Shown here piece after piece: positions 1-64,000 of a stretch of DNA of 64,000 nt. The notes beneath the pieces are model-generated. The model had not been told where the DNA came from. It did not search any database and saw nothing but the letters and a program-made list of their open reading frames with translations. The stretch's first letter is position 1. Each line of letters opens with the position of its first letter. This stretch comes from Hyphomonadaceae bacterium (lineage in GTDB: Bacteria > Pseudomonadota > Alphaproteobacteria > Caulobacterales > Aquidulcibacteraceae). The translations under genes were made by a program, and so were the position numbers. Location: contig JAIELK010000006.1 of assembly GCA_019753175.1 (NCBI GenBank), positions 124,001-188,000 of the forward strand, read 5' to 3'.

Positions 1-909
1 ATCCGCCCGCTTGTACTCGGCGATCGCAACGGCGCGGTGATCCTCGCCTCCGAAACCTGCGCGCTCGATATGATCGGCGCAAAGTTCGTACGCACCATCG
101 AACCGGGTGAAATCGTCGTTGCCAAGCGCGACCGGCTCGGCAAGATCGCCATCGAAAGCCACTTCCCCTTCCCCCGGCGAAAGGCGCGTCCCTGCATCTT
201 CGAATATGTCTATTTCGCGCGCCCGGACTCCATGATCGACGGCCGCTCCGTGTACGACATCCGCAAGCGCATGGGCATGAAACTGGCGCAGGAAGGCGCG
301 GTGGAAGCCGACGTGGTCGTGCCGGTGCCTGACTCTGGCGTGCCTGCCGCCATGGGCTACGCCGCCGAAAGCGGCATTCCCTACGAACTCGGCATCATCC
401 GCAATCACTATGTCGGCCGCACCTTCATCCAGCCGAAGCAGGAAATCCGTGCGCTCGGCGTGCGTCTGAAACACGCCGCCAACCGCGAGGTGCTCAAAGG
501 CAAGAGGGTGATCCTGGTCGACGACAGCATCGTGCGCGGCACCACCTCGCAAAAGATCGTGCAGATGGTGCGCGAAGCGGGCGCGCGCGAAGTGCATTTC
601 CGCAGCGCGTCGCCGCCGATCAGGCATCCGGATTTTTATGGCATCGACATGCCGACGCTTGATCAGCTGATGGCGGCGCAAATGACGCTCGAAGAGATGC
701 GCAAGTCGCTTGGCGTCGATACGCTGCGCTTCCTCTCCATCGACGGCCTTTATTGGGCGATGGGCGAGGCCGCGCGCGATCCGGACGCACCACAATTCAC
801 CGACCACGCCTTCACCGGGGATTACCCGACGCCCTTGCTCGATCAGGTGAACGAAACCGCCCGCAGGGATTCGCAGCTGTCACTACTGGTGGAACACGCC
901 GCGGAATGA
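1..909 (+). CDS. purF: Amidophosphoribosyltransferase, C-terminal part (5' end outside window)
   Basis: This is the C-terminal 302 residues of glutamine phosphoribosylpyrophosphate amidotransferase, which makes 5-phosphoribosylamine in the first committed step of purine synthesis. The reading frame is open from base 1, so the N-terminal glutaminase domain lies upstream. The PRPP-binding loop of type I phosphoribosyltransferases is present (VILVDDSIVRGTT, about bases 508-546). Downstream are the family-typical RSASPPIRHPDFYGIDMPT segment and a C-terminal helix region. The stop codon overlaps the start of the following dehydrogenase (ATGA), so the two are translationally coupled. Identification is firm; only the start is missing. 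Confidence 0.97.
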   Translation: MRPLVLGDRNGAVILASETCALDMIGAKFVRTIEPGEIVVAKRDRLGKIAIESHFPFPRRKARPCIFEYVYFARPDSMIDGRSVYDIRKRMGMKLAQEGAVEADVVVPVPDSGVPAAMGYAAESGIPYELGIIRNHYVGRTFIQPKQEIRALGVRLKHAANREVLKGKRVILVDDSIVRGTTSQKIVQMVREAGAREVHFRSASPPIRHPDFYGIDMPTLDQLMAAQMTLEEMRKSLGVDTLRFLSIDGLYWAMGEAARDPDAPQFTDHAFTGDYPTPLLDQVNETARRDSQLSLLVEHAAE

Positions 910-1616
910 CCCTCGTAAGGGACAAACGGATCGCGCTGGTCACGGGCGCGTCGCGCGGCATTGGCAAGGCCGTGGCGCTCGAACTTGCGCGCAGCGGCTG
1001 GCGCCTCGTCGCGGTGGCGCGGGCGCAAAAGGCGCTGGAAGCGCTCGATGACGAGATCAAGGCGCTCGGCGGCGAAGCCACGTTGGTTCCGCTCGATCTG
1101 CGCGACGGCCCCGCGATCGACCAGCTGGGAGCAGCGGTGTTCGAGCGCTTCGGCAGGCTCGACGGGCTGGCGGCGTGCGCCGGCGTACTCGGCGCGTTGA
1201 CCCCCGCCCACCAAGCGACACCGGCGGTGATGGACGAAGTCATGGCGGTGAACTTCATGGCCAATTGGCGCCTCGTGCGCGCACTGCACCCGTTGTTGCG
1301 CGCGTCCGACGCCGGCCGCGCCGTGTTTCTGACCTCAGGCGCCGCCAAAGATCCGCACGCCTATTGGGCCCCCTACGCCGCGAGCAAGGCCGCTCTCGAC
1401 GCGTTCGTCACCTCGTACGCTGGCGAACTCAACATCACGCCGATGAAGGCCAACCTGTTCAACCCCGGCCCGACGCGCACGGCGATGCGCGCGAAAGCCT
1501 TCCCCGGCGAAGACCCGCAGACGCTGCCGACGCCGGAGGACGTCGCGCCGGCGATCTGCGACATGCTGGCAGCGAGCTACACCGAGAACGGGGCGTGGGT
1601 GCAGTTCGAGCGGTGA
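906..1616 (+). CDS. SDR family NAD(P)-dependent oxidoreductase
   Basis: A 236-residue classical short-chain dehydrogenase. The Rossmann motif TGASRGIG is at residues 13-20, and the catalytic Ser144, Tyr157 and Lys161 fall in FLTSG and YAASK. The ATG at 906 overlaps the purF stop. An in-frame extension further upstream lies wholly inside purF and is unlikely to be used. From memory, an SDR of unknown substrate follows purF in Caulobacter relatives as well. The substrate cannot be read from the sequence. The gene ends in a GTGA overlap with the next flavoprotein, forming a three-gene operon. Confidence 0.9.
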   Translation: MTLVRDKRIALVTGASRGIGKAVALELARSGWRLVAVARAQKALEALDDEIKALGGEATLVPLDLRDGPAIDQLGAAVFERFGRLDGLAACAGVLGALTPAHQATPAVMDEVMAVNFMANWRLVRALHPLLRASDAGRAVFLTSGAAKDPHAYWAPYAASKAALDAFVTSYAGELNITPMKANLFNPGPTRTAMRAKAFPGEDPQTLPTPEDVAPAICDMLAASYTENGAWVQFER

Positions 1617-2818
1617 GCGCTGACTTCGACTCCATCATCATCGGTGCGGGCGCAGCGGGTTTGTACGCGGCGATGCATGCGGGCCGGCGCGGGCGCCGCG
1701 TATTGGTGATCGAACACAACGCCGAGCCTGGCGCGAAAATCCTCATCTCCGGCGGCGGACGCTGCAACTTCACCAACATCGACGCCGGCGATCATCGCCG
1801 CTACCTTTCGGCCAATCCGCACTTTGCGCGCTCGGCGCTGACGCGTCACCCGCCCGCGGATTTCATCGCGCTGGTCGAGAAACACGGCATCAGGCACTAC
1901 GAAAAAACGCTCGGCCAGCTGTTCTGCGAGGGCGCGCGCTCGTCAGCAAGAGTCGTGCGCATGTTGCTGGACGAATGCGCTGCGGGCGGCGTCGCGATCA
2001 AACTCGGCTGCAGCGTCACCGATGTGTGCAAAGACGCGCGCTTTGCGGTCGAGACATCGCACGAAACGTTCGAAAGCGAGACGCTCGTCATCGCGACGGG
2101 CGGCCTCTCCATCCCTAAGCTCGGCGCCAGCGCGTTTGCGTTCGACATTGCGAAGCAATTTGCTGTGCCGATGATCGAGACCCGCCCAGGACTCGTGCCG
2201 CTGACGTTCAGCGACGCCGACCTCGCCTGGATGCGCCCGCTCTCGGGCGTGTCGTGCAACGTGACCGCGCGCTGCGGCAGCGCCGCTTTTCGCGAAGCGT
2301 CTCTGTTCACGCATCGCGGGCTTTCGGGGCCAGCGATCCTGCAGGTTTCGTCCTATTGGCGCGCCGGCGATGCGATCGAGATCGATTGGCTGCCGGGCGC
2401 CGACGACGAGGTGTTCGCGCGACGCAAGCGCGATCGTCCTAAGGCGCAACTGAAGACAGCGCTCGCGGAGGCGTTGCCGGAGCGCTTGGCGGAGGCGTTA
2501 GCCGTTCCCCTCCCCTTGAACGGGGAGCGCTTAAGCGCGAGCAGCGCACTTGGCGACATGAAGGACGCAACCCTCATTGATGTCGCGCGCACGCTCAAAG
2601 CTTGGCCGCTCGTTCCGATTGGAACCGAAGGTTACGCAAAGGCCGAAGTCATGGTTGGCGGCGTCGACACAAACGCACTGTCGCAAAAATCCATGGAATG
2701 TCGCAGCGTTCCCGGCCTCTTTTTCGTCGGCGAGTGCGTCGACGTCACCGGCTGGCTCGGCGGCTACAATTTTCAATGGGCGTGGTCGAGCGGCTGGGCG
2801 GCTGGGCAGATGATCTAA
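1613..2818 (+). CDS. NAD(P)/FAD-dependent oxidoreductase, HI0933/BaiN family
   Basis: A 401-residue flavoprotein of the HI0933 (YhiN/BaiN-like) family. The FAD dinucleotide-binding GAGAAG motif starts at residue 11, followed by EPGAKILISGGGRCNFTN. The C-terminal FFVGECVDVTGWLGGYNFQWAWSSG block is the second FAD-contact region of the family. The start is taken as GTG at 1613, which overlaps the SDR stop; the upstream extension of the frame is only a shadow of the SDR. The cellular substrate of the family is largely unknown. A short palindrome-containing insert (AVPLPLNGERLSAS) lies in the coding region near base 2510. Confidence 0.9.
   Translation: MSADFDSIIIGAGAAGLYAAMHAGRRGRRVLVIEHNAEPGAKILISGGGRCNFTNIDAGDHRRYLSANPHFARSALTRHPPADFIALVEKHGIRHYEKTLGQLFCEGARSSARVVRMLLDECAAGGVAIKLGCSVTDVCKDARFAVETSHETFESETLVIATGGLSIPKLGASAFAFDIAKQFAVPMIETRPGLVPLTFSDADLAWMRPLSGVSCNVTARCGSAAFREASLFTHRGLSGPAILQVSSYWRAGDAIEIDWLPGADDEVFARRKRDRPKAQLKTALAEALPERLAEALAVPLPLNGERLSASSALGDMKDATLIDVARTLKAWPLVPIGTEGYAKAEVMVGGVDTNALSQKSMECRSVPGLFFVGECVDVTGWLGGYNFQWAWSSGWAAGQMI
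2510..2527. repeat. Short GC-rich palindrome inside the flavoprotein gene
   Basis: Inverted repeat CTCCCC-TTGAAC-GGGGAG with 6-bp arms, translated as part of PLPLNGER. It sits at a likely surface loop between the substrate domain and the C-terminal FAD block. It looks like a small palindromic insertion carried in frame. Only one copy of this type was noticed in the window. Confidence 0.45.
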
Positions 2819-2824
2819 GCGCGC

Positions 2825-3394
2825 TCAGTTTTCTGGCGCGGCGAACTCCACGCCGTCATAGACATCGCTCAAAGGCAAACTCAGATCGATGGCAGCCAAG
2901 CCGAAGGACGCTTTCACGCCATCGGAGTCTACGCTCGTCCAACCGTCGCCCGCGCGCGACCAGACACGGCCGAACGCGCGGTTCTGCGACAGGAACGCCA
3001 CGTGCGCGACGCTGGCGATCGACTGGTACTCTTCCAGCTTCTGTGTCTGATCGAACCATTCCGTCGATGGCGACAGCACTTCGATGATCACCCGCGGCTC
3101 GGCGGCCCAAAGATCGGTCGGCTTCGGCTTGCCGCAATCGACGACCACGTCGGGGTAGCGCATGTTCCCATTTGGGATAGCTACTTTCATGTCCGAGCCG
3201 AACGCCCGGCACGGCTTGCCCTTAAGACGGATGCCGAGCGTGATGATCAGGTTGGCGCAGATAGCGTTGTGCGCAGCCGTTCCACCGGCCATGCTCCTGA
3301 CTTCGCCTTCGACCAGCTCGTGCTTGCGCTCCTGGGTTTTCTCCCAGTCGAGATAGCGGTCGCGGCTCATGGTGAGACGGGCGGGCGCGTTCAT
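2825..3394 (-). CDS. Uma2 family (DUF820) PD-(D/E)XK nuclease-fold protein
   Basis: A 189-residue protein with the Uma2 layout. It begins with MSRDRYLDWEKTQERKHELVEGEV, continues with a HNAICANLIITLGIRLKG helix and YPDVVVDCG (the catalytic-type Asp strand), and then PRVIIEVLSPSTEWFDQTQKLEEYQSI, with the E-x-x-S-x-S/T motif and the Lys helix. The family has a restriction-endonuclease-like fold, but its physiological role is not established. It is convergent with the flavoprotein gene and has no partner methylase nearby. Function beyond the fold is not inferred. Confidence 0.88.
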   Translation of the reverse strand: MNAPARLTMSRDRYLDWEKTQERKHELVEGEVRSMAGGTAAHNAICANLIITLGIRLKGKPCRAFGSDMKVAIPNGNMRYPDVVVDCGKPKPTDLWAAEPRVIIEVLSPSTEWFDQTQKLEEYQSIASVAHVAFLSQNRAFGRVWSRAGDGWTSVDSDGVKASFGLAAIDLSLPLSDVYDGVEFAAPEN

Positions 3395-3434
3395 GCCGTC
3401 AAGAATAAGCCGAACCGCTCGATCCCGCCAGTGG

Positions 3435-4769
3435 CTACTCCTCCGCGAACGGGTTCTTCCCCGCCTTCACGACCAGCCGGATCGGCGCGGCGTGCATATT
3501 GAAAGCGTCACGGATGCCGTTGACGAGATAGCGCTTGTAGCTCTCCGGCATGTCCTCCGCGCGCGAGCAGATCAGAACGAAGGTGGGGGGGCGCGCCTTG
3601 ATTTGCGTGATATAGCGCGGCTTGATGCGCTTGCCGCGCACAGCGGGCGGGGGATGACGCACGATGGCGGCGTGCAGCCACTCGTTCAGGTCTTTCGTTT
3701 TCACGCGCGCCGTCCAATCGCCGTGCGCTTCGCCGACCGCTTTCATCAACCGGTCGAGGCCAACGCCGGAAAGCGCCGCCACCGTGACGAGCGGCGCGCC
3801 ACGCGCCTGTGGCAGACTCTCCTTCGCGACGAGCTTCAGTTCCTCGAAGTGCGCGCGCGGATCTTCGATCTGATCCCACTTCGCCAAGCAGAACACGAGC
3901 GCGCGCCCCTCGCGCACAACCAGATCGGCGATGGCGAGATCCTGCTTCTCGAACGCCTCCCGCGCATCCATGACAAGCACGCACACATCGGCGAAGCGGA
4001 TCGCGTGTAGCGTCTCGGCGACGGAGAGCCTTTCAAGCTTGGCCTGCACCTTCGCCTTCTTGCGCATGCCTGCGGTATCGACGAGGCGATAAGACTTGCC
4101 TTGCCAGCGCCAATCGATGGCGATGGAGTCGCGGGTGATGCCGGCTTCCGGGCCGACCAGCAGGCGATCTTCGCCGATCAACGCATTCACCAACGTCGAT
4201 TTGCCTGCATTGGGGCGGCCGATGATGGCGAGGTGAATGGGGCGAGTTTGAGTCACCTCACTCTCGCCAGCGGCCTCGACGCCGAAATGCGGCGCAAGCG
4301 CGGCATAGAGATCGCCCATGCCTTCGCCGTGTTCGGCGGAGACCGGGATCGGAACGCCGAGCCCCAATGCGAAAGCTTCATTGACGCCGGCTTCGCTCGC
4401 CCTGGCTTCCGCCTTGTTGGCGACCAGCACGACCGGCTTGTCCGCGCGCCGCAGCAACGCGGCGAAGGCTTCGTCCACCGGCGTGACGCCGACGCGTGCG
4501 TCGATAAGCAACAGGATTACGTCCGCGTCGCGGATGGCGATGTCCGTTTGTTCGCGCATCCGCGCTTCGAGCGAAGCGTCGTGGACATCCTCGAAGCCGG
4601 CGGTGTCGATCAGCGTGAAGTCGAGGTCGCCGAGACGGCCTTTGGCTTCACGGCGGTCGCGCGTCACGCCAGGCGTGTCGTCGACAATGGCGAGCCGTTT
4701 GCCCGCCAGCCGATTGAACAAGGTCGACTTGCCGACATTTGGCCGCCCGACAATGGCGAGCTTGGTCAT
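3435..4769 (-). CDS. der: Ribosome-associated GTPase Der (EngA)
   Basis: A 444-residue double-Era-like GTPase required for 50S subunit maturation. It has two G domains in tandem. The first has GRPNVGKST at residues 8-16, then DTAGF and NKAE. The second has GRPNAGKST, DTAGM and the AKWDQ specificity motif. A C-terminal KH-like domain ends VVKAGKNPFAEE. Length and domain order are normal. It lies downstream of bamB and the yfgM-like gene on the same strand, a common arrangement in proteobacteria, with only 14 bases separating it from bamB. Confidence 0.97.
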   Translation of the reverse strand: MTKLAIVGRPNVGKSTLFNRLAGKRLAIVDDTPGVTRDRREAKGRLGDLDFTLIDTAGFEDVHDASLEARMREQTDIAIRDADVILLLIDARVGVTPVDEAFAALLRRADKPVVLVANKAEARASEAGVNEAFALGLGVPIPVSAEHGEGMGDLYAALAPHFGVEAAGESEVTQTRPIHLAIIGRPNAGKSTLVNALIGEDRLLVGPEAGITRDSIAIDWRWQGKSYRLVDTAGMRKKAKVQAKLERLSVAETLHAIRFADVCVLVMDAREAFEKQDLAIADLVVREGRALVFCLAKWDQIEDPRAHFEELKLVAKESLPQARGAPLVTVAALSGVGLDRLMKAVGEAHGDWTARVKTKDLNEWLHAAIVRHPPPAVRGKRIKPRYITQIKARPPTFVLICSRAEDMPESYKRYLVNGIRDAFNMHAAPIRLVVKAGKNPFAEE

Positions 4770-4783
4770 GAGCGGCCGCTGGC

Positions 4784-6160
4784 TTATCGAAACACCACCA
4801 GACGCGCTTCGTCGGTGACGATATAGATTTGGTCGTTGGCGGCGATCGGGGGGATGAACACCGGCTGCCCGGCGTCGGCTGTGGCGATGGTTTCCCCGCT
4901 CTGCGGAGACACCGCAACGACATCGCCCGCTGAGTTCGCCAGAATCAATCGGCCGCCAGCGAGAATGGGTCCAACCCAGGCGACACGCCCTTCGCGATCA
5001 TTCTCATCGCGGAAGCGGCGCAGCTGACGCACCCAATAGACGTTGCCGCTCTGCCGGTCGAAGGCGGCGAGTTCGCCGTCGATGCTGACGGCGAACAGCA
5101 CGTCGCCCATGATCCACGGGGTCTGAGTCGATGCGAACGCACGGGCCCAGCCGCGCTGACCGGTTCGCATGTCGATCGCGGCGAGCACGCCGGAATGGCT
5201 AGCGGCAAACACCACGCCATTATCGATGACGGGCCGTCCAGCGATGTCATTGATCGCCGAAAGCGACGTGAGCCGCCCGCTGCGCGACAGCGAATCCGAC
5301 CAAAGCCTACGTCCGTTGCCGCCGAGCAGCGCCACAACTTCGCCGGACGCGAACGGCGCGACAACGGTTTCGCCCTCAACCGCCACGCTCGGCGCCGACA
5401 AGATGCGCGCGGGCTCAGCAATAGCCTGATACGTCCACAGCACTTCGCCGGTGTTGACGTCGATCGCCATCAGCTCGCTGTCGTTGGTGATCGCATACAC
5501 ACGACTGCCCGACACCGTCGGCGCGGCCTGGAACGGCGCGTCAGCGGTAACGCGCCAGATTTCCTCGCCCGTCTGTCCATCGAGCGCGACCACGAACCCG
5601 AAGCCGGTCGTGGCGAAAACGCGCCCACCGCCCGCGGCCACGCCGCCGCCGCGCGCGGCGCGATCTTCGCTCTCCTGGGCGCGGAGTCTCTCATTCCATA
5701 GACGGTCGCCATTGCTCGCGCGTATGGCGTGAACACGGTGATCGGCGTCGAGGAAATAGAGATTGCCGTCGGCGACGACCGGCGGTGCGGCGATTCGGCC
5801 GCGATCGTTTGAGCCCGAGCCCAGACTTCCGCGCCAAGCGCGTTCGAGCGTCGCCGCGGCCGACGCTTGGGGCGGCGAATTGTCGGCGGTGCCGCCGGGC
5901 TGCGACCACTCGGTCGTGGCTGCAGCGGCAGGCACAACGATGGGGCGCGACGCAAGCGCTGGATCAGGCGTGAGTTCTTGCTCAAACGCTAGGATCGATA
6001 CGCGGCCATCTTGCGGCGTGGTTTCGGGCGCGGTCTCGCCGTTGCCGTCGAACGGCCAAACGGCATCGCCCACGCGCGAAACCGTCGAGCACGCAGACAA
6101 CGCGGTCGCGGCCACGATCGCGGTCAATGGACCCAAAACGCGGGTCATGCTGCGGCTCAT
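4784..6160 (-). CDS. bamB: Outer membrane assembly lipoprotein BamB-like PQQ beta-propeller
   Basis: A 458-residue lipoprotein. A signal peptide ends in the lipobox LSAC with Cys24. It is followed by a low-complexity linker and then repeated PQQ-type beta-propeller blades (for example VYAITNDSELMAIDVNTGEVLWTY and GVLAAIDMRTGQRGW). The family scaffolds the BAM complex that inserts outer-membrane proteins. The start overlaps the stop of the yfgM-like gene, which is upstream in the operon; der follows. The operon context (der, bamB, yfgM-like) strongly supports the BamB call over other PQQ-repeat proteins. Confidence 0.92.
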   Translation of the reverse strand: MSRSMTRVLGPLTAIVAATALSACSTVSRVGDAVWPFDGNGETAPETTPQDGRVSILAFEQELTPDPALASRPIVVPAAAATTEWSQPGGTADNSPPQASAAATLERAWRGSLGSGSNDRGRIAAPPVVADGNLYFLDADHRVHAIRASNGDRLWNERLRAQESEDRAARGGGVAAGGGRVFATTGFGFVVALDGQTGEEIWRVTADAPFQAAPTVSGSRVYAITNDSELMAIDVNTGEVLWTYQAIAEPARILSAPSVAVEGETVVAPFASGEVVALLGGNGRRLWSDSLSRSGRLTSLSAINDIAGRPVIDNGVVFAASHSGVLAAIDMRTGQRGWARAFASTQTPWIMGDVLFAVSIDGELAAFDRQSGNVYWVRQLRRFRDENDREGRVAWVGPILAGGRLILANSAGDVVAVSPQSGETIATADAGQPVFIPPIAANDQIYIVTDEARLVVFR

Positions 6161-6870
6161 TTAGTTTCTCCTTCGGAAGGTGCGGGCGCCGCCGGCGCTT
6201 CGGATGCCGACGCCGGCGCAGGGCCGAGCACGGCCAGCGCCAGCTGCGCGCGTTGCTGCACCGCCTCCGGCGCATCAAAGGCCAATGACAGTGCTTCAAA
6301 AGTTTCGCGCGCAAGCTGGGTCTCTCCAGCCTCCCACGCTTCGACGCCGAGCAGCTCGCGGGCGAGAAAAGACAATCGGCTGTCGGATTGCGCAAGCGGC
6401 TGCAGCCGCTGCTGCAGCGCTGTGAAGTCCTGCGTCTCCGCCGCGATGTACGCGGCGCGCAGAAGCGCTGTGTCGCGCATCAACGGGTCGTTCGCCGACT
6501 CCGCAGCAGCTTCGAACTCCGCCAGCGCGGCTTCGAGGTCGCCCTGCTCCTGCAACAACGCAGCATGTTCCATGCGCGCCATCACCTGGTAGGTGCGCGG
6601 CCCTTCCTCACGCAAGCGGGCGAACTCGGTCTTGGCGCCATCGAGGTTGCCCTCCGCGGCTAGTTGCAGGGCAGCGTAGTATTCCACCGACTGCGCGCGC
6701 GCCGTCTGCTGGCGTTGCTCGGTCCAGACCACCCAGCCAACAAGGCCGAGCACGAGGACGATCGCCACACCGGCCATGACCGGACCATACTTGCGCAGGA
6801 ACTGCAGAACACGGTCTTGGCGGAGGCCTTCGTTGACTTCCTGGACAAAAGTATCGGTTTCGTTGGTCAC
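6157..6870 (-). CDS. YfgM-like membrane-anchored tetratricopeptide protein
   Basis: A 237-residue protein with a short cytoplasmic N-terminus (EVNEGLRQDRVLQFLRKYG), one membrane segment at about residues 30-50 (VMAGVAIVLVLGLVGWVVW), and a periplasmic helical-repeat domain ending in an Ala/Pro-rich tail. This matches the YfgM family (ancillary SecYEG translocon subunit / TPR_21), which is genetically linked to bamB and der. It overlaps bamB by 4 bases, so the two are co-translated. Confidence 0.88.
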   Translation of the reverse strand: MTNETDTFVQEVNEGLRQDRVLQFLRKYGPVMAGVAIVLVLGLVGWVVWTEQRQQTARAQSVEYYAALQLAAEGNLDGAKTEFARLREEGPRTYQVMARMEHAALLQEQGDLEAALAEFEAAAESANDPLMRDTALLRAAYIAAETQDFTALQQRLQPLAQSDSRLSFLARELLGVEAWEAGETQLARETFEALSLAFDAPEAVQQRAQLALAVLGPAPASASEAPAAPAPSEGETK

Positions 6871-6933
6871 GCGCTGTTCTCGACCCTATTTCCGCTGAGC
6901 CCGCGCGGACCCCGCCCCAAATCGCGGCGCACG

Positions 6934-7797
6934 CTAGCCGCGCTTGTCGCCTCGGGCAACGCGCGGCTGCCGTAGTTTGCCGCCACCCAGCGCATAGGTC
7001 TCGGCTGCGGCAGGAAAACGGCGGGCACGGACGTCAGCGGCATAATCCGCAGCGGCCTGGCCGATCGCCGCCTTGAGGTTGGCGTAGCGGCGGACGAACT
7101 TTGGCGTCCACTCGAATAAGCCCAGCAAATCATCGGTGACCAGGATCTGCCCGTCACATTGCGCCGAGGCGCCGATGCCGATTGTCGGCGCCTTGACGGC
7201 GGCGGTGATCTCCGGGGCCAGTGATTCATCCACACCCTCGACGACGATGGCGAAGGCCCCGGCGTCGTCTGCCACCTGAGCTTCGGCCAAGACGCGCTTC
7301 CGCTCCTCCGCGTCGCGTCCTTTGGCCCTAAACTTCCCGTCGACATTGACCGCCTGCGGGCGCAGGCCGACGTGGCCCATAACCGGGATGCCGCGCGCGA
7401 CAAGAAAAGCGATGGTAGAGGCGATGGACGGCCCGCTTTCCACCTTGATCGCCTGGGCGCCGGTTTCCTTGAGAACCCGCGTCGCATTGCCAAAGGCTTG
7501 CTCCGGGCTTGCCTCGTAGGATCCGAACGGCATGTCGACGACAACCATCGCCTGCTGCGCACCGCGCATGACCGCCTGGCCGTGCAGGATCATCATGTCC
7601 AGGGTCACGCCGACGGTGTTGGGGAGGCCGTGAACCACCATGCCAACGCTGTCGCCGACGAGCAGCAGGTCGCAGTGCGGGTCGAGGATCTGAGCCACCG
7701 GCGCGGTGTAGGCCGTCAGGCAGACGATTGGCTCGCCGCCCTTCCTGGCGCGGATGTCCGGCGCGGTGATGCGACGGATGTCAGCATGCTTGGACAT
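6934..7797 (-). CDS. panB: 3-methyl-2-oxobutanoate hydroxymethyltransferase
   Basis: A 287-residue PanB, the first enzyme of pantothenate synthesis: it transfers a hydroxymethyl group from methylene-THF to alpha-ketoisovalerate. Diagnostic stretches are MLTAYTAP-like [29 protein letters not shown] (metal-binding Asp), [17 protein letters not shown], and [20 protein letters not shown]. Length is slightly above the usual 265-280. It lies 63 bases upstream of the yfgM-like gene on the same strand, so it may head the panB-yfgM-bamB-der transcript. Confidence 0.96.
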
Positions 7798-7864
7798 AGG
7801 GGCTCCTGCGACCCCCGCTCATAGGCGTTCGCACCCGCACAATCCATAGCGGACACCAGGAGCG

Positions 7865-8257
7865 CTATTCCTGCGAGGAGCGATACGCCACCGCGCCGCC
7901 GGTCAGAGCGCCAAGGGTGAGCAAGATGTAGGTCAGGCTCGCGCTCAGGCTTTGCATGGCGCTTGAGGCAAAGCTATCCGCGGCCGGCGCTGCTTCTCCC
8001 ATGGACGCCCGCACCGCGCCAAACTGATCGCCGGCCACCGAGATCAGGTCCACACCCGACGACCCCACAACGGCGTAAACGCCATAGACGACCGCTGCGC
8101 CCGCTGCGGCCCACCCTAGGCCGAATGCCCAGGTCTGCGACTTCAGCAACCGCTCGCGTTTCGCTACAGCACGGGTGACGGTGAGGGTAAAACCATCATC
8201 CGCTGGCTCAGGCGCTTCCGCGAAGGAGCGCTTCAAGAGGGCGTCAAAGTCGTTCAT
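7865..8257 (-). CDS. Small membrane protein coupled to ECF sigma factor (possible anti-sigma)
   Basis: A 130-residue protein. It begins MNDFDALLKRSFAEAPEPADDGFT, has a basic stretch TRAVAKRERLLKSQ, then a membrane segment (TWAFGLGWAAAGAAVVYGVYAVV) and a second hydrophobic segment near the C-terminus (ILLTLGALTGGAVAY). The ATG overlaps the sigma-factor stop (ATGA). Position, size and topology fit a membrane-bound partner or anti-sigma factor, but no zinc-type anti-sigma motif is visible, so the role is inferred from context. Confidence 0.7.
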   Translation of the reverse strand: MNDFDALLKRSFAEAPEPADDGFTLTVTRAVAKRERLLKSQTWAFGLGWAAAGAAVVYGVYAVVGSSGVDLISVAGDQFGAVRASMGEAAPAADSFASSAMQSLSASLTYILLTLGALTGGAVAYRSSQE

Positions 8258-8811
8258 CAGGCCGCCTCCAACATGCGGCGGAGCTTTTCTGTTCCCCTCA
8301 GAACGTGGGACTTGACCGTTCCCAATGGAAGCCCGGTCATTTCCACAATTTCTGAGTGGCTGAGCCCCTCTCCATGGTTCAATGTTACACACAAACGCTC
8401 CGCGTCTGACAACAGGGCAAGCGCTTTTTCCAGGTCGATTTTGGCGCTTGCCGCCGCTTCCGGCGTCGAATCTTCCGACACAATCGGCGCGGCGTCATCT
8501 ATTTCCTCGAACACCGCCTTCTGGCGCCGCTTGGCCATGAGGAAAGTGGTCACCGCAATTCTCCTAAACCAAGCCGGAAACGCCGCCGGCGTTTCGAGGT
8601 CCACGAGCCGCTCCCACGCCTTGACGAAGGCGTCCTGGGCCAGATCGTCCGCTTCCGCGTGGCTGCCGCACATCCGGCGTAGCAGAGCCCGCGCCCAGCC
8701 TTGTCGGCGCTTCACCAGTTCTCCGAACGCGGCCTGGTCCCTGGCCTGCGCCGCGACGATCAGCGAAGCTTCCGTCGCTTGAGCAAGATTGAGAGACCCC
8801 CGGGCGGCCAC
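8257..8811 (-). CDS. ECF-type RNA polymerase sigma factor
   Basis: A 184-residue sigma-70 family protein with region 2 (QAAFGELVKRRQGWARALLRRMCGSHAEADDLAQDAFVKAW, ending in PAWFRRIA) and region 4 (LSDAERLCVTLNHGEGLSHSEIVEMTGLPLGTVKSHVLRG). There is no region 1 or 3, as expected of ECF factors. It starts 6 bases after the DUF6249 gene and overlaps the downstream membrane partner. The three genes therefore form an operon whose promoter must lie upstream of 9219, where phased repeats are found. Confidence 0.93.
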   Translation of the reverse strand: MAARGSLNLAQATEASLIVAAQARDQAAFGELVKRRQGWARALLRRMCGSHAEADDLAQDAFVKAWERLVDLETPAAFPAWFRRIAVTTFLMAKRRQKAVFEEIDDAAPIVSEDSTPEAAASAKIDLEKALALLSDAERLCVTLNHGEGLSHSEIVEMTGLPLGTVKSHVLRGTEKLRRMLEAA

Positions 8812-8817
8812 GTTCCA

Positions 8818-9219
8818 TCACTCGTCCTTCTTGGTGGTAGAATAATCGACGATCGCGAGCATCAGAAAAGCCGCACCAAGCGCGCCCAAGATGACCGCCG
8901 GAACGATGAACCCGGAGTCGGCGCCGCCATCGGCCAGGAACGCCGCCGCCGTGAACCCGCCCGCCAATGCGACGAGCACCACGCCGCTGCCGAGGGTCCG
9001 CCGCGCCCGGTCAGCGGGCGGCGGCGCCTTCACCGCGCCCGTGATTTGCTGAAGCAGGGCAGGATCGACCGGTTGCCCCTTCTCCAGCGAATCCTGAACG
9101 ATCTTTAGGGTCGCCTGTCTGGTCCGTTCCTTGAGCCAGATCGGCACCAGGATCACAGCCCCTAGGAAGAAGAAAAACGTAAACGGAATAATGATTTCAG
9201 GGCCCATCTGGGTCTCCAT
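8818..9219 (-). CDS. DUF6249-like membrane protein
   Basis: A 133-residue protein with an N-terminal membrane segment (IIIPFTFFFFLGAVILVPIWL), a short soluble helix (KERTRQATLKIVQDSLEKGQPVDPALLQQI) and two C-terminal membrane segments. The pattern, including the E-K-G-x-x-V-x-P helix, matches the family I recognise as DUF6249, which is often located next to ECF sigma genes. It is the first gene of the sigma operon. Function is unknown; a sensory or membrane-stress role is only a contextual guess. Confidence 0.75.
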   Translation of the reverse strand: METQMGPEIIIPFTFFFFLGAVILVPIWLKERTRQATLKIVQDSLEKGQPVDPALLQQITGAVKAPPPADRARRTLGSGVVLVALAGGFTAAAFLADGGADSGFIVPAVILGALGAAFLMLAIVDYSTTKKDE

Positions 9220-9253
9220 AGCCTTGAGGGTCTTGCGCCACTCTACAGGAAGA

Positions 9254-9286
9254 GATGCGCCTTACCGGGCGCTTAGATGCGCCTTA
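9254..9286 (-). promoter_or_regulatory. Three helically phased 11-bp repeats upstream of the sigma operon
   Basis: Read on the minus strand, TAAGGCGCATC, TAAGCGCCCGG and TAAGGCGCATC follow one another without gaps. This gives a TAAGSCG core every 11 bases, about one helical turn. The outer two units are identical over 11 bases. The array ends 34 bases before the DUF6249 start codon, where promoter or operator sequences are expected, and its first base pairs overlap the stop of the upstream frameshifted gene. The spacing suggests cooperative binding of a regulator on one face of the DNA. Confidence 0.5.
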
Positions 9287-9638
9287 GACGAAGACCTCTT
9301 GGTAAACATCGGGTTTGAAGCCGACGACAACCTTGCCGCCGACTTCAAGCACGGGCCGTTTGATCATCGACGGCTGAGCCACCATTAGCGCCAGGGCCCG
9401 TGCTTCAGTCAGATTGGCCTTGTCGGCCTCGGGCAGGCCCCGAAAGGTCGTGCCGGCGCGGTTGAGCAGTGTGTCCCAGCCAACAGCAGCCGCCCAGGCC
9501 TGGAGCTTCACCTTAGGACGCGCCCTCCGTCTTGTAGTCGTGAAACCGGTGTTCGATCCCTGCCGCGTCCAACCAAGTGCGCGCCTTTTTCATCGTGTCG
9601 CACGCCTTGATCCCATAGATCGTGACCGATTCCGCCAT
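9284..9638 (-). pseudogene. ArsC/Spx-like (YffB-type) thioredoxin-fold protein, frameshifted
   Basis: Two adjacent frames together make one ArsC-family protein of about 117 residues. The first part (start 9638) reads [39 protein letters not shown]. After a one-base shift near 9513-9520 the second part continues VKLQAWAAAVGWDTLLNRAGTTFRGL, with PSMIKRPVLEVGGKVVVGF. Joining the frames by skipping one base restores the usual spacing between the HDY and GW motifs of YffB proteins. As written, frame 1 meets TAA at 9513-9515. A real inactivating mutation, a programmed +1 shift at TCC-TAA-G, or a sequence error are all possible. Confidence 0.8.
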
Positions 9639-9707
9639 GTCCGGCTTATTGACCGTACCGCGCCGCGGACGCAAGAGTTCGCGCCTTGTTCTGCTCGGGA
9701 GAGCGCC

Positions 9708-10337
9708 ATGGCCGACCATCTCGTCTTCTACACCAACCCGATGTCACGTGGACGGATCGTCCGCTGGATGCTGGAGGAAGTCGGCCAACCTTACGAAACC
9801 GTGGTGCTCGACTATGGAACCACGATGAAGGGGGCGGACTATCTGGCTATGAACCCGATGGGCAAGGTGCCGGCGATCCGGCACGATGATGCCATCGTCA
9901 CCGAAACGGCCGCGATCTGCGCCTATCTCGCCGACGCCTTTCCGGCTACGGGCCTGGCCCCTCCGCCCGGCAAATCGCGCGCGTCATACTACCGTTGGAT
10001 GTTCTTCGCGGCGGGGCCGGTCGAGGCCGCAAGCACCAATGGCGCGATGGGGTTTGTCGTGCCGCCCGAACGCAAAGCCATGGCCGGTTATGGCTCGCTT
10101 ACCGAAGTCGTGGACACGCTCGAGCGCGCCGTCAGCGCCAGCAACTATGTTGCCGGCGATCAATTCACCGCCGCCGACGTCTATGTCGGTTCGCAAATCG
10201 GCTGGGGCATGCAGTTCGGCTGGCTCGAGAAACGCCCGGCGTTCGAAGCCTACTGGTCGCGCATCGCCGGCCGGCCCGCGGCGGCCCGCGCGCGCGAACT
10301 CGACGATGCGCTTATTGCTGCGCAGAAGAAGGATTAG
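9708..10337 (+). CDS. Glutathione S-transferase family protein
   Basis: A 209-residue GST with an N-terminal thioredoxin-like domain ([26 protein letters not shown], then [29 protein letters not shown], carrying the cis-Pro and the glutathione gamma-Glu contact ET/S) and an all-helical C-terminal domain ([20 protein letters not shown]). Ser12-13 near the SRGR motif is the likely catalytic region. The ATG at 9708 follows GGAGAGCGCC. The gene diverges from the frameshifted ArsC-like gene and converges on the permease, overlapping its 3' end by 26 bases. Substrate unknown. Confidence 0.92.
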
Positions 10338-11670
10338 CACTCGCGCGCCGCGTCGCCAGCAGCGCAATCACGCCGCTCGCGAGCACGCCGACGCTCACCA
10401 GGGCGCCGGCGCCCGTTTCGCTGGTCACGTAACTCAGCGCCGATGCCAGCATAGCGAGGCTCGACGCAACGAAGATCAGCGGCAGGATCGGATAGAGCGG
10501 CGTCTTGAACGGGCGCTCGGCGTCTGGCGCGCGGGCGCGCATCACCATCACAGCAATCCCACTCATGGCGAGAAACAGCCAATAGACCGGCGCTGTGTAA
10601 TCCACCAGTGTGGCGAAACCCTCGTAAAAAGCGCCGAAAATCACCAATGCGAGCGAGATGGCCCCTTGCGCCCAAATCGCTGCAGCGGGGATCTGCCTGC
10701 GATCGTCCCACCGGCCGATGCTGCGCAAAGCTGGCCAGTCATGCGCGCACGCGTACGTGGTGCGCGCGCCGACGACGATCGTCGCGTTGATCGACGTGAT
10801 GACGGCGAAGGCAATGGCCAGCGCCGTGATGATGGCTGCCCACTGGCCGAAAGCCTTGTTGATCAAATCGGCCGCCGGCGTCGCCGATGCAGCGAGGCCG
10901 TCGATGCCGAGAGCGTACCAGAACGCCCAATTCACAGCGATGTAGAGCGTGGTGATCAACGCCACGGCCGACACGAGAGCACGCACCATGCCGCGCTTGG
11001 GATCGCGCACTTCGGCTGACAGCGTCGCCACTTCGCTCCAGCCGCCGAATGCAAGCAGTGCGTAGACCAGCGCAAAACCGAAGGTCGCCGGCGGCGCCGC
11101 CAAATCGACCGCGCCGAACGGCTCCGCGGCGGGCACGCCCATGACAATAAGCGACACTGCAGCCGTCACCATCACAAGCAGGCCGACGACTTCGAGGCTG
11201 GTCATGCCGTAATCGGCCGCGTCGTTCTTCGGCCCCGCGCCGCGCAAGTTGAACGCGGTCATCGCGATGACGGAAAGCGCCGCATAAAGCGGCGCGCCAA
11301 CCTCGCCGAGCGGCAACACGACGTTCAAATAGTCGCCGAGCACATAGCCGAGCAGCGCGATCGAGCCGCTATTGATGACGGTGAAGCGCGCCCAGGCGAA
11401 CAGGAACGCCCAGTTCTCGCCAAAGGCGAGCCGAAGGAAGTGGTAGTCGCCCCCCGGGTGTGGAAACGTCGTTGCGAGTTCCGCATAGCACAACGCACCG
11501 ATCAGCGTGACCAGCCCGCCAATGATCCATGCCGCGAACAGCCAGGTCGGTGTGCCCGCTGCGTCGGCGACCAAGGCGGGACTCTTGAAGATGCCGGCGC
11601 CGACCACCATCGCCACAGCAAGCATAGCGACATAGGCAGAACTGACGTGTCGCCGCGGCTGGCTTTCCAA
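10312..11670 (-). CDS. APC family amino acid permease
   Basis: A 452-residue membrane protein with about 12 predicted membrane spans. TM1 carries the APC unwound motif (VVGAGIFKSPALVAD), followed by LGALCYAELATTFPHPGGDYHFLR-type sequence in TM2-3, a signature of amino acid/polyamine transporters. The C-terminal [11 protein letters not shown] tail overlaps the end of the GST gene on the opposite strand. It is divergent from the TonB-dependent receptor at 11819. Substrate cannot be deduced; amino acids or amines are likely. Confidence 0.92.
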   Translation of the reverse strand: MESQPRRHVSSAYVAMLAVAMVVGAGIFKSPALVADAAGTPTWLFAAWIIGGLVTLIGALCYAELATTFPHPGGDYHFLRLAFGENWAFLFAWARFTVINSGSIALLGYVLGDYLNVVLPLGEVGAPLYAALSVIAMTAFNLRGAGPKNDAADYGMTSLEVVGLLVMVTAAVSLIVMGVPAAEPFGAVDLAAPPATFGFALVYALLAFGGWSEVATLSAEVRDPKRGMVRALVSAVALITTLYIAVNWAFWYALGIDGLAASATPAADLINKAFGQWAAIITALAIAFAVITSINATIVVGARTTYACAHDWPALRSIGRWDDRRQIPAAAIWAQGAISLALVIFGAFYEGFATLVDYTAPVYWLFLAMSGIAVMVMRARAPDAERPFKTPLYPILPLIFVASSLAMLASALSYVTSETGAGALVSVGVLASGVIALLATRRASANPSSAQQ

Positions 11671-11818
11671 GAGCTGCTCTCCTGCCCTCGCGGCACACGC
11701 CTTTAGGCGAACTAAAGTGACAAGTTACGCTTTCTGCGGCGACAAAGCGCGCTTGAGACGATGTAACCATATCCTTGCACGAGGCGAAGCCCTCTTGCAG
11801 CAACGACGGTGGGGACAA

Positions 11819-14263
11819 ATGAGACTTTTTGATACGGCGTCGCGCACGGTTCTGGCCGCGGCTTTGGGCATCGCGCTTTGGAGCGCGGACGGTGCGTTCG
11901 CCATCGCATCAGCGCAAGATCAGGCCAACGAAGAAGAAGCCATCGTCGTGGTCGGCACACGCACGCGCCCACGCACCGTTCTGGAGAGTCCGGTGCCGAT
12001 CGACGTGCTGCCGGCGGAAGATTTGCGCGCGGCCGGCGCAGTAGCCGATGAACTCGGCCAGGCGCTCGCGGTTGTGGCGCCATCGTTCAACTTCCCGCGC
12101 CAGTCGAACTCGGGCAGCTCCGACCACGTGCGTTCGGGCCAGTTGCGCGGATTGAGCCCCGACCAAATGCTGGTGCTCGTGAACGGGCGGCGCCGCCACA
12201 CATCGGCGATTGTCAACTCCGAAACCAAGATCGGACGCGGCACCGCGGCGGTTGACTTCAACACGATTCCGCTCGGCGCGGTGCGCCGGCTTGAAGTGCT
12301 CCGCGACGGCGCTGGTGCTCAATACGGCTCGGACGCCATCGCCGGCGTCGTCAATGTGATCCTCGACGATCGGTCAAGCGGCACAGAGGTCAACGCCACA
12401 TACGGCGCGCACGTGACCGATCTCGATCCCATCGACGACAGCATCACCGACGGCGAGACCTTCACCATCGACGCCTCGACAGGCTTTGCGCTGGGCGATG
12501 GCTTCTTGCGCATCGGCGCCGACTTCGAAACTCGCGAAGCCACCAATCGCGCCGGCTTCGACCAGATCCCGTTCTTCGTGCCGCAAACGCCGCCGAACCT
12601 GGCGTTGCAGGGCAAGCGGAACTACGGCATCGGCGATCCCGAAGTTGAAGACTGGAACCTCTGGTTCAACGCCGCCACGCAGGTTGGCGGCGTCGAAGCG
12701 TATGGTTTCGGCACCTACGGTGAGCGCGACACCATTGGTCTCACCTTCTTCCGCTATCCGGACTCGTTCGACAATGTCCCAGCGATCTACCCCAACGGGT
12801 TCCGCCCAGAATCGACGGGCCTCAGCGAAGACGCCGCCATCACTGGAGGCGCACGCTGGGAGTTCGCCGGCTGGTCCGCAGACGCAAGCCTAAGCTACGG
12901 CAGAAACCAGTTCGTCTACGGCGTCCAGAACTCGCTCAATGCGTCGCTCGGCCCGACAAGCCCCACCAGCTTCCGCTCTGGAACCTTCACGTTCGAACAG
13001 ACAAGCGGCAATTTCGACCTCGTACGCGACTTCGACGTGGGGCTGTTTGCCAGCCCGCTGACAGTCGCGACCGGCGTTGAATTCCGTAACGAAGCGTTCG
13101 AAGCGGAGCGTGGTGAACTGGCGTCCTACGTCGCCGGGCCGTTCGACCTTGCGATCGGCGCTCAGGGTTCGCCCGGCCTTACCCCGGACGACGAGGCCGA
13201 CATCGATCGCGATGTCTGGGCTGTCTACGCGGAGTTTGGCGCCGACGTCACCGATCGGCTGTTCTTAGATGTCGCCGCGCGGTTCGAGGACTATTCGGAT
13301 TTCGGCCAGGAGACGACCGGGAAGATCGCTGCGCTCTATCGCTTGACCGAAAACATCCGATTGCGCGGCGCCTTCTCCAACAGCGTGCGCGCCCCGGCGC
13401 TGCAGCAGATTGGCTATTCGGACACCTCGCTGAATTTCGGCGAAAACCGCGCGCTGATCCGCACGCGCACGCTGCCGGTCTCAAACCCGATCGCCATCGC
13501 GTTGGGCGCAGAGCCGCTGCAACCGGAAACCGCCGTCAATTACAGCATCGGCGTCAACGCGCAGTTTGCCAATCTCACGTTCTCGATCGACGCGTTCCGC
13601 ATCGATGTGGATGACCGCATCACCTTGTCGGACCGCTTCTTCGGCGAGGACCTCGAAGACTTCGTGCAAGGGCTGCCAGGCGGACAAGGCGTGCAGTCCG
13701 TGCGCTTCTTCACCAACGCCATCGACACCGAAACGCAGGGCGTCGACCTCGTCGTCACCTATGAGCGACCGCTGTTCAGCGGCGACCTCGAACTCTCGGG
13801 CGCCTTCACCTACGCCCAGACCGAAATCGCCAATTTCGCGCCGACGCCCCAGCAATTGCTCGCGCTAGACCCAACGTTCCGTCTGATCGGGGTCGAAGAG
13901 ATCAACACCATCGAAGACGCCGCGCCGGAAACGAAGCTGGTGCTCTCGGCTGTTTGGTCGGATGAAAACTGGCGTTTGCTCTCGCGGGTCAGCCATTACG
14001 GTTCGACCGTGCGGGTGTTCAATTTCGGCGGCGGGTTCGAGCCGCGGCAGGAATATGGCGGCGAGTATCAGCTCGACGCGGAGGCTGAATACGACTTCGG
14101 CAACGGCGTCAGCGTCGCCTTCGGCGGGTCAAACCTGCTGGACGAGTATCCTGACTTGTCGTCGTCAGACATCAACTTCTTCGGCAACCTGCCCTACGAC
14201 ATCCTCTCGCCGATCGGCGTGAACGGACGTTACCTTTACGGGCGCCTCCGGCTGCAATACTAG
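11819..14263 (+). CDS. TonB-dependent receptor
   Basis: An 814-residue outer-membrane receptor. A signal peptide covers about residues 1-32 (LAAALGIALWSADGAFAIASAQ). A TonB-box-like stretch EEEAIVVVGTRTRPRTV is followed by a plug domain (SPVPIDVLPAEDLRAAGAV, LRGLSPDQMLVLVNGRRRH, VRRLEVLRDGAGAQYGSDAIAGVVNVIL) and a beta barrel ending in LYGRLRLQY with the terminal aromatic residue. ATG 11819 is chosen because the signal peptide starts there. It lies just before the CoA-ester operon, so uptake of that operon's substrate is possible but not shown. Confidence 0.95.
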   Translation: MRLFDTASRTVLAAALGIALWSADGAFAIASAQDQANEEEAIVVVGTRTRPRTVLESPVPIDVLPAEDLRAAGAVADELGQALAVVAPSFNFPRQSNSGSSDHVRSGQLRGLSPDQMLVLVNGRRRHTSAIVNSETKIGRGTAAVDFNTIPLGAVRRLEVLRDGAGAQYGSDAIAGVVNVILDDRSSGTEVNATYGAHVTDLDPIDDSITDGETFTIDASTGFALGDGFLRIGADFETREATNRAGFDQIPFFVPQTPPNLALQGKRNYGIGDPEVEDWNLWFNAATQVGGVEAYGFGTYGERDTIGLTFFRYPDSFDNVPAIYPNGFRPESTGLSEDAAITGGARWEFAGWSADASLSYGRNQFVYGVQNSLNASLGPTSPTSFRSGTFTFEQTSGNFDLVRDFDVGLFASPLTVATGVEFRNEAFEAERGELASYVAGPFDLAIGAQGSPGLTPDDEADIDRDVWAVYAEFGADVTDRLFLDVAARFEDYSDFGQETTGKIAALYRLTENIRLRGAFSNSVRAPALQQIGYSDTSLNFGENRALIRTRTLPVSNPIAIALGAEPLQPETAVNYSIGVNAQFANLTFSIDAFRIDVDDRITLSDRFFGEDLEDFVQGLPGGQGVQSVRFFTNAIDTETQGVDLVVTYERPLFSGDLELSGAFTYAQTEIANFAPTPQQLLALDPTFRLIGVEEINTIEDAAPETKLVLSAVWSDENWRLLSRVSHYGSTVRVFNFGGGFEPRQEYGGEYQLDAEAEYDFGNGVSVAFGGSNLLDEYPDLSSSDINFFGNLPYDILSPIGVNGRYLYGRLRLQY

Positions 14264-14310
14264 GCGCTCTGACGCGCGGCGCGCGAACGCGCTGCGCACC
14301 GGAGTTGCCG

Positions 14311-14994
14311 ATGCGTTTCGCAGGCCAGGTCATCATCGTCACCGGCGCGGCCGGCAATCTCGGCATGGCGATCGCCGCGCTGTTGGCCCGCGAAGGAGCC
14401 TCGCTCGCGCTCGCGGATCGGCGCGGCGCGGCAAGTATCAGCGACACGTTGGCGATCACCGGCGCCGACGTCAGCACAAGGGAGGGGGCGCAGCGTATCG
14501 CCAGCGAGACGCTCGCGCGCTTCGGACGCATCGACGGGCTCGCCAACACGGTCGGTACGTTCAAGATGGCCAATGTCGTGGAGGACGCCGACAAGGATTG
14601 GCGCATGCTGATGGAGCTGAACGCGCTCTCGGCGCTGCTGCTGTCGCAGGCCGTGCTGCCGGCGATGACGCGCCAAGCATATGGCCGCATTGTCCACATC
14701 GCCGCCGGCGCAGGCCTCAAAGCCTTCGCCGGCGCCAGTGTCTATTCGGCGTCGAAGGCCGCGCTGATCCGAGTGACCGAGGCGATCGCCGAAGAGCACA
14801 AGGCCGCCGGCGTGACCGCTAACTGCATCGCGCCCGGGACCATCGACACCCCGCAGAACCGCGCCGCCATGCCGAACGCCGACGCCTCGAAGTGGGTGGC
14901 TCCCGCAGACATCGCCGCGGTCGCCGCGTTTTTGCTCTCGCGCGAGGCTGGCGCTGTCACCGGCGCGACTATCCCCGTGACCGGGAGGCAGTGA
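14311..14994 (+). CDS. SDR family oxidoreductase of the CoA-ester operon
   Basis: A 227-residue short-chain dehydrogenase. [12 protein letters not shown] is the nucleotide-binding glycine motif, NTVG stands for NNAG, and the catalytic pair is in [14 protein letters not shown] 14311 has GGAG seven bases upstream; a TTG six bases earlier is the alternative start. In this context it probably oxidises a 3-hydroxyacyl-CoA or cyclic alcohol intermediate. It begins the row of co-directional genes that runs to 20435. Confidence 0.9.
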
Positions 14995-15058
14995 CCGCCC
15001 CTATCGCGCCCGCGTGGCGCTCTTTAGAGTCGGCTCCAAGGATTCCCCGGAGAGCGAC

Positions 15059-15517
15059 ATGCCCGGCCTCTATTTCGACGAACTCACCGTCGGCCAAGTC
15101 TTCAAGCATCCCATTGTCCGGACCGTCACCGAAGCGGACAACCTCTTCATCTCGGCGCTCACGCACAACCCGGCGCGGCTTCACCTCGACGAAGAATACT
15201 GCCGCACCGAGACCGAGTTCGGCCAGCGCCTCGTCAACAGCACGCTGACGCTGGGGCTGATGGTCGGCATCTCCGTCGGCGACACCACGCTCGGCACCGC
15301 CGTCGCCAATTTGGGATGGGACGAAGTGCGCTTCCCGAAACCCGTCTTCCACGGCGACACCTTGCGCATTGAGACCGAGGTATTGGAACTCAGGGAGAGC
15401 AAGTCGCGGCCCGACCAGGGCATCGTCGTGTTCATGCATCGCGCCTACAATCAACGCGGCGAACTCGTCGCGCACTGCAAGCGCACCGGTTTGCAGCGCA
15501 AGAAGCCCGCGCCATGA
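15059..15517 (+). CDS. MaoC-like (R)-specific enoyl-CoA hydratase
   Basis: A 152-residue single-hotdog MaoC domain protein: [47 protein letters not shown]. The Asp and His of the hydratase-type site are at NPARLHLD (family D-x4-N-x-x-H-x-D/N pattern). It resembles hydratases that pair with CitE-like lyases in mesaconyl/methylmalyl-CoA-type chemistry. Its stop overlaps the lyase start (ATGA), so the two products are coupled. ATG 15059 is preceded by GGAGAGC. Confidence 0.88.
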
Positions 15518-16392
15518 TCCGCTCTTTCCTCTTCGTGCCTGGCGACAGTGAAAAGAAGCTTGCTAAGGCTGAAAGCGCGGGCGCCGATGCGCTGATCCTC
15601 GATCTCGAAGACGCCGTCGCACCCGAGCGCAAGCCGGCCGCGCGTGAACTGGTGGCGGCGTATTTGTGGAGTAGTCCGCGAGACGCGCGGCGCACGCAAT
15701 TGTGGGTGCGCATCAATCCCCTTGATGGCGGCGCCGCGCACGCTGACCTCGAAGCGGTTGTCGCGGCATCGCCTGATGGCGTCATGCTCCCCAAAGCAAA
15801 CGGACCACAAGACGTGGCGGCGCTCAGCGCGCAACTGGACGCCATGCGCGCCGATGACGTGCGCATTCTGCCCGTCGCGACTGAGACGCCCATCGCGCCG
15901 TTCAAGCTCGGCGAGTATGCCGATGCGAGGCTTGCGCGCCTCTATGGCCTCACCTGGGGCGCGGAGGACTTGAGCGCAGCCCTCGGCGCCAGCACCAATC
16001 GTGACCCGACCACCGGAGAGTGGGCCTTCACCTATCGCATGGTGCGCTCGCTCACCCTGCTCGCCGCACATGCCGCCGGCGTCGCGGCTGTCGAAACGCT
16101 TTACGCGGACTACAAAGACGAAGCAGGCTTACGGGCAGCGAGCCGCACCGCGCGCGCCGAAGGCTTCAGCGGCCGGCTCGCTATCCACCCCGCGCAGGTC
16201 GGAGCCATCAATGAGAGCTTCACGCCGTCGGTCGATGAGGTCGAGCACGCGCGCCGCGTCGTCGCCGCCTTCGCGGCAGCGCCAAGCGTCGGCACGATCG
16301 GTCTCGACGGCAAGATGCTGGACATGCCGCATTTGAAGCAGGCTCAGCGCACGCTGGCGCTCGCGCAAGCGCACCAGGAGAGAGCGTCGTGA
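15514..16392 (+). CDS. HpcH/HpaI aldolase / CitE-like CoA ester lyase
   Basis: A 292-residue TIM-barrel lyase of the citrate-lyase-beta/malyl-CoA lyase type. Diagnostic are [49 protein letters not shown] (metal-binding Glu), [17 protein letters not shown] and [14 protein letters not shown]. These enzymes cleave 3-hydroxyacyl-CoA esters to a shorter acyl-CoA and an oxo acid such as glyoxylate. It sits between a MaoC hydratase and an enoyl-CoA hydratase with overlapping stops and starts, which suggests a hydratase-lyase relay. The exact substrate is unknown. Confidence 0.9.
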
Positions 16393-17198
16393 ACCCAACC
16401 AGCTTCGCCCCGCGGCATTTTCTCTGGAGTTTCGCCGACGGCGTCGCTCGCGTGAGCCTCGATCGGCCCGAGCGCAAGAATCCGCTGACATTCGAGTCGT
16501 ACGCTGAGTTGCGCGACATGTTTCGCGCCCTTGTCTATGTCAAGAGCGTCAAGGCGGTGGTGTTCGCGTCCAATGGCGGCAATTTCAGCTCCGGCGGCGA
16601 CGTGCACGAAATCATCGCCCCGCTGACGCAAATGGGCATACCGCAGCTCTTGGACTTCACGCGCATGACCGGCGATCTGGTCAAGGCCATGCGCCACTGC
16701 CCCCAACCGATCGTCGCCGCGGTCGACGGTGTGAGCGTCGGCGCGGGCGCGATTATCGCCATGGCGTCCGATCTTCGTTACGCCACCCCGCACGCGAAGA
16801 CGGCGTTTCTCTTCAATCGAGTCGGTCTTGCCGGCTGCGACATGGGCGCTTGCGCGATCCTGCCGCGCATTATCGGACAGGGCCGGGCCAGCGAACTTCT
16901 CTTCTTCGGCCGCAGCATGAGCGCCGAAGAAGGGTTGGCGTGGGGCTACTTCAACGCCATCGTCCCAGCCGATCAACTCGATCAACACGCCATGGCGATG
17001 GCAAAAAAGCTGGCGCAGGGGCCGAGCTTCGCGAACGGCATCACCAAAAACCAACTCAACATGGAATGGGACATGAGCCTCGACACCGCGATCGAAGCGG
17101 AAGCGCAGGCGCAAGCGCTCTGCATGCAGACCAAGGACTTCGAGCGCGCCTATCGCGCGTTCGTCGCCAAGCAAGCGCCGGCGTTCGAAGGAGACTGA
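16389..17198 (+). CDS. Enoyl-CoA hydratase/isomerase family protein (crotonase)
   Basis: A 269-residue crotonase: [20 protein letters not shown], the oxyanion-hole segment [19 protein letters not shown], and [26 protein letters not shown]. The C-terminal [27 protein letters not shown] and [13 protein letters not shown] resemble, from memory, the crotonase found in aryl-CoA (2-aminobenzoyl/salicylyl-CoA) catabolic clusters. The GTG start at 16389 overlaps the lyase stop. The neighbouring aryl-CoA ligase supports that reading, but the ring-attacking oxygenase is not in the window. Confidence 0.9.
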
Positions 17199-17200
17199 CG

Positions 17201-18772
17201 GTGAGCGACGCGATGACCCACGCATCGTCGCATGGCCTCGCATTTCCCGATGCGTTCAACATGGCCGACTATTTTGTGTTCGCGAACATCGCGGCCGGCC
17301 GCGCGGACAAGACGGCCATCCTGTTCGAAGGCCGCGCCATCACCTATGCGGAGGTGGCGGCAAAGGTCGAACGCGTCGCCGCGCGCCTCGTTAGCGATGG
17401 TCTGTTGCCCGAGCAGCGCGTTCTCATCTGCATGCAGGATCGGCCGGAGTTCGTTTATGCCTGGTTCGGCGCGATCAAGGCGGGCGCCGTGGTTGCACAG
17501 GTCAACCCGCTGCTTCCTGTCAGCGACTACGGCTATTACCTCGACTACGTCAAACCCCAGTTCGCCTTCATCGACGCCGCAAGCGCCGGGAATTTCGCCA
17601 AGGCTGCGCAGCACACGCGGCACTGCGGCAAGGGCGCCAACATCATCAACGCCGACGATGCGGCGTATGGCTTTCGGTCGTGGCTCGACAGGGACATCGC
17701 GCTCGACGCGGCAAGTTGGCCTACCCGCAAGGACGATCCGGCCGTTTGGCTTTTCACCAGCGGCACCACCGGCCAGAGCAAAGGCGCTGTGCACAGCCAC
17801 GCGCACTTCCCGTTCAACACGGAGGTGTACGCCAAGCGATTCATCGGCATTCGCGAAGACGACATCACCATCGCTGGCCCTCGGCTCTTCTTCGGCTATG
17901 CCACAGGAACCAATCTGATGTTCCCGTTCGCCGTCGGCGCGACGACGGTGCTGTTCAAGGAGCAGCCGTCCGCCGAGACCTTATTTGCGCTGATCGAAGG
18001 GCGCCGCGCCACGGTGCTCACCAGCGTGCCGACACTGATCAACAAGATGCTGGAAACCGAGTTGGATGTCGATCTTTCCAGTCTCCGCTTCATGTGGAGC
18101 GCAGGCGAGGCGCTGCCGCGCGAACTCCATCAACGGTGGGACAAACGCTTTGGCGTGCCGATCATCGACGGCATCGGCTCTGCCGAGAGTTTTCACATCT
18201 ATATCAGCAATCGCCCAGGCGACATCAAACCGGGAAGCCTTGGAAAACTCGTGCCTGGCTACAAAGCTAAGCTGCTGAACGACGACGGGGCCCCGGTCGC
18301 CCAAGGCGATGTCGGAGCGCTCTGGCTACGCGGCGCCTCGGCGGCGCTCCATTATCAAGGCGCCTACGAAAAATCCTGCGAACACCTGCGTGGCGGTTGG
18401 ATCGTCTCCGGCGACAAGTTTCGTCAGGACGCAGACGGCTATTGGTACTATGAAGGCCGCGGCGACGATCTCATCAAGTCGGGCGGCATCTATGTGAGTC
18501 CGTTGGAGGTGGAGAACTGCCTCATGCAGCACGACGCCGTGCGCGAGTGTTGCGTCATTGGCAGACGCGACGAGGCCGGGCTTGAGAAACCATTTGCAAT
18601 CGTGGTGACGCATGACGACGCCGGCCTTGAAGCCGAGCAGTTGATCGCTTTCGCCAAGGAGCGGCTTGCGCGCTACAAGGCCCCGCACGGCGTAGCGTTC
18701 CGCGCCACGCCTCTGCCGCGCAACGACCGCGACAAGATCGACCGCAAGCGTTTGCGCACGGAGTATGCATGA
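17201..18772 (+). CDS. Benzoate-CoA ligase family acyl-CoA synthetase
   Basis: A 523-residue adenylate-forming ligase. The AMP-binding P-loop is LFTSGTTGQSKGAVHSH, followed by IDGIGSAESFHIYISNRPGDIKPGSLGKLVPGY, the hinge YYEGRGDDLIKSGGIYVSP, and the C-terminal catalytic lysine region RYKAPHGVAFRATPLPRNDRDKIDRKRLR. IYISNRPGD and SPLEVE are typical of benzoate-CoA ligase relatives. The start is GTG 17201 with GAAGGAG about seven bases before it. It activates an aromatic or related acid to its CoA ester; the precise acid is unknown. The stop overlaps the creatininase-like gene. Confidence 0.92.
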   Translation: MSDAMTHASSHGLAFPDAFNMADYFVFANIAAGRADKTAILFEGRAITYAEVAAKVERVAARLVSDGLLPEQRVLICMQDRPEFVYAWFGAIKAGAVVAQVNPLLPVSDYGYYLDYVKPQFAFIDAASAGNFAKAAQHTRHCGKGANIINADDAAYGFRSWLDRDIALDAASWPTRKDDPAVWLFTSGTTGQSKGAVHSHAHFPFNTEVYAKRFIGIREDDITIAGPRLFFGYATGTNLMFPFAVGATTVLFKEQPSAETLFALIEGRRATVLTSVPTLINKMLETELDVDLSSLRFMWSAGEALPRELHQRWDKRFGVPIIDGIGSAESFHIYISNRPGDIKPGSLGKLVPGYKAKLLNDDGAPVAQGDVGALWLRGASAALHYQGAYEKSCEHLRGGWIVSGDKFRQDADGYWYYEGRGDDLIKSGGIYVSPLEVENCLMQHDAVRECCVIGRRDEAGLEKPFAIVVTHDDAGLEAEQLIAFAKERLARYKAPHGVAFRATPLPRNDRDKIDRKRLRTEYA

Positions 18773-19533
18773 GGCTCGGCGATGCGCCCTGGACCCGCGT
18801 GCGCGATGCACTCGCCTCCGGCGAGCCGTGCGTCGCCATCCTCCCCTGCGGCGCGGTGGAGGCGCACGGGCCACACCTCCCGCTCACGACAGACGTCATC
18901 ATCAGCGAAGCGTTCTCCGACGCCGCTGCGGATACGCTCAACCGCGATGGCGTCGTGACCTTCGTGCTGCCTGCGCTCGCTTATGCCCCTTCGGAATACG
19001 CCGCCGCGTTCGAGGGCACGATCGGCGTTGGCGCAGAGACGGCGAAGCGTATGATCCTTGACATCGTCGCGACGCTGCAGCGCCAAGGCTTTACTTGCCT
19101 CGCCATCGCCAACTCGCACTTCGACCCCGCCAATGTCGCGATGTTGCGGGACGCCGTGGCCGAAGCGCGGGCGCTTGGCTTGCCGATAGCCTTCCCGGAT
19201 TTCACGCGCCGCGCGCTCGCCGCGACCCTGACTGAAGAGTTCGTGTCAGGCGCTTGCCATGCCGGTCAATTCGAGACCAGCATCGTGCTCGCCGCGCGTC
19301 CCGATCTCGTCGACAACGCTTTGCGCACGGCGCTGCCGCCCAATCCCGCGAGCCTCACAGAAGCGATGGGACGCGGCGTGACGACGTTCCACGACGCCGG
19401 CGGACCCGACGCCTATTTCGGCGCGCCAGCAGACGCGAGCAGCGCTGAAGGCGCGGCCACCATTGCGGCGATGGCGAGCGCCATTGTCGACGCCGTGCGC
19501 GAAGCGCTCGCGCAAGCGGGGCGCTCTGCATGA
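18769..19533 (+). CDS. Creatininase family amidohydrolase
   Basis: A 254-residue protein with the creatininase metal-binding signature PCGAVEAHGPHLPLTTD near residues 27-43 and a second block CLAIANSHFDPANVAMLRD. The family hydrolyses cyclic amides or formamides (creatinine, F420 precursor, 3-dehydro-scyllo-inosose and others). A conserved NGHGGN block is here NSHFDPAN, so the substrate need not be creatinine. It overlaps both its neighbours by ATGA and is part of the CoA-ester operon, where an amide-cleaving step on a nitrogen-containing compound would fit. Confidence 0.88.
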   Translation: MRLGDAPWTRVRDALASGEPCVAILPCGAVEAHGPHLPLTTDVIISEAFSDAAADTLNRDGVVTFVLPALAYAPSEYAAAFEGTIGVGAETAKRMILDIVATLQRQGFTCLAIANSHFDPANVAMLRDAVAEARALGLPIAFPDFTRRALAATLTEEFVSGACHAGQFETSIVLAARPDLVDNALRTALPPNPASLTEAMGRGVTTFHDAGGPDAYFGAPADASSAEGAATIAAMASAIVDAVREALAQAGRSA

Positions 19534-20435
19534 GAGCGTGTTGTGCGATGGCGGCCGCCGCACTCCTGCTGCTCGCAGCATGTGGATCGCAAGACTCATC
19601 GCTTGAGCGTGTTTGCGCGCCCATAGAGATCGGCGCACAGATCGTGGCGCCGGCCGGGCGGGTTCAGCGCGGCGCCAACATTTTCGAGCCCGAAGAGCGG
19701 TACGGTGGCGTAGGCGACGTGGCGGCGTTCACGATCGACGCACACGAAGTCACCAATGCGCAGTTCGCCCGCTTCGTCGATGCCACCGGCTACATCACCA
19801 TCGCCGAGCGTATCGGCCCTGACGGCGCGCCGATGGGTGCGGCGGTGTTCGATCGCACGACGGGACAATGGCGCATCGATCCGGGCGCCAATTGGCGTCA
19901 TCCCGAAGGCCCCGCGTCTTCGATCGAAGGACGCGAACGCTACCCCGTCGTCGCTGTCGCCTATGCCGACGCCGAAGCGTACGCCCAGTGGATGGGGCGA
20001 CGGCTGCCGACCGAAAACGAATGGGAGTTTGCCGCTCGTGGCGGCGCGCCTGCGTCCAGCAATGCGAACGCTGAAGCATACGCCCCGGACGGCGCGCCGC
20101 GCGCGAACACATGGCAGGGCGTGTTTCCGTTCCAAGACAGCGGCGAAGACGGCTTCACAGGGCTTGCGCCCGTCGCCTGTTTTCCGCCGAACGAGCGCGG
20201 CGCCTACGACATGGCCGGCAATGTCTGGGAATGGACCAGCGACGCCTTTGTCGGCGCAGGCGCGCCCGAGGATTTGCGCGGCGAAGCCGCACCCACGCGC
20301 GTGCTCAAGGGCGGCTCGAACCTCTGTGCGCCGAACTTCTGCTCGCGCTTTCGCAGCGGCTCACGCCAGCCAGGCGACGAAGGCCTCGGCATGTCGCATG
20401 TTGGTTTCCGCACTGCGGGCGCTGTTCAGCCCTGA
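19530..20435 (+). CDS. Exported formylglycine-generating-enzyme (SUMF1) family lipoprotein
   Basis: A 301-residue FGE-sulfatase-domain protein with an N-terminal signal (AAAALLLLAACGS), apparently a lipoprotein. Family landmarks are VTNAQFARFVDATGY, YPVVAVAYADAEAYAQWMGRRLPTENEWEFAARGG, YDMAGNVWEWTSD and VLKGGSNLCAPNFC...HVGFRTA. Cys266 and Cys271 have the C-x4-C spacing of the copper-binding catalytic pair of aerobic FGEs. Genuine FGE converts a sulfatase Cys to formylglycine, yet no sulfatase is encoded in the window. It overlaps the creatininase-like gene by 4 bases and ends the operon. Confidence 0.88.
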   Translation: MRACCAMAAAALLLLAACGSQDSSLERVCAPIEIGAQIVAPAGRVQRGANIFEPEERYGGVGDVAAFTIDAHEVTNAQFARFVDATGYITIAERIGPDGAPMGAAVFDRTTGQWRIDPGANWRHPEGPASSIEGRERYPVVAVAYADAEAYAQWMGRRLPTENEWEFAARGGAPASSNANAEAYAPDGAPRANTWQGVFPFQDSGEDGFTGLAPVACFPPNERGAYDMAGNVWEWTSDAFVGAGAPEDLRGEAAPTRVLKGGSNLCAPNFCSRFRSGSRQPGDEGLGMSHVGFRTAGAVQP

Positions 20436-20442
20436 TCCGCGG

Positions 20443-21825
20443 CTACCGGCCGCGGCCGCCACGTTTGCGTGACGCCGCGTCACCGTCAGTCTCGAACATC
20501 GGGTTGATGTCCCACTGTCCGGCGAACGGCGCGTCGAGCAGATAGTCCGGCAGCCGCGCGCTCATCGCCTTCTCGTTCGACACAGCGATCACCTGGCGAT
20601 CCTTCGCCATGTTGCGCAGGATGTCGGCGTCGATGTCGCCGATCAGCTCTGAGCTTTCCTTCGCCATCAAATGGTTGGCGACGCCGAACAGCTGGAACAC
20701 GCCGGCATTGTTGAAAATGGTGCGCCAATCTTTGGGATAGAGCCGCTGCAGCTGGCTCAAATCCTGGAAGAACGGCCACACCTGCAGCCCATAGCCGCGC
20801 AACAGCGTCATCGATTGCCGCAGCGGGCCGAACTCGCCCAATTGCGCGCACTCGTCGAGCAGGAATAGCGTCGAGCGCTTCGGGCGGCGCTTGCGACCCA
20901 TCACCGTCAGCATCAGCGCGCCGACCCACAGCCGCAGCAACGCGCCGTGGCTTTCGAGCTTGTCGGGCGGAATGACGATGTAGATCGTCATCGGATCGCC
21001 GCGGCGCACGGCGTCGAGGCTGATGGTGGATTTCGACAGCGAACGCAGCGCCGAGTCCGAGTTCACAACCTTCAAATAGCTTTGCGCCGTCGAGAGGATG
21101 CCTGAGCGCGTCTGCTCGGTGATCGGCAGGAACGAGGAAATATTCTGCTTCGACAACCGGTTCAGAGTCTCGTGGCCTTCGATCAGCGCGGCGAGATTGT
21201 AAACCGCGTCGTCGCTCATCAGGATTTCCCGCACGCGGCCGAAATGGCGTTCGCTCTTGCTCGCGGTCTCGGCGACGGCAGCGATCACGCCCGACATCAG
21301 CGAGCGGCCCCAATTGTCCCAGAACGGTTCCTTGTGGAAGCCGACATCGCCGGCCAGCAACGACGCCAGCATCTCAGCGTCGGCGTCGAGCAGCGCGCCG
21401 GGACGATCAAACAAGTCAAACGGATTGAGCGCGTCGGTGCGGCGCGAGACAGCGCCGAACGGATCCAAAAGGCGCACCTCTTGGCCCATCTCCTTGCGGC
21501 GGCGATGGGTGACGTGCCAGGTCTCGCCCTTGGGGTCGATGACGATTACCGAGCCTTCGAAGCGCAGCAGATTGGGGATAATCACGCCCCTGCCCTTGCC
21601 AGCGCCCGTGGGCGCGATCGTCACCAAGTGACGATCTTCGCCGTAAAGGATCGGCACCTCGCCAGCGATAGCAGGCTCAAGCGAACTCGGCGCGCCGAAA
21701 CCGATCGGCTGCTTTTTTCCGTCGTCCGATTTCCAGCCTAGGAGCAGGTCGGTAACTTCCGGCCGCTGCCCCTGCGCGGAAGCCTCAGGCTTCCTGCGGG
21801 AGCGAGTAGTGCGCGGCCTCGTCAT
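20443..21825 (-). CDS. VirD4/TraG/TraD-type coupling ATPase without membrane domain (orphan)
   Basis: A 460-residue P-loop ATPase of the type IV coupling-protein family. Walker A is APTGAGKGRGVIIPNLL, followed by VIVIDPKGETWHVT and LNPFDLF. Walker B is LFLLDECAQLGEFGPL, followed by a YGLQVWPFFQDLSQLQRLYP block. Canonical VirD4 proteins carry an N-terminal membrane anchor; none is seen here, the start being MTRPRTTRSRRKPEA. No relaxase, mating-pair or T4SS genes are nearby. The start is set at 21825; an ATG 27 bases upstream is possible. It may serve DNA translocation or a degenerate conjugative role. Confidence 0.88.
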   Translation of the reverse strand: MTRPRTTRSRRKPEASAQGQRPEVTDLLLGWKSDDGKKQPIGFGAPSSLEPAIAGEVPILYGEDRHLVTIAPTGAGKGRGVIIPNLLRFEGSVIVIDPKGETWHVTHRRRKEMGQEVRLLDPFGAVSRRTDALNPFDLFDRPGALLDADAEMLASLLAGDVGFHKEPFWDNWGRSLMSGVIAAVAETASKSERHFGRVREILMSDDAVYNLAALIEGHETLNRLSKQNISSFLPITEQTRSGILSTAQSYLKVVNSDSALRSLSKSTISLDAVRRGDPMTIYIVIPPDKLESHGALLRLWVGALMLTVMGRKRRPKRSTLFLLDECAQLGEFGPLRQSMTLLRGYGLQVWPFFQDLSQLQRLYPKDWRTIFNNAGVFQLFGVANHLMAKESSELIGDIDADILRNMAKDRQVIAVSNEKAMSARLPDYLLDAPFAGQWDINPMFETDGDAASRKRGGRGR

Positions 21826-22081
21826 CAGCGTCTCCTTCACGGTGCGGCACACGCCGCCCGCGACTCAAAGCGTAAGCGTCAATCAGGGCCGGACCCGTCC
21901 TCGAATGTGGCGGCAGAGCGACATCGGGAGGCGCCGGCGACCGGACGGCGCCCCGCCCAGCCAACCTAGATCAACCGGAAAAGCGTCGCCGCGCAATGGT
22001 GGATTACGGTGAAGGGCAAGTTTCTCCTGGGCGACGCACCGCGCGCCGCACCAGGAGGTCAAGTAATTGTTTTTATTAAAA
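21826..22081. other. Intergenic region upstream of the orphan coupling ATPase
   Basis: A 256-base spacer with no convincing gene. It holds an inverted repeat TCCTGG/CCAGGA around 22024-22055 with a GC-rich centre, and directly beside it an unusually AT-rich stretch at about 22063-22086 abutting the POT transporter stop codon. It also has a GACTC site (CcrM-type GANTC) near 21856. The AT-rich block is the most base-skewed short segment noticed in the window. Confidence 0.4.
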
Positions 22082-23830
22082 TTATCGGACGTCCTTCATC
22101 CATCCCTTCAGGATCGGCGACAGCAAAAGCAGCAGGACACCAGCCCCGAGGCCCCATGCGCCGACCCACGTGAAGGTCGAAACATAGCTAGCCAGCTGCC
22201 CCCCCAAGTCGACCACTTCACCCGCTACCGTATCTGAAGCTGTGGTCTGCGCGATGATCGCCGCCAAGATATGTGCAAGCGAAGAGGACAAGAACCACAC
22301 GCCCATCATGAGCCCGACGACGCGCGCCGGCGACAGCTTGGTGATCATCGACAGTCCCACCGGCGAGAGGAAGAGCTCGCCCGTGGTGTGGAACAGATAG
22401 AGCAGGAACAGGAAGATCAGCGGCACCTTGAAATCGTCGCCGGCGAACTGAGCGCCGAGCACGAGGATGAAGAAGCCGATCCCGACCTGGATCAGTCCAA
22501 GCGCGAACTTCACAGGCGTCGACGGCTCCATGTTCTTCTTCGCCAACGCCACCCACATCATGCTGAACGGAATCGCGAGCAACACGATGATCGCGGGGTT
22601 GAAGCTCTGCGTCTGCGCCGCCGTCATGGCGAGGCCCGGCACGATGGTGAGATCGGTGTTGCGTTCAGCGAACAGGGAGAGCGACGAGCCTGCCTGCTCG
22701 AACAACATCCAGAACACGACGCTGAAGAACACCAGCACCAGCGCGGCGATCATCTTGCTGCGCTCGTCGCCCTTAAAGCCGGCGAGTGCGAACACCAGCA
22801 CCGCCGCGAACAGCACCGGCACCAGGATCGGCAGCGCCGCCTCCATCAGTTCTGTCTGCTGCACCAGCAGCCAAGCCGGGATCACAGCAAGCAGGCCGCC
22901 GATCCAGAACAGACCTTCGAACATCGCCGAAATCGGTTTCGGCGGCTCAGCTTTGCCCATCAGGTATTTCTGACCCATGAGGTACTGGATGAGCCCAAGC
23001 GCCATGCCGACGCCGGCAAGGCCGAAACCGTACTTCCAGCCGTAAGTCTGGCCAAGATAACCGCAGGCGAGCGTTGCGAGAAACGCTCCCAGATTGATGC
23101 CCATGTAAAAGATGGTGAAACCGCCGTCGCGGCGCGGATCGCCGGGCGGATAAAGCGCGCCGACAGTGGTCGAGATGTTGGCCTTGAGGAACCCGACGCC
23201 GACGATGATCAACGCGAGCGACAGATAGAGTATCTGCTCGTACGGGATGGTCATGCCGCCCAGGCTGAACGTGTCCTGGCGCACACTCAGGCGATAATCG
23301 TCCGTCGCTACGAACGCCGGGAATGCGTTGCCGGCGTTTTCGATTGCCATGCCTTCCGGCGAGAAGTTGACCGGGTAGCGAACCTCGCCCGGGGCGACGA
23401 TGAAGAGTTCGCGATTGTCGCCGCGTCCTTCGCTGATGATGTCGTAGGTGATGCCCTGCTCGTTGACGAGCGTGATCTCCTGCACCGAGCCGCGGCCTTC
23501 GAACGCCATGCCGAAGTGCCCCAGCACCAGCAGCGCGGCGCCGATCGTCACCGCTTTGCGGGAACCCAGAAACCGGTCGGCGATCACACCGCCGATGACC
23601 GGGATTAGGTAGACGAGCGCCGCATACGCCCCGTACAGCCCTTGCGCCTTATCGTCGGAAAACAAGAAGTGCTGCGTCAGATAAATCACCAGTAGCGCGC
23701 GCATGCCGTAGAACGAGAAGCGCTCCCACATCTCGGTGAAGAACAGCGTGACCAGCCCACGTGGATGGCCCATAAAGGTCTTTTTATCGGCAGGAGCGTT
23801 AGGCCCTGCGCCGGCGACGGCATCGGTCAT
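22082..23830 (-). CDS. POT/PTR family proton-dependent oligopeptide transporter
   Basis: A 582-residue major-facilitator-type membrane protein. The POT signature is near the N-terminus (HPRGLVTLFFTEMWERFSFYGMRALLVIYL) with the E-x-x-E-R-F/Y motif, then YLIPVIGGVIADRFLG, and GINLGAFLATLACGYLGQTYGWKYGFGLAG later. A periplasmic insert (about residues 100-185) between TM3 and TM4 is longer than in simple POTs. It imports di- and tripeptides with protons. The S9 peptidase and dipeptide-ABC ATPase elsewhere in the window suggest peptide scavenging. Confidence 0.95.
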   Translation of the reverse strand: MTDAVAGAGPNAPADKKTFMGHPRGLVTLFFTEMWERFSFYGMRALLVIYLTQHFLFSDDKAQGLYGAYAALVYLIPVIGGVIADRFLGSRKAVTIGAALLVLGHFGMAFEGRGSVQEITLVNEQGITYDIISEGRGDNRELFIVAPGEVRYPVNFSPEGMAIENAGNAFPAFVATDDYRLSVRQDTFSLGGMTIPYEQILYLSLALIIVGVGFLKANISTTVGALYPPGDPRRDGGFTIFYMGINLGAFLATLACGYLGQTYGWKYGFGLAGVGMALGLIQYLMGQKYLMGKAEPPKPISAMFEGLFWIGGLLAVIPAWLLVQQTELMEAALPILVPVLFAAVLVFALAGFKGDERSKMIAALVLVFFSVVFWMLFEQAGSSLSLFAERNTDLTIVPGLAMTAAQTQSFNPAIIVLLAIPFSMMWVALAKKNMEPSTPVKFALGLIQVGIGFFILVLGAQFAGDDFKVPLIFLFLLYLFHTTGELFLSPVGLSMITKLSPARVVGLMMGVWFLSSSLAHILAAIIAQTTASDTVAGEVVDLGGQLASYVSTFTWVGAWGLGAGVLLLLLSPILKGWMKDVR

Positions 23831-23915
23831 CGATACGTTTCCCCTCGGTTTCCGCGCCTAGGGCGCGGCTCTCTTCCCTTACAAATCGGCCACTAAGCAG
23901 AGCGGGGCGCCGTGT

Positions 23916-24455
23916 TCAAGCACGCGTCGCCGAACGGAGCTCTCGCGTCAGGAGCCACCAGAAGGCGCGGCCCGGCGTTCGATCCAGCCAGAAGCCGAGC
24001 CGGCGCAGGGTGCGCACCGAGGCGAGATTGCGGCTGTCGCAGCCCGCAATCAGCGTCTCGACGCCTGCATCGTCAAAAAGCCAATCGATCAACGCGCCGG
24101 TCGCTTCGACGGCATAACCTTGCCGGCGCCGGCCGCGCGCGACCGCGTAACCGATTTCCACGTCGCCTTGAACGCGTGCGCTCGGCTCGAAGCGCACGTC
24201 GCCGACGATAGAATTATCCTCACGATGAACGGCGATCGCCCGCGTGGGGAGCGGCGTCCCACCCAGAGTCGGGGTGAGCGAACGCGCGACCAGCTTGAGA
24301 CTGCTGCTGCTCCAGTCAGACGGGGCCTCGGCGCCGACCGTGCTGGCGAAAACCGCCGCGCCTATATGAGCCGCCCGCGCCATCGCCTGCGTGACCGGCT
24401 CCAGGCGGAGGCGCGGGGTCAAGAGCGAATGGTCCAGCCTGCGCACGGACCTCAC
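23916..24455 (-). CDS. GNAT family N-acetyltransferase (RimJ-like)
   Basis: A 179-residue acetyltransferase. It begins LLTPRLRLEPVTQAMARA, continues with VGDVRFEPSARVQGDVEIGYAVARGRRRQGYAVEATGALIDWLFDDAGVETLIAGCDSRNLASVRTLRRLGFWLDR. The R-R-R-Q-G-Y-A segment is the acetyl-CoA pyrophosphate loop, and the N-x-A-S-x-R-x-L-x-x-L-G-F block is typical of RimJ/RimL-like enzymes. Substrate unknown. It stands divergent from the TonB receptor at 24572. Confidence 0.9.
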   Translation of the reverse strand: MRSVRRLDHSLLTPRLRLEPVTQAMARAAHIGAAVFASTVGAEAPSDWSSSSLKLVARSLTPTLGGTPLPTRAIAVHREDNSIVGDVRFEPSARVQGDVEIGYAVARGRRRQGYAVEATGALIDWLFDDAGVETLIAGCDSRNLASVRTLRRLGFWLDRTPGRAFWWLLTRELRSATRA

Positions 24456-24519
24456 TTTGGACCCGGCTCGGCGGCAAAGCCACGCCTTTCAGCCACGGCA
24501 GCCCTTGCCATGCTTGCAA

Positions 24520-24536
24520 TTGCGAGTTATTTGCAA
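24520..24536 (+). promoter_or_regulatory. Fur-like operator upstream of TonB receptor
   Basis: TTGCGAGTTATTTGCAA is an imperfect palindrome with TTGC/GCAA ends, resembling alphaproteobacterial Fur boxes of the TGCGA-N-TCGCA type. It lies 36 bases upstream of the ATG of a FecA-like receptor, a usual site for iron repression. The match to a Fur box is from memory and not scored. Confidence 0.55.
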
Positions 24537-24571
24537 TGTAGTTGAGAGACGTTCGCAAGTAGGGTTCGGGG

Positions 24572-26716
24572 ATGAGTCACACGAAGACGGGTCTGTGGGT
24601 TTCGGCAGCCCTTTTGTGCGCCGCCCCGGCCTGGGCTCAGGACGCAGCGCCGCCCATCACCGAGGCTGACATCGTCGTCATCGGTCATCGCGAAAACCTG
24701 CTGAACATCCCCGGCTCCGGCGCCACCATCGAGTCGGAAGATCTCGAAGCCTCTCGCGTTTTCAGCGTCAACGAAGCGCTGCGTCAGGTCGCGGGCGTTT
24801 ATCCGCGCGACGAAGAAGGCTTGGGGCTGAGGCCCAACATCGGCGTACGTGGTTTGGCGCCGACACGCTCAAGCGAAGTTCTGCTGCTCGAAGACGGGCT
24901 GCCGCTCACCTACGCGCCCTATGGCGACAACGCGACCTATTCGCATCCCCCGATCCGCCGCTTCGAACGCATCGAGGTGCTGAAGGGCGCAAGCCAGATC
25001 CGCTTCGGCCCGCACACGGTGGGCGGCGTCGTGAACTACATCTCACCGCGCGCGCCGTCGGAGTTCGGCGGCAGCGTGTTCGTCGCTGGCGGCGATAACG
25101 GCTATCTCGAAGGCTCCGGCTCGCTCGGCGGCGAGATCGCAGGCTTCAGAACCTTGGGCCACGTCAGCGCAACCCACTTCGACGGCATCCGCGACAATCA
25201 CGATTTCGCGTTTCAGGACTACAGCTTGCGTGTCGAGCGCACACTATCCCCGGACCACGAGATCATTGCCCGCATCGCTGTCAACCGCGAAGGCAGCCAG
25301 GTCAGTTATTCCGGCCTCACGGAGGCGGAGTTTGCAGCCGATCCGTTTGGCAATCCGTTTCCCAACGACCGCTTCAACACCCAACGCTACACGGGAGCAG
25401 TGACGCATGGCTGGGATGTCACGCAAGACCTGCGCCTGACCACGTCGGCCTATTCGCTCTACTTCGACCGCGATTGGTGGCGCCAGAGCTCCAATTCAGG
25501 CCAGCGCCCCAATGATGCGAGCGATCCTGCCTGCGCGAGCATGGCCAATCTCAACACCACATGCGGCAACGAAGGCCGCTTGCGCGAATATCACCAATAC
25601 GGCGTCGAAACCCGCCTCGATTGGGACACGCGCCTGCTCGGCGTTGACGCCAATGTCGAAGCCGGTCTGCGCTGGCACACCGAGCGCCAGCGCCGTCTGC
25701 AAGTCAACAGCGACACACCGACCGGCCGGAGCCCTGGGACGAGCGTCAATGGCGGCCTGCGCGAAGACAATACACGCTACGCCGACGCTTGGTCCGGCTT
25801 CATCATGACGAGCCTGGACTATGGCCGCTTCGCCATCAGCCCCGGCGTGCGCGTCGAAGCGATCGCGTACGAGCGCGAGAACCGCCTGACCGGCCTGCGT
25901 GGCGAAAGCCAACTCACCGAAATCATTCCAGGGCTCGGCGCAACGTTCGAACTCCGTGACGCTCTTGTCGTCTATGCTGGCGTGCACCGCGGCTTCTCCC
26001 CGCCGCGGGTCGAAGACGTCATCGACAATTCGGGCGCCAGCGTCGACCTCGCCGCCGAAGAGAGCGTGAGCTACGAACTCGGCGTGCGCGGCGAGCTCAA
26101 CCCCGGTTGGGACATCGACTTCAACGTCTTTCACATGGACTTCGACAATCAGATCGTGCCGGCCTCTGTCGCTGGCGGCGTCGGCGCCACCCTGACCAGC
26201 GCTGGGGAAACACGGCATAGCGGTGTCGAACTCAGCACCCGCATCTCCTTGCGCGACATGGGGTGGGTGGAAGACGACGACTTTTACGTCCGCGCGGCTG
26301 CAACTTATCTCGGCGAAGCGGCGTATGTTGGGGACCGTTTGTCCAGCGTCGCCGGCTTCGGCGCGGTTTCGGTCAGCGGCAATCGCCTGCCCTATGCGCC
26401 CGAGTGGATCGCCTCCGCTGCACTCGGTTACACGCGCGGTGATTGGCTCAATCTGCAAGCCGAGGTGCAGCACACCGGCGAAATGTTCACCGACGATCTC
26501 AACACCGTGGCTCCGACCGCGAACGGCCAGCGCGGGTTGATCGACAGCGCTACCATTTTGAACCTCGCGGCGAACCTTACCCCAGGCGGCGGCAGCGCCA
26601 CGTTCTTTGTAACGGTTAAAAACGTGACCGACGAAGTGTTCATCGTCGATCGGTCGCGCGGAATTTTGCCGGGTGCGCCACGGCTGTGGCAGGCTGGCGT
26701 GAGCGTGAAGTTCTAG
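24572..26716 (+). CDS. TonB-dependent siderophore-type receptor (FecA-like)
   Basis: A 714-residue outer-membrane receptor with a signal peptide ending PAWAQDAAPP. Its TonB-box-like stretch is ADIVVIGHRENLLNIPGSG, its plug contains LRPNIGVRGLAPTRSSEVLLLEDGLPL and RFERIEVLKGASQIRFGPHTVGGVVNYISPRAPS, and the barrel ends GAPRLWQAGVSVKF with the terminal Phe. The pattern of the plug (IGVRG, PYGD, RRFERIEVLKG) is that of FecA-like Fe(III)-dicitrate or similar receptors. A Fur-like box precedes it, supporting iron uptake. No FecIR pair is present. Confidence 0.94.
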   Translation: MSHTKTGLWVSAALLCAAPAWAQDAAPPITEADIVVIGHRENLLNIPGSGATIESEDLEASRVFSVNEALRQVAGVYPRDEEGLGLRPNIGVRGLAPTRSSEVLLLEDGLPLTYAPYGDNATYSHPPIRRFERIEVLKGASQIRFGPHTVGGVVNYISPRAPSEFGGSVFVAGGDNGYLEGSGSLGGEIAGFRTLGHVSATHFDGIRDNHDFAFQDYSLRVERTLSPDHEIIARIAVNREGSQVSYSGLTEAEFAADPFGNPFPNDRFNTQRYTGAVTHGWDVTQDLRLTTSAYSLYFDRDWWRQSSNSGQRPNDASDPACASMANLNTTCGNEGRLREYHQYGVETRLDWDTRLLGVDANVEAGLRWHTERQRRLQVNSDTPTGRSPGTSVNGGLREDNTRYADAWSGFIMTSLDYGRFAISPGVRVEAIAYERENRLTGLRGESQLTEIIPGLGATFELRDALVVYAGVHRGFSPPRVEDVIDNSGASVDLAAEESVSYELGVRGELNPGWDIDFNVFHMDFDNQIVPASVAGGVGATLTSAGETRHSGVELSTRISLRDMGWVEDDDFYVRAAATYLGEAAYVGDRLSSVAGFGAVSVSGNRLPYAPEWIASAALGYTRGDWLNLQAEVQHTGEMFTDDLNTVAPTANGQRGLIDSATILNLAANLTPGGGSATFFVTVKNVTDEVFIVDRSRGILPGAPRLWQAGVSVKF

Positions 26717-26738
26717 CGGCGGCAACCGCCAACGTCAT

Positions 26739-26786
26739 CTTCGACTGACGCCGACTTCAACAGCGCGTCACCCGAGTGGGTCGAAG
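26739..26786. repeat. REP-like palindrome between convergent genes (copy 1)
   Basis: CTTCGAC then TGACGC at 26739-26751 pair with GCGTCA at 26765-26770 and GTCGAAG at 26780-26786. This gives a hairpin with a one-sided internal loop (CCCGAGTGG). It shares the GCGTCA...GAGT...GTCGAAG half with elements at 29418-29465 and 49889-49913. It lies between convergent receptor and cytochrome genes, where it may also help end transcription. Confidence 0.6.
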
Positions 26787-26793
26787 CGGGTCG

Positions 26794-27138
26794 CTAGCCG
26801 CCGCGCTTCAGCGTCAGCAAATACGCGTGCACATCGTCAAGCTGCTCAGGCTCGACCACGAGCTGCGGCATGCTGGGATGCGAACTCTGCATCCAGACGC
26901 CCAGTGCCAGACGCGTCATGCCCGGGGTGTTGGCGATTTCCTCGAACGGCGGCGCTGCCGGATAGGGCGACATCTCCAAGCCAGCCGCCACGCGATGGCA
27001 CGAGCCGCACGTTGCTTCGGCGAAGGCAAGGCCGCGCGCGGCGTCGCCTTCGCTGCCACTGGCTGGGCTCTCAGGGGCGGTCGTCGTGGCCGTACAGGCG
27101 GCCAAACTCAACGCGAGGGTCAATGCCACGGTGCGCAT
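26794..27138 (-). CDS. Small c-type cytochrome, probable lipoprotein
   Basis: A 114-residue exported protein. Its signal peptide ends with a lipobox-like LAAC (MRTVALTLALSLAAC), followed by one covalent heme site CGSCH and a C-terminal Met-containing region (QSSHPSMPQLVVEPEQLDDVHAYLLTLKR), the usual cytochrome c class I layout. ATG 27138 is chosen since the signal peptide starts there; the frame is open further upstream. It is convergent with the TonB receptor and 43 bases downstream of a GST on the same strand. Electron partner unknown. Confidence 0.88.
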   Translation of the reverse strand: MRTVALTLALSLAACTATTTAPESPASGSEGDAARGLAFAEATCGSCHRVAAGLEMSPYPAAPPFEEIANTPGMTRLALGVWMQSSHPSMPQLVVEPEQLDDVHAYLLTLKRGG

Positions 27139-27181
27139 CAGACAAGACTGCCCCGTCACCCTCATCGCGCATTGCGCACGA

Positions 27182-27784
27182 TCAAGCCTGCATCGGCAAG
27201 TGCCGCGGCTGCCGGCGCACGCGCTCCATCCAAGCATGAATGGCCGGATACCTGGCAAGCTCGATCAGCCCCTGCTCGGCCACGTGAGTGTAAGCATAGA
27301 GTGCGATGTCGGCGATCGTGTAGCGCTCGGCTGCGAAGAAGCTGTGCTTCTCCAGATGCCGCTCCATCACGGCGAGCGCCTTGTGGCCGTTTTCGATCTT
27401 CTGCCGCAGTGTCTCTTCGTGCTCGGGCGGGCGGCCGAGATATGCCACGATGAAGCGCGCCACCGCCACGTTTGGCTCGTGGGTGTATTGCTCGAAGAAC
27501 ATCCAGCGCAGCATCTGCGCGCGGGCCATGCGGTCTGCCGGCACAAGCCCGCTGCCTTCCGCCAAATAGCCAAGAATCGCGTTCGATTCCGGCAGCGCGT
27601 TACCATCCGCGTTCACCAGCAGCGGAACCTGTCCGTTCGGGTTCAGCGCCAAAAATTCCGGCGTGCGCGTTTCCTTCTTGAGCACGTCGATCGCGCGCCA
27701 CTCGTAGGGCAAACCAAGCTGATGCAAGACCAGTTCGACCTTGTAGCAATTGCCCGACTTGCGGTCGCCGTAGACCGTGTACAT
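27182..27784 (-). CDS. Glutathione S-transferase family protein
   Basis: A 200-residue GST. The thioredoxin-fold half has YGDRKSGNCYKVELVLHQLGLPYEWR, LALNPNGQVPLLVNADGNALPESNAILGYLAEG (cis-Pro and the E-S contact to glutathione). The helical half has FFAAERYTIADIALYAYTHVAEQGLI. The S-G-N-C segment is typical of beta/nu-like bacterial GSTs. The start is set at 27784; upstream residues of the same frame overlap gshA. It lies just 2 bases after gshA, so glutathione synthesis and use are encoded together. Confidence 0.93.
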   Translation of the reverse strand: MYTVYGDRKSGNCYKVELVLHQLGLPYEWRAIDVLKKETRTPEFLALNPNGQVPLLVNADGNALPESNAILGYLAEGSGLVPADRMARAQMLRWMFFEQYTHEPNVAVARFIVAYLGRPPEHEETLRQKIENGHKALAVMERHLEKHSFFAAERYTIADIALYAYTHVAEQGLIELARYPAIHAWMERVRRQPRHLPMQA

Positions 27785-27786
27785 CG

Positions 27787-29154
27787 CTAATACGCGCACG
27801 CTTCGAAGGCGCGGTTCACGTCGCGGCCCCACTCGGTATTGTAGCGTTCGATCAAACGCTCGGCCGCGGTCACGCCAGTGGCGGCGATATCATCAAGTTC
27901 GGCCAGAAACAGCGTCTCGTCATTTCCGGACGAATCAAGCTGGCCGCGCGACTTCAACCCCTGACGCGAGATCGCCAGCGCCGCTTGCGCAATATCGCGC
28001 GCGGTCACGCCCTTGATCGGCGCGCGCAGACCCAGCATCGGCACGGCGCGGCGCAAGCTCTCCCGCTCTTCCGCGGTCCAGCTCTTGACCAGGCTCCATG
28101 CCGCTTCAAGCGCCGCATCGCAATACAAGATACCCGCCCAGAACGCGGGCAATGCACACAGACGCGACCACGGTCCAGCGTCCGCGCCACGCATTTCCAG
28201 ATAAGTCTTCAGACGCACTTCCGGGAAGATCGTGGTCAGGTGATCTTCCCAATCCTTGCGCGTAGGCCGTTCACCCGGCAGCGCCGGCAACTTGCCGTCC
28301 ATGAAGGCGCGGAAGCTCTGCCCGGAAGCGTCAATGTATTTGCCGCCGCGGTAGACGAAGTACATCGGCACATCGAGCGCGTATTCAGCGTAGCGCTCAA
28401 AGCCCATGCCCTCCTCGAACACGAACGGCAGCATGCCGGTGCGGTCGGGATCGGTGTCGCTCCACACGTGCGCCCGATAGGTGAGATACCCGTTGAGCCG
28501 TCCCTCGGCGAATGGTGAGTTGGCGAACAACGCCGTCGCAATAGGCTGCAGCGCCAGCGAAACGCGAAACTTCTTCACCATGTCGGCTTCCGACGCGAAG
28601 TCGAGATTGGCTTGGACGGTGCAGGAGCGGAACATCATCTGCCGGCCGAGGCGTCCGACCTTGGCCATGTAGTTGCGCATGATCTGGTAGCGGCCCTTTG
28701 GCATGATCGGCGTGTCGTCGAGCGACCATTTCGGCGAAAAGCCTAATCCGAGGAACTTGATGCCGAGATCGCCGGCAACTTTGCGCAATTGGGCAAGGTG
28801 GGCGCCGGTCTCGGAACACGTTTGGTGCAGGTGCTCCAGCGGCGCGCCCGAAAGCTCAAACTGCCCGCCGGGCTCGAGCGTGATCGATGCGCCGCCCTGC
28901 CTTAGCGCGATGACGTACTCGCCCTCATAGATCGGCTGCCAGCCGAAGGTATCGGCCAAGCCACGCAGCAACGCGCCAATGCCGCGCTCGCCTTCATAGG
29001 GCACGGGTTCGAGCGTGTCGGCGTAGAAGGCGAACTTCTCGTGCTCGGTGCCAATGCGCCACGTGGAGCGATCCGGCTTCGACCCGCTCTCCAGATGCGC
29101 GACGAGGTCACGAAAACCGGCGAGCACCGGCGCCTGTTCTTTCGCCATGGCCAT
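27787..29154 (-). CDS. gshA: Glutamate-cysteine ligase (plant/proteobacterial type)
   Basis: A 455-residue enzyme making gamma-glutamylcysteine, the first step of glutathione synthesis. It is of the type shared by alphaproteobacteria and plants, not the E. coli GshA type. Recognisable blocks are [102 protein letters not shown] and [20 protein letters not shown]. Length is normal. The start is MAMAKEQ at 29154 (a second ATG is six bases downstream). Confidence 0.96.
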
Positions 29155-29223
29155 CCAACGTCCCTCTAGTTCCCGCTAAGCGGCCATGTGGCGCTTCTTT
29201 GCGTACGCCGCAAGACGGCGCAA

Positions 29224-30042
29224 TTATCGCCAGTCTCCCCACGCCGCTTGGATGACGCTCAGCGCGGCAATGACCGCGGTCTCCGCCCGCAGGATACGCG
29301 GCCCGAGCGACACCGGCCGCACGAAGACAAGCGCGCGCAGCATGGCGCGTTCTTCGATGGTAAAGCCGCCTTCCGGGCCGATGAGGAGCGCGAGTGGCGG
29401 AGCGGAGTCGCGTCGCGCTTCGACAGACTCAGCGTGACGCTCCCCCGGCGTCAGCCTGGCCTTGCTGCGTCCAAGTATCTCTAAGAGCGCTGGCGCGCGC
29501 CCGCGCTGACCGCCCCATGGCGCCGAGGTTTCGTCACCCTGTTCGTCCGCATAGATCAGCAGTCGTGATGCATCCCAGCCGTCGAGCGCTCTGGCCAGCG
29601 ACACCGGCTCAGATATTTCCGGTGCATCGAAACGCTCGGTCTGTTCCGCCGCTTCGCGTGCGATCGCGCTCAAGCGATCGAGCCGCACGGTTTCGGCGAT
29701 GGTGCGCTGGGTGATCACCGGGCGGAGGCGGCGCACGCCGAGTTCAGTCGCCTTCTCGACGATGAGGTCGGTGGCGTGCCGCTTCACCGGCGCAAACAGC
29801 AGGTCGAGGTCGGGAACGGCGCGCGGGGGGCGCAGCTGTGTCTCGACGCGGACGCTCATGCCGCGCTTGCTCTTGGCCGCCACCTTGGCCCGCCATTCGC
29901 CTTCGTTCGCGTTGAACACGCGCAGGCCGTCGCCGACCTCGAGGCGCAGCACCGTGCCGACATGGCGCGTCTGCGCCTCGTCAAGCGCAATCTCGGCGCC
30001 GTCGCTAAGCGCTTGATCGATCAGGAGTCGCGGATCGGACAT
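29224..30042 (-). CDS. rsmE: 16S rRNA (uracil1498-N3)-methyltransferase
   Basis: A 272-residue SPOUT methyltransferase that makes m3U1498 of 16S rRNA. The N-terminal PUA-like domain has RHVGTVLRLEVGDGLRVFNANEGEWRA. The catalytic domain has DLIVEKATELGVRRLRPVIT, EAAEQTERFDAPEI, and the knot with LLIGPEGGFTIEER and LGPRILRAETA. Usual length is about 240-250, so it is roughly 25 residues long here. The extra piece SKARLTPGERHAESVEARRD sits just before LALLIGPEGGF and is encoded by a REP-like palindrome. The start is at 30042; an upstream TTG/ATG extension is less likely. Confidence 0.96.
   Translation of the reverse strand: MSDPRLLIDQALSDGAEIALDEAQTRHVGTVLRLEVGDGLRVFNANEGEWRAKVAAKSKRGMSVRVETQLRPPRAVPDLDLLFAPVKRHATDLIVEKATELGVRRLRPVITQRTIAETVRLDRLSAIAREAAEQTERFDAPEISEPVSLARALDGWDASRLLIYADEQGDETSAPWGGQRGRAPALLEILGRSKARLTPGERHAESVEARRDSAPPLALLIGPEGGFTIEERAMLRALVFVRPVSLGPRILRAETAVIAALSVIQAAWGDWR
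29416..29465. repeat. REP-like palindrome translated inside rsmE (copy 2)
   Basis: On the plus strand CTTCGACAGACTCAGCG (from 29418) is followed by TGACGC at 29435-29440. A short loop and GCGTCA at 29448-29453 come next, then GCCTGG. Read on the minus strand it is GCGTCACGCTGAGTCTG then TCGAAG, nearly the same as the elements at 26739-26786 and 49889-49913. It is in frame in rsmE and adds about 20 residues to the protein. Confidence 0.65.
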
Positions 30043-30143
30043 TGCCTTTAGCTGCCGCGCGCACGCCACGAACGCAAGCGCCGCGGCTTGACCCCGTGGC
30101 CGATGCGCGCTCTCTGCCAGTGGCGCGAATGGGGGCGACGACG

Positions 30144-30731
30144 ATGGCCAAGCACACGCTTTTGGTGTCGGGTGGCGAGGTAATCGAGGTGCAGCTGACT
30201 TCGGAGACCGTGGTGATCGACACCCCGCTCGGTCGTCGCCCGATCGCCGAGCCTGGCCACATCACCAATCGGGTGCGCTTGTTCGTGCGCCACCCCGATG
30301 GGCAAGAGCAGAAGTACGATTTCGAGGACACGGAGCTCGGGGTGCGCCAGACGCAACGGGTCGGTATCGCGCGCGCACAGCTCAAAGGAGCGAGTGCGCC
30401 GATCAACCTCGCGCTCTTCAATCTGAGCAGCGGCGAAAGAGACGTGTTCGAGCCGAACCTCCGCCTTTATCTCGGCGAAACGCCGTTCTTCGGTCCGCTC
30501 TGGAAGGCTGCGGGAGTTGCGCTCGCCGTGGCGGCGATCTTTTACGTCGTCAGCCACTTCTTCTTGGGCCGCGGCGCGATCAGCGCCGCCTTCCTGGCAG
30601 TGATGTTCGCCACCCTCACCTACCCGGTGTTCTGGTGGCTGAGCGCCACCTGGGACCGCATCACCCAAGAGATGCGCTACGACGCGGCGCGAAGGCGCTT
30701 CCTCGAAGACATGGGCGCGCGCGTACGCTAG
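30144..30731 (+). CDS. Hypothetical protein with two membrane segments
   Basis: A 195-residue protein I do not recognise. The N-terminal 110 residues look like a soluble beta-rich domain (MAKHTLLVSGGEVIEVQLTSETVVIDTPLGRRPI, RVRLFVRHPDGQEQKYDFEDTELGVRQTQRVGI). Two membrane segments follow (AAGVALAVAAIFYVVSHFFL and GAISAAFLAVMFATLTYPVFWWLSA). A charged C-terminal tail completes it. An alternative ATG lies at 30129. It is divergent from rsmE, before the VapBC module, and shares no operon with either. Confidence 0.75.
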   Translation: MAKHTLLVSGGEVIEVQLTSETVVIDTPLGRRPIAEPGHITNRVRLFVRHPDGQEQKYDFEDTELGVRQTQRVGIARAQLKGASAPINLALFNLSSGERDVFEPNLRLYLGETPFFGPLWKAAGVALAVAAIFYVVSHFFLGRGAISAAFLAVMFATLTYPVFWWLSATWDRITQEMRYDAARRRFLEDMGARVR

Positions 30732-30761
30732 TTTGCGCCGGCCACGGAGGCGACATAAGTC

Positions 30762-30790
30762 TTGACACTGGTCCATTACCGTGGTAATGT
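30762..30790 (+). promoter_or_regulatory. vapBC promoter with overlapping palindromic operator
   Basis: TTGACA (30762-30767), a 17-base spacer and TAATGT (30785-30790) make a near-consensus sigma70 promoter. The palindrome CATTACC-GT-GGTAATG (30774-30789) covers the -10 element, as expected for autorepression by the antitoxin/toxin complex. The predicted start of transcription falls at about 30796-30797, on the ATG at 30796, so the mRNA may be leaderless. Confidence 0.7.
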
Positions 30791-30795
30791 CCGGC

Positions 30796-31056
30796 ATGAA
30801 CAAGATCGTTTCCAGACTGACGGCGCAGAACCAGATTTCCGTGCCCGCAGAGGTGCGCAAGAAGCTAGGCCTCGCCCCCGGCAGCGCACTGGAGTGGGAA
30901 GAAAAGGACGGCGCCATGACCGTGCGCCGTGCCGGGCGCTACACGTTTGAGGACATCCACAAGGCGGCATTCCCAAATGGCCCACCCAAGGGTCCCCCGG
31001 TGGACGTCAAGAAAGCCATCGAGAAGTACGTGCGTCAACGCTATGCGCGCGATTGA
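30796..31056 (+). CDS. VapB-type antitoxin, AbrB/SpoVT swapped-hairpin family
   Basis: An 86-residue antitoxin. Its N-terminal MNKIVSRLTAQNQISVPAEVRKKLGLAPGSALEW is the AbrB-like swapped-hairpin DNA-binding domain. The C-terminal region with RAGRYTFEDIHKAAFPNG and VDVKKAIEKYVRQRYARD would wrap the toxin. The start is taken at ATG 30796; ATG 30787 and GTG 30781 are in frame but lie in the -10 region. It overlaps the PIN-domain toxin gene by 14 bases, the usual layout of type II modules. Confidence 0.9.
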   Translation: MNKIVSRLTAQNQISVPAEVRKKLGLAPGSALEWEEKDGAMTVRRAGRYTFEDIHKAAFPNGPPKGPPVDVKKAIEKYVRQRYARD

Positions 31057-31435
31057 CACCAACATCCTCGTTCGTGTGGTGGCGAAAGACCACAAACGTC
31101 AACTAGAAGCAGCGCTCCTGACCATTTCCGAAGGCGCCTGGATTTCACACCTCGTGCTCGCAGAGTCAGCGTGGGTACTCACAAGCCATTACGGCCTTTC
31201 CCGCACAGAACTCGCAAACACGATCCACGTCCTGCTCAATCACGAGACATTCGTCGTTCAGGACTCAGATGTCGTCGCGATGGCATTACGTTCCTTCAGC
31301 GCCAATAAGAAGGTTTCCTTCACCGACTGTCTTCTCTTGGAAATTGCGCGCAAGGCCGGTCACACGCCGCTTACGACGTTCGACCGCGATCTCGCAAAGA
31401 TTGACGGCGTGGAGCGCATCGGTTCGGCCAGCTGA
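31043..31435 (+). CDS. VapC-type PIN-domain toxin
   Basis: A 130-residue PIN-domain ribonuclease. The acidic residues are present in MRAIDTNILVR (Asp5), SHLVLAESAWVL (Glu), SFTDCLLLEIARKAG (Asp) and TTFDRDLAKI (Asp), which together make the magnesium site. The VapC family cleaves tRNA or rRNA when freed from its antitoxin. It is encoded overlapping the AbrB-type antitoxin. The 3' end touches the stop codon of the convergent ABC transporter gene. Confidence 0.93.
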   Translation: MRAIDTNILVRVVAKDHKRQLEAALLTISEGAWISHLVLAESAWVLTSHYGLSRTELANTIHVLLNHETFVVQDSDVVAMALRSFSANKKVSFTDCLLLEIARKAGHTPLTTFDRDLAKIDGVERIGSAS

Positions 31436-33247
31436 CTACGCCGCCAGCATGTCGCCGCGCGACATGGCGTTAAGGCGTGCGTAGAGCCCGTGCGCCGCGA
31501 TCAGTTCGGCGTGCCTGCCTTGTTCGACGATCCGCCCCCGATCGAACACCAAGATTCGATCGGCCTCGCGCACCGTCGATAGCCGGTGGGCGATGATGAT
31601 CGTGGTGCGTCCGCGTTTCAGCTCGGCCATGGCCGCCTGCACCTCACGCTCGGTCTCGACGTCGAGCGATGACGTCGCTTCGTCAAGAACCAGGATCGGC
31701 GTGTCGGCCAGAAACGCACGCGCCAGCGCCACGCGCTGCCGCTCGCCGCCCGAGAGTTTGACCCCGCGCTCACCCACTTCAGTGTCGTAGCCCTTCGGCA
31801 GACGCGCGATGAAGTCGTGCGCACGCGCCCTGCGCGCTGCCGCCATCACCTCTTCGATTGACGCGTCTGGCCTCGCATAGGCGATGTTTTCCCTGAGCGC
31901 GCGGTGGAACAGCGCTGGATCCTGCGGCACCAGCGCAATGTTGCGGCGCAGACTTTCCTGGGTCACCGCTCGCACGTCCTGGCCGTCGATCAGGATCGCG
32001 CCCTCGTCGACATCGTAGAGCCGCTGCACCAGTTTCACGAATGTCGACTTGCCCGCGCCCGTCGGTCCGACCAAAGCCACCGTCTCGCCCGGCGCAATCT
32101 CCAGAGAAAAATCGCGATAGAGCGGCTCGCCGGCGTTCTTGTACGCGAATGTGACGCGATCGAACGCGATGTGTCCTTCCCCGGGCTTGAACGTCGCCGC
32201 GTTCGGCGCGTCTTCAACACCGGCGCGGTCGAGCGCGTAGGCCACCACGTCCTCAATCTCGGCGATGCCCTTCTGCAGGTTTTGGATGTTCTCGCCCAGC
32301 GTGCGCAGATAGCCCGAGACCAACAAAAAAGATGTGATCGCAAACACCGCGTCGCCGGCGCTGGCGCGGCCGCGACTCCACTCCCACAACACAAGGCCCA
32401 AGAGCCCCGCTTGAAGTATGAACAAAAGCAGGTTCTGGACGACCCAGGCGTTGGTGTAGCGATTCCAGGTGCGCTGCGACTTTGTATTCCAGTCGCATAT
32501 CACGTTCTCGAAACGCGCCTGCTCGCGCACCTCGGCGCCGAACGCCTTCACGGTGGCGTTCGAGCCGATCGCGTCGGCGAGCGCGGCGCCAATACGGGTG
32601 TCGGCGGCGTTGGACTCACGCGTTGCGTCGGCCACGTAATAGCGCGCTGAAACGTAAGACGTCGCGAGGAATGCGGCGATGACCAGCCCTGTAAACAGCC
32701 CGATCATCGGCCACTGAATCGCGGTCAGGATGGTGACGCCCGTGAGCACGAACATCGCCGGAAACACAAACCATACCAGCGTGTCAGAGATCGTGTCATA
32801 GGCCCACATCGCCCGCGACACCCGTCGCACGGTTGCGCCGGCGAAATTGTCGGCGTGCCAGTCGGCGGAGAAGCGCTGCACGTCGCGGAAACCGTTCTTG
32901 ACGATCGCGCCCATGTTGTTGGCGGCGAACGGAATCCAGAACCGCGCGCTGGTGTTGCGGGCGAAATAGAAGGTGAAGGTGATGATTGCGACGAGACCAT
33001 AACCCCAGGCGGCCTGCCGCGTTGCTTCGTCGGTCGGGCCCGCCGACAGCGATTCAATCAGCCGCGCCGAAGCGAACGGAAACGCCAGGTCGCAGGCGAC
33101 CGCCAGCGAAAAGAACGCAGCGAAACCGGCCAGCCGTCGGGGTTGGCTTCTCCAGAGCTTCCAGATAAAGGCGGCGATCTGGCCGATCGTCGCCTTGCGC
33201 TGGCCGCGCTCGGAATCGTCTTCAATCACGTCGAAAGCATCGCTCAT
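31436..33247 (-). CDS. ABC exporter, fused permease-ATPase
   Basis: A 603-residue half-transporter of the ABCB/MsbA type. It has six membrane spans (about residues 20-310), then an ATPase domain with Walker [15 protein letters not shown], the signature [15 protein letters not shown], Walker [13 protein letters not shown] and the H-loop [14 protein letters not shown] half-transporter of this kind forms a homodimer; the substrate is unknown. The start is [16 protein letters not shown] at 33247. No companion gene is adjacent, and an unusual 293-base leader region lies upstream. Confidence 0.94.
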
Positions 33248-33540
33248 CGGAGCACCGGAAGCGCAGCCGCGCCAGGCGGCGAGCGCAATATCTAGAATCT
33301 TGAATCTGTCAGCGAAACGCGGAGAGGCGGCTCACCACAGCGCTTGTTCGAACGAACCGGGATTTCCGTTTCAGACCGAAGCGGCTAACGCCGCCTTCGA
33401 GGCCTCGTGGGCGTCCGTTCGGGCGCCGCGATGCTTAGACTTTGAACCTGCCGCTCATCCGCATGCTCCTTGCGCGAAAGGGTTTTCCATACTTTGTTTG
33501 GCCGCTTGCGTAAAGCCGAGGCGGCGCGCATGACGCCAAA
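33248..33540. other. Divergent intergenic region with hairpins and a minimal reading frame
   Basis: A 293-base gap between the ABC exporter and ubiA. On the minus strand AAGGAG (33471-33466) precedes ATG 33458 by seven bases. That opens a seven-codon frame MSGRFKV ending at TAA 33437-33435 (ATG 33464 would add two codons). Further on are an inverted repeat GGCG/CGCC at 33410-33427 and a hairpin CGAAGCGGC/GCCGCCTTCG at 33377-33399. This could be a leader peptide and attenuator for the exporter gene, but no amino-acid bias supports it. Nothing else was seen. Confidence 0.35.
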
Positions 33541-34494
33541 ATGACGGATTCGAAACCCGCCGATGCGCTCAAAGCACATTGGACCGATGCGCTGCCGCGC
33601 GGGTTGAAGCCGTACGCGCAGCTCTCGCGCCTCGACCGTCCCATCGGTTGGCAATTGCTGCTGCTGCCGTGCCTAATGGGGCTGGCGGTCGCGCGCACTG
33701 GCTACGGCTTCTTCTGGGAGGACGCGCGCTATGCAATCGCGTTCTTACTCGGCGCCATTGCCATGCGCGGCGCGGGCTGCACCTATAACGACATCCTCGA
33801 TCGCGACATCGACTCAAAGGTCGAGCGCACCCGCTTGCGGCCCCTGCCTTCGGGTGCAGTCAGTGTGAAGCACGCTTGGGTCTGGCTCGTCGCGCAGTGC
33901 CTCTTCGGCCTCGTCGCGTTGCTGCTGTTGCCGCCGTTGGCGCAGGTCACCGCGCTCCTCGCGCTGCCTTTGGTGGCGCTCTACCCCTTTATGAAGCGCA
34001 TCACCTGGTGGCCGCAGGCGTGGCTCGGCGTGGTGTTTTCCTGGGGCGCGCTGGTCGGCGGGGCCGCGGTCTCGCAAGGCCACGGCGTGCCGCTTGAGGC
34101 GATCGCACTCTATGCCGGCTGCACCGCCTGGACCATCGGTTACGACACCATCTACGCGCTGCAGGATCGCGAAGACGACGCGCTCGTCGGCGTGCGCTCC
34201 ACCGCGCGCCTGTTCGCCGACCAGTGGCGCACCTGGACCAGCGTGTTCTATGTGATCGCGCTGGCGCTATGGGCGATCGCAGCCGCGATTTCAGGCGCGA
34301 GCCTGATCGCGGCGATTCCGCTAAGCCTGGTCGGCGCCGCCCTGATCTGGCCGATGCTACAGAGCATCGACGACACCCGTCCGGAGACCGCACTCGCCGC
34401 GTTCAAGCGCAATGCGCTGATTGGCGGCGCTGTCCTGCTGGCGTTTGCGCTTGAACCGCTGTGGCGTACGCTACGCCCATTCTTGGGAGCGTGA
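33541..34494 (+). CDS. ubiA: 4-hydroxybenzoate octaprenyltransferase
   Basis: A 317-residue membrane prenyltransferase that attaches the isoprenoid tail to 4-hydroxybenzoate in ubiquinone synthesis. The first Asp-rich motif is NDILDRDIDSKVERTRLRPLPSG and the second is DTIYALQDREDDALVGVRSTA. The remaining sequence is seven to nine hydrophobic helices. Length and motifs are typical. Its TGA overlaps the GTG of the following glycosylase gene, suggesting coupling. Confidence 0.97.
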   Translation: MTDSKPADALKAHWTDALPRGLKPYAQLSRLDRPIGWQLLLLPCLMGLAVARTGYGFFWEDARYAIAFLLGAIAMRGAGCTYNDILDRDIDSKVERTRLRPLPSGAVSVKHAWVWLVAQCLFGLVALLLLPPLAQVTALLALPLVALYPFMKRITWWPQAWLGVVFSWGALVGGAAVSQGHGVPLEAIALYAGCTAWTIGYDTIYALQDREDDALVGVRSTARLFADQWRTWTSVFYVIALALWAIAAAISGASLIAAIPLSLVGAALIWPMLQSIDDTRPETALAAFKRNALIGGAVLLAFALEPLWRTLRPFLGA

Positions 34495-35120
34495 CTTTGG
34501 GCGAAGCAGAACTTCATCTGAGCGCCGTGTGTAAGCGCTTCGCGCGCGTGGTGGCGAACCACGAGCCGTTTCCGACGAAAGGCGGGCGCTCGAAGGACCC
34601 GTACCGTGCGCTGGTGCGCGCCGTCGTCTATCAACAGCTCTCGGGCAAGGCCGCAGCGACCATCCACGGCCGCGTGCTCGCGCTGTTCCCGGACAAGGAC
34701 CATCCTGAGCCGGAAGACTTGCTCTCGGCGCCCGACGAGCGGCTCCGCGCGGCCGGGCTCTCGCGCCAGAAGACCGCCGCGCTCAAGGACATCGCGCAGA
34801 AGCGCATCGATGGAATCATTCCGCCGGCGCGCGCGCTGACGCGCCTTTCGGACAACGAGATTATCGAGCGCCTGACGGCGGCGCGCGGCGTCGGCCGCTG
34901 GACAGTCGAAATGTACCTGATCTTCTCGCTCAATCGCCCGGACGTGTTGCCGATCGACGATCTTGGCGTACGCAAGGGTGCGGAAAAGCTGTACAAACGC
35001 AGCTTCACCCCGAAGGAACTCGGCGCCTACGGCGAGCGCTGGGGGCCCTGGCGCAGCGCCGCAGCCTGGCACCTCTGGCGGCTTATGGACACGCAGACCC
35101 CGGAAAAAGCCAAGCCCTAG
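34491..35120 (+). CDS. DNA-3-methyladenine glycosylase II-like (HhH-GPD)
   Basis: A 209-residue base-excision glycosylase of the AlkA/MagIII type. It has the helix-hairpin-helix LTAARGVGRWTVEMYLIFSLNRPDVLPIDDLGVRKG, in which the second Asp of PIDD is the catalytic residue. Other typical stretches are ALVRAVVYQQLSGKAAATIHGRVLAL and WGPWRSAAAWHLWRLMD. It removes alkylated purines. The GTG start at 34491 overlaps the ubiA stop; the frame upstream is just ubiA shadow. Confidence 0.92.
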   Translation: MTLGEAELHLSAVCKRFARVVANHEPFPTKGGRSKDPYRALVRAVVYQQLSGKAAATIHGRVLALFPDKDHPEPEDLLSAPDERLRAAGLSRQKTAALKDIAQKRIDGIIPPARALTRLSDNEIIERLTAARGVGRWTVEMYLIFSLNRPDVLPIDDLGVRKGAEKLYKRSFTPKELGAYGERWGPWRSAAAWHLWRLMDTQTPEKAKP

Positions 35121-35206
35121 AATGGCTTTCGTTGGCGACTTGCGGCGTCTACACGGTTCGATTACCGTCGAACCATGAGTCTCGCCTCCCCGAGTTTCGA
35201 GCGCGC

Positions 35207-35917
35207 ATGAAAGGCGGGCCGAACATAGCCGCCATCGCCGCGATGGTCGGCGATCCCGCGCGCGCCAACATGCTGACCGCGCTCCTGAACGGAGCGGCGC
35301 TCACCGCCACTGAGCTCACGCTGGAAGCCGGCGTCACCAAGCAGACTGCGAGTTCGCATCTGGCGAAACTCGTCGCTGCGGGACTGGTCGCGGTCGAGGC
35401 GCAGGGACGCCACCGCTATTACCGGCTCGCTGACGCTGACGTCGCGCGTCTGCTGGAGACGCTCATGGGCGTGGCCGCTCGCGCCAAGGCGTTGCGCACG
35501 CGCGCCGGACCGAAGGAGCCGGCGCTGCGCCATGCGCGCATCTGCTACGACCACCTCGCCGGCGAACTTGGCGTGGAGCTGTTCGACGCTTTCCTTCGCA
35601 ACAAGTGGATGCAGCCCGGCCCCGAGAACACCTTCAGCTTGACGCGCCTCGGACGCATCAAGGTGCAGACCTTCGGCGTCGACATCGACGAGATCGAAAA
35701 CGGCGCGCGGCCCCTGTGCCGCTCATGCCTGGATTGGAGCGTGCGCCGCCATCACCTCGCCGGCGCGCTCGGCGCGGCGATCCTCGACGTGATCTTCGAG
35801 CGCGGCTGGGCCACGCAGAAGCGCGGCAATCGCGTGCTCGAGTTCACGCGCTTCGGCGAAGCGAGCCTGCGGCGGGTGTTCGCGTTTGCAGAGCCACCCG
35901 CAGCGCCACCGACTTAG
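35207..35917 (+). CDS. ArsR-type winged-helix transcriptional regulator
   Basis: A 236-residue regulator. The N-terminal winged helix is IAAMVGDPARANMLTALLNGAALTATELTLEAGVTKQTASSHLAKLVAAGLVAVEAQGRHRYYRLA. The C-terminal half is a second winged-helix-like domain (LGVELFDAFLRNKWM, RLGRIKVQTFGVD). It ends in the block RPLCRSCLDWSVRRHHLAGALGAAILD, found in a known group of long ArsR-like proteins. The two cysteines in CRSC may bind a ligand. The start is placed at ATG 35207; upstream residues of the frame are unlikely. Target unknown. Confidence 0.88.
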   Translation: MKGGPNIAAIAAMVGDPARANMLTALLNGAALTATELTLEAGVTKQTASSHLAKLVAAGLVAVEAQGRHRYYRLADADVARLLETLMGVAARAKALRTRAGPKEPALRHARICYDHLAGELGVELFDAFLRNKWMQPGPENTFSLTRLGRIKVQTFGVDIDEIENGARPLCRSCLDWSVRRHHLAGALGAAILDVIFERGWATQKRGNRVLEFTRFGEASLRRVFAFAEPPAAPPT

Positions 35918-36108
35918 GCTTTGCGCACGCCGCACGTATTGATCCCAAACAGCGCGTATGCCGGGCAGAAGCCGACGAGGCCGGTCACGATCGGGATAAG
36001 GCCGAGATACGCCCACGGCGTCTGCGGGCCGATGAACGCAAGCGAGAGAATGCCCGCGCCGACAGCCACGCGCAGCACGCGATCGATGGTTCCTTCGTTG
36101 GTCTTCAT
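35914..36108 (-). CDS. DUF2892/YgaP-like small membrane protein
   Basis: A 64-residue protein: MKTNEGTIDRVLRVAVGAGILSLAF, then a hydrophobic hairpin (GPQTPWAYLGLIPIVTGLVGFCPAYALFGINTCG). The two membrane helices with C-P-x-Y in the second are the signature of the DUF2892 family, which occurs beside rhodanese and Crp/Fnr genes. It begins with ATG 36108, GAGGA just upstream. Its stop overlaps that of the ArsR-type gene on the other strand by four bases. A palindrome lies 58 bases upstream. Confidence 0.9.
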   Translation of the reverse strand: MKTNEGTIDRVLRVAVGAGILSLAFIGPQTPWAYLGLIPIVTGLVGFCPAYALFGINTCGVRKA

Positions 36109-36165
36109 GGCTTCCTCCTCGATGCTCGAAGCTGGAACCAGCGTGCCGCAATGCGCCCGGGACTT

Positions 36166-36182
36166 CTGTGACCAGATCACAG
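36166..36182. promoter_or_regulatory. Crp/Fnr-like palindrome upstream of the DUF2892 gene
   Basis: CTGTGA-CCAGA-TCACAG is a perfect inverted repeat with 6-bp arms, like the CRP consensus TGTGA-N6-TCACA but with a 5-base spacer. It covers the stop codon of the Crp/Fnr-type regulator and lies 58-74 bases before the start of the small membrane protein. It could be the operator of the adjacent regulator. Confidence 0.5.
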
Positions 36183-36803
36183 TGGCGGGGCGGCGAGCCG
36201 CGACAGCGCGTCGCACCGCTTCAGCGCCACGCGCCCGCGCGCCAGCTCCACCAGTCCGTCGCGCGCAAACAACCCAAGCTGGCGGCTCACCGCTTCCCGC
36301 GCCGAACCGATCTCGGCGGCGAGCGCTTCATGCGTGGCGTGCACCACACCCTCGCCGTCGGCCAGTCGGAGCAGCGCCGAGGCGACGCGCTGTTCCAGGC
36401 CGGAAAACGCCAGCGCCTCCACGACGTGCTCGAAATCGGCAAAGCGCCCGGCCACCGAGTTCAACACCGCAACGCGGAACCGCTCGCTCTCCTGCATCAG
36501 TCGATCAAACCCGGCGGGCGGGATCAACAGCGCCTCGACATCGTCTTCCGCCACCCCTTCGGCGGCGTAGGTCTTGCCTTGCACCAGACACGAGAATGTT
36601 TGCAGGCAAATCTCGCCCGGGCGCACGCGGTACAGCACGATCTCGCGCCCCGACGCGGAGGTCAGCGTCACCTTGATGCCGCCCTGGGTCAGCGCGATGA
36701 AGCCGCGGCAAGGATCGTTGGGGCGGAACATGATGTCGCCGGCGCGGGCGCGGATCGGGACCGCCCCGGCACCCGCCGCCGCCTCGGTGAAAGCATCTTT
36801 CAT
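36177..36803 (-). CDS. Crp/Fnr family transcriptional regulator
   Basis: A 208-residue regulator (start MKDAFTEAA at 36803; MRS at 36812 is possible). The N-terminal cyclic-nucleotide-binding-like jelly roll has PCRGFIALTQGGIKVTLTSASGREIVLYRVRPGEICLQTF, and the HTH has HEALAAEIGSAREAVSRQLGLFARDGLVELARGRVAL. The cysteine pattern of Fnr is absent. It is followed at once by the DUF2892 gene, with a Crp-like palindrome in between, and resembles regulators of redox or sulfur stress. Ligand unknown. Confidence 0.9.
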   Translation of the reverse strand: MKDAFTEAAAGAGAVPIRARAGDIMFRPNDPCRGFIALTQGGIKVTLTSASGREIVLYRVRPGEICLQTFSCLVQGKTYAAEGVAEDDVEALLIPPAGFDRLMQESERFRVAVLNSVAGRFADFEHVVEALAFSGLEQRVASALLRLADGEGVVHATHEALAAEIGSAREAVSRQLGLFARDGLVELARGRVALKRCDALSRLAAPPL

Positions 36804-36851
36804 CGAACGCACCTCTCGGCTCAGTCGCTTAGGTGGTGTATTCTTTCCGCC

Positions 36852-37760
36852 ATGCCAGCGGTCGCGCGCATTGATCCGAAGGACGTGTTCACCGCTAAGG
36901 AGTGGGCGCGGCTGTCGGCGCGTTCATCCTGGCGTGGCCTCGCATGCGTCGCGGGCGCCTGGGGGCTGATCATCGCCGCCGGCGCCTTGTTCGTCGCCTG
37001 GCCTAACCCGCTCAGCTACGTGCTGGCGGTCATGCTGATCGGCGCGCGCCAGCTTGGCCTCGCTATCCTGATGCACGACGCCGCCCACGGTGCGCTGCAC
37101 ACCGATCAAAAGGTCAATGACTGGGTGGGCGAGTGGCTTTGCGCAGCCCCGGTCGGAGCGCGGCTCGCAAGCTACCGCGCCTATCATTTGAAGCACCACC
37201 GCTACACCGAACAGCCGGAGGATCCAGATCTCGCGCTGTCGGCCCCGTTTCCGATCACACGCGCATCGCTTCTGCGCAAGGTCGTGCGCGACTTGACCGG
37301 GCAGACGTTCATAAAGCAGCGCGGCGCGCAGCTGTTCGGCAACCGCAAAGCCGGCGAAGTGGTGAACGCAAGCACGGCGCACTTCCTGTTCGTCAATGCG
37401 CTATTGTTCGCGGCGCTGACGCTCGCTGGCTATTGGTGGACCTATCTCGCGCTCTGGCTGGTGCCGATGGCGACCTGGTTTCCGCTGGTCACGCGCCTGC
37501 GCAACATCGCCGAGCATGCCGTGGTCGAAACCCGTGAAGATCCCTTCAGTCATGCGCGCACGACGCTCGCCAATCCGTTGGAACGCCTCTTCATCGCGCC
37601 GTACTGGGTGCATTATCACGGCGAGCACCACGTGTTCATGCACGTGCCCTGCTATCGGCTTGAGCGCCTGCACGCCGCCCTGATGGACAAGGGCTATTGG
37701 TCGCGCATGACCATCGCCTCGGGATATTGGCGCGTACTCGAACAAGCTGCGCCGGCGTGA
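36852..37760 (+). CDS. Membrane fatty acid desaturase/hydroxylase family protein
   Basis: A 302-residue di-iron membrane enzyme with three histidine clusters of the FA desaturase family: HDAAHGALH, HLKHHRYTE (with HRYT), and HYHGEHHVFMHVP. Membrane segments surround them (ACVAGAWGLIIAAGALFVAW, FLFVNALLFAALTLAGYWW and others). ATG 36852 follows a region shared with the divergent Crp/Fnr gene. It ends with a GTGA overlap with a methyltransferase gene. The substrate may be a fatty acid or carotenoid-like lipid. Confidence 0.92.
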   Translation: MPAVARIDPKDVFTAKEWARLSARSSWRGLACVAGAWGLIIAAGALFVAWPNPLSYVLAVMLIGARQLGLAILMHDAAHGALHTDQKVNDWVGEWLCAAPVGARLASYRAYHLKHHRYTEQPEDPDLALSAPFPITRASLLRKVVRDLTGQTFIKQRGAQLFGNRKAGEVVNASTAHFLFVNALLFAALTLAGYWWTYLALWLVPMATWFPLVTRLRNIAEHAVVETREDPFSHARTTLANPLERLFIAPYWVHYHGEHHVFMHVPCYRLERLHAALMDKGYWSRMTIASGYWRVLEQAAPA

Positions 37761-38404
37761 TCGCTGACATTCCCGCCTTCATCCGCGACAACACACGCAT
37801 CCTCTCGCCGAGCCATGTGCCGGAGCTCAAGCTTCATCTCGCCGACGATGCGGTCTCGCTGTGGCAGCTCACCGAAGATCAGCTGGGCGAGCTTGGCCTG
37901 CCGCCGCCATTCTGGGCCTTCGCCTGGGCGGGCGGTCAAGCGCTCGCACGCTTCATTCTCGACAACCCAGCCATCGTGAGGAACAAACGCGTGCTCGATG
38001 TCGCCTCGGGCTCAGGGCTTGTCGCGATTGCAGCAATGAAGGCGGGCGCGTCGGCGGCGCTCGCGGTCGACATCGACGCCTTCGCCACTCACGCCGCGCT
38101 TCTCAACGCCGTACTCAACGGCGTAGTGATCGCGACCAGCGACGAAGACCCTGTCGGCCGCTCCACCAACGCCGAAATCATTTTTGTCGGCGATCTGTTC
38201 TACGATCGCGATTTGGCGCCGCGCGTACTGGCATGGCTGATCGAACAGGCGGCGCTTGGCAAGCGCGTGCTGATCGGCGATCCGGGGCGCACATATCTAC
38301 CGCGCGACAAGCTCGTGCAGCTCGTCGCCTACGACATCCCCGTCACACGCGCGCTCGAAGACGCCGAAGTGAAGCGCGCGGCGGTGTGGAAGCTGCGCGC
38401 CTGA
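37757..38404 (+). CDS. Class I methyltransferase, METTL20/Nnt1-like
   Basis: A 215-residue SAM-dependent methyltransferase. The start is GTG 37757, overlapping the desaturase stop. IADIPAFIRDNTRILSPSHVPELKLHLADDAVSLWQLTEDQLGELGLPPPFWAFAWAGGQALARFIL is the family's N-terminal substrate region, and VLDVASGSGLVAIAAMKAGASAALAVDID is the SAM-binding motif. Motif post-I D-x-D is present and GDLFYDRDLA follows. The pattern matches the METTL20/ETF-beta lysine methyltransferase relatives, so a protein lysine may be the target. Confidence 0.88.
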   Translation: MIADIPAFIRDNTRILSPSHVPELKLHLADDAVSLWQLTEDQLGELGLPPPFWAFAWAGGQALARFILDNPAIVRNKRVLDVASGSGLVAIAAMKAGASAALAVDIDAFATHAALLNAVLNGVVIATSDEDPVGRSTNAEIIFVGDLFYDRDLAPRVLAWLIEQAALGKRVLIGDPGRTYLPRDKLVQLVAYDIPVTRALEDAEVKRAAVWKLRA

Positions 38405-38433
38405 GTCGGATTTCTACGTGCACAGCCTTCGCT

Positions 38434-39477
38434 TCAGGCCCGCGCGGCTTTCTTGAACACGGTGGGCAGCGCATCGACACCGCCCCACCAGCCCTCACCG
38501 CTTGGGGCTGCTTCCGCGTCATAGACATCGAGCGTCAGCGCGAAGTGGGTAAACACGTGCTCAATGCGAGCCGCTCGCTTCCACTGAGCGTCAGCCGGCG
38601 CGTGCGCCAGCGCTTCCGCCTTGCTCCAGCTCTTGTCGCGCCACGCGGTCGTCGGCAACGCCGCCATCCCGCCAAGCAAGCCGCGTTCGGGCCGGCGCAC
38701 GAGCCAAAGCTCTTCGCCCCGCATGATGCGGTACGCAACGCCAAAACGGCGAGGACGTTCGGCCTTCGTCAACCGGCGGGGAAAACTCTCCGGCGCTCCG
38801 CTGACGCGCGCCGCACACGCCGCCGTCAATGGGCACGCCACGCATTTCGGCGCCCTCGGGGTGCACACGGTCGCGCCCAAATCCATGAGCGCTTGCGCCC
38901 AATCGCCAGGCCGTTGCGCGGTGACCAGCTCAGCAGCGAGGAAGCGCAACTCTGCCTTCGCGGCAGGCAGCGGGGTCTCAACCGCATAAAGACGGGCGAT
39001 CACGCGTTCGACATTGCCGTCGACGACATTGGCGGGCGCGCCATAGGCGATCGCGGCAATGGCGGCGGCGGTGTACGCCCCAACCCCCGGCAACTTGCGC
39101 CAACCCGCCTCATCGTTCGGGAAGCCACTGACCGCCAACGCTTGCGCCGCAGCGTGCAAATTGCGGGCTCGGCTGTAATAGCCAAGCCCTGCCCAAGCCG
39201 CCAAAATCTCTTCGCGCGGCGCTGCGGCCAGTGTTGCAACCGCCGGCCAGCGGCGCAGAAACGCCTCAAAATAGGGGATCACGGCCGCAACGGTGGTCTG
39301 TTGCAGCATTACCTCTGAGAGCCACACTCGGTAAGGATCGGCATTTCCCGAGCGCACGCGCCAAGGCAGCGAACGCCCACTGCGTTCGTACCAGGACAGC
39401 AATGATTCTCGTAACTTATCCCGAGTCGTGAGCGGGTTTTCCACATAGCGAGGGCGGCTTTGCGCGGGCACAGGCAT
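38434..39477 (-). CDS. mutY: Adenine DNA glycosylase
   Basis: A 347-residue MutY, which excises adenine mispaired with 8-oxoguanine. The N-terminal HhH-GPD core has WLSEVMLQQTTVAAVIPYFEAFLRRWP, LAAWAGLGYYSRARNLHAAA and LPGVGAYTAAAIAAIAYG, with the catalytic Asp of NVERV-type block VVDGNVERVIARL. The 4Fe-4S loop is C-x6-C-x2-C-x5-C in VCTPRAPKCVACPLTAACAA. The C-terminal Nudix-like domain ends HVFTHFALTLDVY. It is divergent from the dciA-like gene. Confidence 0.97.
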   Translation of the reverse strand: MPVPAQSRPRYVENPLTTRDKLRESLLSWYERSGRSLPWRVRSGNADPYRVWLSEVMLQQTTVAAVIPYFEAFLRRWPAVATLAAAPREEILAAWAGLGYYSRARNLHAAAQALAVSGFPNDEAGWRKLPGVGAYTAAAIAAIAYGAPANVVDGNVERVIARLYAVETPLPAAKAELRFLAAELVTAQRPGDWAQALMDLGATVCTPRAPKCVACPLTAACAARVSGAPESFPRRLTKAERPRRFGVAYRIMRGEELWLVRRPERGLLGGMAALPTTAWRDKSWSKAEALAHAPADAQWKRAARIEHVFTHFALTLDVYDAEAAPSGEGWWGGVDALPTVFKKAARA

Positions 39478-39499
39478 CGGGCGTCTTTACCCTTTGTTT

Positions 39500-40063
39500 A
39501 TGACTTTTCGATTCGATGCAGAGTTCATGTCACTTCGCGACCGCTTCCGCCCGATAGATGGCCCGCGCGCCTCAGCGCGCGACGAAACCCGGGCCGCGCA
39601 GGCGCTAGCGGCGCGGCGCGGACGGCAGACCATCGCCCCAGCGCCACGCGCCGGCAAGGCGGTGACGGCGGTGCTGAAGCCGCTGCTGAAGGAAACCGGC
39701 CTCGGGCTCAACGAAATCAAGCGCCGCTGGGCTGAAGTCGCCGGCGAGAGCTTCGGGCGCGCCACACCGGAAAAGCTGGCGGGCGGCGTGCTGACCCTGT
39801 CCGTCCCCGGTGCGCTTGCCCCGTTCCTCCAGACCCAGACGCCGCTCCTCATCGAGCGGCTCAAGGTGGCTGGCGCCAAGATCAAGACGATCCGCATCGA
39901 ACAGCGGACCGCCGCCCGGGCGAATAAGGGCAACCTCCGTCCCCTCAAGCGCGCGCTCACCGGCGCGGAGGAAGCGGCGCTGGCGCAAGCGCTTGACCCG
40001 GTCGGCGACCAGAGCCTCAAATCCGCCCTGATGCGGCTTGGCCGCGCGGTGCGGCAAGGCTGA
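39500..40063 (+). CDS. DUF721/DciA-like protein
   Basis: A 187-residue protein with a DUF721/DciA domain: KAVTAVLKPLLKETGLGLNEIKRRWAEVAGESFGRATPEKLAGGVLTLSVPGALAPFLQTQTPLLIERLKV. DciA loads the replicative DnaB helicase in bacteria without DnaC. The N-terminal basic extension and the C-terminal charged tail are less conserved. It may start at 39500 or at ATG 39527. It lies before a DsbA-like gene and smc, which from memory recurs in Caulobacter relatives. Confidence 0.82.
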   Translation: MTFRFDAEFMSLRDRFRPIDGPRASARDETRAAQALAARRGRQTIAPAPRAGKAVTAVLKPLLKETGLGLNEIKRRWAEVAGESFGRATPEKLAGGVLTLSVPGALAPFLQTQTPLLIERLKVAGAKIKTIRIEQRTAARANKGNLRPLKRALTGAEEAALAQALDPVGDQSLKSALMRLGRAVRQG

Positions 40064-40118
40064 GGTTCCCTCGGCTCTGAAAAAACTCTATGCCTCCCGG
40101 CCAATCTGGAGGTCGGAC

Positions 40119-40760
40119 ATGCTTGTTACGGGTCGTCGCAAAGTTCTGCTGGGCGCAGGCGCGCTGGCGCTCGCCGCCGCCGCGACAGCATGCGGTGGGG
40201 GCGGCGGCACAACCGTGAGCCCGGACGATATCGTCCTTGGCGCCGACAATGCACCCGTCACGCTTATCGAGTACGCTTCATCGACGTGTCCGCATTGCGC
40301 GGACTTCCACGCCGAAGTCTTCGACCAGCTCAAGACTAACTACATTGACACCGGTCGCGTCCGTTATGTCTTCCGCGAGTACCCGACGGCCCCCCCGGCA
40401 GTCGCAGTCGCCGGCTTCCAGGTGGCGCGCTGCGGCGGCGCGACGCCCGAACAGTACATCACCAGGCTCGGCGAAGTGTTCCGCCAGCAGCAGGCGATCT
40501 TCTCCACCGGGACAATGGAAGGCGTCCGCCAGAAGCTGATCGAGATCGGCATGTCGGCGGGCCTGAGCCAGGAACAGGTGACGCAATGCATCACTGACGA
40601 GACCGGCGCCGAGCGGGTACGCCGCATCGTTGAGGGCGCCGAGCAATTCAACGTCACCGGCACGCCGACCTTCATAATCAACGGTGAGAAGGTCGAGGAT
40701 CCCAGCGTTGTCACCTACGAAGGCCTCTCGCGCCTGCTTGATGCAGCGCTGGCCGGCTAG
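40119..40760 (+). CDS. DsbA-like thioredoxin-fold thiol oxidoreductase, lipoprotein
   Basis: A 213-residue exported protein. Its signal (GRRKVLLGAGALALAAAATAC, twin-Arg and lipobox Cys25) is followed by a Gly run and a DsbA/DSBA-like thioredoxin domain. The active site is CPHC at residues 57-60 (YASSTCPHCADF), and the cis-Pro is in GTPTFIINGEKVEDP. An additional Cys pair is seen (VARCGG and VTQCITD). It is 20 bases before the smc start, in the same direction. Disulfide formation or redox protection of envelope proteins is expected. Confidence 0.9.
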   Translation: MLVTGRRKVLLGAGALALAAAATACGGGGGTTVSPDDIVLGADNAPVTLIEYASSTCPHCADFHAEVFDQLKTNYIDTGRVRYVFREYPTAPPAVAVAGFQVARCGGATPEQYITRLGEVFRQQQAIFSTGTMEGVRQKLIEIGMSAGLSQEQVTQCITDETGAERVRRIVEGAEQFNVTGTPTFIINGEKVEDPSVVTYEGLSRLLDAALAG

Positions 40761-40780
40761 CGAGAAAGGCGCGCAGCCCA

Positions 40781-43700
40781 TTGAACATCGTCGAGCTGCG
40801 CCTTCTTGGGTTCAAGAGCTTCGTCGATCCTGCGCGCGCGCCGATCGAACAAGGGCTGACGGGCGTTGTTGGCCCCAACGGCTGCGGCAAGTCTAACCTT
40901 TTGGAGGCTGTGCGCTGGGTGATGGGCGCGACCAGCGCCAAATCCATGCGCGCCGGCGACATGGAGGACGTGATCTTCTCCGGCACGGCCGGGCGCCCCG
41001 CGCGCGAGTTCGCGGAAGTGACCTTGGTGCTGACGGAGGCGCGCGGACGCGCCCCCGCGCCATTCCACGGTGAAGACATCCTCGAAGTCTCGCGCCGGAT
41101 TCGCCGCGGACTTGGCTCCACCTATCGCATCAATGGCAAGGAAATGCGCGCCAAGGACGTGCAGCTCCTGTTCGCGGATGCGGCCACCGGCGCGAACTCG
41201 CCCGCTTTGGTGCGACAAGGCCAGATCAGCGAATTGATCGCCGCCAAGCCGCAAAACCGGCGCCGCATTCTCGAAGATGCAGCCGGCATTGCCGGCCTTC
41301 ATGCGCGCCGCCACGACGCGGACCTCAAGCTCAAGGCGGCGGAAGCCAATTTGACACGCCTTGATGAAGTATTGGCGGAGATCGAAGCGCAAGCCCAGAG
41401 CTTGAAAAAGCAGGCGCGCATGGCAGAGCGCTATCGCGGGCTGGCGCAAACGCTGCGAGAGACCGAAGCGCTTCTGCTGCACCGCCGTTGGATGGAAGCG
41501 CGCGAACGCGCGGCAGAAGCGCAGGCGTCGCTGCGCGAAGCCCAACGCGCGGTGGCGGACGCCGCCAGCGAAGCGAGCGCTGCCCAGCGCAGGGCCGAAC
41601 TCGCCCAGGAAGCGCTCTCCCCGCTGCGCGAAGAAGAGATGGTGGCCGCGGCTGTTTTGCGCAGGCTGGAGGGCGTTCGCGTCGGCCTCGAACGCGATCT
41701 CGCCGAGGCCGAGGCCTCTATCGAGCGCTGCACCGAGGATGCGCGTCGCGCGGGCGAAGAAGTCGGGCGGCTGGAAGCGCTGAAGCGCGATGCAAGTGAC
41801 GCCTTGGCGCGCCTTTCCGCCGAAGCAGGCGCGTTAGGCGCCGCCGACGCCAAGGCGGCGAAGGCGTTACTCCAGCAAGCCGAAGCCAAGCGCGACGCCG
41901 CCGCAGAGCAACGTTCGGAAGCGGAGGCCAAACTCGAAACGCTGACGGCGGACGCCGCAGCGCAGCGCGCCCGTGCGCAAGCGCTGGGCGATGCGGCAAG
42001 CGCGGCGCGCGCGCGCTACGAACGCTTGGCGCAGGCACAAACAGCGCTCACAGCACAGATTGTAGCGCTGCCCGACGATGCGGTGCTTGCAAGACAGCTC
42101 AAGGCGGTGGAGGCCGCGTCCAATGCGGCGCAGAAGGCGCACGAAGCCGCACGCAGGTCCTTAGCGCAAAGCGAAGCATCGCTGAAGCAGGCCGATACGG
42201 CGGATGAAGCGGCATGGTCGGCTTATCGCGACGCGGAACGCGCCTTCAACGCGCTCGACGCCGAGGTGCGCGCGCTTGCAAAACTGGCGCCCGCGGATGA
42301 CGCGAAGTTTCCGCCGGTGCTCTCGTTCATCGATGTCGAACCAGGCTATGAGCGCGCGCTTGCCGCCGCTTTGGGGGAGGACCTTGAGGCCTCGGTCGAC
42401 ATCAAAGCGCCGGCGCATTGGGCGGGCGCTGAAGCGCCTGCTCCACACTTGCCGCCGAATGCGCAATCGCTAGCGCGGTTCGTCAAAGCACCGGCGGCGC
42501 TCGCGGCGCGCCTGTCTCTCATCGGTGTGGTCGAAAGAAGTGACGGCGCGCGCCTGGCCAAGCAATTGCCCCCCGGCGCGCGGCTCGTATCGATAGAGGG
42601 CGATCTCTGGCGCTGGGACGGTTTCATACGCCGCGCCGACGCGGTCCAACCGGCGGCGGCGCGCCTTGAACACAAGAACCGGTTAGCGGCGGCGCGCACT
42701 GAGCTCGAAGCTGCGCAAGCGAAGCTCGCAGAAGCCAAGGCCGCGTCGGATAAAAGCAAAGCTCAACGCCAGGAACTCGACGCCAAGACCCGCGCGCTGC
42801 GCACGCAAGCGCCGAAACTGGCGGCAGCCGAGGCGAACGCCCGCGGCGAAGTCGAGCGCTGCTTGAGCGAAATCGCGCGCGCTCAGGAGCGCCGCGCCGA
42901 TCTCCAAACGCAAGCGGAACGCGTCCGCGCGGAGTTGTTGGAAGCAAGAGACGCCGCCGACCTCGCCTCTCGGTCCAGCGGCCACGCACCGGTGATCGAC
43001 GATGCCGCCATCGCTGCCGCACGCGCTGCGGTGGAAGCCGCGCGCGCGCAAGCCGCCGACGCCAGCGCCGCCGCGCAAGCCCTCATTCGCGACAAGGCGC
43101 AACGTGACGCCAGGCGCGCCATCGTTGCAAGCGAAACCGCGCAATGGCGCGCGCGCATCGCTGACGCCGACACCCGCCTCGCTGCGCTCGCAAGGGAGCT
43201 GGACGCGATCGAGACGCGCCGCACATCGGCGCAAGCCGCGCCAGAACAAGCGCGCGCCAAGCTCAACACGTTGCTGGACGAAGCGGCGAACGCCGAAGGG
43301 CGCCGCGCCAAAGCCTCAGACGCCGTGGCGGAGGCGGAGACAGCGGCGCGCGTTGCTGCGGAAGCCGCGCGCGCCGCTGAGCAAAGCCATGCCGCGGCGC
43401 GCGAGAAACGCGCCGGCGCCGAAGCGCATGCAGCGGCTGCGGCCTTACGCGTCGACGACGTAGCCGCTCAGGCGCGAGAGAACGCCGATTGCGCGCCTGA
43501 GGCGCTCGCCGAGCGCGCGGGCGCGCTGATGGCGGCGCCGCTTGCGAGTGCGCCGCTGCACGATGTTGAACGCCGCGTCGAGCGTCTGAAGGCCGAGCGC
43601 GACGCCGCGGGCCCAGTCAATCTGCGCGCGCACGAGGAACTCGAGGAAGCGCAGGCGCGCATCGACTCGATGGCGCGCGAGAAGGAGGACGTCGCCCAAG

Positions 43701-44230
43701 GCGTCGCGAAGCTGCGCCGCGCCATTACCACGCTCAATAACGAGGGACGCGCCCGGCTGCTGAAGGCGTTCGAGCAAGTCGACGCGCATTTCGCGCAATT
43801 GTTCTCGACCTTGTTCGAAGGCGGGCAAGCCGCGCTCAAGCTGACGGAGAGCGACGACCCGCTCGAGGCTGGGCTCGAGATCATGGCGCAGCCGCCGGGC
43901 AAGCGGCTCACCAGCCTCTCCCTGCTCTCGGGCGGCGAACAGGCGCTCACCGCCACCGCGCTCATCTTCGCCGTGTTTCTGGCCAATCCCGCGCCGCTTT
44001 GCGTGCTCGACGAAGTCGACGCACCGCTCGACGACGCCAATGTCGATCGCTTCTGCCGTTTGCTGGAGGAGATGAAGCGTCTCACCAGCACGCGTTTCGT
44101 CGTCATCACCCACAATCCGGTGACGATGTCGCGGATGGACCGGCTCTACGGCGTGACGATGCCGGAGCAAGGCTTGTCGCAGCTGGTCAGCGTCGACCTG
44201 CATCGCGCACAGGCGCTGGCGGCGGAATAG
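40781..44230 (+). CDS. smc: Chromosome segregation protein SMC
   Basis: A 1149-residue SMC condensin ATPase. Walker A is GVVGPNGCGKSNLLEAV at residues 28-44. Two long Ala/Glu/Arg-rich coiled coils flank a hinge (about residues 500-620, LSFIDVEPGYERALAAALGEDLEASVDI). The C-terminal head has the signature LSLLSGGEQALTATALIFAVF and Walker B LCVLDEVDAPLDDANVDRF. The start is a TTG at 40781, with GAGAAAGG about 11 bases upstream. A hairpin lies just after the stop. Length is normal for the family. Confidence 0.97.
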   Translation: MNIVELRLLGFKSFVDPARAPIEQGLTGVVGPNGCGKSNLLEAVRWVMGATSAKSMRAGDMEDVIFSGTAGRPAREFAEVTLVLTEARGRAPAPFHGEDILEVSRRIRRGLGSTYRINGKEMRAKDVQLLFADAATGANSPALVRQGQISELIAAKPQNRRRILEDAAGIAGLHARRHDADLKLKAAEANLTRLDEVLAEIEAQAQSLKKQARMAERYRGLAQTLRETEALLLHRRWMEARERAAEAQASLREAQRAVADAASEASAAQRRAELAQEALSPLREEEMVAAAVLRRLEGVRVGLERDLAEAEASIERCTEDARRAGEEVGRLEALKRDASDALARLSAEAGALGAADAKAAKALLQQAEAKRDAAAEQRSEAEAKLETLTADAAAQRARAQALGDAASAARARYERLAQAQTALTAQIVALPDDAVLARQLKAVEAASNAAQKAHEAARRSLAQSEASLKQADTADEAAWSAYRDAERAFNALDAEVRALAKLAPADDAKFPPVLSFIDVEPGYERALAAALGEDLEASVDIKAPAHWAGAEAPAPHLPPNAQSLARFVKAPAALAARLSLIGVVERSDGARLAKQLPPGARLVSIEGDLWRWDGFIRRADAVQPAAARLEHKNRLAAARTELEAAQAKLAEAKAASDKSKAQRQELDAKTRALRTQAPKLAAAEANARGEVERCLSEIARAQERRADLQTQAERVRAELLEARDAADLASRSSGHAPVIDDAAIAAARAAVEAARAQAADASAAAQALIRDKAQRDARRAIVASETAQWRARIADADTRLAALARELDAIETRRTSAQAAPEQARAKLNTLLDEAANAEGRRAKASDAVAEAETAARVAAEAARAAEQSHAAAREKRAGAEAHAAAAALRVDDVAAQARENADCAPEALAERAGALMAAPLASAPLHDVERRVERLKAERDAAGPVNLRAHEELEEAQARIDSMAREKEDVAQGVAKLRRAITTLNNEGRARLLKAFEQVDAHFAQLFSTLFEGGQAALKLTESDDPLEAGLEIMAQPPGKRLTSLSLLSGGEQALTATALIFAVFLANPAPLCVLDEVDAPLDDANVDRFCRLLEEMKRLTSTRFVVITHNPVTMSRMDRLYGVTMPEQGLSQLVSVDLHRAQALAAE

Positions 44231-44234
44231 AAAA

Positions 44235-44258
44235 CGCCGCGGCCTCTCGACCGCGGCG
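44235..44258. terminator. Hairpin between convergent smc and gcrA
   Basis: CGCCGCGG and CCGCGGCG form an 8-bp stem around an 8-base loop (CCTCTCGA), 5 bases after the smc stop codon and 27 bases before the gcrA stop. The plus strand has no T-run after it; the AAAA preceding the stem serves as a T-run for the gcrA direction. It may terminate one or both genes. Confidence 0.6.
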
Positions 44259-44284
44259 CTCCCAAATTGCGCTCTTGCTTCGCG

Positions 44285-44788
44285 CTACATGGCGGCAAGA
44301 CGGAGCATGCGGCGAAGCTCGTCCGGTTCGCCGCTGCGGCGCTTTTTCTGCTGGCTCGGCTGATAGGTCAGCCGCGCGTGATCCTGGCAGTACGGGCCGC
44401 ACGACGCTGAGCGGCCGCAGAAGGCAAAGCCCGGCTCCGAGGGATCTCCGATCGGGTACTTGCACATGCTCTCATTCAGCGTCAGCACCGAGGCGGTGTT
44501 TCCATCCTCGAATTTGAGCGGCTCGAGTTCCGGCACAACCAAAGCAGGCATGCTGGAGGCCGGACGCAGACGCGGTGCGCTCGGGCCCATGATCCGCGGG
44601 CGAGCGGCCCGCACCGGACGCTTCGCCGGCCGCGATGGCGTGGCGCGCCCCGCCAGTCCGAGCCGGTGGACCTTTCCGATCACGGCGTTACGCGTGACCC
44701 CGCCCAGTTGTTTTGCGATTTGGCTGGCCGACAGACCTTCAGCCCACAATTTGCGCAGCGTCGCTACGCGTTCATCGTTCCATCCCAT
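44285..44788 (-). CDS. gcrA: Cell cycle regulator GcrA
   Basis: A 167-residue GcrA protein. Its N-terminal HTH is MGWNDERVATLRKLWAEGLSASQIAKQLGGVTRNAVIGKVHRLGLAGR. A proline/basic linker follows (SRPAKRPVRAARPR), and the C-terminal domain has LNESMCKYPIGDPSEPGFAFCGRSASCGPYCQDHARLTYQP with the conserved cysteines. In Caulobacter GcrA binds sigma70 and methylated GANTC sites to drive S-phase genes. It converges on smc, and its upstream region holds DnaA-box-like sequences. Confidence 0.97.
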   Translation of the reverse strand: MGWNDERVATLRKLWAEGLSASQIAKQLGGVTRNAVIGKVHRLGLAGRATPSRPAKRPVRAARPRIMGPSAPRLRPASSMPALVVPELEPLKFEDGNTASVLTLNESMCKYPIGDPSEPGFAFCGRSASCGPYCQDHARLTYQPSQQKKRRSGEPDELRRMLRLAAM

Positions 44789-45086
44789 AGCAAGCCCCTT
44801 TGCCCATGGCCCCGCCGCTTTCAGACAGGGTCACCCCGCTTTATGACGGGGGTACGACATGGGGCCGCACTTTCGCCGGATTGTCAATTGGTAGGACCAT
44901 TACAATCTGTGGAGCACTATATGTAGTGGCGTTATCCCCACAGGCGAGGCGTTTCCCCTCGACTTATCCGCTGGTTCTCCACCCGATTCGGGAGCAAAAA
45001 GAAAAGAGTGGCAGGCCCTTAGCGGCGTTGTCCCGTTTGCTCCGGCCTCTGTTTCGTTAAGAATTGATGAAAGTCGCGTTCTCGTT
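44789..45086. other. Divergent intergenic region of gcrA and the ABC-2 permease gene
   Basis: A 298-base divergent region, AT-richer than its surroundings. Besides two DnaA-box-like 9-mers it has a GATTC site (CcrM GANTC) at 44985-44989 and a palindrome CACTA-TATG-TAGTG around 44916-44929. No coding sequence is credible here. The promoters of gcrA and the permease gene must lie in it. Confidence 0.6.
44932..44972 (+). promoter_or_regulatory. DnaA-box-like 9-mers upstream of gcrA
   Basis: TTATCCCCA at 44932-44940 differs from the consensus TTATCCACA at one position. TTATCCGCT at 44964-44972 is a weaker copy 32 bases further on. They lie 144-184 bases upstream of the gcrA start codon. In Caulobacter DnaA is known to activate gcrA, so these may be the sites. 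No scoring was done. Confidence 0.45.
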
Positions 45087-45899
45087 ATGGCCACTCGCAT
45101 CGCGCCTCCGACCCTACAGTCCCGCCACTACGGCGTCGTCAACTGGCTCGGACTTCAGACGCTGATCCAGCGCGAAGTGCAGCGCTTCCTCAAAGTGGGC
45201 GCACAGACCGTGTTCGCGCCGCTGATCCAGACCCTCCTGTTCATGATGGTGTTCGGGCTGATCATGCGTGAGGGCAATTGGCCTGGCAGCGCCCGGCCCT
45301 ACGCCGACGGGCTCGCCGCCGGGCTTGTGATGATGTCGATCCTGTCGAACGCCTTTCAGAACTCGTCGTCGTCGCTGGTGATCGCCAAGGTTCAGGGCAA
45401 CGCCGTGGACTTCCTGATGCCGCCCTTGAGCGCGCTTGAACTCACCATCGCCTTCATCGTCGGCGCCGCCGCCCGCGGTCTTCTAGTTGGCATCGCCTCG
45501 CTGATCGCGGTGGCGTGGCTCGCGAACGTGATCCCGGCGCATCCCTTGATCGCGCTCTACTACGCCATCGTTGCGTCGGTGATCTTCGGCGCCATCGGCT
45601 TGATGGGCGGGGTGTGGGCCGACAAGTTCGATCACCTCGCCGCAGTGACGAACTTCATCATCGTGCCGCTGACGTTCCTGTCCGGCACCTTCTATTCGAC
45701 TGAAGTGCTTCCCGAACCGCTGCGCACGATCTCGCACTACAATCCCGTATTCTCGCTGATCGACGGCTTCCGTTATGGCTTCATCGGCTCCGCCGACGCC
45801 CCCTTGCTGTGGGGCGCGATCGCAACCGGCGCGCTGGCGATTGCATTGACATGGGCGAGCTGGGCGATGCTGAACAGCGGATACAGATTGCGGAGCTAG
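45087..45899 (+). CDS. ABC-2 family transport permease
   Basis: A 270-residue ABC-2 type membrane protein with six predicted spans. It has REVQRFLKVGAQTVFAPLIQTLLFMMVFGLIM, then GLAAGLVMMSILSNAFQNSSSSLVIAKVQGNAVDFLMPPLSALEL, and FLSGTFYSTEVLPEPLRTISHYNPVFSLIDGFRYGFIG, the C-terminal block of YadH/NodJ-type permeases. No ATP-binding subunit is adjacent, so the partner must be elsewhere. It is divergent from gcrA. Polysaccharide or drug export is usual for the family, but the substrate is unknown here. Confidence 0.9.
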   Translation: MATRIAPPTLQSRHYGVVNWLGLQTLIQREVQRFLKVGAQTVFAPLIQTLLFMMVFGLIMREGNWPGSARPYADGLAAGLVMMSILSNAFQNSSSSLVIAKVQGNAVDFLMPPLSALELTIAFIVGAAARGLLVGIASLIAVAWLANVIPAHPLIALYYAIVASVIFGAIGLMGGVWADKFDHLAAVTNFIIVPLTFLSGTFYSTEVLPEPLRTISHYNPVFSLIDGFRYGFIGSADAPLLWGAIATGALAIALTWASWAMLNSGYRLRS

Positions 45900-45996
45900 C
45901 GCTGCGACCGGCGCCGGAAGAGGTCACTCGACGGCGCCGTGCTTCGCCGCTGTCACGCCAATCATGAGGGATGCGCTCGCACCATCGTTCGCCAGT

Positions 45997-47478
45997 CTAC
46001 GCCACCGACTCCAGCAACAGCACCCAATCCGTGCCGCCGCCCGCGTTGCCGCTCGGCACGGAGAGATTCACCGAACCGAGATTGAACGGGGAACCGGCGA
46101 TGGTTGTAAAGGCGCCATTGCTGGGATCGAACCAGCGCGCGCGCGCGCGCGGACCGCTCAGCCGCGAGAGATTCACGGTCAGCGTGCGCTGGGTTGGCGC
46201 GTAGATGACGCCGAACGAGCCGTTCGAGGCCAGCGACACCGCGGCGCGGTCGTTGCCGGTGAGGCCGCCGCCGGTGAGGAATAGCCCGGAAATGTCCGGC
46301 GCCAGCAGCTGCCAGTTCAACGCCGAATAAAAGTTCCAGAGGATGGTCATGCTCTGGGCGCCCAGCGTGTTGAGCTGAGTCTTCCAGCCCGGCGGACTGC
46401 CATATTGAGGCGCCGCGTCGAAGTGCCAAACCGGGGAATTGCCGAACACCTGCCCAAACGCGCCCGACAGCAGCGATGCATACGCCTGGCGGCGGAGCAC
46501 TGTCTGATTGCTGGTGCCGAACAGGTTGTCGTTTTCGTAGTTCGACTCCGCCATGAAGAACGGCATCGCCGACGCGCGCTGATACTCTGCGAGACAGCGG
46601 TCAACCATGTTCGAGCGGGTATAGACGTTATTGACATTGAGCCAAGTTTCACCGCTCCAGAACACCACTGGCGAGGTATCCGGCTCGCAATGCGCGGTCT
46701 GCAGCGCGTTTGGCGCGATTTCTCGGATCCCCTCCGACATCGCGCGCGTCAGAAGCTTTTCCGGCGGGTCGTGATCGCCGCCCGCAACCCAAAGGATGTT
46801 GTTGAAGCTGGCAAAGCGCGTGGCGACATAACGGCCGTAATTGCGGCACTTCGTGGCGCCATTGGCCACCATGGCTTGATACCAGCCCTCGTCGTTGCCA
46901 TCGAAACCGTGGTACGCGGGCGTCAGCAGCACCAGCATGCCGCGCGCCTGCGCTTCGCCTATGACGTACGCTGCGTGCGCGAAATACGCTTCGTTCGGCG
47001 TCGCGAAGTCGTTCGGTGTCGTGAACGGCGGCTGATTGTAGATGTTGTTCGGCGCGTTGAATGAGAACTTGGTGTCGATCAGCTCCACCAACACGGTGTT
47101 GAACTTCCGCGTCTGCCGATCGTTGAGATAGAGCACAGCGTCTTCACGCGTTAGATTCGAGATCAACGACCATGCGGTGTCGCCGTGAAGCAGGAACGGC
47201 GCCCCACCCGCGGTCACCAGATGCCGAACGCCGGTCTCACGCCGTAGCGGGAAAAGGCCCGGCGGCGGCGGCGGTGGCGGAGGTGGAGGCGGCGGTGGCG
47301 GCGGCGGCGGGGGTGGCGGAGGTGGGGGTGGCGGCGGCGGGGGTGGCGGCGGGGGTGGAGGTGGAGGTGACGATCCTCCCCCGCCACCGCCACCGCACGC
47401 GGCAACCGACGCGCCAAGGCCAGCAGCGACCGCACGGCGCGAGACCTCTCGGGTCGCGTCCTGATCCTTCTTGCCCAT
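45997..47478 (-). CDS. DUF4038-type glycosidase-like lipoprotein with a 36-proline tract
   Basis: A 493-residue lipoprotein. A twin-Arg-like signal (EVSRRAVAAGLGASVAAC, Cys28) leads to a Gly run, two Ser, and 36 consecutive prolines at residues 38-73. Then comes a DUF4038/apiosidase-like TIM barrel (LVTAGGAPFLLHGDTAWSLISNLTREDAVLYLNDR, ILWVAGGDHDP, PFFMAESNYEND) and a C-terminal beta domain (RARWFDPSNGAFTTIAGSPF). It is probably a surface or periplasmic carbohydrate-active protein. The proline tract needs EF-P for efficient translation. Substrate unknown. Confidence 0.85.
   Translation of the reverse strand: MGKKDQDATREVSRRAVAAGLGASVAACGGGGGGGSSPPPPPPPPPPPPPPPPPPPPPPPPPPPPPPPPPPPPGLFPLRRETGVRHLVTAGGAPFLLHGDTAWSLISNLTREDAVLYLNDRQTRKFNTVLVELIDTKFSFNAPNNIYNQPPFTTPNDFATPNEAYFAHAAYVIGEAQARGMLVLLTPAYHGFDGNDEGWYQAMVANGATKCRNYGRYVATRFASFNNILWVAGGDHDPPEKLLTRAMSEGIREIAPNALQTAHCEPDTSPVVFWSGETWLNVNNVYTRSNMVDRCLAEYQRASAMPFFMAESNYENDNLFGTSNQTVLRRQAYASLLSGAFGQVFGNSPVWHFDAAPQYGSPPGWKTQLNTLGAQSMTILWNFYSALNWQLLAPDISGLFLTGGGLTGNDRAAVSLASNGSFGVIYAPTQRTLTVNLSRLSGPRARARWFDPSNGAFTTIAGSPFNLGSVNLSVPSGNAGGGTDWVLLLESVA
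47260..47367 (-). repeat. Triplet-repeat tract encoding 36 prolines
   Basis: 108 bases of CCN codons (mixed CCG, CCA, CCC, CCT) on the minus strand, seen as NGG triplets on the plus strand. It is inside the DUF4038 lipoprotein gene between the lipid-anchor region and the catalytic domain. The mixed codons suggest selection for proline, not simple slippage alone, but such tracts vary in length readily. Confidence 0.9.
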
Positions 47479-47590
47479 GCCTGTCCCCTCGGTCGCTGGC
47501 GCCGCCCCGCGCCATCATACCCCGTTGGTCGGGCTTCGCCAGCCGTTGAGCGCGCAATCGCTCACGCCACAGGCGAATTGCAGGCCAGCT

Positions 47591-48595
47591 TCAAAGCGCC
47601 TTCGCCATCAACGGCAGGAACACGTCCATCCGGTAGTCCACGTCGGAATGGTCGTCGTCGTACTCCTCGTACGTGTGGGCGATGCCAGCGGCGGCGAGCT
47701 TTTTGGCGAAGCGGCGCATGCCGTAATGGATTCGGAACTGATCGCGGTTGCCGCAGTCCATGTAGAGGAGCTTCAGCGTGCGCAGATTTTCGCCCAGTGT
47801 GTCGAACATCACCACCGGATCGTGCTTCATCCAATTGGCCCAGCGCTCGGCGATGAGTTCGCCGGTGTGCGGATCGATCGGCAGACGCATGCAGCGAAAC
47901 TGCGTCGGATCGGGATCGTAGAACGCGCCCATAGCCAAATCCATCAACGTCATGCGATCACCGTGACCGATCTTCGGCTTGCTCTCGAGATAGGTTATGT
48001 AGCGCTCAATCGAGTAATCGTGTTTCCGCAAACGCTCAATGTCGTCGTAGAAGGTCGGAATGAACAACGCATCGAAACCCATGTCGCCGCTATTGATGGC
48101 GATTGCGCTCCAGACGTCGCTGCGATTCATGCCGTGCCAGGCCGCGCCGTAGCCGCCTGACGACTTGCCGAACACACCGCGCCGCCCTGCTCCACCGCAC
48201 GCAAACTTGGCCTCCACGAACGGCACGATCTCGTCGCAGACATAATCGCCGTAGCGGCCCGAGCCGGCGCTGTTGAGATACTGGTTGCCATAGAGCTTGG
48301 TGAAGCAATCGGGAAACGCCACCACGACGCGCGCCATGCCTTCATCCGCGAGCCGGTCGAGCCGCTCTGGCACGTTCTCGCCATAGTCCTTCCAGCCGGT
48401 ATGTTTGAGTCCCGAACCCCAATAGCCGGTAAGGTCGACCAGCAACGGCACGCGCTCCTCCGGCGTCCAGCCCGGTGGCGTCCACACGTGCAGTTCGCGC
48501 TCGACCGGATCGCCGAGCGGATTGCCGACAAGCACGTCGGATTTGTGCCAAAGGCGATGCACCTCGCCGCAGGGGATGGAGTGACCTTTGCGCAT
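47591..48595 (-). CDS. Esterase D-type alpha/beta-hydrolase
   Basis: A 334-residue alpha/beta-hydrolase of the putative-esterase family. It has RELHVWTPPGWTPEERVPLLVDLTGYWGSG, a catalytic serine in GVFGKSSGGYGAAWHGM, and a C-terminal HSDVDYRMDVFLPLMAKAL with the likely catalytic His. Enterochelin-esterase and S-formylglutathione-hydrolase-like proteins share this plan. ATG 48595 is preferred; the frame is open further upstream but that part is a shadow of argD. Substrate unknown. Confidence 0.88.
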   Translation of the reverse strand: MRKGHSIPCGEVHRLWHKSDVLVGNPLGDPVERELHVWTPPGWTPEERVPLLVDLTGYWGSGLKHTGWKDYGENVPERLDRLADEGMARVVVAFPDCFTKLYGNQYLNSAGSGRYGDYVCDEIVPFVEAKFACGGAGRRGVFGKSSGGYGAAWHGMNRSDVWSAIAINSGDMGFDALFIPTFYDDIERLRKHDYSIERYITYLESKPKIGHGDRMTLMDLAMGAFYDPDPTQFRCMRLPIDPHTGELIAERWANWMKHDPVVMFDTLGENLRTLKLLYMDCGNRDQFRIHYGMRRFAKKLAAAGIAHTYEEYDDDHSDVDYRMDVFLPLMAKAL

Positions 48596-48679
48596 GGACT
48601 GCCCTGATGGTCCGCGCCGCTTGACCTGACAAGCCGGGCGGCTCAGAAACCCGCCTTTCCCGCGTCCCGAGGGCCATTC

Positions 48680-49873
48680 ATGAGCGCCGCAGAAAGCCAC
48701 ATCCTTCCCGTCTATTCCCCGCCTGAGCAGGTTTTCGTGCGCGGCGAGGGCTGCTGGATCTGGGACGAGAAAGGCGACAAGTACCTCGACTGCATCGCCG
48801 GCATCGCCGTCAACGCGCTGGGTCACGCCCCGCATGTGCTGCAGAAGGCGCTGACCGAACAGGCGTCCAAGCTCTGGCACACCTCGAACATGTTCAAGGT
48901 CAAGGGTCAGGAAGAACTCGCCGCCAAATATGTGCGTGATTCGTTTGCAGAGGTGGTCTTCTTCACCAACTCCGGCACCGAAGCGATCGAAGGCGCACTC
49001 AAGACAGCGCGCAAATATCACACCGCCAACAACAGCCCCGAACGCATCGACATCATCGGTTTCCAAGGCTCGTTTCACGGCCGCTCTTACGCCGCCATCA
49101 ACGCTTCGGGCAATCCAAGCTATCTCGACGGCTTCGGACCGCGCTTGCCGGGCTTCATCCAGGTTCCATTCGGCGATCACGACGCGCTGAAAGCCGCGAT
49201 CGGCCCGACGACGGCGGCGGTGATCCTGGAGCCGGTGCAAGGCGAAGGCGGCGTGCGCGCCGTGCCTGAGCAATGCCTGCGGGGGTTGCGCGAACTCGCC
49301 GACGAGGAGGGCTTCCTCATCATCTTCGACGAAGTGCAATCCGGCGCCGGGCGCACCGGCAAGATGTGGGCGCATCAATGGAGCGGCATTGCGCCCGACA
49401 TCATGGCGGTGGCCAAAGGCGTCGGCGGCGGCTTCCCGATGGGTGCGTTCCTGGCCACGCGCGAAGCAGCCAAGGGCATGGTGCGCGGCGTGCACGGAAC
49501 AACGTTCGGCGGCAATCCCTTGGCCATGGCTGTCGGCAACGCCTGCTACGACGAATTGTCGAAGCCGGAATTCATGGCGCACGTCAACAAGGTGGCGAAC
49601 CAATTGGGCCAAGCACTTGAGAGCGTAAAGGACCGCCATCCCGAACTTGTGGCCGACGTGCGCGGCAAGGGCCTGTTGCGCGGCTTGAAGCTCACCATGG
49701 ATCCCAAGCCGATCCAGGGCGCGTTGCGCGACCGCAAAGTGCTGGTTGGCGTCGCCGGCGACAACGTGCTGCGGATGGCGCCGCCATTGATCATCAACGA
49801 AGCGGAAATCGCCCAAGCCATCGACGCGATCGGCGCTGCGCTCGCCGCGCAAATGGCGCAGGCCGGGGCGTGA
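48680..49873 (+). CDS. argD: Acetylornithine transaminase
   Basis: A 397-residue class III PLP aminotransferase that converts N-acetylglutamate semialdehyde to N-acetylornithine. It has LDCIAGIAVNALGHAPHVL, FFTNSGTEAIEGALKTARKYH, FHGRSYAAI, and the PLP lysine block MAVAKGVGGGFPMGAF after IFDEVQSGAGRTGKMW. It lies 62 bases before argF, and a REP-like element sits in the gap. Both are arginine synthesis genes, so the operon is biosynthetic. Start ATG 48680. Confidence 0.95.
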   Translation: MSAAESHILPVYSPPEQVFVRGEGCWIWDEKGDKYLDCIAGIAVNALGHAPHVLQKALTEQASKLWHTSNMFKVKGQEELAAKYVRDSFAEVVFFTNSGTEAIEGALKTARKYHTANNSPERIDIIGFQGSFHGRSYAAINASGNPSYLDGFGPRLPGFIQVPFGDHDALKAAIGPTTAAVILEPVQGEGGVRAVPEQCLRGLRELADEEGFLIIFDEVQSGAGRTGKMWAHQWSGIAPDIMAVAKGVGGGFPMGAFLATREAAKGMVRGVHGTTFGGNPLAMAVGNACYDELSKPEFMAHVNKVANQLGQALESVKDRHPELVADVRGKGLLRGLKLTMDPKPIQGALRDRKVLVGVAGDNVLRMAPPLIINEAEIAQAIDAIGAALAAQMAQAGA

Positions 49874-49888
49874 ACGCGGCCGCACCGA

Positions 49889-49913
49889 GGCGTCAGCCTG
49901 AGCTTGCCGAAGG
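49889..49913 (+). repeat. REP-like half-palindrome in the argD-argF gap (copy 3)
   Basis: GGCGTCAGCCTGAGCTTG followed by CCGAAGG (49889-49913) is one half of the same element seen at 26739-26786 and 29416-29465: GCGTCA, then CTGAG, then TG-CGAAG. Only one arm is clear here, so it is a partial copy. Confidence 0.55.
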
Positions 49914-49934
49914 CGACGCGGCTAGGAGCCCACA

Positions 49935-50867
49935 GTGATGACGCCCCGCCACTTCCTCGACATCGCCGATCTTTCGCGCGAGGAGCTGCGCGCCATCCTC
50001 GACGAAGCGCATGCGCGCAAGGCTGCGCGGCTCGATTGGCCGAAGGCCAAGCGCGACGAGGACGCGCCGCTCGAAGGCTACGCGCTCGCCATGATTTTCC
50101 AGAAGAACTCGACGCGCACCCGCGTCTCGTTCGAGGTAGCGATGACGCAACTGGGCGGCCACACCATTTCACTCAGCGCCGCCGACACCCAACTCGGCCG
50201 CGGCGAAACCGTGCAAGACACCGCCCGCGTGCTCGCGCGCATGGTCGATTGCGTGATGATCCGCGCCAACGCGCACGACGACGTACTAAGTTACGCGACA
50301 GCCAGTGCGATCCCGGTGATCAATGGTCTTACGGATCTCTCGCATCCGTGCCAGATCCTCGCCGATGTCATGACTATTGAGGAATGGTCGGGCGACATCG
50401 CCGGAAAGAGCGTGGCTTGGCTGGGCGACGGCAACAATGTATGCATGTCCTTCGTGCACGCAGCCGAAAAGCTGGGCTTCACGCTCCGCATCGCCACGCC
50501 GGCCGCCTACGCGCCGCGCACGCAGGAGATCGCTGCCGCGCGCGCCGCCGGCGCCGACGTCTCGATCAGTGTCGATCCGCACACAGCGATTGCGAACGCC
50601 GACGTCGTCGTTACCGACACATGGGTGTCAATGGGCGACACCGACAAGGATGCGCGCCTGGCCGCGTTCCCGCCCTACGCCATCAACGAGGCGATGATGG
50701 CGCGTGCTGCGAAGGACGCGATGTTCCTGCATTGCCTTCCCGCGCATCGCGGCGAGGAAGTTACCGACGCGGTAATCGACGGCGCCCGCTCCGCCGTCTG
50801 GGACGAAGCGGAGAACCGCATTCACGCGCAGAAAGCCGTGCTGATGTGGTGCTTGGGGAAATTGTAG
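49935..50867 (+). CDS. argF: Ornithine carbamoyltransferase
   Basis: A 310-residue OTCase that makes citrulline from ornithine and carbamoyl phosphate. The carbamoyl-phosphate loop is KNSTRTRVSFE, followed by HPCQILADVMTI, WLGDGNNVCMS, and the ornithine loop FLHCLPAHRGEEV. The start is GTG 49935 or ATG 49938, both downstream of AGGAG at 49924. It follows argD on the same strand. The next gene (PhoD-like) is on the opposite strand, so the operon ends here. Confidence 0.96.
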   Translation: MMTPRHFLDIADLSREELRAILDEAHARKAARLDWPKAKRDEDAPLEGYALAMIFQKNSTRTRVSFEVAMTQLGGHTISLSAADTQLGRGETVQDTARVLARMVDCVMIRANAHDDVLSYATASAIPVINGLTDLSHPCQILADVMTIEEWSGDIAGKSVAWLGDGNNVCMSFVHAAEKLGFTLRIATPAAYAPRTQEIAAARAAGADVSISVDPHTAIANADVVVTDTWVSMGDTDKDARLAAFPPYAINEAMMARAAKDAMFLHCLPAHRGEEVTDAVIDGARSAVWDEAENRIHAQKAVLMWCLGKL

Positions 50868-50907
50868 CCGCCGCGAGCGAAACGCTTTGCTGCGGTACAT
50901 GCCGTCC

Positions 50908-52038
50908 CTAAAGCCCGATCTCCCCGAACGCCACGCGCTGTTCGCGCACGACTGCGCCCTGCCCGTCCACCACCTGCAGCGCCAGCGCGCGCGCGTCCCA
51001 ATCGATCCGCGCCATGCCGTAATTGATCGGCGCGAACGTCGGTCCGATCTGGTTGCTGCTCATCTCCTCGTTCACATCGCGGAAGGAGAGATTGAGCGAT
51101 GACGTGGTCAGTTCGTAAGCCGGGTAGCCAATGAGACCGTCTTGCCGATAGAGCGCGGCCAAGTGTCGGTCGCCGGAAATGAAAACCACGCCTTTCGCGC
51201 CCGAGCGCCGTACGGTCTCGTAGAGCCGCGCCTGCTCGCGCGGCATCAGGCGCCAAGCCTCCCAGGCATGGCCGTCCGCCAGCACTTGGATCGACGAAAC
51301 GATGAAGCGGATGTCGGCCGGCTCGCGTAACTGCGCTTCAAGCCATTGCCATTGCGCATCCGACAGCATGCGCTGATCGGGATCCTCCGACAGCGCATAG
51401 CGGCCGTTCGGCGTCGATTGCGGAAGCCGCGTCAGCGGCGTGCGGCCCGAGCGGGTGTCGAGCAAAATGAATTGCACGCGCCGGCCCTCCGGCCCGAACA
51501 CACGCGCATCCCAAATGCCGTCACGCCCGGCGAAGCGGCCTTCGACGCGCCAGAAGCTTTCGAAAATGCGCTGCGCCATTTGCCGGCCGCTGAAGTCGCC
51601 GCCGCCATCGTTCCAGCCGAGATCATGATCGTCCCAGGTCGCCAGCATCGGCGCCGCCGCGCGCAAGCGCTGAAATTCCTCGCGCCCCGCCATCAGCGCG
51701 TATTGCGTGCGCAACTCCGGCAGCGCCATGTCGCCGGCCCAGGCGTCGCCGTAGACGTTGTCGCCCATATAGACCATGAGCTGCGGCCGTTCGGCGACGA
51801 TGCGATCGAGGATTGGGATCGGCTGCTGCGCCGTCTGGCACGAGCCGAATGCAATCGTGGTCAGCACGGTGTCGCTCGACGGCAGCGCTGGGCCCGCAGG
51901 CGCGACCGGCAGATCGCGCACCGAGAGCACGTAAGGCCGCAGCGCCGCGATCGGATCGGCGGGCGCGGTCGCGCCCTGCTGTGGCGCCGCGCACGCGGCC
52001 AGCGTCAAAGCGACGAACGCCAGCGACCAATGTCTCAT
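50908..52038 (-). CDS. PhoD-like alkaline phosphatase D family lipoprotein
   Basis: A 376-residue exported metallophosphatase. A lipoprotein-type signal (MRHWSLAFVALTLAAC) is followed by the PhoD fold: TIAFGSCQTAQQPIPILDRI, MVYMGDNVYGDAWAGD, LATWDDHDLGWNDGGGDF, FILLDTRSGR, and VFISGDRHLAALYR with the metal-binding His. These enzymes hydrolyse phosphodiesters or phosphomonoesters in the periplasm. The 3' end is convergent with argF. It shows no Pho-box-like promoter that I could recognise. Confidence 0.92.
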   Translation of the reverse strand: MRHWSLAFVALTLAACAAPQQGATAPADPIAALRPYVLSVRDLPVAPAGPALPSSDTVLTTIAFGSCQTAQQPIPILDRIVAERPQLMVYMGDNVYGDAWAGDMALPELRTQYALMAGREEFQRLRAAAPMLATWDDHDLGWNDGGGDFSGRQMAQRIFESFWRVEGRFAGRDGIWDARVFGPEGRRVQFILLDTRSGRTPLTRLPQSTPNGRYALSEDPDQRMLSDAQWQWLEAQLREPADIRFIVSSIQVLADGHAWEAWRLMPREQARLYETVRRSGAKGVVFISGDRHLAALYRQDGLIGYPAYELTTSSLNLSFRDVNEEMSSNQIGPTFAPINYGMARIDWDARALALQVVDGQGAVVREQRVAFGEIGL

Positions 52039-52100
52039 ACCACCCCTCCGTCAACCGCCGTCGCTTCTACAACAGCTCCACGACGGAATTGCAACGCCCG

Positions 52101-54026
52101 CTATTGCAGGCGCAGCACGCGGCGGAAGAAAAGCGTCTCCGCTTCGCGCTGGGCTTCCTGGTTTTCGCGCCGGGCAAAGCCGTGCCCCTCATTCATCGCG
52201 ATCATCATCCACGCCTCGCCGCCATTGCGCCGCACCGCGGCATAAACCTGCTCGGCCTCCGACACCGGCACGCGGGGGTCGTTGTAGCCGTGGATCACGA
52301 ACAGCGGCTTGTTGACGCGTCCCATATTATTGAGCGGCGAGATGCGGTCGAACACCGCGCGCATCTCCGGACTACGCTCGTCGCCATACTCGGCCCGCCG
52401 GAGATCGCGGCGATAGCCCGACGTGTTTTGCAGGAAGGTGACGAAGTTCGAGATGCCGACGATGTTGACGCCGCCGGCGAGGCGGTCGTTGTAATGCGTC
52501 ATAGACGCCAACACCATGTAGCCGCCATAGGAACCGCCATAGACGACGACGCGATCTTCATCGAGCGTCGCTTCCGCATCGACCCAGTCAAGCAGTGCGC
52601 CGATGTCGCGCACGGCGTCTTCCCGCTTCTCGGCATTGTCGAGCGCAAGAAAATCTCTGCCGTAGCCAGAAGAACCGCGCACGTTGGGCGCGATCACAGC
52701 AACGCCGAGTTCGTTGACCCAGTATTGGATGGTCGATGAAAAGCCAGGCCGGAATTGGGCTTCGGGGCCCCCATGGATGCTGATGATCACGGGATGCGGC
52801 CCCGGCGTACGGGGCCGATAGAGGAATCCGGTGATCTCCCGCCCGTCGAACGAACGCCAGCTGATCAGTTCCGGTTCGACGAAGGTCGACGACGGAATGC
52901 CGCCGGTTTCGCTCTGTGTCCACCGCGTCAGTGCGCGCGCGCGCATGTCCCAGGAATAGACGTCGCCCGGCGCCGTCGAGCTGTTCAGCGTGAAGCCGAT
53001 GCGCCGGCTCGCATCGTCGAACTCGACGCCGCTGACAATGCCCGCCGGCAGACGCGGGGCAGCGAGCGAGCGCAGGCTCCGCGCATCCATCAGGCGCAAG
53101 GACGAGCGCCCCGCCTCGTTCACGACATAGGCGATGGTGCGCCCGTTCGGAGACAGGTCGAAGCTCTCCACATCCCAAGTGAGGTCAGGCGTCAGCACCG
53201 TGCGTGCGCCCGTGGCGAGATCGACGCGCACGAGACGCTGAAACTGAGAGCCTTCATCCGATGTGGTGATGATTGAACGTCCGTCGGGCGTGAACTCCCC
53301 GCCGGAATAGGAAACGCGCAGGTCCGGCGTCAGCTGTGTCAGTGTGCGGCTGGCGAGGTCGAGTGTGAAGAGCCGGCTCTCGGCAATCGAAATGTACCGC
53401 TGGAGCAAGAGGCGTCCGCCGTCCGCCGAGAAGTCCAGCGGCCCGATCGCGCCCTCGCCGTCGAGCACCATGCGCCGCGCATCCGGGTTAGCGGGATCGG
53501 CGACGTAGATGTCGTAGTTTGGCTCGTTAGCCGGCACGAACGACCAGGCGATGGCGCCGCCGTCGTCGCTCCAGACGAAATTCTCATTGCGGCTTCCCGG
53601 CGTGGTGACCTGACGTGAACGGCCCGTCGCTTGGTCGAGAATATGGCCGCCGAAATTCTCATCGCCGCCGACATCGCGGGTAAACAAGATCTCTTCGGTC
53701 CCGGGTCGCATGCTCGCGCCCGCGATGCGCTCGTCATAAAAGGTGAGCTGTGTGCGCGCGCCCATCGGCTGGTCGACACGATGGAGTTGGTTAGTGTCGC
53801 CGAAGCGGGTGGAAATCAGCACGCCGCCGCTGGGCAGCCAATCGGCAAACCCGGCGCTGCGCGTATTCACATATTGACGCAAGCGCTCGGAAACATCCGC
53901 AGGCGTCACCGGCACGTTCTCAACACGAAGCGCGCCTCGCTCCTCCCGCTGCTGATGTGCCGTTTGCGCCGCCGCAGTCAACGAAAACGCCGCGATAACC
54001 GCAGTCGCCACCAGCATTCTACGCAT
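52101..54026 (-). CDS. S9 family prolyl oligopeptidase, exported
   Basis: A 641-residue peptidase with a signal peptide (MRRMLVATAVIAAFSLTAAAQ), a beta-propeller domain with repeated WDxESF-like and TxDVGGDE-like motifs, and a C-terminal alpha/beta-hydrolase. The nucleophile is in VVVYGGSYGGYMVLASM. The catalytic His is in the C-terminal MNEGHGFARREN, and the acid in IHGYNDPRVPVSEAEQ. Start ATG 54026 is chosen since the signal begins there. It is 75 bases downstream of the peptide-ABC ATPase gene, in the same direction, suggesting peptide use. Confidence 0.93.
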   Translation of the reverse strand: MRRMLVATAVIAAFSLTAAAQTAHQQREERGALRVENVPVTPADVSERLRQYVNTRSAGFADWLPSGGVLISTRFGDTNQLHRVDQPMGARTQLTFYDERIAGASMRPGTEEILFTRDVGGDENFGGHILDQATGRSRQVTTPGSRNENFVWSDDGGAIAWSFVPANEPNYDIYVADPANPDARRMVLDGEGAIGPLDFSADGGRLLLQRYISIAESRLFTLDLASRTLTQLTPDLRVSYSGGEFTPDGRSIITTSDEGSQFQRLVRVDLATGARTVLTPDLTWDVESFDLSPNGRTIAYVVNEAGRSSLRLMDARSLRSLAAPRLPAGIVSGVEFDDASRRIGFTLNSSTAPGDVYSWDMRARALTRWTQSETGGIPSSTFVEPELISWRSFDGREITGFLYRPRTPGPHPVIISIHGGPEAQFRPGFSSTIQYWVNELGVAVIAPNVRGSSGYGRDFLALDNAEKREDAVRDIGALLDWVDAEATLDEDRVVVYGGSYGGYMVLASMTHYNDRLAGGVNIVGISNFVTFLQNTSGYRRDLRRAEYGDERSPEMRAVFDRISPLNNMGRVNKPLFVIHGYNDPRVPVSEAEQVYAAVRRNGGEAWMMIAMNEGHGFARRENQEAQREAETLFFRRVLRLQ

Positions 54027-54100
54027 GCCAAGTCCCCATTTTTGTGTCGAAACGCTAGCGGCCAAGCCGCTTGGAACAAGTCCTTGTCGACGAGCCGTAC

Positions 54101-55933
54101 TCACGCCGCCGCGAACGCCTCCTGCGGCGGGTCGTGCTCAGCCACGAAGTGCCCGGGCGCGACTTCAAGCCATTGCGGCCGGTATTGCACCGCGTCGGGA
54201 TCGTCGACGATGCGCGACTTCAGGAAGCGCAGACTGGCGCGCGTATCGAGCGGGCTGGGGAGATCGCCGACCAGGCGGACGCGCGGCTTGTTGCGCGCAG
54301 CCTCCGGGTCGGGCGTCGGCGCCGCCGCAAGCAGCGCCTTCGTGTAGGGATGGCGTGGATCGCGCAGGATCACCTCCGCCGGCCCGTACTCCACCGCACG
54401 CCCGAGGTAGAGCACCAGCACGTTGTGCGAAATCTCGCGCACCACGGCGAGATCGTGGCTGATGAACAGGAAACTGGTTTGATACTGGCGCTGAAGATCG
54501 GCGAGCAACCTCAAGATTTGCGCCTGGATCGAAACGTCAAGCGCCGACACGGCTTCGTCGCAGACAACGAGCTTAGGCTTCAGAATCATCGCCCGCGCCA
54601 CGCCAACGCGTTGATTTTGCCCGCCGGAAAGTTCGTGCGGATAGCGGTTGATCAGGTCCGGATCGAGACCGACTTGCGCCATCATCGACTTCACGCGTTC
54701 TTCGCGTCCGTTGCGGCCCAGCTCTGGCGCGAACGCCAACAGCGGTTCGGCGATCGAGCCACCGAGCGTCATGCGCGGATCGAGGCTGGCCAGCGGATCC
54801 TGGAAGACGATTTGCAAGTCCTGCCGCGCTTTGCGGATCGCCGCCTGCTCGCTCGGCAACAGATTGCGGCCGAGGAACGTCACGCTGCCCGCCGAGCGCG
54901 GCAGCAACTGCGCCACCGCGCGCGCGAGTGTGGATTTGCCGCAGCCGGATTCGCCGACAATGCCCAGCGTTTCGGCGGCGCGCAGCTGGAAGCTCACGCC
55001 ATCGACGGCCCGCAGAGGTTTGGTCCCGCCGAAGATCGATCCGTCCGCGACTTTCACCGGGAAGGAGACACGCACATCATCGACCGCAAGGATCGGTGCG
55101 CCTTCGCCAGGCGGCGGCGGCGCGGCGCGCTGGCTGTCTATACGGGGCACAGCCTGCAGCAGCATACGCGTATAGTCAGCTTTCGGCGCCGCGTAGATGT
55201 CGTCGACGTTTCCTGTTTCGACCACTTCTCCGCGCCGCATCACCGCCACGCGCTGCGCCATCCGGGCGATCACGCCCATGTCGTGTGTGATCAGCGCAAC
55301 GGCGGCGTTGGTGTCGCGGCGCAAATCGTCGATCAGGTCGAGCACCTGCGCCTGCACGGTGGCGTCAAGCGCGGTGGTTGGCTCGTCGGCGACCAGCAGC
55401 GCGGGCTCCGCCATCATGGCCATTGCGATCATCACGCGTTGGCGCATGCCGCCGGAGAGTTCGTGCGGGAACTGCTTAAGCCGTCGCGTCGCCTCGGGTA
55501 TGCGCACGCGCTCCAGCCACTCGATGGCGCGCTCGCGCGCAGCCGCGCCGGTGACCTTGAAGTGGTGAGACAGCACCTCCGACATTTGCGCTTCGACGGT
55601 CATGTGCGGGGTGAGCGCCGTCAGGGGATCCTGGAACACGAACGCGACGTGGCGTCCGCGGAAGCTGTCGAGTTCGCGCCGCGACAGCCCCAAAGTCTCC
55701 CGACCCTGGAACTTCACGGACCCGGTCACCCGCGCGTTGTCCGCCGTCAGGCCGAAGGCGGCGAGGAAGGTTTGGCTCTTGCCCGAACCGCTCTCGCCGA
55801 CCACGCCAAGGCACTCGCCTTTGTCGACCTTGAGCGACAGATTTTTGACCGCTTCGACATCCCCATCGGGCGTGTCGAAGGTGATGGATAGATCGGTTAT
55901 TTCCAGCACAGTCTCAGTCATGGTCGCGGACAC
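54101..55933 (-). CDS. Fused dipeptide/oligopeptide ABC transporter ATP-binding protein
   Basis: A 610-residue protein with two ATPase domains of the DppD and DppF type in tandem. The first has GESGSGKSQTF and LSGGMRQRVMIAMAM; the second has GESGCGKSTLARAV, LSGGQNQRVGVARAM and a C-terminal oligopeptide-type tail. This is the YejF/GsiA layout. Note Gln after the Walker A Ser in domain 1. No permease or binding-protein gene is adjacent, so the rest of the transporter is elsewhere. Start MTETV at 55921 is an alternative. It is divergent from the alcohol dehydrogenase. Confidence 0.93.
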   Translation of the reverse strand: MSATMTETVLEITDLSITFDTPDGDVEAVKNLSLKVDKGECLGVVGESGSGKSQTFLAAFGLTADNARVTGSVKFQGRETLGLSRRELDSFRGRHVAFVFQDPLTALTPHMTVEAQMSEVLSHHFKVTGAAARERAIEWLERVRIPEATRRLKQFPHELSGGMRQRVMIAMAMMAEPALLVADEPTTALDATVQAQVLDLIDDLRRDTNAAVALITHDMGVIARMAQRVAVMRRGEVVETGNVDDIYAAPKADYTRMLLQAVPRIDSQRAAPPPPGEGAPILAVDDVRVSFPVKVADGSIFGGTKPLRAVDGVSFQLRAAETLGIVGESGCGKSTLARAVAQLLPRSAGSVTFLGRNLLPSEQAAIRKARQDLQIVFQDPLASLDPRMTLGGSIAEPLLAFAPELGRNGREERVKSMMAQVGLDPDLINRYPHELSGGQNQRVGVARAMILKPKLVVCDEAVSALDVSIQAQILRLLADLQRQYQTSFLFISHDLAVVREISHNVLVLYLGRAVEYGPAEVILRDPRHPYTKALLAAAPTPDPEAARNKPRVRLVGDLPSPLDTRASLRFLKSRIVDDPDAVQYRPQWLEVAPGHFVAEHDPPQEAFAAA

Positions 55934-56033
55934 TAGCGGCGCATTGCGGGTTGTCCACCTGGCGCTTGCCGTGGCGGCGGGTCGACAGCCAGCGCCAAGT
56001 CGCTATCACGACGATAAGCGGAGCAAATGCCTC

Positions 56034-57158
56034 ATGGCCCAAATGAACTACCTGACTCAATGCAGCTTCGACTTCGGCGCACTGGCGCAATTGCCCAAGG
56101 TGCTAAGGGTTTTTGGCGTTGCACGGCCATTCGTGGTGACCGACCCGGGGTTGAAGGCCAACGGCATTCTGGACCGCTGCCTGGCCGCGTTAGGCTCCGC
56201 GCCCGCCGGCGTCTTCGCCGAAACCCCCGCCAACCCCACCGAAAGCGCTTCGATTCAGGCGGCGGCGCAATATCGCGAAGCCGGTGCAGACGGTATTGTC
56301 GCGCTCGGCGGCGGCTCCTCCATGGATTTGGCCAAGGCCGCCGGCCTTATCGTTGCGCATGATGTTGCGTTCGAGAGCCTGGGCGCGAGCGCGCGCGGCT
56401 CCAAGCTGATCGGCAAGATCGCGCCGTTGATCGCTGTTCCGACAACATCCGGCACTGGCAGCGAAGTGTCACCCGGCGCTGTGGTCATCCTCAACAACGG
56501 TCGCAAGGAGACGTTCGTCTCTCCGCACCTCGTCCCGGTTGCGGCCATCTGCGACCCGGAGCTGACGCTCGGCCTGCCGCCGCTGTTGACGGCGGCTACC
56601 GGCATGGACGCGATGACGCACTGCGTCGAAGCGGTGCTGTCGATTGTGGTGCATCCGCCCGCGGAAGCCATCGGCATTGACGGCGCCGAGCGCGCCATGA
56701 CCTGGCTCGAACGCGCCGTCAAAGACGGCGCCGATCGCGACGCGCGCTGGCACATGATGATGGCTTCGTTCGAAGGCGCCCTTGCGTTCGCCAAGGGCCT
56801 GGGCGCGGTGCACGGGCTCAGCCACGCGCTTGGACGGATCGGCGACTTGAAGCTTCACCACGGCACGCTAAACGCGGTGATCCTGCCGCACTCGCTGGCG
56901 ATGATCGGTGACGCCGCGACGGAGAAATTCGCCCGCCTGCGCCGTGCGCTCGGGCTCGCGCCGAACGCCGACCTGCCGCAGGCGATCGTCGATCTGAACG
57001 CCCGGATCGGCCTGCCGGCATCGCTTTCGCAAATGGGCGTGACCGAAGCGCACTGGCCTTCGACGCGCGACTACGCCGTGAGCGATCTCGCCACCCTCAC
57101 AAACGCCGTGCCGTTCGATGGCGTCAAGTATGATGAGCTCTTCAGCAGGGCTCTCTGA
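56034..57158 (+). CDS. Iron-containing (group III) alcohol dehydrogenase
   Basis: A 374-residue enzyme of the iron-dependent ADH family: FVVTDPGLKANGILDRC, IVALGGGSSMDLAKAAGLI (nucleotide binding), IAVPTTSGTGSEVSPGAVV, ATGMDAMTHCVEAVLS, and metal-binding His residues in AVHGLSHALGRIGDLKLHHGT. ATG 56034 is used; the longer frame upstream overlaps the ABC gene on the other strand. The substrate is not clear; the family reduces aldehydes or oxidises diols and 4-hydroxybutyrate. Confidence 0.93.
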   Translation: MAQMNYLTQCSFDFGALAQLPKVLRVFGVARPFVVTDPGLKANGILDRCLAALGSAPAGVFAETPANPTESASIQAAAQYREAGADGIVALGGGSSMDLAKAAGLIVAHDVAFESLGASARGSKLIGKIAPLIAVPTTSGTGSEVSPGAVVILNNGRKETFVSPHLVPVAAICDPELTLGLPPLLTAATGMDAMTHCVEAVLSIVVHPPAEAIGIDGAERAMTWLERAVKDGADRDARWHMMMASFEGALAFAKGLGAVHGLSHALGRIGDLKLHHGTLNAVILPHSLAMIGDAATEKFARLRRALGLAPNADLPQAIVDLNARIGLPASLSQMGVTEAHWPSTRDYAVSDLATLTNAVPFDGVKYDELFSRAL

Positions 57159-57231
57159 CGCCGTCGGAAATTGGCAGCCGCGTTAGCGATTGATTGACGA
57201 CCTGAGGGTCAGTTGGTCGCGTTGAGGTTGT

Positions 57232-57615
57232 ATGCTGCCGTCCATTCTTATCGCCGAAGACGACGATCCGTGTCGCGCCATGCTAGGCCAGCGTTTTCAG
57301 CGCCTGGGCTACAAGGTGTTTGAGGCTGCCGATGGGGCGGAAGCCGTAGCGCTCACGCTCAATCACGCACCTGACGTGCTCATCTTGGATCTGACATTGC
57401 CGCGCATGGACGGCATCGAAGCGTGGCGGCTGATCTGCGATCTGGCGCCCACGCCCCCGACCGCAATCGCGCTGACTGCAACCGCCATTCTCGATCTGCA
57501 GCTGCAATGCAGTGAGATGGGAATCTTCGCGTATCTCACGAAACCCTGCTCGTTCGACGCGCTCCACGCGGCGGTCCGCGACGCCACCGTCCAAGAACGG
57601 GCGCTGGCGGGCTGA
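57232..57615 (+). CDS. Receiver-only response regulator
   Basis: A 127-residue single CheY-like domain: the acidic pair in LIAEDDDP, the phospho-acceptor Asp53 in VLILDLTLPRMDG, Thr in IALTATAI, and Lys in AYLTKPCSF. No output domain is present, so it would act by protein interaction, for example in a phosphorelay or motility control. No kinase gene is nearby. It converges on the hydrolase gene at 57620. Confidence 0.94.
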   Translation: MLPSILIAEDDDPCRAMLGQRFQRLGYKVFEAADGAEAVALTLNHAPDVLILDLTLPRMDGIEAWRLICDLAPTPPTAIALTATAILDLQLQCSEMGIFAYLTKPCSFDALHAAVRDATVQERALAG

Positions 57616-57619
57616 CCTG

Positions 57620-58507
57620 TCAGTCCGCACGCGCAAGGAAGTCGAGCACGGCCTCCCACGCTTCGGGTTCATCGAGCATCGGCGCGTGGCCGACATCGGC
57701 GACATCCACGGTGACGAGATCCGGCCGCAGCGCGCGCATCTCGGCGACGATCGGCGGCGTCAGCAAATCCGAGAGCGCGCCGCGCACGAGCAGCACGGGC
57801 TTGCTTGCAAGTGCATTGAACAGCGGCGTCATATCCGGTGGCGGCGCGCCGCCGGTATCGGCGAATGCGAGCGCGATGTGGGGGTCGTAGTCGGTCTCGA
57901 TCTTGCCGTCGTCGCGCGCGCGAAAGGTGCGTCGCGCGAACGCCAGCCAGAACGCGCGATCATCGCGACGCCTGGGATAGATGTCTCCCGCGAGCGCGCA
58001 AACAGCGTCCGCGGCTTCCTCCCAGGTCGAAACGGGACGCGTCCGCCCGACGTAGGACGCAATGCGATTGAGACCGGCGGGATCAAGCCGCGTGCCGATG
58101 TCATTGAGCACGGCGGCGGCGACACGCTGCGGCGCCAGCGCCGCCATCAGCATGGTGATGATGCCGCCCATCGAGGTGCCGATAAACACCGCCTGGGGGA
58201 TTTCGAGTTTGTCCATCAGCGCCGCGACGTCCTGGGCATAGACCGCTGGAACATAATGCGCGGGGTCGGGATCGTTGGCGCTCTTGCCGCGGCCGCGCAT
58301 GTCGGGGGCGATCACGCGCCGTCCGCACGCGGCGATGCGCGGGGCAATGATCTCGAAGTCTTTCGAATTGCGGGTGAGGCCGTGCAGGCAGATCACCGGC
58401 GCACCGGTCGCGGGCGTCACCGGCGCGTAGTCGCGCGCATAGAGAGCAAGCCCGTCAACGGTTGCAATCACCCGCTCCCGGTAGTCGCCAATCCCGGCGG
58501 TATCCAT
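57620..58507 (-). CDS. Alpha/beta hydrolase
   Basis: A 295-residue alpha/beta-hydrolase: VICLHGLTRNSKDFEIIAPRIAACGRRVIAPDMRGRGKSA, the nucleophile elbow FIGTSMGGIITMLMA, and VLLVRGALSDLLTPPIV near the catalytic Asp, with VGHAPMLDEPEAWEAV carrying the His. The start is ATG 58507, one base after the stop of the upstream hypothetical gene, so the two are likely cotranscribed. Substrate unknown. Confidence 0.93.
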   Translation of the reverse strand: MDTAGIGDYRERVIATVDGLALYARDYAPVTPATGAPVICLHGLTRNSKDFEIIAPRIAACGRRVIAPDMRGRGKSANDPDPAHYVPAVYAQDVAALMDKLEIPQAVFIGTSMGGIITMLMAALAPQRVAAAVLNDIGTRLDPAGLNRIASYVGRTRPVSTWEEAADAVCALAGDIYPRRRDDRAFWLAFARRTFRARDDGKIETDYDPHIALAFADTGGAPPPDMTPLFNALASKPVLLVRGALSDLLTPPIVAEMRALRPDLVTVDVADVGHAPMLDEPEAWEAVLDFLARAD

Positions 58508-58508
58508 G

Positions 58509-58967
58509 CTATCCCCGTTCGGCCGACATGGTCGCGTTTGCGTCGGCATAGTCCACTGCCCGCATCGCGCGCAGTCGGGCAAGCCAAGACGCCTCGAACG
58601 CGGCGCGCTCCGCCGCCGGAACCGCCTCGCAGGAGCGCAGCACCACCTCGGCGGCGCCGACCGTGAACCGATCGAAGCATAGTCCGTTGAACGCCGCCTG
58701 CCGCACCAGCTGCGCTTCAATCTCGCGCCGCGCCGCCTCGCCCCCTCCTCGCCCCGCCGCCGCTTGCGCGCGTGCGATCGGTCCTTCGCCCTGGAAGCGA
58801 ACAATGAACCCGACATGGCTCGGCGTGGGCGCCTGCGCCAGTTGGCGGACATGGTCAGCCGCCTCCCCCCGCGCAGCCGCGTGCGGCTGGGCGGCTATCA
58901 GCAGGGCGGCCACCATGATCGATGCCGACACGGCCATGCCCCAACTGCGCAAGGAATTGGCGGTCAT
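58509..58967 (-). CDS. Exported hypothetical protein, low similarity
   Basis: A 152-residue protein with a probable signal peptide (MTANSLRSWGMAVSASIMVAALLIAAQPHAAARGE), a region HVGFIVRFQGEGPIARAQAAAGRGGGEAARREIEAQLVRQAAFNGLCFDRFTVGAAEVVLRSC, and a charged C-terminal part. Two cysteines (in GLCFDRF and RSCEAVP) might form a disulfide. I do not recognise the family. It sits directly before the hydrolase gene and is divergent from the TIR-TPR gene. Confidence 0.7.
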   Translation of the reverse strand: MTANSLRSWGMAVSASIMVAALLIAAQPHAAARGEAADHVRQLAQAPTPSHVGFIVRFQGEGPIARAQAAAGRGGGEAARREIEAQLVRQAAFNGLCFDRFTVGAAEVVLRSCEAVPAAERAAFEASWLARLRAMRAVDYADANATMSAERG

Positions 58968-59107
58968 GGCCGCGAGCTTGGCCCCGACCGACGTAAAGGC
59001 GCAACCCCTGTCCTCAATTGCACGTGTACCCGCCCGCGAGACCTCACATCGGGGTCGGCGTTAGTGTATACCCTCACGTGACAGGCCCGGAGGGCGGGAG
59101 CGCAGCG

Positions 59108-61294
59108 ATGCGATCGGGACAGCACGTCAGGGCATGCGTGAGTTACGCTGCGGAAGATGCCGCAGCGGCTCGCCGCCTCGTGCAACGCATGAAGGGCGTG
59201 ATCGCGCCGAACGGCCAACGCCTCACCGGCGTCTCGCTCGCTACGGAAATGACACCCCATGCGCTATCGCAAGCGTTGGCCGAGGCGGATTGGCTGATTG
59301 TCTGCTGTAGCCCCGCCGCCTTCGCTTCGGAACGGGTGAACGCCGAAATCGACGAATACCTGCGCCTTAACGCCGGCTCGCGGCTGCTGCTCGTGCTGCT
59401 ACGGGGCGATCCACGGGAGTCGTTGCCAGCGCGGGTGCGCGGCCGCGAACCGCTGGCCGCGGACTTCCGCTCGGTCGGCGATGGCCAGGAATTGGGGGCG
59501 CTCAAGGTCGCAGCGGTGCTACTCGGCGCCGAACCCGGTGCGCTGATCGATGCGCGCGCCGGGGCGCAGCGCATCGGCGCTTCGGCGGCCTGGTTCATGA
59601 TTGCAGCGCTTGCACTCGCCACCATGGGCGCGAGCGTGTTTGCCGCTCACTCGGCGCGGCAGCGCGACAGCGCAGAGACGCTCGCGCGTGATGCGCTGGA
59701 TGTCGCGGCGGATGCTGTGGTTCAGGCCGATGATCTGTCGCTGCGTCTGGCCGAACTCGATCGCGCATCACCCGATGTGTTGGGCGCCGCTGAAGCGCGC
59801 TTCGAGCGGTTGTTCGAGCAAGGCGGCGACGCCCCCGCACTGATGCGCCAACGGGCGCACTTGCTGGTGCGTTTCGCCGACATTCATGAACGTCGTGGCG
59901 ATCGCGAGCGCAGCGGCGAACGCGCGCGCGCAGCGGTGGTCGCTTTCGACGCGCTTCCGGAGTCCGAACGGCAGACATTGGCCTTCGTCCGCGCCTTGTC
60001 GCTTGCGAGCAGCGGCGCGGACGGCGAGCAGGCGCTTGCATACGCTCAACGTGCGGTCGACGCGGCCCGCACCGTGCGCGAAGAGGACGTGCGCTTGCGC
60101 AATGCCGCACTGGCGCAGGCGCTTGGCCGCTTGGGGGAGCTGCAGCAAGCGGCGGGCCGACGGTCGGAGGCGCTCGCGCTCTACGCAGAAGCCGCGCCGG
60201 CGCTTGAAGCCGTGCTCGAACACTCGCCGCCGGGCGATGAGGCCGCCATCCAGGGCCTCGCCGGGGCGCTCCGCCGTCTTGGCGACGCGCAAGTCGAGGC
60301 CGGCGACCTTGACGGCGCCCGCGTGTCTTACACGCGCACGGTCGCCTTGGCGCGCGCGCGGCTCGATCTTGATCCGCGCAGCGCCGCCGCACGCGCCGAA
60401 CTCGGCTCTGCACTGTCGAAGCTGGGCCGCGCCTTCGTCGACGCCGGCAACCCGGCGGCGGCTGTCGAAGCGCTGCAAGAGAGCTTGGCGCTGGCCCGGC
60501 AGCAGGCGGCTGCGGCGCCGGACGACGCGGCGGCGCAAACCCTGTTTACGGAACGCCTCATCTACACCGCGCGCATGCTGGGCGGCGTTGGTCGCGCCGG
60601 GCCGGCCTTGATGGAGGAAGCGCTGACGGCCGCCCGCGCCGATCTCGACCGCCGCGCCACGCCGGAAACACGCACGGCGCTGTCGGATCTGTTGGCCGTC
60701 GACGCCGTCCGCCTGCAGCGCGCGCGCAACTATGCGGACGCGCGCACGGCGTGGCGCGAAGTGGTTCAGTTGCGGCGCACGCTCGCCCGCGGCGCTCCGA
60801 GCGCGAGCGTGGCCGAGGCGCAGGAACAGATCGGCGCGACGAGCCTCGCACTCAACGAACTGCCAGCAGCGACGGCCGCGTACGCCGAGTCGGTTCGTCA
60901 GCATCGTGGCGTCCTGGCGGCTGCGCAGAACGATCGCACTGCTCAGGCCGCGCTCGCGGAGGCGCTGCATCGGCTCGCCCAAGCGCGGCTGCGAGAAGAG
61001 AACGAAGCCAGCGCGCGCGGTGCGTTCGCCGAGGCGGCGCGGCTGCGCTTGGCCCTGGCGCAATCCGATCCGGCCGACGCGGCGATCGCCTATGCCGCCG
61101 CGGACTCCCTCAATCGCCTAGCGCAAACCCAACTTGAAGCGTCCCCGGCGCGCGCCAGGGAAAATTTGGAGACAGCGCGCGAATTGCTCAGCCGCATCGC
61201 CGAAGCTCATCCCACCGAACGCCGCTACGCCACCGCGCTGCGCCGCACCAACGCGGCGCTCAGCCAATTGCCAAGCGAAGGCGCGCAGCAATAG
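59108..61294 (+). CDS. TIR-like domain, membrane and TPR-repeat protein
   Basis: A 728-residue protein with three parts. Residues 1-140 are a TIR-like domain: VRACVSYAAEDAAAARRLVQRMKG, then ALAEADWLIVCCSPAAFASERVNAEIDEYL, with Glu80 at the catalytic-Glu position of TIR NADases. One membrane span follows (about 160-180, WFMIAALALATMGASVFAA). Residues 190-728 are tetratricopeptide-like helical repeats rich in Ala, Arg and Glu. The start is MRSGQHVRACVSY at 59108. Bacterial TIR proteins include NAD-cleaving defence effectors and scaffolds; the TPR part would then be periplasmic. Function is inferred only from architecture. Confidence 0.85.
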   Translation: MRSGQHVRACVSYAAEDAAAARRLVQRMKGVIAPNGQRLTGVSLATEMTPHALSQALAEADWLIVCCSPAAFASERVNAEIDEYLRLNAGSRLLLVLLRGDPRESLPARVRGREPLAADFRSVGDGQELGALKVAAVLLGAEPGALIDARAGAQRIGASAAWFMIAALALATMGASVFAAHSARQRDSAETLARDALDVAADAVVQADDLSLRLAELDRASPDVLGAAEARFERLFEQGGDAPALMRQRAHLLVRFADIHERRGDRERSGERARAAVVAFDALPESERQTLAFVRALSLASSGADGEQALAYAQRAVDAARTVREEDVRLRNAALAQALGRLGELQQAAGRRSEALALYAEAAPALEAVLEHSPPGDEAAIQGLAGALRRLGDAQVEAGDLDGARVSYTRTVALARARLDLDPRSAAARAELGSALSKLGRAFVDAGNPAAAVEALQESLALARQQAAAAPDDAAAQTLFTERLIYTARMLGGVGRAGPALMEEALTAARADLDRRATPETRTALSDLLAVDAVRLQRARNYADARTAWREVVQLRRTLARGAPSASVAEAQEQIGATSLALNELPAATAAYAESVRQHRGVLAAAQNDRTAQAALAEALHRLAQARLREENEASARGAFAEAARLRLALAQSDPADAAIAYAAADSLNRLAQTQLEASPARARENLETARELLSRIAEAHPTERRYATALRRTNAALSQLPSEGAQQ

Positions 61295-61301
61295 CCGGGA
61301 C

Positions 61302-61667
61302 TCAGGCGGCCCAAACCAGACGCGGCCCCTTGTCTTCAGCATCGACATCGACGCCGCCATTCATCACCGGTCGCAGCGCTTGCACGATATCGGCTTCGAC
61401 ATATTCGCGCGCGTCGCGCTCATCTTGTTCGAGCACCAGCACGTGCGTCGCGCCCAGAAGTTGCGCCTCCGGCCATTGCTCGTGGGTCGCCAACCGCTTC
61501 GACAAATTGCCCGTCCGCGATACAAACAACGGCGTCCAGCCCCGTCCGCCCAGGCCGGGGCGGGCGAAAGCGTACACCGCCGGCGCCTCGCCAAACTGGT
61601 CATGCGGCCGATGCACGCGAAACCGGTGCAGCCGCCCCGAAACGCCGCGGAAAATTGCCTCTGACAT
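61302..61667 (-). CDS. GIY-YIG-like nuclease-fold protein under SOS boxes
   Basis: A 121-residue protein with a GIY-YIG-like core: PAVYAFARPGLGGRGWTPLFVSRTGNLSKRLATHEQWPEAQLLGATHVLVLEQDERDAREYVEADIVQALRPVMN. The AVYAFAR and FVSRTG segments correspond to the GIY and YIG strands with the catalytic-type Arg, and EADIVQALRPVMN resembles the C-terminal E-x-x-L-I-x-x-x-x-P-x-x-N motif. The Tyr of the second motif is Phe, so nuclease activity is not certain. ATG 61667 is the start; a promoter with two LexA boxes lies directly upstream. Confidence 0.75.
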   Translation of the reverse strand: MSEAIFRGVSGRLHRFRVHRPHDQFGEAPAVYAFARPGLGGRGWTPLFVSRTGNLSKRLATHEQWPEAQLLGATHVLVLEQDERDAREYVEADIVQALRPVMNGGVDVDAEDKGPRLVWAA

Positions 61668-61683
61668 GCGTCGCGCCCCTCGT

Positions 61684-61735
61684 GTTCCTTGTATGTTCCG
61701 GATCAATACTCCAGATTTTTGTTCTTGTAAAGTTC
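61684..61735 (-). promoter_or_regulatory. Promoter with two LexA (SOS) boxes
   Basis: Two exact GTTC-N7-GTTC boxes, at 61684-61698 (GTTC-CTTGTAT-GTTC) and 61721-61735 (GTTC-TTGTAAA-GTTC), match the SOS operator of alphaproteobacteria. On the minus strand they frame a promoter TTTACA (61731-61726), 17-base spacer, TATTGA (61708-61703). Box 2 covers the -35 and box 1 the expected start of transcription near 61696. The GIY-YIG-like gene starts 17 bases beyond box 1. The Fur-like gene on the plus strand starts at 61778 and might also be affected. Confidence 0.8.
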
Positions 61736-61777
61736 CGGAGCCAACGGGTCTTTCATGAGACGCGGGAGCCTGCAATC

Positions 61778-62245
61778 ATGGTCTGCATGTCACCTCACCA
61801 CGGCGCGCATGATCGCACTGCCCACATTGTCGAGGCGGAACGCATCTGCGCCGCGGCGGGGGAAACACTGACGCCGTTGCGCCAGCGCGTCCTTGAACTG
61901 CTGATCGACCAGCCGGGCCCCGCCAAGGCGTATGACCTGCTGCCGCTGATCGACGCCGACAAGCAATCCAAGCCCCCCACCGTTTATCGGGCGCTCGACT
62001 TTCTGGTCCGCATGGGCCTTGCCCACCGGATCGAGAGCCTCAACGCATTTGTGGCGTGCGACATCGGCGCCTGCGCGCGCTCGACCATCTTTCTCATTTG
62101 CGAAAAGTGCGGCGCGGCGGAAGAATTCGACGCCGGCCATGCGCTGGTCGATCTCTCAGAGGCCGCCAGCCGCGACGGCTTCTCCATCCGCCGCACCATG
62201 ATCGAGGCCTCGGGCCTCTGCGCCGCCTGCCAGCGCGCCGCGTGA
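61778..62245 (+). CDS. Fur family regulator, Zur-like
   Basis: A 155-residue metalloregulator: LTPLRQRVLELLIDQPGPAKAYDLLPLI, the HTH with KQSKPPTVYRALDFLVRMGLAHRIES, and a dimer domain with LICEKCGAAEEFD and GLCAACQRAA. The two CxxC pairs are the structural zinc site. A structure like LTPLRQRVL...YRALDFL...HRIESLNAFVAC is the Zur pattern, so a zinc-uptake repressor is likely. GTG of the next gene overlaps its stop. SOS boxes lie in the promoter region 43-94 bases upstream. Confidence 0.85.
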   Translation: MVCMSPHHGAHDRTAHIVEAERICAAAGETLTPLRQRVLELLIDQPGPAKAYDLLPLIDADKQSKPPTVYRALDFLVRMGLAHRIESLNAFVACDIGACARSTIFLICEKCGAAEEFDAGHALVDLSEAASRDGFSIRRTMIEASGLCAACQRAA

Positions 62246-63171
62246 GTCACCCCGCACCCCTCCCCGCGCCGCTGTACCAAGGCAGCGTCAACACCTGGGA
62301 GTGCGACGAAGGGGGACATCTCAACGTGCGTTTCCATCTCGAGCGCGCAATGATCGGCCTCGCGCACATGGCGAACGCGCTTGGTATGCCGCGCGCGTTC
62401 ACGCCCGCGGCGGGCGCGACGCTCGTCCCCTATGACGTGCACATCCGTTTCCTGAAAGAAGCGCGCCCGGGCGCGCCCCTGGTCATGCATGGCGGGGTGG
62501 TGCAGTTGAACGATTGCGACGCGGTTCTGTGCCTCGATATGCGCCACGCCGACGGCGCGCCGGCAAGCTGCTTCACCGTCAAAGCGGCGCACGCCGAGGC
62601 GCGCGACTTTCGTTCCTTCCCGTGGTCTGCGCGCAGCCGCGCCGCCGCGAAGATAATCGCGTGCACGCTGCCCGCGCACGCGAAGCCGCGTTCCATCGAC
62701 GTGAGCCGCGCGCCCAGCAACGCAAGCCGCGACGGCGCAATCGGATTGGGGGCGGTCCGCATCGGCGCCAGCCTGGTCTCACCCGACCAATGCGACGCCT
62801 TCGGGCGCTTGCGCACCGAACACTTCTTCGGCCGCGCTTCGGATTCCGTTCCCAATCTGCTCGCGAGCTGGCGCAAGGAGGCTGGCGAGGCCGCGGGTGC
62901 GGCGCCCGCCGGCGCGGTGGTCGAAGCAAGGCTCGTCATTCGGCGCTGGCCGCGCGCAGGCGAACTGATCGAACTCCACTCAGGCGTGGCGGAAGTCGCA
63001 GAAAAAACTCAGCGGCTAGTGCATTGGATGTGCGACCCTGAAGCCGGCCATTGCTGGGCAAGTCTTGAAGCCGTCGCGCTCACCTTCGACATCGCCACGC
63101 GCAAGGCGATCACGCCAAGCGAGGACGTTCGCGCGCGCATTCGCAAGCGTGCGATTGGAATCGCTGTCTAG
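62242..63171 (+). CDS. Double-hotdog thioesterase-like protein
   Basis: A 309-residue protein with two hotdog modules. Module 1 has VNTWECDEGGHLNVRFHLERAMIGLAHMANALG and VPYDVHIRFLKEARPGAPLVMHGGVVQLN; module 2 begins VSPDQCDAFGRLRTEHFFGRASDSVPNLLASW and has VVEARLVIRRWPRAGELIELHSGVAEV. The H-x-N-V-R and DxxxRLR segments lie where acyl-CoA thioesterases hold catalytic residues. The GTG start overlaps the Fur-like gene, so the pair may be one operon. Substrate unknown; from the fold an acyl-CoA is likely. Confidence 0.82.
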   Translation: MSHPAPLPAPLYQGSVNTWECDEGGHLNVRFHLERAMIGLAHMANALGMPRAFTPAAGATLVPYDVHIRFLKEARPGAPLVMHGGVVQLNDCDAVLCLDMRHADGAPASCFTVKAAHAEARDFRSFPWSARSRAAAKIIACTLPAHAKPRSIDVSRAPSNASRDGAIGLGAVRIGASLVSPDQCDAFGRLRTEHFFGRASDSVPNLLASWRKEAGEAAGAAPAGAVVEARLVIRRWPRAGELIELHSGVAEVAEKTQRLVHWMCDPEAGHCWASLEAVALTFDIATRKAITPSEDVRARIRKRAIGIAV

Positions 63172-63200
63172 GCCGTCTGGCAGGTGAGCCTCGCTTGGCG

Positions 63201-64000
63201 CTACTCCAGTACGTCGTGATAGCGGCGCCCGGCTTTGCCCATCAAAGTCGCGCTTTCGATCGCGGAACGGACGCGGTCCGGGCGCTCCATCGGCAGCATG
63301 TGCCCCGCGCCTTCCACGGTGGCGATGCGCGCGTCCGGCTTGATCGCCGCGAAGCGATGCATCGCTGCAATCGGGATCGTGGACTCGCGCTCGGCGCGGA
63401 GCAGCACCAAAGGATCGGTCACTTTGCGCAACGCGCCCCAGACGTCGTTGCGTTGCGCCGCGAAGGTCGCGCGCTCATAAGCAGGCGTGCACACAAGGCG
63501 AACGCCGCCGCCGTCCTCGACAAAGCCGTCAACCGCATAGTCCTCGAGCATCTCGTCGGTGAACGCCGCGAACACGCCGCGGCCTTTGTACGCCGCGACC
63601 GCCTCAACGCGATCGGCGAAGCGCGGACGCCGTTTGCCTGCGACGCGGGCGATCGGCATGGTCCAGCGGCTGAGCAGCGGCCCCAGCGGCATCTGAAAAT
63701 AGGCGTACGCGGCGGGCGGCAAGATCACCGGGTCGATCAGCGCCAGTCCAGCGGTCAGATCGGGCCGCTTGCCCGCGACCAGCAAACCAACCGTGCCGCC
63801 GAGCGAATGGCCAGCGAGGGTCACCGGCGCGGTGAAATGCCGCTCGATCAGGGCGATGACATCGTCACGATGCGGCCGCCAAGAATCGTAGCCGAACAAT
63901 TTCGCCGGCAACTCCGTGCGGCCATGCCCGCGAAAATCGATGGCGAGCACGTGAAAGCTGTCGCCGAGCGGCTGCAACAGCGCGCGATAGGTGCGCGCGT
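63201..64000 (-). CDS. Alpha/beta hydrolase, partial (5' end outside window)
   Basis: The frame is open to the window edge, so the N-terminus is missing. The visible 266 residues are an alpha/beta-hydrolase: VLAIDFRGHGRTELPA, the elbow VTLAGHSLGGTVGLLVAGK with the nucleophile, ALIDPVILPP, and GAGHMLPMERPDRVRSAIE near the C-terminal His. The segment before the TTG at 63977 continues without a stop (ARTYRALLQPLGDS), so that codon is not the real start. Substrate unknown. Confidence 0.9.
   Translation of the reverse strand, partial: ARTYRALLQPLGDSFHVLAIDFRGHGRTELPAKLFGYDSWRPHRDDVIALIERHFTAPVTLAGHSLGGTVGLLVAGKRPDLTAGLALIDPVILPPAAYAYFQMPLGPLLSRWTMPIARVAGKRRPRFADRVEAVAAYKGRGVFAAFTDEMLEDYAVDGFVEDGGGVRLVCTPAYERATFAAQRNDVWGALRKVTDPLVLLRAERESTIPIAAMHRFAAIKPDARIATVEGAGHMLPMERPDRVRSAIESATLMGKAGRRYHDVLE

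What the first reader, a model, noticed from the sequence alone, without database searches (positions are those of the whole stretch)
61302..61778. Two perfect SOS boxes in the promoter of a GIY-YIG-like nuclease gene
Sequence: two exact GTTC-N7-GTTC motifs at 61684-61698 and 61721-61735 bracket a minus-strand promoter (TTTACA, 17 bases, TATTGA), one on the -35 and one on the start site. The gene they control encodes a 121-residue GIY-YIG-like fold whose second motif has Phe for Tyr. Established: alphaproteobacterial LexA binds GTTC-N7-GTTC. Inference: a small nuclease-like protein is induced by DNA damage. The opposite gene is Zur-like, so zinc control and DNA damage may meet in this region.
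Basis: partly seen in the sequence, partly recalled or inferred. Interest (0 to 1): 0.75.

Follow-up and report, generated by a model that had tools for sequence, protein, structure and literature searches.

The report
SOS-controlled GIY-YIG-like gene beside zur
A small gene that looks switched by the bacterial DNA-damage repressor LexA makes a protein with the fold of a DNA-cutting enzyme but a damaged active site, and the switch is kept in two bacterial families even where the cutting residues are wholly gone, which points to a DNA-damage job other than cutting.

Summary
Two exact GTTC-N7-GTTC boxes (61684-61698, 61721-61735) bracket the minus-strand promoter of a 121-codon gene. By number alone the boxes are unremarkable, but 39 of 40 orthologues in the window's family keep both, while 0 of 10 and 0 of 20 paralogues and 0 of 30 homologues of a third family have one within 100 bp (one further third-family locus does). 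lexA carries the same box in the window's genome and in the 11 promoters parsed of 12 fetched. The model is a GIY-YIG domain nearest UvrC's (Z 10.1). The second motif reads F-[LIVM]-S-R in 38 of 39; the same Tyr-to-Phe change costs ANKLE1 3500-fold. New here: a second family of the order (86 of 96 genomes) has a homologue with paired boxes (32 of 33 loci read; the other has no upstream DNA) in which all catalytic residues are gone, in 3 of 30 loci beside the same zur-like gene. SOS control outlives catalysis, so I favour an SOS-induced pseudo-nuclease. The zinc link looks like mere adjacency. Binding, induction and function are untested.

The parts
61302..61667 (-). gene for a 121-aa GIY-YIG-fold protein (Tyr32, Arg58, His62, Glu91, Asn103 kept; Phe48 and Ser50 in place of the Tyr and Gly of YIG)
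61684..61698 (+). LexA-type box 1, GTTCCTTGTATGTTC, between the -10 and the ATG of the GIY-like gene
   Evidence: a box at this place in 40 of 40 orthologues
61721..61735 (+). LexA-type box 2, GTTCTTGTAAAGTTC, overlapping the -35
   Evidence: in 39 of 40 orthologues; its spacer begins TTTAC on the gene strand in 39 of 39
61726..61731 (-). -35 hexamer TTTACA inside box 2
   Evidence: read; conserved in the alignment
61703..61708 (-). -10 hexamer TATTGA, 17 bases from the -35
   Evidence: read; inference from sequence, no transcript data
61778..62245 (+). divergent Fur-family, Zur-like regulator gene (start may be 61787)
   Evidence: PF01475 27.9 bits, cut-off 23.1; NCBIfam Zur model 121.2 bits, below its cut-off 167; divergent neighbour in 34 of 40 orthologue loci
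62242..63171 (+). gene downstream of the Zur-like gene, used as a synteny marker (function not tested)

Best explanation
The gene belongs to the LexA (SOS) regulon. LexA on box 2 covers the -35 and on box 1 the stretch between -10 and ATG, shutting the promoter until RecA-stimulated LexA self-cleavage frees it. The product is a single GIY-YIG-fold domain akin to small standalone nucleases, with a damaged active site in this family (YIG to F-x-S) and no catalytic residue left in its counterpart in another family of the order. I propose that it works during the SOS response as a non-cutting, or hardly cutting, GIY-YIG-fold protein, for example by holding branched or damaged DNA or a repair partner. 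Shown by computation: boxes, their conservation, fold, residue losses. Inferred: LexA binding, induction, the non-catalytic role.
For: Both boxes in 39 of 40 orthologues, in 6 of the 7 genera that have the gene; none within 100 bp in 10, 20 and 30 paralogues or homologues. Same box on lexA, recA, an error-prone polymerase gene, ssb. Fold: UvrC N-domain E 9e-5 by profile, Z 10.1. F48 and S50 each in 38 of 39 orthologues; Tyr-to-Phe there costs ANKLE1 3500-fold and is the negative control in SLX1 (PMC10287932 section 22; PMC8287910 passages). Second family: 32 of 33 loci boxed, the 33rd without upstream DNA; a second, non-overlapping box (at most one arm mismatch) in all 32; none of the 33 has Tyr32, Arg58, His62, Glu91 or Asn103. 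Profile match to the window's family 98.3%; the Zur-like gene divergent next door in 3 of 30 loci; joint clade not rejected (p 0.525). Both groups look under purifying selection (median omega 0.16 and 0.22).
Against: In the window's family Tyr32, Arg58, His62, Glu91 and Asn103 are all but invariant, which is odd for a protein that never cuts. The free tree does not join the two boxed groups, so SOS control may have arisen twice, and the second group would then say little about the first. In the second family the Zur neighbour is present in only 3 of 30 loci, plus one 1.2 kb off, and the fold match of that group is weak (Foldseek E 1.1; Z 7.4). The exact pattern is not over-represented in the genome. 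No expression, binding or activity data.
Confidence: 0.6

Rival explanations
1. It is an active SOS-induced nuclease, in role like Cho of E. coli or Slx1: Tyr32 with His62 acts as general base, Glu91 and Asn103 hold the metal, and Phe48/Ser50 only alter rate or substrate.
For: Tyr32, Arg58, His62, Glu91 and Asn103 are each kept in 38 or 39 of 39 orthologues; in ANKLE1 the GIY Tyr plus His are the proposed base; R.Hpy188I has Lys at the YIG Tyr; five of 35 family members, not the window protein, hit the Cho model at E up to 0.1, best 1e-5.
Against: Tyr-to-Phe at this place costs ANKLE1 3500-fold and is the negative control in SLX1; the second family's homologues lost everything yet keep paired boxes.
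Confidence: 0.3
2. The boxes serve the divergent Zur-like gene, alone or jointly, so that DNA damage alters zinc control.
For: The boxes lie between the two genes, and the Zur-like gene is the divergent neighbour in 34 of 40 loci.
Against: Five orthologue loci (L029-L032, L037) keep both boxes with no Fur/Zur gene adjoining (Fur 2.2 kb off for L029); 26 of 30 second-family loci have none in the held DNA; the upper box holds the GIY-like gene's own -35.
Confidence: 0.07
3. The repeats are chance or the site of another regulator.
For: The exact pattern is not over-represented in the genome (66 against 117 for the reversed control) or clearly so in the window.
Against: Arms conserved while the rest of the intergenic DNA drifts; same box on the lexA promoters parsed; absent from the paralogues examined.
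Confidence: 0.03

Closest known systems
UvrC N-terminal GIY-YIG domain (PDB 1ycz, 1yd0-1yd6)
   Same: Fold (Z 10.1, 1.8 A over 80 residues); GIY Tyr, Arg, Glu and Asn positions
   Different: Single 121-aa protein; YIG Tyr is Phe, Gly is Ser; LexA-type boxes. The genome has a separate UvrC-size gene (689-aa frame)
Cho, SOS-induced excinuclease of E. coli
   Same: GIY-YIG domain under LexA (PMC3820734 passages)
   Different: No room for a further C-terminal domain; window protein has no NCBIfam match
[quoted passage not shown]
   Same: A GIY-YIG domain protein with evidence of LexA-type regulation (one passage of PMC8565304)
   Different: An exonuclease fusion, other phylum, other LexA motifs
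R.Hpy188I
   Same: GIY-YIG fold with a replaced YIG Tyr (passages of PMC2630997)
   Different: Lys, not Phe; a restriction enzyme
Caulobacter SOS regulon (GTTC-N7-GTTC)
   Same: Same box type (PMC12700426 section 8); it also induces Vsr-like nuclease genes (PMC12907096 passages)
   Different: There about 97% of SOS promoters carry a single box; here two are conserved

Membership tests
LexA (SOS) regulon, alphaproteobacterial type | exact GTTC-N7-GTTC at the promoter | tested here: met
LexA (SOS) regulon, alphaproteobacterial type | box conserved upstream of orthologues and not of paralogues | tested here: met
   39 of 40 both boxes; 0 of 10, 0 of 20, 0 of 30 controls within 100 bp
LexA (SOS) regulon, alphaproteobacterial type | a LexA in the genome that has the same box on its own gene | tested here: met
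   11 of 11 lexA promoters parsed, of 12 loci fetched
LexA (SOS) regulon, alphaproteobacterial type | LexA binding and induction by DNA damage | not testable with these tools
   needs footprint and transcript data
GIY-YIG superfamily (fold) | GIY-YIG domain fold | tested here: met
   pLDDT 89; UvrC rows at the top, though Foldseek's best E is 2.4e-3
GIY-YIG superfamily (fold) | Pfam PF01541 match over cut-off | tested here: not met
   0 families for the window protein at E up to 1; 3 of 35 relatives at E up to 0.1
GIY-YIG nuclease (active) | GIY Tyr, Arg, Glu, Asn | tested here: met
   Y32 38/39, R58 39/39, E91 39/39, N103 38/39
GIY-YIG nuclease (active) | YIG Tyr | tested here: not met
   Phe in 38 of 39, His in 1
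GIY-YIG nuclease (active) | DNA cleavage | not testable with these tools
   needs purified protein
Cho / UvrC | further domains C-terminal to GIY-YIG | tested here: not met
   the protein ends at residue 121; no Cho or UvrC model match for the window protein
Zur (neighbour gene) | NCBIfam Zur equivalog cut-off | tested here: not met
   121.2 bits against 167, though Zur is the only model listed at E up to 1e-10; Fur family met

The most novel reading that the evidence does not exclude
An SOS-induced pseudo-nuclease family: one zur-linked gene of an ancestor within the order, under paired LexA boxes, whose GIY-YIG fold was kept while its chemistry decayed stepwise (YIG lost in one family, everything lost in another), now acting without cutting in the DNA-damage response.
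Probability: 0.45. Interest if true: 0.7.

Novelty: new variant of a known kind. Interest (0 to 1): 0.6.

Why it matters
Many SOS genes have no known role. Here is one found in 86 of 96 genomes of one family and, by my count, 40 of 60 of another, under paired LexA-type boxes, with a recognisable ancestry and a clear prediction: the response needs the fold but not the cut. Homologues with a full, a partial and an absent active site, the last two under the same switch, give a clean comparison to ask what a nuclease fold does when it no longer cuts.

Tried and rejected
Rejected: chance boxes; control of zur as the boxes' purpose; membership of Cho/UvrC; a phage origin (no tblastn match in 50,697 phage records for the window protein or for L144's; only weak PHROG hits).

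Led nowhere or weak: boxes near two single distant relatives in other families (L144 at -34, L149 at -108) could not be tested for conservation, as no relative was found in their families (1 of 17 and 1 of 24 genomes, the query's own). Of the 75 loci scanned, 8 had a box within 250 bp: two are window-family orthologues (L143, L217), L144 and L216 are one gene, and the others are L149, L170, L211, L212. The free tree does not unite the two boxed groups, the AU test does not reject their union: orthology rests on synteny in 3-4 of 30 loci and is not proven. T4 EndoII, a plant Grx N-domain and R.Eco29kI also matched the fold.

Literature: the listings showed me no report of a LexA-controlled GIY-YIG gene of this kind in Alphaproteobacteria. 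I read section 8 of PMC12700426 and section 22 of PMC10287932, and only passages of these two and of PMC8565304, PMC12907096, PMC10688885, PMC2630997, PMC3820734, PMC8287910 and PMC1564403; no supplements, so published regulon tables may hold it under a locus tag.

Rows dropped or partial: L039 (gene in two frames) was left out, and its residues before position 31 come from the wrong frame; L040 (cut by the contig end) is out of the residue counts; L241 has no upstream DNA. The 33 second-family loci are the 30 best-scoring matches plus 3 I chose, not a random draw. In one search two sites appear twice (66 rows, 64 distinct); the window's other two were classed. In one search L298 was not parsed. 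L223-L229 were fetched and not analysed. The -15 box and the paired boxes were recounted.

Full report
What is there. The window (G000:C1:124001-188000) belongs to a Terricaulis-like alphaproteobacterium: relatives in the named collection are mostly labelled Hyphomonadaceae, Caulobacteraceae or plain Alphaproteobacteria, one Terricaulis sp., and Terricaulis is placed in Caulobacterales. At 61302-61667(-) lies a 121-codon gene. Two exact GTTC-N7-GTTC repeats sit upstream at 61684-61698 and 61721-61735. On the gene's strand the upper one reads GAACTTTACAAGAAC and holds the -35 TTTACA; 17 bases on is TATTGA; the lower box follows before the ATG.

Is it more than chance? By number alone, no: 4 exact boxes in the window against 1.9 in shuffles, and 66 in the genome against 117 for the reversed control. 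Of these 66, 22 lie outside called genes (my own simple gene caller, which% of the window coding). These include the upstream regions of recA, lexA, an error-prone polymerase gene, ssb (two boxes), an O6-methylguanine-DNA methyltransferase gene, rpoH and a PA0069-type radical SAM gene. So the motif marks known SOS genes in this very genome, which has one LexA over the family cut-off.

Conservation. Of 60 genomes of the family, 44 have some match. I count 40 as having the orthologue (loci L001-L040, 7 genera); the other matches are weaker paralogues. Both boxes are exact in 30 of 30 (L001-L030) and 9 of 10 (L031-L040); L038 keeps one. The gap between the two boxes is 16-22 bases, and the spacer of the upper box begins TTTAC on the gene strand in 39 of 39, that is, the -35 is built into the box. 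The rest of the intergenic DNA drifts. In 100-bp upstream stretches 39 of 39 orthologues have an exact box (L039 left out), against 0.14 loci in shuffles, 0 of 10 same-family paralogues, 0 of 20 canonical paralogues of the second family and 0 of 30 homologues of a third; one more third-family relative, L170, does have a box at -47. The gene looks under purifying selection: omega 0.03-0.15 in the five closest usable pairs, median 0.16 of 461 pairs (pairs are not independent).

The protein. Pfam and NCBIfam give nothing for it alone. A family profile reaches UvrC's N-terminal domain in the PDB at E 9e-5. The AlphaFold model (pLDDT 89) has nine UvrC chains and then R.Eco29kI as its first ten Foldseek rows (best E 2.4e-3), and UvrC at Z 10.1, T4 EndoII at 8.3 and R.Eco29kI at 6.7. 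It is a GIY-YIG domain. Against UvrC, Tyr32 is the GIY Tyr, Phe48 stands for the YIG Tyr (Y29 in T. maritima UvrC), Arg58 for Arg39, Glu91 for Glu76, Asn103 for Asn88 (numbers not printed are counted or recalled). Among 39 orthologues Phe48 and Ser50 are each in 38, Tyr32 in 38, Arg58 in 39, His62 in 38, Glu91 in 39, Asn103 in 38; L038 is the exception each time. Removing only the hydroxyl at the YIG Tyr costs human ANKLE1 3500-fold (PMC10287932 section 22); the same mutant is the negative control in yeast SLX1, whose authors call Lys in Hpy188I a rare exception at this place (passages of PMC8287910). So this family naturally carries what elsewhere is a crippling change. The standalone paralogue in the same genome (G000:C3:2773-3078) has a canonical YVG and no box in the held DNA.

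A second boxed family. Looking for boxes near distant relatives I met two in another family of the order (L211, L212). A search of that family found a homologue in 86 of 96 genomes. I read 33 loci: the 30 best matches and 3 others. In 32 an exact box lies just before the start codon, at -15 in 30 and -18 in 2; the 33rd has no upstream DNA. At -15 it reads GAACGGAGNNNGAAC and includes the ribosome-binding GGAG. All 32 have a second, non-overlapping box above it: in 21 with one arm mismatch at -43 to -46, in 11 exact at -51, nine of these with a third exact box at -40. lexA carries the exact box in 5 of 5 promoters parsed in that family, 5 of 5 in the window's family and 1 of 1 in a third (one of 12 loci not parsed). 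These proteins match the window's family by profile (98.3%, E 2e-14) and fold like UvrC's domain, less clearly (Z 7.4; Foldseek E 1.1). But in 33 of 33 Tyr32 is Val/Ala, Arg58 is Asp/Asn, His62 is hydrophobic, Glu91 is Val/Ala/Ile/Leu/Met and Asn103 is something else; Phe48 is Arg in 32. What both groups keep, with at most a stray exception, is Phe6, Gly8, Gly11, Phe16, Phe34, Ala35, Trp44, Ala68, Gly72, Ala73, Arg87, Asp93 and Pro100, a structural and perhaps binding surface, not the active site. They too look under purifying selection (median omega 0.22 of 64 pairs).

One gene or two? The divergent Fur/Zur-like gene is next door in 34 of 40 loci of the window's family and in 3 of 30 of the second, with a fourth 1.2 kb off; in those 3 the gene after it matches as well. 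That argues for one ancestral locus. The free tree does not join the groups; the AU test does not reject joining them (p 0.525). I lean to one origin but hold it open.

The zinc idea. The neighbour is Fur-family and Zur-like (121 bits, below the cut-off 167). Five loci where it does not adjoin (L029-L032, L037) keep both boxes; in the longer stretch of the genome of L029 a Fur gene lies 2.2 kb off, in those of the other four none is seen. The boxes belong to the GIY-like gene; I see no sign of a joint zinc and damage circuit, though LexA on the boxes could touch zur in passing.

Mechanism. Shown: boxes on the -35 and before the start codon, conserved and specific; GIY-YIG fold; loss of YIG here and of all catalytic residues in the second family. 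Inferred: LexA occupies both boxes, perhaps giving tighter shut-off than the single box of about 97% of Caulobacter SOS promoters (PMC12700426 section 8), and damage releases it. Inferred further: since SOS control is kept where chemistry is gone, the useful part is the fold, not the cut, most simply binding to DNA or to a repair partner. The rival, an active slow or specialised nuclease in the window's family, stays alive because five catalytic residues are kept there.

Verdict.

Noticed in passing
59018-61294 (+): Gene for a TIR-domain protein with TPR-like repeats (TIR_2 36.5 bits), convergent with the GIY-like gene; among the 33 loci a match was seen in two (L126, L129).
   Followed up: no
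9677-9691 (+): Another exact GTTC-N7-GTTC 16 bp before a gene starting at 9708; conservation not checked.
   Followed up: partly
L100 (G000:C22:26000-29200), boxes at 1540 and 1610: Two exact boxes 70 bp apart between ssb and a divergent gene; besides the window's pair, the only close pair among this genome's exact boxes outside called genes.
   Followed up: no
L082 (G000:C11) and L089 (G000:C13): Exact boxes upstream of rpoH (136 bp) and 2 bp before a PA0069-family radical SAM gene, candidate SOS genes.
   Followed up: no
L144 (G409:C23:579165-579488): Distant standalone GIY-YIG gene with intact YIG in another alphaproteobacterial family has an exact, AT-rich box at -34; no relatives found in its family to compare.
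   Followed up: partly
L170 (G359:C18:39643-39906): Third-family relative with an exact box at -47, unlike the 30 third-family loci.
   Followed up: no
L220-L222, L248, L253-L255, L258, L259 upstream: GAAC-N7-GAAC-N7-GAAC triplets at -51 to -26: two overlapping exact boxes sharing an arm, plus the box at the start codon.
   Followed up: partly
L039 (G053:C1:51547-51925): Orthologue in this genome lies in two frames yet keeps both boxes; sequencing error or decay not distinguished.
   Followed up: no
G1074: One second-family genome has two LexA-type genes, both over the family cut-off.
   Followed up: no
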